Below, in pieces: positions 1 through 25,304 of a DNA stretch of 25,304 nt. This DNA comes from a virus. The notes below the pieces were generated by a model, which was given only the letters and a program-made list of their open reading frames with translations, made no database searches and was not told the DNA's origin. How positions within the stretch are numbered: the first letter of the stretch is position 1; each line of letters opens with the position of its first letter. Where the stretch lies: positions 1 to 25,304 of IMG/VR virus record IMGVR_UViG_3300002460_000152; one strand, written 5' to 3'. A program made the translations under genes and the position numbers.

Positions 1-11
1 TTTTTTTTCTC

Positions 12-494
12 CTAAAGTGTTAATTTAACTAACACAAATCCATCATCTGCTGCTGGTGTTAAAGCTATTCCAATTACTCTCGCTAAATCGTGTACATTGC
101 TTGTTCCTGATGCTACTACACCTTGTCCACCAAGAGTTGAAACATCTCCTACACTTGTACCAGTTTGACTTGATACAACTCTTTCACCTGTTTCGATTAC
201 ACCTGCTGCTTGTAAAATTACAATTCCTCTTGAAAGAATCGCAACATCACCGCCGCTTACATTGTTATTCATGGCCATTCCTACTGGTCCTATAGCATTT
301 CCAGAAGAACTAGACCTACTTACTACAAAGTCCCCATAATTATAAGTACCTATAGTAGAACCTAAATTTGTAGTTACGCTTCCTGCTACAACTAAATCTC
401 CACCACTAACAAATGCTATTGCAGTAGAAACTTTTGCAGTTATAATTTCAGGAATACCTAAAGGATTAACCAATAACGCTCTATCATATGCCAT
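12..494 (-). CDS. probable capsid decoration protein
   Basis: A 160-residue protein rich in Gly, Val, Ser and Thr with no charged clusters, alternating short hydrophobic and Gly/Ser stretches as in beta-rich head-stabilising proteins (DUF2190-like decoration proteins are the nearest family I know; resemblance only). It lies directly downstream of the maturation protease, where a decoration protein usually sits before the major capsid gene. The start is supported by GAGGTG about nine bases upstream, which lies inside the last codons of the protease gene. After its stop comes GGAGAAAAAAAA, a ribosome binding site for the next gene, presumably the major capsid protein beyond the window edge. A fibre or other virion protein is possible. 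Confidence 0.6.
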   Translation of the reverse strand: MAYDRALLVNPLGIPEIITAKVSTAIAFVSGGDLVVAGSVTTNLGSTIGTYNYGDFVVSRSSSSGNAIGPVGMAMNNNVSGGDVAILSRGIVILQAAGVIETGERVVSSQTGTSVGDVSTLGGQGVVASGTSNVHDLARVIGIALTPAADDGFVLVKLTL

Positions 495-495
495 C

Positions 496-1452
496 TTAGT
501 TTACACCTCTTATAAAATTACCATATTTATCTAAGTTAACTCCAAAATTAACTTTACCATTTCCTGTTTTTTCTATAAAATAGTTATCTGGTAATTCATT
601 AAATGTTTCTTTCTCTTTAGAAATAACACCTTTCGTTTTGTTTACTGAAGTCTCAACAGTATCTTCTTTTTTAATTTGCTTTAAAGTATTTATTAATGCT
701 TTAACTGTTTCTTCACTTAATTTAGAAACATCAATTGCTTCAATAAATTTTTCTTTAGCAAGATTTTTATAAACCTCATTCAAATCAAATTTAATCTTTT
801 CAGATGTTTGTTTTTCTTTTTCTTCAAATCCAGATATTTTATTTTCAGCTAATTTAAGCTGTTTCTTCAAATCTTCAACTTGATTATCATGGGTTTCATT
901 TGTTTTTATATCATCTTCCATATTTTTGCCTCTTGTTGAATTAAATTCAACTATCTGAGTAGAAGGTTTTATTATTGGATTTATAAATTTTATTCCTTCT
1001 GGAAAGTAATCCTCTGTAATAAAATTCTCCGCAGATTGTGATATAGAAGTTCCTACAATTCCTGGTGTAGGAGTAGTAGACAATTCAAGATAATGTATTC
1101 CCCTTGCTATTATATGTGAATCCTCTTCATTTTCTTTAATCATTTCTTCAACAATAGCACCTATACTTACCTCAGAAATCCTACCATCTTCTATTCTTTC
1201 TACAATACCTGTACCATCTTCTTTAGCCCAACCTTCATAAAAAACACCTTCTCCTTTCATATCTTTACTGAAACTCGCACTTATTGTTTTTCCAATAACA
1301 TTATCAGTTTGACTTATATGGTCTTTAAGAATAGGTTTATTTCCCAATTCATGGGCAGTTTTCTTTAATTCTTCTACAGTATACTTAATATTATTTCTAC
1401 TTATTCCTGGTCTGATTGCTATACCTGCTACTTTAATTTTTGGTTGTACCAT
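496..1452 (-). CDS. prohead maturation protease with C-terminal coiled-coil scaffold
   Basis: A 318-residue protein. Residues 8-135 match the HK97/S78-type prohead protease pattern: SRNN near residue 18, KPILKDH with candidate catalytic His45, and EVSIG with candidate catalytic Ser96, followed by ELSTTPTPG near 123-131. These proteases cleave scaffold and capsid protein during head assembly. Residues about 180-235 are Lys/Glu/Gln-rich heptad-like sequence, probably a fused scaffolding domain that is removed on maturation. It sits between the portal side of the module and the decoration protein, as expected. Its start overlaps the end of the 96-residue gene by 20 bases. The catalytic residues are assigned from motif position, not from a structure. 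Confidence 0.85.
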   Translation of the reverse strand: MVQPKIKVAGIAIRPGISRNNIKYTVEELKKTAHELGNKPILKDHISQTDNVIGKTISASFSKDMKGEGVFYEGWAKEDGTGIVERIEDGRISEVSIGAIVEEMIKENEEDSHIIARGIHYLELSTTPTPGIVGTSISQSAENFITEDYFPEGIKFINPIIKPSTQIVEFNSTRGKNMEDDIKTNETHDNQVEDLKKQLKLAENKISGFEEKEKQTSEKIKFDLNEVYKNLAKEKFIEAIDVSKLSEETVKALINTLKQIKKEDTVETSVNKTKGVISKEKETFNELPDNYFIEKTGNGKVNFGVNLDKYGNFIRGVN

Positions 1453-1723
1453 TTGTATCCTCCTTTTCTTTAATATATTCTATTTTAGAACTAAATTTAA
1501 CTGGAACGTTCTCTGCTACAATAAGATATCCTTCTTTTGTATATTTTTTTCCATCAATCATAACTTTTTCTGAACCCATTATGTGAGCTTTACATATTGC
1601 TATCGCAGAAGTTTTTCTACTTCCTTGAGAAGAACTAGATTTAAAATTTCTTTGATTTAACATTGTTTGAACACAATCTTCAATTTTTTTATCTTCTTCT
1701 GGACTAGTACCACCATATGGCAT
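1433..1723 (-). CDS. small conserved-type phage protein upstream of protease
   Basis: A 96-residue protein. The N-terminal half has a CVQTML motif and later a SAIAICKAHI motif (residues 39-48). Two Cys spaced in this way next to a head protease recur in small tailed-virus proteins and in N-terminal extensions of portal-adjacent proteases; I know this only as a recurring pattern without a firm function. The C-terminal half (MIDGKKYTKEGYLIVAENV) is beta-like. GTAGGTGG lies upstream of the start at a suitable distance. It overlaps the protease by 20 bases, suggesting coupled translation and a role in head assembly. Confidence 0.65.
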   Translation of the reverse strand: MPYGGTSPEEDKKIEDCVQTMLNQRNFKSSSSQGSRKTSAIAICKAHIMGSEKVMIDGKKYTKEGYLIVAENVPVKFSSKIEYIKEKEDTNGTTKN

Positions 1724-1773
1724 TGTATGACCACCTACTTATAATAATTAAAAGCCTAATGTAATATTTAAAA

Positions 1774-1793
1774 TATATTAACTAGTTAATATA
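1774..1793. repeat. 20-bp perfect palindrome in an intergenic gap
   Basis: TATATTAACTAGTTAATATA reads the same on both strands. It lies in the 80-base gap between the 98-residue gene (transcribed into it) and the 96-residue gene. Downstream on the minus strand is TTTAAATATTACATT, a possible TATA box for the next gene. It could be an operator, a weak terminator hairpin or a protein binding site. Confidence 0.55.
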
Positions 1794-1803
1794 ATAACTA
1801 ATT

Positions 1804-2100
1804 TTAACAAGATTCATCTTTAAGTTTAATATATTCAAAATGCTGTCGTGTTTTGGTAGTAGATTTTTTATTACCTCTATCTGTATAATCTTCAGTATTT
1901 TCATGTACATCAAATTCACCTTTTGTTCCTTGTAATTTATTTGACATTCCTTGTAAATTTGTATTTCCTGCATCTAATTTAACAATATCTTCTTGGTCCA
2001 ATGTAGAATTTTGAGAATTACATTCATGAACAAAATCTGGACCAGAGTAATCATTCCAAGCTATAACTATATTACACCTTGGACAGCTTTTCATTCCCAT
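1804..2100 (-). CDS. small zinc-finger-like protein of the head module
   Basis: A 98-residue protein starting MGMKSCPRCN. Cys6 and Cys9 with His25 and Cys27 (VHECN) form a plausible C2HC zinc site. The middle (STLDQEDIVKLDAG) and the C-terminal part (DRGNKKSTTKTRQHFEYIK) have the look of a conserved small viral protein. The function is unknown. It overlaps the end of the preceding gene by 29 bases, in the portal-to-protease interval, so a head-morphogenesis or structural-chaperone role is possible. A shorter frame at 1782-1973 on the same strand is a shadow. Confidence 0.6.
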   Translation of the reverse strand: MGMKSCPRCNIVIAWNDYSGPDFVHECNSQNSTLDQEDIVKLDAGNTNLQGMSNKLQGTKGEFDVHENTEDYTDRGNKKSTTKTRQHFEYIKLKDESC

Positions 2101-2305
2101 TTTCTTTAAATAATTCCTCCACTTTAAAATTTTTTCTAGTTAATAATTCTACTGCTTGTATCGCGTGTACACCACAAAAAAAAGCATCTAAAACCCATAT
2201 ATTTCCAAATTTAAAACATATTGGACATTTGGGTAAATTATTTTGATTAATAGATATAGGCATTCCTGTAAACCCTACTTTAAATCCCTTATCTTCTTCA
2301 ATCAT
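2072..2305 (-). CDS. small Cys-containing protein coupled to the portal gene
   Basis: A 77-residue protein if translation starts at the ATG at 2305. That start overlaps the portal stop codon as ATGA and follows AGGAG at good spacing, so it is preferred to the in-frame ATG 24 bases further upstream. KCPICFKFGN (Cys27, Cys30) and FFCGVHA (Cys44, His47) could make one zinc site. Function unknown. Position and coupling suggest expression at levels matched to the portal protein. Confidence 0.6.
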   Translation of the reverse strand: MIEEDKGFKVGFTGMPISINQNNLPKCPICFKFGNIWVLDAFFCGVHAIQAVELLTRKNFKVEELFKENGNEKLSKV

Positions 2306-4260
2306 TTTAATACTCCTATTATAGTACACCTACACATATTATGTACAGGTGGCATTGGTCCTGTATTTATTTCAAATATTTTACCATTTAAATTTTCACA
2401 TTGTTCATCTGTTCTCTCACTTAAAGCAGCTACCCATTGATAACGATTAAATCCTTCAGTTTGTAATTGTTTTAAAACACCACTGTTTGATATTCTAACA
2501 ACTTCTGTACGCGCCATATTTATAGCTCTAATATCAACAGGAATATTTCTACCATTAGTTTTTAAAGGTTTTAATTTTACATCATTTTTTATCAACTTAG
2601 CTATATCATTCATAGTTAAATTATCACTTAATCCTTGTCCTAAAACCCTCTTAAATTTTTCTTTTTGTATATTTGATAACATACCCAATTTAACTTGTTC
2701 AGGATTTTTAGCTAATAATAATTCATTTAATACTTCATCATATTCTGGTGAATAAATATAATTTTGTATATTTTCTTGATAATTTCTATAATTAAATCCC
2801 AACCAGCTTTCAATAGAATAATCTTTAACCATATCTTTCAATACTCTATCTATGTTTTCATTACTTTCATAAAATTCATTAGAATTACTACCTGGTACTA
2901 TAGGTTGTTTCCTATTTTGTTCTGCTTCTCTTTCTTCTTCAGGAGTTTGTCTTAAATTTTTAATTCCTAATAATTCTGCTAATTTTTTCTCTAATTCTAT
3001 CTTTAAAGGAATAGATAAGAAAGGATTTCTTAACAATTCTTCAAATCTTTTAATTTCTTCCCATTTTTGATTATCATTAGGTTTGCCCCATTCAAAATCT
3101 ATTATAGTATCAGGATTTAAACCATGACCTATTAGTATTCTTTTTATTATATTTTCCTCTATTACTTTTTCAGCATCTTGTTGGATACTTTCTATCCTTC
3201 TGTCAAAGGCTCTTAATTGTGTATCTGCTATTCCTTCTGGAATATTACCTCTACCCAATAACACTTCTGGCACTTGTGCACCTGTTATTAATTCATTATT
3301 TAATATTTTTAATGGTTCTATAAATTTATCTCCTATATTACCAAAATCAATTAATCCAAATTTTATTAAATGTGATACAGAAATTTCTGTTTTAGAATGT
3401 AAAACTTCCATATTTTTGGCAACTTGAGCTACTGCTTCATCTGATGCAGGAGATTCTGGTGTTCCTACTGTGCCAACAATAGGAGAATTTGCTTTTCTTT
3501 TAATAATAACACATACATCTTTTATCATTTCAGACTTTTTAATAAGGGTATAGGTTAAAGGAAATATTACACCTATACCATAAGCATAATCTTTGATAGT
3601 TTTGTATTTCATATGCGCTATTTCATGAGGGTCAAAAAATATAGGAGCATTAAATCCTCCCATATATTGAGTATATCCTAATATATTACCTGTATTATCT
3701 CTCCTAACATACATATATCTTGAATCTAATATTTTGATAGAAGTAGGGGGTTTATTTTTAGGACCACTCATTTCTAAATAACCATTACCTGTTATAAAAT
3801 ATTTTCTTAACCAGTCTCTTAAATTATTATCAAATTTATTTCTTCTCATCCAATCTACAATTATTTTTTTTTCATTTTTTTCTTCAGTTTTTATGTAAAA
3901 ACCACCAGCTAATGTAAAATCTACATATTTATCTACTATACCTGTACAAAAAGCGTCATCACTATACCATTTTTCCATTAATTCAAAATTAATAGGATGT
4001 CTCTCACCTATTGTATTAGGAAAAGCTTTCATATCTAACATAATTTTTCCTTTAAAATTTTCAGCTAAGTAAAAATTTTCTGAAATATATTTCTGTTTAT
4101 TTTTATTAAAAATGGTTATTCTATTTTTTTTAAAATCTTCAATCAATTTATTAGTAGGAATTTCTATTTCTGGTGTATTTAAAGTTGGAGCAGAATGTAT
4201 AGAAAATACATGTTCTTTTTTATCTAAATCCTTTTTCCTAAATAAATCTAGTATTTCCAT
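2302..4260 (-). CDS. portal protein fused to a MuF-type head morphogenesis domain
   Basis: A 652-residue protein. The N-terminal 430 or so residues have portal features: an early mixed wing region, WYSDDAFCTGIVDKYVDF, LAGGFYI, and GRGNIPEGIADTQLRAFDRRIESIQQD, typical of the long helix in SPP1/HK97 portals. The last 70 residues are a Mu protein F-like domain: ARTEVVRISN (from about 583), ALSERTDEQC (Cys near 621), then PPVHNMCRC with His640, Cys643 and Cys645. Portals form the dodecameric DNA channel; MuF proteins are minor head proteins ejected with DNA or needed for assembly. No Shine-Dalgarno is seen. Instead TTTAAATA lies about 23 bases before the ATG, so it may have its own promoter with a leaderless start. 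Confidence 0.9.
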   Translation of the reverse strand: MEILDLFRKKDLDKKEHVFSIHSAPTLNTPEIEIPTNKLIEDFKKNRITIFNKNKQKYISENFYLAENFKGKIMLDMKAFPNTIGERHPINFELMEKWYSDDAFCTGIVDKYVDFTLAGGFYIKTEEKNEKKIIVDWMRRNKFDNNLRDWLRKYFITGNGYLEMSGPKNKPPTSIKILDSRYMYVRRDNTGNILGYTQYMGGFNAPIFFDPHEIAHMKYKTIKDYAYGIGVIFPLTYTLIKKSEMIKDVCVIIKRKANSPIVGTVGTPESPASDEAVAQVAKNMEVLHSKTEISVSHLIKFGLIDFGNIGDKFIEPLKILNNELITGAQVPEVLLGRGNIPEGIADTQLRAFDRRIESIQQDAEKVIEENIIKRILIGHGLNPDTIIDFEWGKPNDNQKWEEIKRFEELLRNPFLSIPLKIELEKKLAELLGIKNLRQTPEEEREAEQNRKQPIVPGSNSNEFYESNENIDRVLKDMVKDYSIESWLGFNYRNYQENIQNYIYSPEYDEVLNELLLAKNPEQVKLGMLSNIQKEKFKRVLGQGLSDNLTMNDIAKLIKNDVKLKPLKTNGRNIPVDIRAINMARTEVVRISNSGVLKQLQTEGFNRYQWVAALSERTDEQCENLNGKIFEINTGPMPPVHNMCRCTIIGVLK

Positions 4261-4296
4261 CTTATAATAAAATATTTACTGAATATTTAAATTCTT

Positions 4297-5694
4297 TTAG
4301 TATATTCCATAACTTCCTTTACTTTTTAAAGGATTACCTAATAACGATACAGCTATTGAAAGACTATCACAAAAATCAGGAGATTTGGGAGGGTCTACTA
4401 TTTTCTTTTTAGTACTTGATGTATATTCATAATCTATGTTAAGCATATCTTCTATCAAATTATTATGTTTTTTATTTATTTTGAGTAATCCTTGTTCTAA
4501 TAATCTTAACATTATCTGATAAACCTCTGCTTTTTTATTTAAAAACTTATCACTTTCAATTGCTTTTCTACTAGCTTGAAATTCAACTATTCTTTCTCTT
4601 AATTCTCTTTTTTCTGCTATAACATCATATACCCCTCCCCCTACTCCTACTGCATCTATTGATATTTTATTAAAAATCCATTTTTTATGTAGCTCTTGTA
4701 TTCTACCTATTACGTCTGTAAGGGGTTTTTTACTTGTATGTATTATATCTTTTACAACTACATATTTTTTTTTTGGGTCTACTAAATGTTCATATACATC
4801 AATTATTGTATATACAGTCAAATCATTTCCAAATCTTGCTACATCTACTCCCAAATATCTCGCTACTATCACACCCAATTCTAAATCATCTAAATTTTCA
4901 AATTGTGATTCTTCTAATAATTTTGCCGAAAAAAATCTTTCTATTTCTTCTTCTGGAAAATTACAATTATACCATATATCAAAATCTCTGGTTGACATAT
5001 TCCTTTTTCTTTCAAAAACTTCTTCTGCATTTAATTGTCCCTCAGATACTGCTTCTTCCCATCCTATCTTATAAGAATGATAAGAAGTATTTCTAAATGA
5101 TTTTTCAAAATGATTTTTTGTATGAGGTGTTCCTATTTCTATAGATATTCTTTCACCTCTTGCTACTATCATCCTCATAAGTTTAGTTTGATAAATATCA
5201 TCATCTATACTACCGCTTTCATCTATAATTAATACAGTAGCATCAAATCCTAATAAACTTTCACCTCTTGAACTTAAAGCAACAGATTTGCACCTAATTT
5301 GTGTACCATTATTCATATTAATCTCAGTCTCTGTTAATTTGGCATTTAAATCAATTAATTTAGAGATTTGTAAATTATCATATAATAAATGGTCCTTAGT
5401 TCTCCTAAAAATAATTTCAGATTGTGATTGTGTATAAGAAACTGTTAATATTCTTTCATTAGGATAAAATATTGCAATTAAAGATATAATGATAGAAACA
5501 ATTTCACTTTTTCCACTTTGTGTAGGCATAAGTATAATTGTTTTTTTATATTTTTTATAAAAAGCATCTTTTAAAATTTTTGCTTGATAAGAAGTACATT
5601 TAAAAGGTTCTCCTTTTCCATTTTTAAAATACAAATTAACAAATTTTACAGGGTCTTCTAATAAATTATCAAGCCATTCATCATGTACCTTCAT
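4297..5694 (-). CDS. terL: terminase large subunit
   Basis: A 465-residue packaging motor and nuclease. The ATPase domain has Walker A PTQSGKSE at 57-64, Walker B VLIIDES at 154-160 and a SYTQSQSEIIFRR stretch between them. The C-terminal RNase H-like nuclease has GVDVARFGND (Asp284), ISIDAVGVGGG (Asp347) and SPDFCDSLSIAV (Asp440, Asp443), a full acidic set. It translocates viral DNA into the prohead through the portal encoded next and cuts the concatemer. Length is normal for the family. It overlaps the upstream 131-residue gene by 14 bases, consistent with a TerS-TerL pair, and is followed 36 bases later by the portal gene. Confidence 0.95.
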   Translation of the reverse strand: MKVHDEWLDNLLEDPVKFVNLYFKNGKGEPFKCTSYQAKILKDAFYKKYKKTIILMPTQSGKSEIVSIIISLIAIFYPNERILTVSYTQSQSEIIFRRTKDHLLYDNLQISKLIDLNAKLTETEINMNNGTQIRCKSVALSSRGESLLGFDATVLIIDESGSIDDDIYQTKLMRMIVARGERISIEIGTPHTKNHFEKSFRNTSYHSYKIGWEEAVSEGQLNAEEVFERKRNMSTRDFDIWYNCNFPEEEIERFFSAKLLEESQFENLDDLELGVIVARYLGVDVARFGNDLTVYTIIDVYEHLVDPKKKYVVVKDIIHTSKKPLTDVIGRIQELHKKWIFNKISIDAVGVGGGVYDVIAEKRELRERIVEFQASRKAIESDKFLNKKAEVYQIMLRLLEQGLLKINKKHNNLIEDMLNIDYEYTSSTKKKIVDPPKSPDFCDSLSIAVSLLGNPLKSKGSYGIY

Positions 5695-6076
5695 ATTGTA
5701 AAACCTTTTTATTTTTATTTACACTAGTTAATTCTATCTTTTTTTCAAACATTTTTATTAATCTATTTACTATTTCACCTTCTTGAGAAGTATGTGATAA
5801 TTCACTATTTATGAATTTTATATTTTTTAGGTAGTATAAAGATTCCAATACATTTTTTTTCCATTGAAGTTCTAATTTTTGTCCAAATTCATATTTTAAA
5901 TCTGCATCATAATATCTAGTAGATTTCATAAAACTATCAATAAGGGTAATTAGAACCATTGATTCAGATACTGTTAAATCTCTACATACTTCTTTAGTTT
6001 TATATTCTTGATATATCTCTATGGCTGTATTTTTCTCATCTCTACTTAGACCTTTCCAAAATCTTTCAGTATTCAT
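5681..6076 (-). CDS. possible terminase small subunit
   Basis: A 131-residue, mostly helical, charged protein (FWKGLSRDEKNTAIEIYQEY, then LTVSESMVLITLIDSFM and a Lys/Glu-rich C-terminal half). No diagnostic motif is visible. The assignment to a small terminase subunit rests on the position directly upstream of, and overlapping, the large subunit, on size, and on helical content. Small terminases recognise viral DNA and regulate the motor. It could instead be an unrelated small helical protein. Confidence 0.45.
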   Translation of the reverse strand: MNTERFWKGLSRDEKNTAIEIYQEYKTKEVCRDLTVSESMVLITLIDSFMKSTRYYDADLKYEFGQKLELQWKKNVLESLYYLKNIKFINSELSHTSQEGEIVNRLIKMFEKKIELTSVNKNKKVLQYEGT

Positions 6077-6080
6077 ATAA

Positions 6081-6539
6081 TTATTTGGTTTTAACTATCC
6101 TTTGTTTATATACTTCAATAGGTATTTGCATAGATAATCCATGACCTAAACTACATTTGTAATTAGCGTAATACGCTGTCATCACCATTCCTCCATCTAC
6201 AGAAATTGTGCCTGCTATTAATTTCTTTTCCAATATTGGGTCATAATTTATCAAATTCATTTTATTATATTTATTCCAATCTGCTTCTATATTCAAAGTT
6301 ACTTGTTTATTCATCTGTCCTGAAGCTACTAATTCTACTTCTTTTTGCATAATATCTAATTTGCTATTAAAATCTAAAATAGCACACGCCCCACAAAAAG
6401 GAGTATATTCTCTCATACATCTTTGTTGCTCACTGGCAAGGTCTTTTAGAAAATCTTGTTGCAATTTTCTAAGTTTTTGCATATTCTGTAATGGTTTATT
6501 ATTACCATCTACTATATTTACATAATTATATATTGTCAT
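6081..6539 (-). CDS. unknown protein with possible zinc site
   Basis: A 152-residue protein not assigned to a family. A helical N-terminal region (MQKLRKLQQDFLKDL) is followed by Cys41, Cys49 and Cys52 (FCGAC), and a later KCSLGHG gives another Cys and His. Together these could bind one zinc ion. The middle is helical, and the C-terminal third is beta-like with VDGGMVMTAYYANYKC. The start overlaps the previous gene by 14 bases, and GGAG lies just upstream. Its place at the head of the terminase block suggests a packaging or regulatory role, but this is only context. Confidence 0.5.
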   Translation of the reverse strand: MTIYNYVNIVDGNNKPLQNMQKLRKLQQDFLKDLASEQQRCMREYTPFCGACAILDFNSKLDIMQKEVELVASGQMNKQVTLNIEADWNKYNKMNLINYDPILEKKLIAGTISVDGGMVMTAYYANYKCSLGHGLSMQIPIEVYKQRIVKTK

Positions 6540-6810
6540 CTTCTTTTTCTCCTTTTACTTCTACACCTTCTTTTATTTGTTTTTTTAATTCTTGTATAGT
6601 GTTTTGATGTAGAGTAATATTACTTTCAATTTCTTTTAAATTATATTTTTGGTCACGTACAGCTCTCTTAAATTTTAATCTTAAACCTGAATTTAAATCA
6701 TTTGTTATTACTTTTTTTTGATATTCTAACCATTCTAATTCATCTTCTATTCTAAAAATAGAAGATTCACTCATTTTCTTTTCCACTGTTGTTAAATTCC
6801 GATTTTTCAT
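6526..6810 (-). CDS. small coiled-coil protein
   Basis: A protein of about 94 residues dominated by Lys/Glu-rich heptads (IEDELEWLEYQKK through LHQNTIQELKKQIKEG), predicted coiled coil. The start is uncertain. An ATG at 6828 has no ribosome site. The ATG at 6810 follows GGAGG with a long spacer of about 11 bases. The ATG at 6774 overlaps the previous stop by eight bases. Function unknown; the short helical form and its position upstream of the terminase make a small-terminase-like or scaffold role conceivable but unproved. Confidence 0.5.
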   Translation of the reverse strand: MKNRNLTTVEKKMSESSIFRIEDELEWLEYQKKVITNDLNSGLRLKFKRAVRDQKYNLKEIESNITLHQNTIQELKKQIKEGVEVKGEKEDDNI

Positions 6811-6994
6811 GATAAATCTGTCCTCCATTACTCAATGTTTTAAAAACACCAAGAATTTTAAAAAATACTTCATCTAAAGTAGTATCTGTCACTGTTAAAC
6901 TCTTTGAACATTCTTTTTCATCATTAGATTTAACTTGTACATACACTTTTGGTCCTTTAAATTTATATCCTCTATGATTTGTTATAACCTTCAT
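6767..6994 (-). CDS. small unknown protein, first gene of the packaging operon
   Basis: A 75-residue protein (MKVITNHRGYKFKGPKVYVQ at the N-terminus) with a beta-rich front half and a helical middle (TLDEVFFKILGVFKTL). No family was recognised. It lacks a Shine-Dalgarno sequence. A TTTATATA box lies 25 bases upstream, so the mRNA probably starts at or next to the ATG. This makes it the likely leading gene of the leftward packaging and head transcription unit. Confidence 0.5.
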   Translation of the reverse strand: MKVITNHRGYKFKGPKVYVQVKSNDEKECSKSLTVTDTTLDEVFFKILGVFKTLSNGGQIYHEKSEFNNSGKENE

Positions 6995-7019
6995 TCTGTT
7001 ATAATATAAATATAAGAAA

Positions 7020-7027
7020 TATATAAA
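7020..7027 (-). promoter_or_regulatory. archaeal-type TATA box
   Basis: On the minus strand this reads TTTATATA, the archaeal TATA consensus, with 25 bases between it and the ATG at 6994 and a purine-rich stretch just before it. Archaeal transcription starts about 22-27 bases after the box, so this would give a leaderless mRNA for the 75-residue gene and the packaging operon. Confidence 0.6.
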
Positions 7028-7061
7028 GGTTATTTTAAATTAAATATTTTTAATCATATTA

Positions 7062-7214
7062 TCAATACAAAGGATATATATTTTGTTTTGGTCTACCTTT
7101 AGGTTTTTCACAATTTAAACAAAAACGTTTCCATTTCTTATAAGTGTTAAAATTATTTATACACCTCCTACAAACTCTAATATATGGAACTTTTCTTTTT
7201 ACTCTCGGCATCAT
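7062..7214 (-). CDS. 50-residue basic zinc-finger-like microprotein
   Basis: A short frame starting at ATG 7214 (sharing one base with the glycosyltransferase stop, TAATG) or at the next ATG at 7211. It has the paired motif VCRRC and CLNC, a classic two-CxxC zinc ribbon spaced by about 18 residues, then KPKGRPKQN, which resembles an AT-hook minor-groove motif. The whole protein is Lys/Arg-rich. It is probably a nucleic-acid-binding viral regulator. Confidence 0.6.
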   Translation of the reverse strand: MMPRVKRKVPYIRVCRRCINNFNTYKKWKRFCLNCEKPKGRPKQNIYPLY

Positions 7215-8338
7215 TAAATACTATCTACAAATTTTATTAATTTTTTAGCAGAATTTTCCCATGTATACTTATCTGCTACTTTCATGCCATTTTCTCCTAA
7301 TTCAGCAGCCAATTTACTATCTTCATAAATTTTACGCATATATTTTTTTAATTGTTCTAAATCATATTCAGCCCAATTAGTTTCTTCATATTCAAATTCA
7401 GGGTCACTTGCTTTAACCATCCTAAATTTATCTAATATTAAACTTGTAACATTATTTTTAGCGTAATCTGTTTGTCCACCATAACCACCTATGATAGTAG
7501 GAAGTCCACAGGCCATTGCTTCTAAAATATCAATACTGAATGCTTCCGCTTTACTTACATTTACATAACAATTAGCTGAATTATAAAGTTGGGGCAACAT
7601 ATCCCTATTAAAAAGAGAATTTGTAACAGTAATTTCAGGTCTATCATTGTCATTAGGTAATTTCAACTTTAACATTTCATTTTGCATATTCCAATTAGGA
7701 TTGTTATAAGAAGGATTGATATGAGCTAACACTCTAACATTTTCTTTTGGTTTAAATTCTTCACAAAAAGCCCTTAATAAGAAAGGAAGATTACTTCTAT
7801 CTTGCTCTCCTTTCGCCCATCCTTTATTAAATAAAAATGTAAATTTATTACTTTTTAGAGATTTTAATGTATTATGATATGGATAATCAACATTATTAAA
7901 TAAAGACCTATCTACACCATGTGGAATAATTTCTATTTTTTTATCATAATAAGGTTGAAAAGCTTTCTTAGTATGTTCACTTGGAACAATAATTTGATTA
8001 GAATACTGCATACTTTGTTGTATTAGTAAAGGAATTTTATCTCCTTCCCAAACCCCAAAACCTATTACATTTTTACAATTCATTATATATTTTAATCTCC
8101 ATAAAAGAGGAGAAGTTATTACAACATTATATTCTCTTTCAAAATTTTTATTAAATATCATTTCAGCTATATCACTATTTAATATACTTTTACTTTCAGG
8201 ATTTACATCTCCTGCTTGTATTGAAACATTACCTTTTCTTAATTTATACAATGCTTTTGAAAGTCCTAGTGTATGGGAACCAAATCCTGTAGTAGCCATA
8301 GGATTTCCTACTATATTTATCTTTCTAATCTCTTCCAT
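7214..8338 (-). CDS. GT4-family glycosyltransferase
   Basis: A 374-residue GT-B enzyme that moves a sugar from a nucleotide donor. The N-terminal acceptor domain begins with a glycine-rich NPMATTGFGSHTLG (12-25). IIPHGVDRSLF (138-147) is the usual inter-domain segment. The donor domain has FNKGWAKGEQDRSN and the EX7E motif AEAFSIDILEAMACGLP with Glu265 and Glu273. It overlaps the adjacent GT2 gene by 14 bases, so the two probably act in one pathway. No membrane segment is seen, so it is a cytoplasmic enzyme. Likely targets are a virion protein, a host envelope glycan or, less likely, viral DNA. Confidence 0.85.
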   Translation of the reverse strand: MEEIRKINIVGNPMATTGFGSHTLGLSKALYKLRKGNVSIQAGDVNPESKSILNSDIAEMIFNKNFEREYNVVITSPLLWRLKYIMNCKNVIGFGVWEGDKIPLLIQQSMQYSNQIIVPSEHTKKAFQPYYDKKIEIIPHGVDRSLFNNVDYPYHNTLKSLKSNKFTFLFNKGWAKGEQDRSNLPFLLRAFCEEFKPKENVRVLAHINPSYNNPNWNMQNEMLKLKLPNDNDRPEITVTNSLFNRDMLPQLYNSANCYVNVSKAEAFSIDILEAMACGLPTIIGGYGGQTDYAKNNVTSLILDKFRMVKASDPEFEYEETNWAEYDLEQLKKYMRKIYEDSKLAAELGENGMKVADKYTWENSAKKLIKFVDSI

Positions 8339-9275
8339 AATTTAATACCTCTTTTTTAATTTTTCCTTTTATAAAAATTTCTTTAAAATATTTTTTAAAA
8401 AACCAATCATCTAAAACCACATTAGCATTATAATCATTAGACCTTGTACCTCCACTCATACATCTATTATGCCAAGCTATAGCTCCTGTATCTACTAATA
8501 AATCAAATCCATAACTTAATATATCAAGCGATAATATACTTTCTTCTCTGAATCCTGTTTTAGTTAAGTTTGTACAATAACGTATATTATAAGGAGAATC
8601 AAATAATTTTCTTTGTATTAAAAAAGAAGACCTTAAATGACTCGCAGGCCTGATAACTTTTTCATTCCATAAATATCCTAAATCATCACCTATATATAAT
8701 AAATTACCTTCTTCATCACATTTAATTTCTGATGCAATTTTATTAAAGAATTTTACATCTCTAATAATAGCAGGTTGACTCCATAATGGAACTATACAAC
8801 CTACAGCACCTATATTATTTTTCTTAATTATATCTTTTACATCTTCATATCTTTTTTCACATTTACACATATCACCTTCACAATCTTTATCATGATATAC
8901 ACATCCTTCAATTAAATTAATTAATCTTTCTAAATAATCCATTTCAACTACACTATCATCATCTATTCTACATACATATTTATTTTTATCTTTCCATATA
9001 TCTTCATCTATCGCTTTATTTCTTGCATTACAAACACCATCTGGAATTGTATGTATAGTTTGTACTCCATGTCCTAACATTAATAATCTAAAAATAGTTT
9101 CTGCAATTGGTTTATAAGACCATATTGGAACAGGTTGACTACTATCTACAATTACTATATCAAATTCTTTATAAGTTTGAAAACATAAACTTACTAAAAG
9201 TTGTGATAATTCTGTCATTCTATCCTTTGTAATTAAATGAATAGATATTCTATTCTTACTTAATACTGTTTCCAT
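8325..9275 (-). CDS. GT2-family glycosyltransferase
   Basis: A 316-residue GT-A enzyme. The N-terminal ISIHLITKDRM and IVIVDSSQ strands, the ARNKAIDED loop and the metal-binding RIDDDS at 103-108 are typical of GT2 enzymes. A Cys-rich insertion (CVYHDKDCEGDMCKCEKRYEDV) around 125-145 carries four Cys and may bind a metal; this is not part of the usual family. It overlaps its neighbours on both sides. No transmembrane helix is obvious. The acceptor is unknown. Confidence 0.8.
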   Translation of the reverse strand: METVLSKNRISIHLITKDRMTELSQLLVSLCFQTYKEFDIVIVDSSQPVPIWSYKPIAETIFRLLMLGHGVQTIHTIPDGVCNARNKAIDEDIWKDKNKYVCRIDDDSVVEMDYLERLINLIEGCVYHDKDCEGDMCKCEKRYEDVKDIIKKNNIGAVGCIVPLWSQPAIIRDVKFFNKIASEIKCDEEGNLLYIGDDLGYLWNEKVIRPASHLRSSFLIQRKLFDSPYNIRYCTNLTKTGFREESILSLDILSYGFDLLVDTGAIAWHNRCMSGGTRSNDYNANVVLDDWFFKKYFKEIFIKGKIKKEVLNYGRD

Positions 9276-9982
9276 TCTACTCCTTTTTTTATTAATTCTT
9301 CTACTGTTCTGTATGCTAATAAATTTGAATTATAAATTTGTTTATTAATAAATTCAAGAGGTCTGACCCATTTGATTTCTCCTATTTCATTTTCATTTTT
9401 CCTAATTTTATACTTATTTTCATCATATAAACAATAAAAACTTACAGAAGAAACATATGGAAGGTAGGTTCTATGAAATAATTGTGTATCAACATGAAAT
9501 AAAATTAAATCATTTTCATCTATTTCTATATCCAATTCTTCTCTTAATTCTCTAACTGCTGCTTGTTTTTGTGTATCACCAAATTGTAAAAATCCACCAG
9601 GTAAATTCCATTGATTTTTAATTAATCCTTCTTTATTATTTAAAATTAAAATTAATCCTTTCTTATTAATTAAACAAACATTAGTAGCAGGTCTGCAGAA
9701 TGAATATGTTATTGCTTGTTTTACCATTGTAGAAGATTTTAAATCTTTAACAATATCATCTTTATACATCCACATTTCAGTATTAATTTCATGTGAAGGT
9801 AAACAAATTACTAAATTATAATCATTAAATTCAATTTCTATTTCATTTATAATTTTAAAGGGTAAAGGTCTAGTATTATCTGGGAGATAATATTGTCCTC
9901 CTATATCTTCAACATACATTCTACCATCTTGCTCTATTAAATACAACTTTACTTTATTCTCCGATTTCTGTGTAGATTTCAT
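9260..9982 (-). CDS. Nudix hydrolase
   Basis: A 240-residue protein. Residues about 95-225 form a Nudix domain with the Nudix box from Gly130 to about 152 (GFLQFGDTQKQAAVRELREE). The first Glu of the box is Asp here; the REUXEE core is intact. The N-terminal 90 residues are a separate beta-rich region without an assigned family. Nudix enzymes cut nucleoside diphosphates linked to another group, such as NDP-sugars, NTPs or capped RNA. Between glycosyltransferases and a nucleotide-kinase-like gene, NDP-sugar turnover or nucleotide-pool control is likely. It overlaps both flanking genes. Confidence 0.85.
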   Translation of the reverse strand: MKSTQKSENKVKLYLIEQDGRMYVEDIGGQYYLPDNTRPLPFKIINEIEIEFNDYNLVICLPSHEINTEMWMYKDDIVKDLKSSTMVKQAITYSFCRPATNVCLINKKGLILILNNKEGLIKNQWNLPGGFLQFGDTQKQAAVRELREELDIEIDENDLILFHVDTQLFHRTYLPYVSSVSFYCLYDENKYKIRKNENEIGEIKWVRPLEFINKQIYNSNLLAYRTVEELIKKGVEWKQY

Positions 9983-10532
9983 TTACAACCTCCTCTGGTG
10001 TTTTATTGGTAGTGTCAATAATATATTTATTATTTAATGGCACCATTATAAATATTTTTTTATAAATCAAATCTATTTCCTTAATATTATTGATTTCCTG
10101 CATATGATATGGATAGGATTTATCAATTCTTTTTTTTCTTTCAGGAAAATCACATGTAAATAAAAATGTATAACTATCCAAAGAATTTATTTTATTATAA
10201 TTTCTAATCATCAATATATCATATAACATAATTAAAATTTTATCAATATAACTAATTTTTCTTATTTTTAATGATTCTTTGTAAAAATTAGTAAATAAAA
10301 CATCATCAGATATAAGAAATCTATCAACAATTACATGAGTTTTTCCTATATTTTTAATTAAATTTAAAAATTTTTCATACCTACCCATTACTATAGAAAA
10401 TTTATCTTCTTTAGTATAAAAATCATGTATAGCTATTTCAATAGTACTTCCTAATTTTTTAGCGAGTAAATTTCTAACAGTAGATTTACCTACAAAATTA
10501 TTACCTTCTAAAAAAATTACTTTTCCACACAT
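9954..10532 (-). CDS. P-loop kinase resembling dNMP/thymidylate kinases
   Basis: A 192-residue protein with Walker A GNNFVGKST at 10-18 and the DR motif VIVDRF at 67-72, as in thymidylate and deoxynucleoside kinases. A Lys/Arg-rich stretch near 130-136 (ERKKRID) may be the LID. It would phosphorylate a nucleoside monophosphate or nucleoside. Alternatives include a sugar or modified-base kinase, given the flanking Nudix, methyltransferase and glycosyltransferases. It overlaps the methyltransferase gene by 16 bases and the Nudix gene by 29 bases. The substrate cannot be read from the sequence. Confidence 0.7.
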   Translation of the reverse strand: MCGKVIFLEGNNFVGKSTVRNLLAKKLGSTIEIAIHDFYTKEDKFSIVMGRYEKFLNLIKNIGKTHVIVDRFLISDDVLFTNFYKESLKIRKISYIDKILIMLYDILMIRNYNKINSLDSYTFLFTCDFPERKKRIDKSYPYHMQEINNIKEIDLIYKKIFIMVPLNNKYIIDTTNKTPEEVVNEIYTEIGE

Positions 10533-11128
10533 TTTAATACTCCTGTAAATACACCTATAGATGAAAAAATAGAAACATTCTTGAACTCTTTATCTACTTT
10601 AAATTCATATTTATTAAATAATTCTATCCACCATTCCTTAGTATGAACTTGTATATGAGTTTTATCTTCCCTACTAACAGCTAAAACAAAATGTTCTCCT
10701 TCTACATAACTTACAGGAATTCTAAATATCAAACCTTTCTTGGGTGTATATTTATATAAAAGCATAAAAATTCTATGTAACTCATCAGTATCAATATGTT
10801 CTAATACATCTAACATAATTATCCAATCTTGTTCTGATGTTAATAAATCTCTGTTATAATAAAATATTTTATTTGACATATCAGCATTTGTTTTAGCATG
10901 ATTAATAGCAAAATCAGATATATCAGTACCTTTTATATTTAAATAACCATTATTTAAAAATTCTTTAACTAAATTTCCTGTAGCACAACCAAAATCTAAA
11001 ATTTTATCTGTTTTTTTAATATCTAATTCTCCTGTTAAATCTACAAAAAGATGATAATATTGTTTCTTAGTATAATCTTTATAATTACTTATTTTACTAT
11101 CAATAAAATAATCTTTTTCAAATTTCAT
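10517..11128 (-). CDS. class I SAM-dependent methyltransferase
   Basis: A 203-residue Rossmann-fold methyltransferase. Motif I is ILDFGCATG (43-51), the acidic end of strand 2 is GTDIS (Asp69), and motif IV is LDVLEH (106-111). There is no NPPY or other DNA-base signature, so a small-molecule or sugar acceptor is more likely than DNA. The start is coupled to the radical SAM stop as TAATG. With the flanking glycosyltransferases it may methylate a glycan or a sugar nucleotide. Confidence 0.8.
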   Translation of the reverse strand: MKFEKDYFIDSKISNYKDYTKKQYYHLFVDLTGELDIKKTDKILDFGCATGNLVKEFLNNGYLNIKGTDISDFAINHAKTNADMSNKIFYYNRDLLTSEQDWIIMLDVLEHIDTDELHRIFMLLYKYTPKKGLIFRIPVSYVEGEHFVLAVSREDKTHIQVHTKEWWIELFNKYEFKVDKEFKNVSIFSSIGVFTGVLKCVEK

Positions 11129-12201
11129 TATATAAAATCCTTGTGTGGTGGTTCTATTTTCAAACTATGTAAAACAACATTTTGAGGTTTGTAAAAACAC
11201 ATACCTTCTTTACACTTATCAGTAGCGAATGGTTTATCATTATCCCATATTTGTTTAACTTTACTCATATGTCCCATCCTCCAATGTTCTGTAAACTTTC
11301 GATTGTATAGTGGTACAGCAGAGCAATGATAAAAATAGCCGTCTGCGTTAAGGAAGGGTTTTAATTTTCCAATATAACACGCTTCGTGAACGCTGTAATC
11401 TTTTCCCTGAAAGAATAAAACATCCTTACCTAATCTATTATTAATATTGCTAATCAAAGGTTCTATATTTTGCCTATAGTTGAATTGTTCTTGGGGATTT
11501 AAGCAATTAGGAACTATTCTAACCATTTTAGCATCATGTTTTTGGGCTATTTCCGCTATAAGGTCAAGCTTATCAACAGTAGAGTATCTATTCCAAACAT
11601 AACTAAACCCTATATCACCTTTGATTTTAGGTATATCTATGGCCTTAAATTTAATAGGACGATAAAAGTTTTCTTTATCTAAATAGGCTAAACTAATTCT
11701 AAGCCATTTTAATTTATCTAAGTTTTCTTGTAATATCCTACCTTCTATGTTATTAGTAATCAATCCAACTTCTAAACCATATTCATCACTGCAAAACTCT
11801 ATCAGTTCGTTTATCTCAGGGTATAATGTAGGGTTTCCACCACCGGTAATCTCAACAGTCTTTAATGGTCCCATATACATTAAATCCTCAATAGTTTTTT
11901 TCAAATCTTCAAAAGGTATTTCATCGGGTTTTTTAGGTGTGCCTGTGATTTTGAGTTTACCTGAAACTTCTTTAATATCAGTAACTTCGGTATAATTCCT
12001 ATAACCTGTTGAGCAAAAAGAACATTCAAAATCACATCTATCAGTTGGAGCTACTTGTAAAGAAATAGGTTTCCACTTACCTTTTTGAGCATCTTGTAAT
12101 CTATCTAAATGCTGGTAGAGTTTGATATTTGTGCTTGTAAATATACTTTCTAAACTGCCAGGTCTTTGGCTTGGGTCTGTTAAAATATTAGATTCAATCA
12201 T
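11128..12201 (-). CDS. radical SAM protein with SPASM-like C-terminus
   Basis: A 357-residue enzyme. The radical SAM cluster motif is CDFECSFC, with Cys56, Cys60 and Cys63, followed by EITGGGNPTLYPEI (SAM-binding glycine motif near 120). The C-terminal part has Cys275, Cys293, Cys330 and Cys335, able to ligate an auxiliary iron-sulfur cluster as in SPASM/twitch enzymes. Such enzymes modify peptides, sugars or nucleic acids by radical chemistry. Its base composition looks less AT-rich than its neighbours, with more CG and GG dinucleotides, which suggests later acquisition. It is coupled by ATGA to the upstream gene and by TAATG to the methyltransferase. The substrate is unknown. Confidence 0.85.
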   Translation of the reverse strand: MIESNILTDPSQRPGSLESIFTSTNIKLYQHLDRLQDAQKGKWKPISLQVAPTDRCDFECSFCSTGYRNYTEVTDIKEVSGKLKITGTPKKPDEIPFEDLKKTIEDLMYMGPLKTVEITGGGNPTLYPEINELIEFCSDEYGLEVGLITNNIEGRILQENLDKLKWLRISLAYLDKENFYRPIKFKAIDIPKIKGDIGFSYVWNRYSTVDKLDLIAEIAQKHDAKMVRIVPNCLNPQEQFNYRQNIEPLISNINNRLGKDVLFFQGKDYSVHEACYIGKLKPFLNADGYFYHCSAVPLYNRKFTEHWRMGHMSKVKQIWDNDKPFATDKCKEGMCFYKPQNVVLHSLKIEPPHKDFI

Positions 12202-12464
12202 AAACCAGTATTCCTCACTATAAAATAACTAATCTCATTAGATTTTAGTAAATCTTTACATTTTAATTTAAAAACATTATCATCTAAATGATATGTATCA
12301 AATTCCTGTTTTAATATTTCCCCACATCTCATCATGATATAAAAACCTATAACTCTTTTTAATATTAAATCATCATTTATACATACTTCTATTACTGTTT
12401 CTAATCTTTTAGATATTATATTTTTTTCTTTTTCTTCACTATTCAAGTTATTTATTATCACCAT
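12198..12464 (-). CDS. small unknown protein
   Basis: An 88-residue protein, helical in its first two-thirds (SEEKEKNIISKRLETVIEVC, then VIGFYIMMRCGEILKQEF). No family was recognised. It ends with an ATGA overlap into the radical SAM gene and overlaps the upstream gene by 17 bases, so it belongs to the same transcription unit. Confidence 0.5.
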   Translation of the reverse strand: MVIINNLNSEEKEKNIISKRLETVIEVCINDDLILKRVIGFYIMMRCGEILKQEFDTYHLDDNVFKLKCKDLLKSNEISYFIVRNTGL

Positions 12465-12828
12465 TTAAATTTACCTCCATTGCGTTTTCTTGTTCAAATT
12501 TTTCTATTAAGTTATTTTCTACTGGTTTTATTAATTTTAATACACTTCTATTTTCTTTAGCGTAAGTTATTCCAGCAATAAAACACACTCTTTTTATACC
12601 TGCAACTAAATCATGATATGTAATATATGTGTTAGTTCCATGCAGTAAAGCGTAAAAAAGTGCATCTATATCTTCTCCTCCTAATCTATGTATATAACTA
12701 TTAATTAAACCAGGATTAAGCAATATACTATTTGAATCTATCACTTTATTTATTTTATTTACTTTTATGTACACTTTCTGTTTAACCTTTAAATTTTTTA
12801 ATCTGTTTTGTTTATTTTCAAATACCAT
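12448..12828 (-). CDS. small unknown protein
   Basis: A 126-residue protein with a basic N-terminus (KQNRLKNLKVKQKVYIKVNK) and a helical centre with LGGEDIDALFYALLHGTN and LVAGIKRVCFIAGITYAKEN. No family was assigned. The start has GGGAG at five bases. It is the first of the chain leading into the radical SAM gene, after a 36-base gap from the micro-ORFs upstream. Confidence 0.5.
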   Translation of the reverse strand: MVFENKQNRLKNLKVKQKVYIKVNKINKVIDSNSILLNPGLINSYIHRLGGEDIDALFYALLHGTNTYITYHDLVAGIKRVCFIAGITYAKENRSVLKLIKPVENNLIEKFEQENAMEVNLNGDNK

Positions 12829-12864
12829 TTTCTCCCTTAATTACTCTATCTTAATATTTCCTTT

Positions 12865-12954
12865 TTAAATTATTAACCACACTGACATAATTATCAATAT
12901 AATTATAAATACTATTATTATATTTATAACTATTGTATCTTTTTCTATACTCAT
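12865..12954 (-). CDS. 29-residue transmembrane microprotein
   Basis: A very short frame starting two bases after the stop of the preceding 30-residue frame. After MSIEKDTIV it is almost wholly Ile/Val/Phe/Leu up to MSVWLII, enough for one membrane helix. It has no ribosome site of its own and would depend on translational coupling. The hydrophobic coding in this AT-rich genome could arise by chance, so confidence is moderate. Confidence 0.4.
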   Translation of the reverse strand: MSIEKDTIVINIIIVFIIILIIMSVWLII

Positions 12955-12956
12955 AG

Positions 12957-13049
12957 CTAACTTATTAATATAATTAAGATTAACATTAAACCTGCTCCTA
13001 AAAGCAGATATGCTAAATCTCTTGGATACATTCCAATTATTTCTTCCAT
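12957..13049 (-). CDS. 30-residue transmembrane microprotein
   Basis: A short frame (MEEIIGMYPRDLAYLLLG, then a hydrophobic tail ending in ILIS) with a near-perfect ribosome site, AAGGAGGTG, five bases before the ATG. That site is formed by the last codons of the preceding Cys-rich gene. It has an acidic and polar N-terminus and a single hydrophobic helix. Size and topology resemble tiny viral membrane proteins such as holin-like or membrane-targeting factors, but the role is unknown. Confidence 0.55.
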   Translation of the reverse strand: MEEIIGMYPRDLAYLLLGAGLMLILIILIS

Positions 13050-13050
13050 T

Positions 13051-13245
13051 TTACACCTCCTTTGTTTTTAATAGTCTTTTCCACTTAAAATAACATTCGC
13101 ACCCTCGCTTACATTCAAAACATCTGTTTCTTTTACACACTAAACATATTTCTTTCAAATCAGTTTCGCAATAGGTGCAGTCCATATCTTTCCAACAATA
13201 GGTGCAGTCTAAATCTTCTTTCCAAGTTTCAGCGTGTGGTTTCAT
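13051..13245 (-). CDS. Cys-rich zinc-binding microprotein
   Basis: A 64-residue protein with ten Cys (14, 17, 23, 26, 34, 37, 42, 45, 49, 51), mostly as CxxC pairs. The unit DCTYC occurs twice, coded by an exact 14-base direct repeat at 13169-13182 and 13196-13209, so the N-terminal finger arose by local duplication. It probably folds around two or more zinc ions and may bind nucleic acid or protein. The start overlaps the previous stop as ATGA, and the stop region supplies the ribosome site of the next gene. Confidence 0.6.
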   Translation of the reverse strand: MKPHAETWKEDLDCTYCWKDMDCTYCETDLKEICLVCKRNRCFECKRGCECYFKWKRLLKTKEV

Positions 13246-13616
13246 TTCAAATCCTCAGCTGTAAGATTGAAAAACCACCTTATAAACTCTGATTTACCTT
13301 GAATTTGACCTAAGACACTCCAATATGAAGGTTTATCTTCTAATATGGCACTAACTCTTTCTTCTTCAATTTCTAAATCTTTACATTGTTTTATTGCTTC
13401 TTGTCTTAAATCGTCTATTTTGACTGAATTGTGCGGTATATCTCCATCAAAATCATAATTAGTGTAGTAATCTAAATCTTTTACTGTTTTAAATTCTGTT
13501 TTCATTCTTACTCCTTTATCTTTAATTAATTCTTTTCCGAATTCAGGGTGTTCTTCTAAATAACAAGCTATACTTATTGGATTATTATCTAATATAATTG
13601 GCTTTACTGGTTTCAT
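13242..13616 (-). CDS. 'MKTE' family protein with N-terminal extension (copy 1)
   Basis: A 124-residue protein. From residue 38 it matches the 93-residue protein at 14214-14495: MKTE.KT.KDL at the start, a central DLR.EAIK and an F.NLT.EDLK end. The first 37 residues (KPIILDNNPISIACYLEEH and on) are absent from the relative. The start at 13616 overlaps the upstream stop as ATGA, but the internal ATG at 13505 has its own AAAGGAG site. So either two products are made or two genes have fused in frame. The family function is unknown. Unlike copy 2, this copy lacks the CxC/CxxC residues. Confidence 0.6.
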   Translation of the reverse strand: MKPVKPIILDNNPISIACYLEEHPEFGKELIKDKGVRMKTEFKTVKDLDYYTNYDFDGDIPHNSVKIDDLRQEAIKQCKDLEIEEERVSAILEDKPSYWSVLGQIQGKSEFIRWFFNLTAEDLK

Positions 13617-13900
13617 TTCTCAATCTCCAACTTTAATTTCTTAATCTTTTCCTCATTATTCCTTGTAAATTCAGTATAAGCTAAACCAGTTAGAGCCATT
13701 AACAAATTAGCATTTTCAAGCCTCTTAATTTCTTTTGTTATGCTTTTGTATCTCAAATCGCCCTTAACTTCACAAGTAACACAACATAATTCTGTATCAT
13801 CATAAATTCTACCATATCTGTCTTTAGATATTTCTTCATCTAACTCTCGGTGCATATTACAAGATGCAACTACTTTTGTATCTATAATTTTAACAATCAT
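13613..13900 (-). CDS. small unknown protein with Cys motif
   Basis: A 95-residue protein (MIVKIIDTKVVASCNMHREL at the start) with CCVTCEVKGDLRYKS in the middle and a helical Lys/Glu-rich C-terminus. Cys14, His17 and the CCxxC could bind a metal. It is coupled to both neighbours by ATGA overlaps. No family was recognised. Confidence 0.5.
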   Translation of the reverse strand: MIVKIIDTKVVASCNMHRELDEEISKDRYGRIYDDTELCCVTCEVKGDLRYKSITKEIKRLENANLLMALTGLAYTEFTRNNEEKIKKLKLEIEK

Positions 13901-14217
13901 TTCAACTCCCTAAAAACATTACCAATGTGTTCAACTTTACAATATTCTTGCTTTACATTAGACCACATCGTCCCATTTAACCAAATTCCATTTCTCCAAA
14001 TTCCATTTGACCACATTCCATTATGCCACTCTCCATTCTTCCAAAGTCCATCAACCCAAATACCATTTAACCAAACTCCATTAAACCATACTAAATAACT
14101 ATAAGAAATATCTATCTCTGCATTTTCAAACTCAGCCTCTTTTAACCACGAAAACTTCTTTTCAGCTTCTTCAAAGCTTACTTCTTTTCTATTTTTTATT
14201 ACACGTTTGTATTTCAT
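13897..14217 (-). CDS. Trp-Asn-Gly pentapeptide-repeat protein (copy 1)
   Basis: A 106-residue protein. Residues 1-40 are a helical, charged cap (MKYKRVIKNRKEVSFEEAEK, later AEIDIS). Residues 43-82 are eight tandem five-residue units of the form W-x-[ND]-G-x. The C-terminal MWSNVKQEYCKV closes the fold. The regular five-residue spacing suggests a right-handed beta-solenoid like pentapeptide-repeat proteins, but with Trp and Gly in place of the usual Leu and Ala. The same protein family, also 106 residues, occurs at 23180-23500 on the other strand. Function unknown; DNA mimicry or surface binding by the Trp ladder are possibilities. It sits in an ATGA-coupled chain. Confidence 0.7.
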   Translation of the reverse strand: MKYKRVIKNRKEVSFEEAEKKFSWLKEAEFENAEIDISYSYLVWFNGVWLNGIWVDGLWKNGEWHNGMWSNGIWRNGIWLNGTMWSNVKQEYCKVEHIGNVFRELK

Positions 14218-14495
14218 TTCAAATCCTCTTTTGTAAGATTAAATCTCTTTATCCATTCTTTAATATAATGTATAGGTTTATCCCAAATGTAATCTCCAAA
14301 ATCGTTTTTCAATCTTAATCTTTCTAAATCTTCTTTGACCCATTTAATTGCTTCTTTTCTTAAATCCTCATAATCTAATACACCATATTTTACTCTTTTC
14401 CCACAGCTCCTACATATTTCATTATCAAAAGTAACGCAATTACACTCACAAATCCAACTTGTCAAATCCTTTAATGTTTTAGGTTCTGTTTTCAT
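14214..14495 (-). CDS. 'MKTE' family protein with zinc motif (copy 2)
   Basis: A 93-residue relative of the C-terminal part of the protein at 13242-13616. This copy has WICECNCVTF and ICRSCGKRV, giving CxC and CxxC pairs able to bind zinc, followed by the shared DLRKEAIK and the NLTKEDLK end. It is coupled by ATGA at both ends. The codons for its last four residues contain GAGGA, the ribosome site of the next gene, exactly as in copy 1. Function unknown. Confidence 0.6.
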   Translation of the reverse strand: MKTEPKTLKDLTSWICECNCVTFDNEICRSCGKRVKYGVLDYEDLRKEAIKWVKEDLERLRLKNDFGDYIWDKPIHYIKEWIKRFNLTKEDLK

Positions 14496-14650
14496 TTCTT
14501 ATCTTCCTTTACAAAAAAAAACGCATTATTCCAAATATCATCTAACAATTTAAATAACGCTTTTGCTTCACTTACATTTTTACAATTTTTTTCAAAGAAA
14601 GAATTCAATAGCTCTATTTTTGTTAGAACCTCATCAATATCGTTTTTCAT
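14492..14650 (-). CDS. 52-residue helical microprotein
   Basis: A short frame beginning MKNDIDEVLTKIELLNSF and ending FFFVKEDKK. The start shares a base with the preceding stop (TAATG) and the stop overlaps the next start (ATGA), which strongly supports translation in this chain. It is helical with one Cys. Function unknown. Confidence 0.6.
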   Translation of the reverse strand: MKNDIDEVLTKIELLNSFFEKNCKNVSEAKALFKLLDDIWNNAFFFVKEDKK

Positions 14651-15108
14651 TATTGCTCTCCCTCTAACTTTCCTTTTAATCCTTTAAACAATCGTGTTCC
14701 ACTTATTCCAATAAAATCGTGTTCTCTTTTTACAATATATGGATTACTATATCTTGTTTTAATTTCACACGTACAAGGTTCATTAAAACAACAATCACAC
14801 GAAATACTGTCTATTTTATTTAGTCTTACATCTTTATCAAATATTAGTTGAATATCTTTTGTTTGTATCATTTTTATATTATTTATAATTTCTTTATTCT
14901 TTACATAAGAATTATTCACTTCCTTTGCAAAAACCCCACAACCCCATAAATTAAAAGCATCTGTAAATCCACATATTTGTATTGCATTAAGAGTATTTTC
15001 TCCGTTACTACTTGGAGTAAATATACGTCCTACTTTCTTACGTATATCTCCTTCTATCCAAATAATATTTATGTGTTCTTTATTTTCTAATTCAAATTCA
15101 AGTTTCAT
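14650..15108 (-). CDS. unknown protein with Cys cluster
   Basis: A 152-residue protein with a beta-rich N-terminal half (MKLEFELENKEHINIIWIEG, then VGRIFTPSSNG). A Cys cluster CDCCFNEPCTC lies near residues 104-114 and probably binds zinc. The C-terminus is basic. A good AAAGGA site lies upstream. No family was recognised. It follows the zinc-ribbon microprotein by 17 bases and starts the run of overlapping genes. Confidence 0.5.
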   Translation of the reverse strand: MKLEFELENKEHINIIWIEGDIRKKVGRIFTPSSNGENTLNAIQICGFTDAFNLWGCGVFAKEVNNSYVKNKEIINNIKMIQTKDIQLIFDKDVRLNKIDSISCDCCFNEPCTCEIKTRYSNPYIVKREHDFIGISGTRLFKGLKGKLEGEQ

Positions 15109-15124
15109 TCTTTTACATCCTTTT

Positions 15125-15265
15125 TTATTTTATTAAACATCCTTTACACTTCCCATTCCTTGCATTCTTCCAATTCTTTTTACACTGTTTACACCATAAT
15201 TTTTCTTCTCTTTTATCTCTTTCACAATTTGTATGTGAACAATTGTTATAGTACACCATCATCAT
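15125..15265 (-). CDS. 46-residue zinc-ribbon microprotein
   Basis: A short frame with three consecutive ATG codons at its start. Cys/His pairs CSHTNC, CKQC and CKGC are spaced as in a compact zinc-binding domain, and Lys/Arg are abundant (KNWKNARNGKCKG). The putative ribosome site GGGGA lies within the 3' arm of a hairpin at 15270-15324. It could be a small regulator binding nucleic acid. The repeated Cys pattern makes chance unlikely. Confidence 0.6.
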   Translation of the reverse strand: MMMVYYNNCSHTNCERDKREEKLWCKQCKKNWKNARNGKCKGCLIK

Positions 15266-15269
15266 AAAT

Positions 15270-15324
15270 CCCCTGCTTTATTTGTTGAGATTTTTGTAAC
15301 CACAAATCTTTTGTCAGGCAGGGG
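15270..15324 (-). promoter_or_regulatory. nested hairpin covering the ribosome site of the zinc-ribbon gene
   Basis: Outer stem: 15270-15276 (CCCCTGC) pairs perfectly with 15318-15324 (GCAGGGG). Inner stem: 15288-15297 pairs with 15302-15309 with a two-base bulge and an AACC/GGTT loop. On the minus-strand mRNA the 3' arm of the outer stem is the GC-rich ribosome site four bases before the first ATG. GC-rich arms are unusual in this sequence. Confidence 0.5.
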
Positions 15325-15335
15325 CTAATATTTTT

Positions 15336-15599
15336 TTACTTTTTCTGACTCAAATTCTGTAAACTTTCTCCAATTCCTATAATTAATTTTTTAATGGTAT
15401 CTTTCCTTTCGTTTATAGTTTCTTTGAAGTGTTTAATGTCCTCTTCTCTATCTTCAACAGCTCTCTGAAATTGTTTTAAGTCAATTTCTTTTTTTCTAAT
15501 TGCATCTGCAAATCCGTTTTCTTCACGGATTAAATCTTGTCTTTGCTTTTCTAAATCAGCAATTACTTCATATCTACTTTTTACTTCCATTTCATTCAC
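15336..15599 (-). CDS. coiled-coil protein
   Basis: An 87-residue protein almost wholly made of charged heptads (SRYEVIADLEKQRQDLIREE through INERKDTIKKL), predicted as one long coiled coil. The start follows AAAGGTG at a short spacing. It is preceded by two conserved-looking hairpins (15614-15676). No family was recognised; a scaffold, spacer or partner for the membrane SPFH-like protein upstream is possible. Confidence 0.6.
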   Translation of the reverse strand: MNEMEVKSRYEVIADLEKQRQDLIREENGFADAIRKKEIDLKQFQRAVEDREEDIKHFKETINERKDTIKKLIIGIGESLQNLSQKK

Positions 15600-15613
15600 C
15601 TTTGATTATAATT

Positions 15614-15676
15614 GAGAGCAAGTAATCACGCAACTTACTCTCATTCTCTCCCTTCAGGGATATGCATAGAGAGAAT
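15614..15676 (-). promoter_or_regulatory. two consecutive RNA hairpins in a 5' region
   Basis: Hairpin A pairs 15643-15650 with 15669-15676 (eight perfect pairs, inner CCC/GGG mini-stem at 15650-15659). Hairpin B pairs 15614-15623 with 15633-15642 (ten pairs, one of them G-U on the minus strand) around a nine-base loop. They abut each other between the stop of the SPFH-like gene and the start of the coiled-coil gene. Both arm sets use GAGAG/CTCTC, so the arms could also swap partners. Confidence 0.5.
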
Positions 15677-15677
15677 A

Positions 15678-16070
15678 TTAATTATTTCTCGTTGCCTCCA
15701 AAATTGGCAAGTTTGCTTCTGTTGGCACATAAATAATTTGTTTTTCGCTTCCTTCTAAATTATGTATAAACAAATATCTTAGATATTGTTCGTCTATACT
15801 TTGTGCTATTATGCGATTTGCTTCTGCAACACCTTTTGCTCTCTCAATCTCAGCTTGTGCCAGATGTTTTGCCGATTGTTCTTTTCCAATTGCGTCTTCA
15901 ATTTGAACCTTTTTATTCCATTCTGCTTGTTTTAATTCAGCTTTACCTTTCAGTTCTTTTTCCCATACGTTGTATATCGGTGCTCCAGCCATCCAAACTA
16001 TACTTAAAATTAGCAAACCAGCTATAAACATTCCTAAGAATTTAACTATAAATTTTTGTTCGTCTTCCAT
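15678..16070 (-). CDS. short membrane-anchored SPFH/prohibitin-like protein
   Basis: A 130-residue protein. A single membrane helix lies near residues 10-30 (KFLGMFIAGLLILSIVW). A charged helical stalk follows (KGKAELKQAEWNKKVQIEDA), then AEIERAKGVAEANRIIAQSI and a C-terminal IIYVPTEANLPIL. That last pattern is typical of the end of prohibitin and other SPFH proteins, but the central SPFH domain is missing. It may form membrane rings or recruit partners at the host membrane. It has GAGGTG upstream and a TTTATATA box at 16103-16110, so it probably leads its own transcript. Confidence 0.65.
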   Translation of the reverse strand: MEDEQKFIVKFLGMFIAGLLILSIVWMAGAPIYNVWEKELKGKAELKQAEWNKKVQIEDAIGKEQSAKHLAQAEIERAKGVAEANRIIAQSIDEQYLRYLFIHNLEGSEKQIIYVPTEANLPILEATRNN

Positions 16071-16102
16071 TTTTCACCTCTTATATATTAAATATTTAAG
16101 GT

Positions 16103-16110
16103 TATATAAA
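16103..16110 (-). promoter_or_regulatory. archaeal-type TATA box
   Basis: TTTATATA on the minus strand, 32 bases before the ATG of the SPFH-like gene, followed by GAGGTG just before the ATG. Start of transcription about 25 bases after the box would leave a short leader that includes the ribosome site. It lies in the 52-base gap after the second glycosyltransferase cassette. Confidence 0.5.
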
Positions 16111-16122
16111 TATTTTTTGGTT

Positions 16123-16875
16123 TTATACATCCAACCACCTTCCTAAATCTCTAAAATGAAATAATTCTTTAATTTCTGAAGGATGAAAATGTATTGAATT
16201 TAATTTAGCAACAGGATAATTTCCTAATATTGCCCTACTAATTAATTGATGTTGTAATTCCTCAATAGTATGAATTTCTCTTTTATTCATATTGTTATCA
16301 TATCTTTCTAAATCTTTTGCAGTTCCCTTACAATATCCATAATGATGTATGATATATCCTTGCATTTTTCCTTCTTTTTTATATCCTATAGGAAGTCCAT
16401 GTGCAAATTTATCATTATATTTTATATCAGAAATATTTTTAAACAACCTTCCCCTCCAAACATGTTCAGGAATAGAAGCATCTATAAAATTAAGATTATA
16501 AAAATAATGAACCCCTAATAAATTCCAGCAATCTATTTCTAAATTATTTTTTATGTGTTCCTGTATTAAACCACCAGCATCATCACTTAATACTTCATCT
16601 AAATCTAAATTTAATATCCATTCTTTAGTAGCATACTTTCTCATATTATTTCTTATTTTTGTAAAAGAGGTTGTATCTTCCCATTTATCATAAATTATTT
16701 TAATTTGAGGATAGTTAGAGAAATGTGTTTTAACCCATTCTGCATCTTTACCAGAATGTGGGTCACAAAATATTATTTCATCTGCAACCCTTAAAGCAGA
16801 TAAAATTGATGCTTTTAAAAACATCTTCCTTTCATCACTGCTGGCTGATAACATTAAACAACTTATAGATGTCAT
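16123..16875 (-). CDS. GT2-family glycosyltransferase (second cassette)
   Basis: A 250-residue GT-A enzyme. SISCLMLSASSDE and ADEIIFCDPHSGKD at the front, then WILNLDLDEVLSDD with the metal-binding Asp91-Leu-Asp93, mark a GT2 fold similar to short capsule and glycopeptide transferases. The C-terminal part has aromatic and His-rich segments (VHYFYNLNF, IIHHYGYC) that probably bind the acceptor. It is ATGA-coupled to the GT4 gene, so the two probably add successive sugars. Confidence 0.8.
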   Translation of the reverse strand: MTSISCLMLSASSDERKMFLKASILSALRVADEIIFCDPHSGKDAEWVKTHFSNYPQIKIIYDKWEDTTSFTKIRNNMRKYATKEWILNLDLDEVLSDDAGGLIQEHIKNNLEIDCWNLLGVHYFYNLNFIDASIPEHVWRGRLFKNISDIKYNDKFAHGLPIGYKKEGKMQGYIIHHYGYCKGTAKDLERYDNNMNKREIHTIEELQHQLISRAILGNYPVAKLNSIHFHPSEIKELFHFRDLGRWLDV

Positions 16876-18110
16876 GTATTATACCTCAAATTATTTAAAT
16901 ATTTTAACCATGTAGGTAATACTACCTTTTTCATATCATATTCCCTCAATACCATAGTACGTCCATTTTCACCCATTTTTTTCCTTAATTTTTCATCTCT
17001 GTATAAAATTTCTAACATTTCTACGGCTTTATGCATATCCATTAAACCTCTATCAACTTCCCAACTTCCTGTCCATGTACCATTCCTAATATTAGCCCCA
17101 TCATACTCTGCTGGATAAGGTCTCCCATCTCTTTCTTGGTCCAATAAAGGAACACCAAATCCACTTTCATGGTCTGTTATCAATTCCTTAGTTGTAGTAT
17201 AATCTGTTACTAAATTAGGAACCTTACAACTACTGGCTTCTATAATAGGTATTCCAAATCCTTCTCCGGAAGTAGATAAGAAATGTACATCCATTACATT
17301 ATAAATACTATTTAAATCTTCTTGCGTTAATCCAGAATAATATCTCATTCCAGTCCATTTAACTTTATTTTCTATTTTCCACCTTTTAATTAACTCTGTT
17401 AATTGAAAATAGGGGGCATTGTCATCAGGGTCTGAGTTAAATAACATAACCACATCATCTTTACCTTCTGCAAACTTAGCAAATGCTCTAACTTCTCTAT
17501 CTAACATTTTCCTAGGTTGATTTCTAGCAACACATCCTACTACAAATTTTCCGGATACTCCCCATTTCATTTTAGCCTGTTCTTTTTTTTCTTTACTTAG
17601 TGGGTAAAATCTATCTGTAAATACACCATGGGGTATATACTGACTATTTATGTTAAATAGAGATTTAACTTGAGCCTGACCATATTTACTCATAGCAACT
17701 GTATTCTGCCATTTTCTTAATATATTCTCACAATTATTAGGAAACCATCCCCCATCACTTGGATACCAAAATACAGATTTCGCAGGTGCAAAATCTAAAT
17801 TTAATCCCCAAGGATAACACATAAAGGTATCTAAAAGAGTATAAAAAATGTCAGGTTTTATATCTCTTAAATATGGCATTATTAAATCTTGTGCATAAGG
17901 AACTTTTACACTTCCACTCAATAATTTAAAATCCCATCCTGTACCATCTAAAAATTTAGCTCCCTTTAATGTCCTATGGTGAGTATTATATCCTATAACA
18001 TTTACATCCCAACCTGCTTCATGTAAATATTGTGCAACATAACCAGTTTGTAAACCAAATCCAGTATTTCCTAAAGGACTATCACTAAGCATTAAAATAC
18101 TACCACTCAT
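16872..18110 (-). CDS. GT4-family glycosyltransferase (second cassette)
   Basis: A 412-residue GT-B enzyme. The N-terminus has LMLSDSPLGNTGFGLQTGYV, a glycine-rich acceptor-domain loop. Then come YIPHGVFTDRFYP (158-170), VGCVARNQPRK (191-201, the start of the donor domain) and STSGEGFGIPIIEASSCKVP with the EX7E pair Glu283 and Glu291. The gene is preceded by a run with AGGAAGGAAAA and overlaps the methyltransferase stop as ATGA. It is longer than the GT4 of the first cassette but built in the same way. Confidence 0.85.
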   Translation of the reverse strand: MSGSILMLSDSPLGNTGFGLQTGYVAQYLHEAGWDVNVIGYNTHHRTLKGAKFLDGTGWDFKLLSGSVKVPYAQDLIMPYLRDIKPDIFYTLLDTFMCYPWGLNLDFAPAKSVFWYPSDGGWFPNNCENILRKWQNTVAMSKYGQAQVKSLFNINSQYIPHGVFTDRFYPLSKEKKEQAKMKWGVSGKFVVGCVARNQPRKMLDREVRAFAKFAEGKDDVVMLFNSDPDDNAPYFQLTELIKRWKIENKVKWTGMRYYSGLTQEDLNSIYNVMDVHFLSTSGEGFGIPIIEASSCKVPNLVTDYTTTKELITDHESGFGVPLLDQERDGRPYPAEYDGANIRNGTWTGSWEVDRGLMDMHKAVEMLEILYRDEKLRKKMGENGRTMVLREYDMKKVVLPTWLKYLNNLRYNT

Positions 18111-18637
18111 TTTTCCTTCCTCAAATCTGTAAATAAATAATTATCTAAATGAAAAACACTTCCATTATTATTTAAAATTGTATGTTTATCTATATAATCT
18201 TTAATTTCTTTATTACTTATTTTTTTAAATTTCCAATTAAAATGTCTGTCACCAATTTCTAATGATATTGGTTTAAATATTCCTCTCACTCCTGCAGTGT
18301 AACTATTATCATCAGGAACTATAAAAAAATTAAATACTTTAGGGTTACAAACTAATTTATGATTAGGGTCTATAATAGCATTATCTCCCATAGGTAATTC
18401 TATATCAACAAATCCTTCTGGTTTTAACACCCTATGAAATTCATTCATTATAAAAATAAAATCCTCCCCACTAAAATGTTCTAAAATATGATGTGCTCTA
18501 ATTTCATCAAATACATCATTACTCCAAGGCAATCCCCTTCTTAAATCCCTTATAATTTCAGGTTGAAATAAAGGATTTATATCTAAATTTATCCAATTCT
18601 TTAATTTTTTATTACCACATCCTACATTTAATTTCAT
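18107..18637 (-). CDS. class I SAM-dependent methyltransferase
   Basis: A 176-residue protein with motif I LNVGCGNK at 3-10, an acidic LDIN at 18-21 and ILEHFSGEDF/EFHRVLKPEG, typical of small methyltransferases of the Methyltransf_11 type that accompany glycan gene clusters. No DNA-methylase motif was seen. It is coupled to the GT4 gene by ATGA, so methylation of a sugar or of an anchored lipid is likely. The upstream AAAAGG site supports the start. Confidence 0.75.
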   Translation of the reverse strand: MKLNVGCGNKKLKNWINLDINPLFQPEIIRDLRRGLPWSNDVFDEIRAHHILEHFSGEDFIFIMNEFHRVLKPEGFVDIELPMGDNAIIDPNHKLVCNPKVFNFFIVPDDNSYTAGVRGIFKPISLEIGDRHFNWKFKKISNKEIKDYIDKHTILNNNGSVFHLDNYLFTDLRKEK

Positions 18638-18654
18638 ATCAACAAATTTCCTTT

Positions 18655-18795
18655 TTAATATATTTTATTAATATACCCACACCAAATACATTTAATATTT
18701 TCATCTTTTATTAAAATTTTATCTTTCATTAAATTTAAATTAGAATGACATATTTTACACTGTATAATTTTTTTATAATTTTTAATTTTAATCAC
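18655..18795 (-). CDS. 46-residue zinc-ribbon microprotein with GTG start
   Basis: A short frame starting at GTG, overlapping the preceding stop by eight bases. CKIC near residues 14-17 and CIWC near 37-40 form a two-CxxC zinc ribbon spaced by about 19 residues. The remainder is Lys/Ile-rich. The upstream GAAGGA is only one base from the GTG, so the exact start is uncertain. It is probably a nucleic-acid-binding regulator. Confidence 0.5.
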   Translation of the reverse strand: MIKIKNYKKIIQCKICHSNLNLMKDKILIKDENIKCIWCGYINKIY

Positions 18796-18982
18796 ATCCT
18801 TCTTGACATATTACTATACACTTATTTCCACTCTCAAATATTTTCACCACCTTGTTAAGATACTTGCTAGATATTGGAGAGGGTATTGTTACACCTATAC
18901 TACCATATGTTGGATTAGATTTATTTTTATATAATTTTCTAATTTTTCTGATAAAAATTTCTTTTCCTTCTTCACTGTTCAT
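18788..18982 (-). CDS. AbrB/SpoVT-like DNA-binding protein
   Basis: A 64-residue protein with the pattern of a swapped-hairpin AbrB domain: IRKLYKN, GSIGVTIPSPISSKYL, then VVKIFESGNKCIVICQE. The SIGVTIP core is close to what archaeal and MazE-type AbrB proteins carry. Such proteins bind DNA as dimers and regulate transcription. It is the first gene after the large noncoding region and has no Shine-Dalgarno. TTTAAATA lies about 21 bases before the ATG, and the 10-base palindrome TAAATATTTA occurs twice there (18988-18997, 19000-19009), a possible autoregulatory operator. Confidence 0.55.
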   Translation of the reverse strand: MNSEEGKEIFIRKIRKLYKNKSNPTYGSIGVTIPSPISSKYLNKVVKIFESGNKCIVICQEGCD

Positions 18983-18987
18983 GTTTT

Positions 18988-19009
18988 TAAATATTTATGT
19001 AAATATTTA
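18988..19009. promoter_or_regulatory. repeated TAAATATTTA palindrome at the AbrB-like promoter
   Basis: TAAATATTTA occurs twice with two bases between, about one helical turn apart, immediately before the AbrB-like gene. The copy further from the gene doubles as the TATA-like element. Binding of a dimer here would block transcription. Confidence 0.4.
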
Positions 19010-19048
19010 AAATCTTTTATTGTATATTTTGGTGATTTAAGTTTATTT

Positions 19049-19099
19049 TACATAATTTTACATTATTTATAATATTATAAATAATGTAAAAATTATGTA
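19049..19099. repeat. long AT palindrome, candidate origin or hairpin
   Basis: Bases 19056-19091 are a perfect 36-base palindrome centred on AATATT. Allowing one extra A, the pairing extends to 19049-19099. The 18-base core ATTTATAATATTATAAAT (19065-19082) is repeated as a separate perfect palindrome at 19103-19120. Such symmetry is common at replication origins and protein-binding sites, and would form a cruciform in DNA or a hairpin in RNA. Confidence 0.7.
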
Positions 19100-19130
19100 T
19101 TTATTTATAATATTATAAATTATATACTCT

Positions 19131-19207
19131 AACACATAAAAAACTGGTGAAATAATAAAATATGGTTTTAAATTAAACCATGATTAATTATTTTTTTGTT
19201 ATGTGTT
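19131..19207. repeat. nested inverted repeats
   Basis: Outer arms AACACATAA (19131-19139) and TTATGTGTT (19199-19207) pair over nine bases. Inner arms ATGGTTT (19162-19168) and AAACCAT (19175-19181) pair over seven. No coding frame runs through the region. It follows the palindromes directly and may be part of the same origin-like structure or an RNA fold. Confidence 0.5.
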
Positions 19208-19209
19208 TT

Positions 19210-19402
19210 TATGACTCTATAATAATAAAAAAAAAACACCTTGAGTAAAATGCAGAAAGTGGTATCTGATATATAAATATTTAGTTTCTGGATATATTTT
19301 ATTATAGGGATTTCTATAGTAACTCATAATTAAATTTAAAATTAAAAATATATGTTCTCAATAGACTACGTAGTACGTACGTATATGTATATATAGTAAT
19401 TA
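19210..19402. other. noncoding AT-rich spacer
   Basis: No supported gene. It holds poly-A and AT-rich runs and, at 19367-19383, TACGTA followed by TACGTACGTA, three CG dinucleotides in a sequence where CG is rare. Part of the same noncoding block as the palindromes. Confidence 0.5.
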
Positions 19403-19537
19403 TTATATAAATAATATTATATAAAATAATACAATACACAGTTCTACAAAAGTTTTATAAGTCTTTTTATGAACCTTTTTAAATCTTTTGGTGTTCTCTC
19501 TGTGTTTTTTACACACTTTCCAAAAACATTTAATCAT
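19403..19537 (-). CDS. 44-residue basic membrane microprotein
   Basis: A short frame with the best ribosome site in the noncoding block: AAAGGAGG at 19547-19554, nine bases before the ATG. The N-terminal 28 residues are strongly basic (MIKCFWKVCKKHRENTKRFK and on) and the last 14 or so are hydrophobic (LCIVLFYIILFI), so it probably inserts by its C-terminus into the membrane with the basic part in the cytoplasm. The start codon lies in one arm of a ten-base inverted repeat. Function unknown. Confidence 0.55.
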   Translation of the reverse strand: MIKCFWKVCKKHRENTKRFKKVHKKTYKTFVELCIVLFYIILFI

Positions 19538-19614
19538 GGCTGTTTTCCTCCTTTATTACTTTTTCTATAGCATATTTTACAATCTACACCTACGTGTATA
19601 TGAAAGCCATGATT
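19532..19614 (-). promoter_or_regulatory. inverted repeat over a start codon plus six-residue leader frame
   Basis: AATCATGGCT at 19532-19541 is the exact inverse of AGCCATGATT at 19605-19614. On the minus-strand mRNA the downstream arm includes the ATG of the 44-residue gene, and the upstream arm includes the ATG of a six-codon frame (19590-19610) that ends before the ribosome site. Confidence 0.45.
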
Positions 19615-19701
19615 TTAAATAATATTATCAAAACACCTAGTTCTTATACCATAACTAATATATACTCAACCATATAATTTTTAATATTATAAATAATTAA
19701 G

Positions 19702-19920
19702 AAACACCTTCCCTAAAAATTCCTCCCCAAATCTCTAATTAACCCAATCCTATTCCAATCTTACCTATCCAAAACACCAAAAAAACCTAAACCAACACCC
19801 CCTCCCTTTCTTCTTAATACTCCTAACCTTATTTCTTAAAACAAACAACCTCCTCTTACCATCAATCTTATACTCTTTCCTTTCTTTTAATTAAAATCTC
19901 TATTATAAAAAATATAAACT
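19702..19920. other. 219-base segment without any G on the plus strand
   Basis: By direct reading there is no G on the plus strand from 19702 to 19920, while C occurs about 69 times. Only two G occur from 19621 to 19920. The last 34 bases overlap the 3' end of the replication ATPase gene; the rest is noncoding. The minus strand has G runs such as GGGAGGGGG. Confidence 0.85.
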
Positions 19921-21239
19921 GTTTCTGGTCTTCCTGCTCCTTCTTTATCTACTGTAATTCCTAATCTATTTTCACTTACACATTTAGAAAGAAAATCAGT
20001 TGTCCTATTAAGTCCTAGGTCCCATCTCCCATCTTGTTTTAATTTTTTTAACTTCCTAATTAAATCTCCTTTATTCATCCTCGTCATACCTTCTGAAACA
20101 AATAAATCTGCTATTGTATCCCATCTATACCTTGCCAAATCAATTCCATAATCCTTTTTCACCATATTATCTAATAAAGACCTAACTGCTTTCATATTAT
20201 CTTTACCCATTCCTATCCCATAATCTATGTCCTCTGTATTAATATATTCCCTTTCATCTAAACAACATCTATGAACTGCCACTTTATAACATAAAATATC
20301 TATCCTATTAAAAAATGAATATAAAATATCCTGCCTCTTATCTGTGTATTGTTTTAATATATTATCATTCTTTAATTCCATTAATTTAAGAGAAAAATAT
20401 TTTGTAACATCTTCATTAATTCTAATTATTTGTGATTTTATTTTTACTCCTTCAAAAACCCCTTTAATTGTTCTCATTAAATCATTAACCCTATCTACAT
20501 CCATAACATTATACAATTTATATTTGTTTTTTGAAAGTATGTCAAATTTTTCACCTCCAAAATCTTCAAATGTAACAATCATTCTTTGCATTAATCCTCT
20601 CTGCATAACTGCCTCATTTATACTCCCTGCAGGATAACTACCTGTAACTATACTTGTATTAGTATAAAATTGTATAAGTCCTGCTTTTAAATTATGAGAA
20701 ACTAAACCTGGGTCATCCATTGCCATTTGTAAAACATCCATAACTGTGGCCATGTAAGAAGTCTTACCACTACTAAGAAGCAAGGAACCTTCATCCCAAC
20801 ATATCAAATCATATTTTTCCAATAATCCATTAGTCCTTACATATAAATTTCCCTTTCTAGTAGGGTCTAATTCAAAACTTCCTGTTAAACCTGCATCAGT
20901 CGTTTTTGTTATATAAACACACTTTTTTTTAAATTCAGGCAGTCCTTTGTTATCATATTTCTCTACTCCTAATGAATCTAATTTTATTCCTCCTGTATAT
21001 TCTAATAATCTTGACAAAGATTTCATTCCTTCTCCTTTTCCTGTTCCTGATGGTTGTACTATAAAAGAATGTAATCTCGGATTTCTAGACCTACCTCCAA
21101 AATAATAATTTACATCTAACATTTGACCCAACCATACATGAAATAAAGGCTTTTCAAGATGAGGATTTGCTGTACAACATAAGTTAAAATATTCTTTCCA
21201 CAAACTAAATAAAAGTTCAAATTTTGACAATTTCAACAC
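19887..21239 (-). CDS. replication-type P-loop ATPase/helicase
   Basis: A 450-residue protein with Walker A PSGTGKGE at 63-70 and Walker B DLICWDEGS at 144-152. An Arg-rich RGLMQRMIVTFED segment near 215-230 may serve as sensor or arginine finger. The C-terminal 120 residues look like a winged-helix (DLIRKLKKLKQDGRWDLG). The closest patterns I know are viral and plasmid primase-helicases of the DUF3987/MCM-like kind, but the exact family is not certain. The start is GTG, with GAGGG immediately before it; no ATG is available before residue 40. It overlaps the HExxH gene and ends next to the origin-like block, fitting a replication initiator or helicase. Confidence 0.7.
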   Translation of the reverse strand: MLKLSKFELLFSLWKEYFNLCCTANPHLEKPLFHVWLGQMLDVNYYFGGRSRNPRLHSFIVQPSGTGKGEGMKSLSRLLEYTGGIKLDSLGVEKYDNKGLPEFKKKCVYITKTTDAGLTGSFELDPTRKGNLYVRTNGLLEKYDLICWDEGSLLLSSGKTSYMATVMDVLQMAMDDPGLVSHNLKAGLIQFYTNTSIVTGSYPAGSINEAVMQRGLMQRMIVTFEDFGGEKFDILSKNKYKLYNVMDVDRVNDLMRTIKGVFEGVKIKSQIIRINEDVTKYFSLKLMELKNDNILKQYTDKRQDILYSFFNRIDILCYKVAVHRCCLDEREYINTEDIDYGIGMGKDNMKAVRSLLDNMVKKDYGIDLARYRWDTIADLFVSEGMTRMNKGDLIRKLKKLKQDGRWDLGLNRTTDFLSKCVSENRLGITVDKEGAGRPETVYIFYNRDFN

Positions 21240-21732
21240 CCCTCACTGTGTTTTTAATTGTAATTGGAACTGTAATTGATTTATCATATTTTAAATTTAC
21301 TATTATATCTTCTTCTGCTAAAGCTGATACAACATATTCATTAGCTATTTTAGAAAACATTTTATTATGTTTAAAAAAATAATGCCAAAAATTACTTTTA
21401 ACTTCTTTCCATATTAATGAATGTAAATGTTCATGTACTATTACACATTCTAATAATTTAAACAAATGTTTTTCTTCATAATCACCTTGTTTTGATATTT
21501 TATTTATTTTTGTAAGATTTATTTGTGGTGTATATCCATCAAATTTAAAATATTTAAAAATTAAAAATTGATTTAATTTATGTGAAGAAGTAGGAGTTAG
21601 TGTTAATCCTAATACACCATTCCTTAAATTTTGTATTTTAACAGATTTTTTAATAACTTTTCTAATATTATCATTAGTTGGAATATAATGGTCAAAATCT
21701 ATCTTAAATTTATAAACAAAATCAACCACCAT
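21217..21732 (-). CDS. HExxH putative metallopeptidase
   Basis: A 171-residue protein. VIVHEHLHSLIW supplies a zincin HExxH with His100, Glu101 and His104, and a following NEYVVSALAEED (Glu140) may supply the third ligand. The N-terminal half is beta-rich and the C-terminus ends in short strands. There is no signal peptide, so it would act in the cytoplasm. The start is inside the end of the preceding gene with AAGGA at good spacing. Substrate unknown. Confidence 0.6.
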   Translation of the reverse strand: MVVDFVYKFKIDFDHYIPTNDNIRKVIKKSVKIQNLRNGVLGLTLTPTSSHKLNQFLIFKYFKFDGYTPQINLTKINKISKQGDYEEKHLFKLLECVIVHEHLHSLIWKEVKSNFWHYFFKHNKMFSKIANEYVVSALAEEDIIVNLKYDKSITVPITIKNTVRGVEIVKI

Positions 21733-21931
21733 CTTTAATTTCCTTAGGAATTATGTTTATTATCCTCATTACATTTAAAACAGAAGTTTTTCCTTCTAAT
21801 AAAACATTAGAAAATTCAAATAAAAATTCATCTATAGAAATAATAGTTCCTAACTTACTTTTAGGACCCCCATCATCATATATAAGAATAACTTCTTTAC
21901 CTATATATTTTTTTAAGATTTTAGATTCCAT
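21722..21931 (-). CDS. small beta-barrel-like protein
   Basis: A 69-residue protein (IGKEVILIYDDGGPKSKLG, later GKTSVLNVMRIINIIP). The alternating strands and central GTIISIDEF are similar in style to Sm-like or SH3-like barrels, which bind RNA or peptides, but I cannot assign it. It is the first gene of the leftward replication unit. No Shine-Dalgarno is visible, and AT-rich promoter elements lie upstream, in keeping with a weakly led or leaderless start. Confidence 0.5.
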   Translation of the reverse strand: MESKILKKYIGKEVILIYDDGGPKSKLGTIISIDEFLFEFSNVLLEGKTSVLNVMRIINIIPKEIKDGG

Positions 21932-21974
21932 CGCCAGCCAACCATCATAGATATTTATAATAGTAAATTTTATA

Positions 21975-22014
21975 AGTATTTATATACTCTAGTATTTATA
22001 TACTCTAGTATATA
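21975..22014. promoter_or_regulatory. tandem operator-like repeats in a divergent promoter
   Basis: The 16-base unit AGTATTTATATACTCT occurs twice in tandem (21975-21990 and 21991-22006), followed by a partial third copy. TATATACT-CT-AGTATATA at 21997-22014 is an eight-base inverted repeat with a two-base spacer. The units contain TTTATATA, an archaeal TATA match. They lie between the leftward replication genes and the rightward operon. Confidence 0.6.
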
Positions 22015-22063
22015 AATATTTAAATATATACAAATCTATTATGTATAGTAAGGAAAAAATAAA

Positions 22064-22327
22064 ATGGCAAAAATAAGAGAAATAAAAAATGTTTGTGATG
22101 GATGTAAATTAGAAGTTAGTGAATGTTATACTTGTAAAGATAAATTAAGAAATAAAATTTTTTGTTTGGATGATATTAAAAATAATGAAGAAATTAATAA
22201 TAAACATTTTTGTGACGAAGCATGTAGAGGGTCTTTTTTAGTTGATACTTTTAAATTTCCAGAAAAAATAATTTGTTCTGAAATTAAAAGAATAATAGCG
22301 GAAAAAGAAGAGGAAGTGGAAATATGA
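22064..22327 (+). CDS. Cys-rich zinc-finger protein, first gene of the rightward operon
   Basis: An 87-residue protein with eight Cys (11, 14, 21, 24, 34, 50, 54, 71), including CDGC, CYTC and the CDEAC stretch. The spacing is like treble-clef or FYVE-type zinc sites; no exact family was found. The C-terminus is acidic. AAGGA lies nine bases before the ATG, and a TTTAAATATATA box lies further upstream. It is ATGA-coupled to the next gene. Likely an early regulator binding nucleic acid or a host protein. Confidence 0.6.
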   Translation: MAKIREIKNVCDGCKLEVSECYTCKDKLRNKIFCLDDIKNNEEINNKHFCDEACRGSFLVDTFKFPEKIICSEIKRIIAEKEEEVEI

Positions 22328-22455
22328 ATAAAGAAAAAATTAAAGATTTATTAAAAGAAATAATAAATTTGAATGATAAATTACATCAAAAATGTAGTTT
22401 ATTAAAAGGTGAATTAATAAAAATGAAAATTAATAGAGGAAATATAGCAAAATGA
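22324..22455 (+). CDS. 43-residue coiled-coil microprotein
   Basis: A short frame that begins with an ATGA overlap on the previous stop and ends with an ATGA overlap on the next start. Leu/Ile/Lys heptads (LLKEIINLNDKLHQK) predict one helix. The double coupling strongly supports translation. Function unknown. Confidence 0.6.
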   Translation: MNKEKIKDLLKEIINLNDKLHQKCSLLKGELIKMKINRGNIAK

Positions 22456-22808
22456 CATTAAAAATATATGAATGGGAAATTAAAGAGTATGGAGAATTTG
22501 AAAAGATTAAATTATGCAAGTTTGAACAAAATAAAATATTAAGAAAATTGTCAAGGCATTTTAAAATAATAACTCCTTGTTTAGCACAAAGTTATAGACG
22601 TGGTGGTGCTGGTTCATATGAGTATAATTCTAATATAATTAGAACTGGAGTAAATTCTACATTAGGTGATATATGTCACGAATTTGCTCATCATTTAACT
22701 TCACAACAACACAATAAAAGAATGGGTCACTGTAAATATTGGAAAAAGAATTTAAAGAAAGTTTATACTTTTGCAAAGAGGTATTTACCTAAAAAGGATT
22801 TGAAATAA
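22452..22808 (+). CDS. SprT-like HExxH metallopeptidase
   Basis: A 118-residue protein. DICHEFAHHLT gives a zincin motif with His76, Glu77 and His80, and RMGHCKYWKKNL supplies a likely third ligand at His93 followed by an aromatic, as in SprT-type and DUF45-type peptidases. The N-terminal half is basic and beta/alpha mixed. Small SprT-like proteins cleave DNA-bound proteins in some systems; this would fit a takeover role, but no substrate is visible. The C-terminal codons contain AAGGA, the ribosome site for the next gene, one base before which it stops. Confidence 0.65.
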   Translation: MTLKIYEWEIKEYGEFEKIKLCKFEQNKILRKLSRHFKIITPCLAQSYRRGGAGSYEYNSNIIRTGVNSTLGDICHEFAHHLTSQQHNKRMGHCKYWKKNLKKVYTFAKRYLPKKDLK

Positions 22809-23183
22809 ATGAAAATACAAATAAAAGATGTATATTTTGGGCGAATAATTTGTGAATACGACGCTAAAAATATAAAAGAGGTTGTAGAAAAAGCTGTTAA
22901 TAAAAAGATTGATTTAACTAATGCTAATTTAAGAAATGCTGATTTAAGAAATGCTGATTTAACTGATGCTAATTTAACTAATGTTAATTTAATTGATGCT
23001 AATTTAACTAATGCTGATTTACAAAATGCTAATCTAACTAATGCTGATTTAAGAAATGCTGATTTAACTGATGCTAATTTAACTGATGCTAATTTAACTG
23101 GTGCTAATTTAAGAAATATAACAATAAATGAAAAAAGTTTCAAATTTATACAATCTTGGTTTAGATGGACTATTGAAAAATGA
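22809..23183 (+). CDS. pentapeptide-repeat protein
   Basis: A 124-residue protein. Residues 35-105 are about fourteen tandem A[DN]LxN-type units (ANLRNADLTDANL and similar), forming a right-handed beta-helix of the Qnr/MfpA kind. Residues 1-30 are a short beta-alpha cap found before many such repeats, and the C-terminus has WFRW aromatics. Members can mimic DNA or bind enzymes, but the target cannot be read here. The repeat is visible at the DNA level as near-identical 15-base units. It overlaps the Trp-Asn-Gly repeat gene by four bases. Confidence 0.85.
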   Translation: MKIQIKDVYFGRIICEYDAKNIKEVVEKAVNKKIDLTNANLRNADLRNADLTDANLTNVNLIDANLTNADLQNANLTNADLRNADLTDANLTDANLTGANLRNITINEKSFKFIQSWFRWTIEK

Positions 23184-23500
23184 AATACAAAAGCGTAATA
23201 AAAGACAGAAAAAAAGTAAGTCGTAAAGAAGCAGAAGAGAAATTTCCTTGGTTGAAAGACGCTTCTTTTAAAGATGCAGAAATAGATATTTCTGATAGTT
23301 TTTTGGTTTGGAATGGTGGAACTTGGAGAGATGGAAATTGGGAAAATGGAATTTGGAACAATGGGCTTTTTAAAAATGGACTTTGGCAAAAAGGAGATTG
23401 GGAAGATGGGATTTGGGAAGATGGATTTATGTGGAATAATCTAAAGCAAAAATACTGCAAGGTAAAATATAATGGAAGAACTTTTGAGGAGTTGGAATGA
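23180..23500 (+). CDS. Trp-Asn-Gly pentapeptide-repeat protein (copy 2)
   Basis: A 106-residue homologue of the protein at 13897-14217, of identical length. Shared parts are MKYK.VIK.RK.VS, the EAE.KF.WLK.A.F cap, AEIDIS, and the closing MW.N.KQ.YCKV. Residues 43-82 carry eight five-residue units W-x-[ND]-G-x; the fifth has Phe in place of Trp. It is ATGA-coupled to the pentapeptide-repeat gene before it and to the next gene. Two different repeat solenoids are therefore made from one mRNA. Function unknown. Confidence 0.7.
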   Translation: MKYKSVIKDRKKVSRKEAEEKFPWLKDASFKDAEIDISDSFLVWNGGTWRDGNWENGIWNNGLFKNGLWQKGDWEDGIWEDGFMWNNLKQKYCKVKYNGRTFEELE

Positions 23501-24024
23501 AAAATAAAAGTCAAGGAGAATTAGTTTGGAAACCAGAACAAGAACAAATAAAGGAATTTGAAAAAATTAAAATAAGAATTAAGAAGTATGGACACTTTGG
23601 GCGAGATGGAAAAATAGTTGTAGCAGAAGGAGAGTTTATTTATCATGGCATAGCTTACTTAATAAAGGTTATGAGGTATTTTACTTATAGAGATGGATTT
23701 ACTACAATGGGTAGAGATAGAATTTCAGACCATCATGCAGTTGTAGAATATCCTGACGAAACAAAACTAATAATAGATTTGATTCCAAATAATTATTCTT
23801 CGGAGTTTTTATATCACGATACTCTTCATTCTTGGAATGATAAGCAAACAACACAACAGCAAATTGAAGTTTGTCATAAATTAGCTAAAAGGGATATTGA
23901 TAATTTATTAGATGGAGATATAAGTAAACAAATTGATGAAAGTATAAAAGCACTTCAAAAAGCAAAGGATAAGTTAGATAAAAAGATTAAGGAGATTAAA
24001 AAGATTAAGGAGATTAGGAAATGA
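23497..24024 (+). CDS. unknown protein with C-terminal helix
   Basis: A 175-residue protein. Residues 20-115 are a mixed domain with DGKIVVAEGEFIYHGIAYLI and RDRISDHHAVVEYPDETKLI; the His-rich DHH could be a metal site. The C-terminal 45 residues are a long Lys/Glu/Ile helix (IKALQKAKDKLDKKIKEIKK). GAGGAG in the last codons of the previous gene serves as ribosome site. No family was recognised. Confidence 0.5.
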   Translation: MKNKSQGELVWKPEQEQIKEFEKIKIRIKKYGHFGRDGKIVVAEGEFIYHGIAYLIKVMRYFTYRDGFTTMGRDRISDHHAVVEYPDETKLIIDLIPNNYSSEFLYHDTLHSWNDKQTTQQQIEVCHKLAKRDIDNLLDGDISKQIDESIKALQKAKDKLDKKIKEIKKIKEIRK

Positions 24025-24122
24025 GAAATATATCTATTGAAGAAGCACATAAATTTGGCAGAAAGTCAGGTATAATTTTTTCTAAAAAAGAGAGAGTTGT
24101 TTTTATATGTCAGAAAAAATAA
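24021..24122 (+). CDS. 33-residue microprotein
   Basis: A short frame (MRNISIEEAHKFGRKSG and a basic, beta-like rest) starting on the stop of the preceding gene as ATGA with AAGGAG nearby. It overlaps the start of the helicase-like gene by 16 bases. Function unknown; it may serve mainly to couple translation to the next gene. Confidence 0.45.
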   Translation: MRNISIEEAHKFGRKSGIIFSKKERVVFICQKK

Positions 24123-25304
24123 CAAAATTGGTTAAGGAACTTCAAGAGAAGAATGAAGAATTACAAACAGAAATAAATAGTTTATCAAAAACTAATCTAT
24201 CTCTTTTAGATGACTTAAAGAAAAAGTTTGAATGGGATAAAGACTTATTAAAAGAATGGTATGAAGAATATTGGCATACCTACTCAAATCAAACTGGTGA
24301 GAATGAGTGGTTTGTTGCTGTGCCTAAGTTTATTCCTTTTTCTATTGGTTGGTTAGACCATACAACAAAAGGATATAACATTTTCAAAATAAATCAATAT
24401 ACTCAATGGCTTGGAGATATGCCAGACTTTTTGAGAAAAGAGTTAAACATAAAAGAGCCAGAAAAGATTTTTGTAAGTGATGGGAATTTAGTATTTACAG
24501 AAGGAAAAGAAGATGAAGTTAAAGATAGATATGGGGATTTACTTTCATCAATTAGTAAAGGAACTGCAAGAGTTAAGTTAGGAAAAGAATTTGACTTAAT
24601 AGCAAAGATTATAGAAAATGGAAGCTTACCTTTTGTTCCAAAACAAGTAGAAGAAAAAGATATAATACCAAATCCAACAATCATAAAATTAGAAGGTAAA
24701 TATGTTTTTCAACAACAAGCATGGAATAATTTCTTAAAGTATGGTGCTATTGGAATTTATTGGATGACTGGTGCAGGAAAAGATATTTTTTCTTGTTATG
24801 CTTTAAGCAGAATTAAGGTTATTAAAGATGGAAAGCAATTACCTAATTTGTATATTTCTCCAAATTTAACAATCTTGGAACAAATGAAAAAAGAGTATTT
24901 TCCAAAATATGCCCCAGAACTTTTAAAAGATATTGAAGAAGGGAATTTAATTTTATCTACATATCAAGGTTATGAAAAGATAAAAGACAAAGAATTTGGA
25001 TTAACAATTTATGGAGAGTGTCATGTTCTTCCAGCAGATACATTTAGCAGATTAGCTACTGTAAAAACTAAATATCGTATTGGGCAATCAGCCAGTCCTT
25101 ATAGAGAAGATTCAAGAACTAATTATATTTTTGCATTAACGGGATTTCCTATTGGATTAAATTGGCAAGATTTAATGAAACTTCTTGGAAAGAAATATCA
25201 CGATGTCAATGTTTATATTTTTGATACAATGGAACAGAAGATTAGATTTGCTACTAACCTTGTTGCAAAAGATACAAAGACATTATTATTTGTTGATAAA
25301 ATAG
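24107..25304 (+). CDS. XPB-like SF2 helicase/ATPase, partial, degenerate motifs
   Basis: The frame runs from ATG 24107 off the window end (399 codons seen). The N-terminal 200 residues are charged and partly coiled. The helicase core starts near 205. The P-loop reads TGAGKD (221-226) where SF2 enzymes have GK[TS]. Motif II reads YGECHVLPA (Gly303 where DE.H enzymes have Asp), and motif III reads SASP at 328-331, followed by YREDSRTNYIFALTG, which is very close to XPB/Rad25-like proteins. Loss of two metal-coordinating residues suggests an altered or absent ATPase, or compensation. No clear ribosome site is seen; the 33-residue gene overlaps its start. Confidence 0.75.
   Translation, partial: MSEKITKLVKELQEKNEELQTEINSLSKTNLSLLDDLKKKFEWDKDLLKEWYEEYWHTYSNQTGENEWFVAVPKFIPFSIGWLDHTTKGYNIFKINQYTQWLGDMPDFLRKELNIKEPEKIFVSDGNLVFTEGKEDEVKDRYGDLLSSISKGTARVKLGKEFDLIAKIIENGSLPFVPKQVEEKDIIPNPTIIKLEGKYVFQQQAWNNFLKYGAIGIYWMTGAGKDIFSCYALSRIKVIKDGKQLPNLYISPNLTILEQMKKEYFPKYAPELLKDIEEGNLILSTYQGYEKIKDKEFGLTIYGECHVLPADTFSRLATVKTKYRIGQSASPYREDSRTNYIFALTGFPIGLNWQDLMKLLGKKYHDVNVYIFDTMEQKIRFATNLVAKDTKTLLFVDKI

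Follow-up and report, generated by a model that had tools for sequence, protein, structure and literature searches.

We analyzed a 25,304-nt contig (IMG/VR record IMGVR_UViG_3300002460_000152), whose full length we call the window. It covers part of the genome of an archaeal-type tailed virus with genes for a large terminase subunit, a portal, a family B DNA polymerase, an archaeal-type sliding clamp, an XPB-like helicase, and a primase-like protein. The closest named polymerases are from Halorubrum tailed viruses (~28% identity). The archaeal families of the sliding clamp and the polymerase, along with TATA-like promoters, indicate that the host is probably an archaeon. A radical SAM gene (11128-12201) has C at 13% of third positions, versus ~4% elsewhere, which suggests that it was acquired recently; using this gene to identify the host gave no result. 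Also, a gene for a W-N-G repeat protein is present in two copies (13897-14217 on the minus strand and 23180-23500 on the plus strand; ~73% DNA identity), and tandem 15/60-bp repeats at 22912-23117 lie inside a pentapeptide-repeat-like ORF (22809-23183). Genes for QueD, QueE, FolE, and QueC, with a TGT/DpdA-like transglycosylase, were found at L003:9976-11921, L004:1-666, and L004:1802-2932, and are likely a 7-deazaguanine DNA-modification set.

Another contig (IMGVR_UViG_3300002460_000171, or G001) has 6,118 nt in common with the window at 100% identity and extends rightward. A third (3300002460_000149, or G002) overlaps the end of the window by 96 nt and overlaps G001 by 17 kb. All three seem to derive from a single assembly. 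Elsewhere in the window, there are 100% matches to fragments from samples 3300025087 and 3300009285, which shows that the virus is real. In one of these fragments (contig 3300009285_000271, or L020), positions 1-276 do not match the window while the following part matches at 100%; the unmatched part disrupts the portal gene and resembles the end of a chimeric contig.

The locus that we consider here consists of a helicase-like gene, a stretch that contains no G on the plus strand, and then an AT-rich block with palindromic repeats (Table 1). The gene encodes a P-loop ATPase. We found no significant match for it in Pfam, PHROG, NCBIfam, or the PDB, no credible match in named phages, plasmids, or genomes, and no significant similarity to the HRTV proteins encoded upstream of primase. 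The predicted structure of the protein alone was unusable (pLDDT of 33). Two related viruses do carry homologs (24% identity; E = 3e-10 and 5e-8), and the homologous region is the C-terminal half of proteins of 716 and 743 amino acids. By eye, the N-termini of these longer proteins contain a primase-like motif. Because the homologs resemble primase-helicases, it was reasonable for an earlier note on this DNA to describe the neighbor as a replication gene, and the ATPase is a probable replicative helicase.

Table 1. Features at and around the G-free tract (window coordinates).
Feature	Position	Strand	Basis or remark
G-free tract	19702..19920		base count; no G on plus strand, no C on minus strand
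Noncoding part of the tract	19702..19886		185 nt; A62 C66 T57, 0 G
AT-rich (81%) spacer, candidate origin unwinding region	18983..19701		composition
Palindromic repeat, copy 1 (ATTATTTATAATATTATAAATAAT)	19062..19085		inside a perfect 36-bp palindrome, 19056-19091
Palindromic repeat, copy 2	19100..19123		repeat search
Palindromic repeat, copy 3	19674..19697		ends 4 bp before the tract
Degenerate fourth repeat copy, 3 mismatches	19408..19427		repeat search
Operator-like half-site TTATATACTCTAACACATAA	19120..19139	+	operator matrix
Operator-like half-site ATATATACTCAACCATATAA	19658..19677	+	operator matrix; beside repeat copy 3
Palindromic operator TTATATACTNTAGTATATAA, two copies (one right half degenerate)	21980..22015		divergent promoter
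TATA-box-like promoter motif TAAATATTTATATATCA, leftward operon	19267..19283	-	held-out site; joint best score
Possible 44-aa ORF with upstream GGAGG, inside the AT block	19403..19537	-	uncertain
450-aa P-loop ATPase, probable replicative helicase	19887..21239	-	homologs in two related viruses

A recount of the tract gave 219 nt with A80, C69, G0, and T70, in agreement with the length and the ~69 C that had been noted; the start that had been given for the feature (19621) is too early, as positions 19640 and 19701 are both G. The noncoding part adjoins the stop codon of the ATPase gene. We ranked the G-free runs across the window, and this tract is the longest. The runner-up (18575-18742) has 168 nt with just 26 C and is mostly coding: it covers the start of ORF 18107-18637 and most of a zinc-ribbon-like ORF (18655-18795). 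Similarly, the difference between C and G per 180 nt reaches 65 in the tract, and the next-highest site in the window (49) is coding. In 300 order-1 simulations with the composition of the whole window, the longest G-free run was 138 nt; in 500 simulations based on the C-biased 3' half of the neighboring gene, it averaged 132 nt and reached 220 nt at most.

To compare this composition to neutral mutation, we used the fourfold-degenerate sites of the window's genes, which on the sense strand are 45% A, 3.8% C, 5.2% G, and 46% T. Because the skew at these sites is near zero, mutation pressure cannot give a tract with 31.5% C and no G. A neutral spacer would be expected to have ~9% GC, counting both strands together, versus 36% C with no G in the tract's noncoding part, so either selection or a (recent) foreign source is needed. 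We also computed GC skew across the window, as the earlier note had proposed. It originates in the coding sequence, and for this reason it cannot be used to place an origin.

The tract has stop codons in every frame on both strands, and ATG is impossible on its plus strand because there is no G. The one open stretch (41 codons) has a codon score of 0.20, which places it close to the bottom 1% of gene windows. We therefore rejected a coding gene on either strand. The previous statement that no coding frame accounts for the tract holds for 19702-19886, while the final 34 nt (19887-19920) belong to the ATPase gene, as its 3' end. Overall, the tract is real and extreme, and chance, mutation bias, deamination, and coding are inadequate explanations; its function is putative.

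If folded as RNA, the plus strand has no predicted structure at all (minimum free energy of 0.0), as had been suggested, and it is the least structured of ~500 219-nt segments from across the window. The minus strand folds like its own shuffles (z-scores of -0.9 to +0.4), and searching the tract with Rfam models gave no match at the gathering score, so we rejected a structured RNA. Internal repeats within the tract were no better than in shuffles. Averaged over 100 or 185 nt, G4Hunter scores in the window are most extreme on the minus strand of the tract, where the best 25-nt score is 1.56. We found no three-tetrad motif in the tract (four runs of at least three Gs, with loops of up to 12). 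A quadruplex on this strand, which was among the explanations first offered, is thus possible but weak, with two-tetrad motifs only. The tract may also include a strand-specific binding site, another of those explanations.

Few parts of the window are as rich in A and T as the block at 18983-19701. The palindromic repeat occurs twice on its far side and once beside the tract. Across the whole window and both strands, we found seven matches to the repeat, all in this block, where 0.8 would be expected, and none of 100 shuffles reached this count. The perfect palindrome around copy 1 has 18-bp arms, as compared to at most 12 bp in 40 simulations of the window and at most 13 bp in 300 simulations of the spacer. 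The repeat search covered the window, L003, L004, and L015 (L016 was left out): the repeat is absent from L004 and L015, and the only copy in L003 is shared with the window.

A different palindrome, TTATATACTNTAGTATATAA, lies just upstream of TATA-like boxes in the window (21980-22015) and at L003:7409 and L004:7161. The presence of this operator at the virus's promoters suggests one viral regulator. We built a matrix from four operator sites at these promoters, and its two best further matches, at 19120 (score 14.6) and 19658 (14.1), are at the edges of the AT-rich block. These scores barely exceed the maximum from simulations of the window (13.7), and in a local AT-rich simulation, the maximum was 17.7 (exceeding the half-sites once) and the 95% point was 11.3.

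We tentatively propose, at somewhat less than an even chance, that this archaeal-type tailed virus has a cis-acting replication-origin region, of which the tract is the strand-asymmetric arm. An initiator would bind the palindromic repeats and the AT-rich block would melt, after which the tract would remain open asymmetrically. The plus strand, with only A, C, and T, would be unable to fold and would offer bare single-stranded DNA to a helicase, a primase, or a single-strand-binding protein, while the G-rich minus strand might be kept out of the duplex by G-G structures or by a strand-specific protein. The asymmetry of the tract would give the origin its polarity. The sequence itself shows the composition and placement of the tract, the lack of predicted structure in its plus strand, the repeats, and the helicase-like gene beside it; we infer the role of the block as an origin, the participation of the tract, and the polarity.

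Several features of the locus are consistent with an origin. The basic layout of an archaeal origin is an AT-rich region, flanking repeats, and an adjacent initiator gene (PMC4010727). The block at 18983-19701 (81% AT) could serve as the unwinding region, repeats flank it (at 19062, 19100, and 19674), and the gene nearby encodes a helicase-like ATPase that is related to primase-helicase-like proteins. The confinement of the repeat to this block, the long perfect palindrome, the operator matches at its edges, the unfolded plus strand, and the G4Hunter means of the minus strand also favor this reading, as does a composition that calls for selection or a foreign source. On the other hand, the tract has not been seen in related viruses. 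We gathered relatives via the major capsid protein, which gave 24 related loci, most of them at 57-67% identity. The earlier note had suggested looking for the same feature in related genomes, and we found no comparable noncoding tract in seven related virus records (~390 kb), where the most skewed places that we inspected were coding. The regions downstream of the ATPase homologs in two relatives also lack such a tract. The phage collection had no convincing copy, and a search of viral contigs with a 23-nt pattern from the tract gave no convincing copy besides G001. G001 contains an identical copy (219 nt, 100%), but as this contig apparently shares its assembly with the window, it adds no independent observation, and the tract is known from one assembly of one virus. 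In our search for sequence relatives among phages, viral contigs, and related loci, only the AT-rich repeat had convincing matches. The two-tetrad limit on quadruplexes and the modest scores of the operator half-sites relative to simulation also count against an origin.

Alternatively, the tract might be the 3' untranslated region and transcription-termination zone of the helicase operon, with U-tracts in the minus-strand RNA (G, A, and U only) being read by the archaeal terminator nuclease FttA/aCPSF1 and the lack of C preventing stable hairpins. On the transcribed side, the tract directly follows the stop codon, the minus strand has tracts of U7, U5, and U4, and FttA prefers U-rich RNA (PMC11616081). 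Also, a search for a hairpin terminator found none. We nevertheless consider this unlikely: 66 Gs in 185 nt, and not a single C, are needless for termination at U-tracts; the minus strand folds no more weakly than its own shuffles (z = -0.9); and the homologs in relatives lack a similar 3' region.

More doubtful still is that the tract is a functionless remnant of foreign, strongly skewed DNA, or another accident of composition. This would fit with its being unique to this virus in everything we searched, and with the absence of an internal repeat, fold, or coding signal. But since neutral sites in this genome drift to ~9% GC, a functionless insert should decay unless it is very recent. Furthermore, our search for a source found none, and the tract abuts an organized repeat block.

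We also think it improbable that the plus strand gives rise to a noncoding or antisense RNA (A, C, and U only) that starts near the half-site at 19658 and extends antisense to the 3' portion of the helicase mRNA. The G-free run starts shortly downstream of that half-site, and the RNA is predicted to be fully unstructured. However, no TATA-like site at the tract rises above noise on either strand (best scores of 6.4-7.0, when ~14 chance sites per strand score 8 or above), so we rejected a promoter there.

An R-loop that primes replication from a minus-strand transcript, as in ColE1 or mitochondria, was another of the original suggestions, and it seems very unlikely. The G-over-C skew of the RNA strand is maximal, and the tract is beside an AT-rich block. 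Yet by nearest-neighbor parameters, the energy of the hybrid minus that of the duplex is about -14 kcal per 200 bp in the tract's noncoding part, which is unexceptional: at least 12 other sites in the virus are more favorable (-26.7 to -15.9). Finally, a deamination footprint, with complete C-to-T conversion of the minus strand, is already largely refuted and has almost no chance of being correct: although no C is left on that strand, a large excess of T over A would be expected, and with T80 and A70 nearly balanced, few Cs can have been converted, while G (31.5%) is far above the neutral value of 5%.

It is useful to compare the proposed origin to known systems. As in archaeal origins, the AT-rich block has repeats on both sides and is beside a replication gene, but the repeats here are AT-only palindromes, at most putative origin recognition boxes, and the neighbor is a helicase-like ATPase, at most a putative equivalent of the initiator Orc1/Cdc6. 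In the haloarchaeal boxes with a G-string, a G-rich strand element also abuts a repeat; that G-string is short, while the element here is 185-219 nt and totally free of C. Metazoan OGRE/G4 elements are likewise strand-asymmetric and G-rich and on one side of the presumed initiation zone, and deletion of an OGRE reduces origin activity (PMC6646384). They differ in that the tract has no three-tetrad quadruplex motif, and they are from another domain of life. The plus-strand RNA of the tract also resembles Rho utilization sites in being C-rich, G-free, and unstructured, but the virus looks archaeal, and factor-dependent termination in archaea uses FttA, which favors U-rich RNA (PMC11616081).

We speculate, as a long shot, that the tract represents a new kind of origin element in an archaeal virus: a noncoding arm that is kept without one base on one strand so that it stays single-stranded and directs the loading of the helicase. 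This might be tied to guanine modification of the viral DNA, because within the tract such modification could affect the minus strand only.

Little is known of where replication starts in uncultivated archaeal viruses. The locus described here is a concrete candidate that has boundaries and contains a sub-element that can be tested, and its strand asymmetry is of a kind that neutral mutation does not give rise to in this genome.
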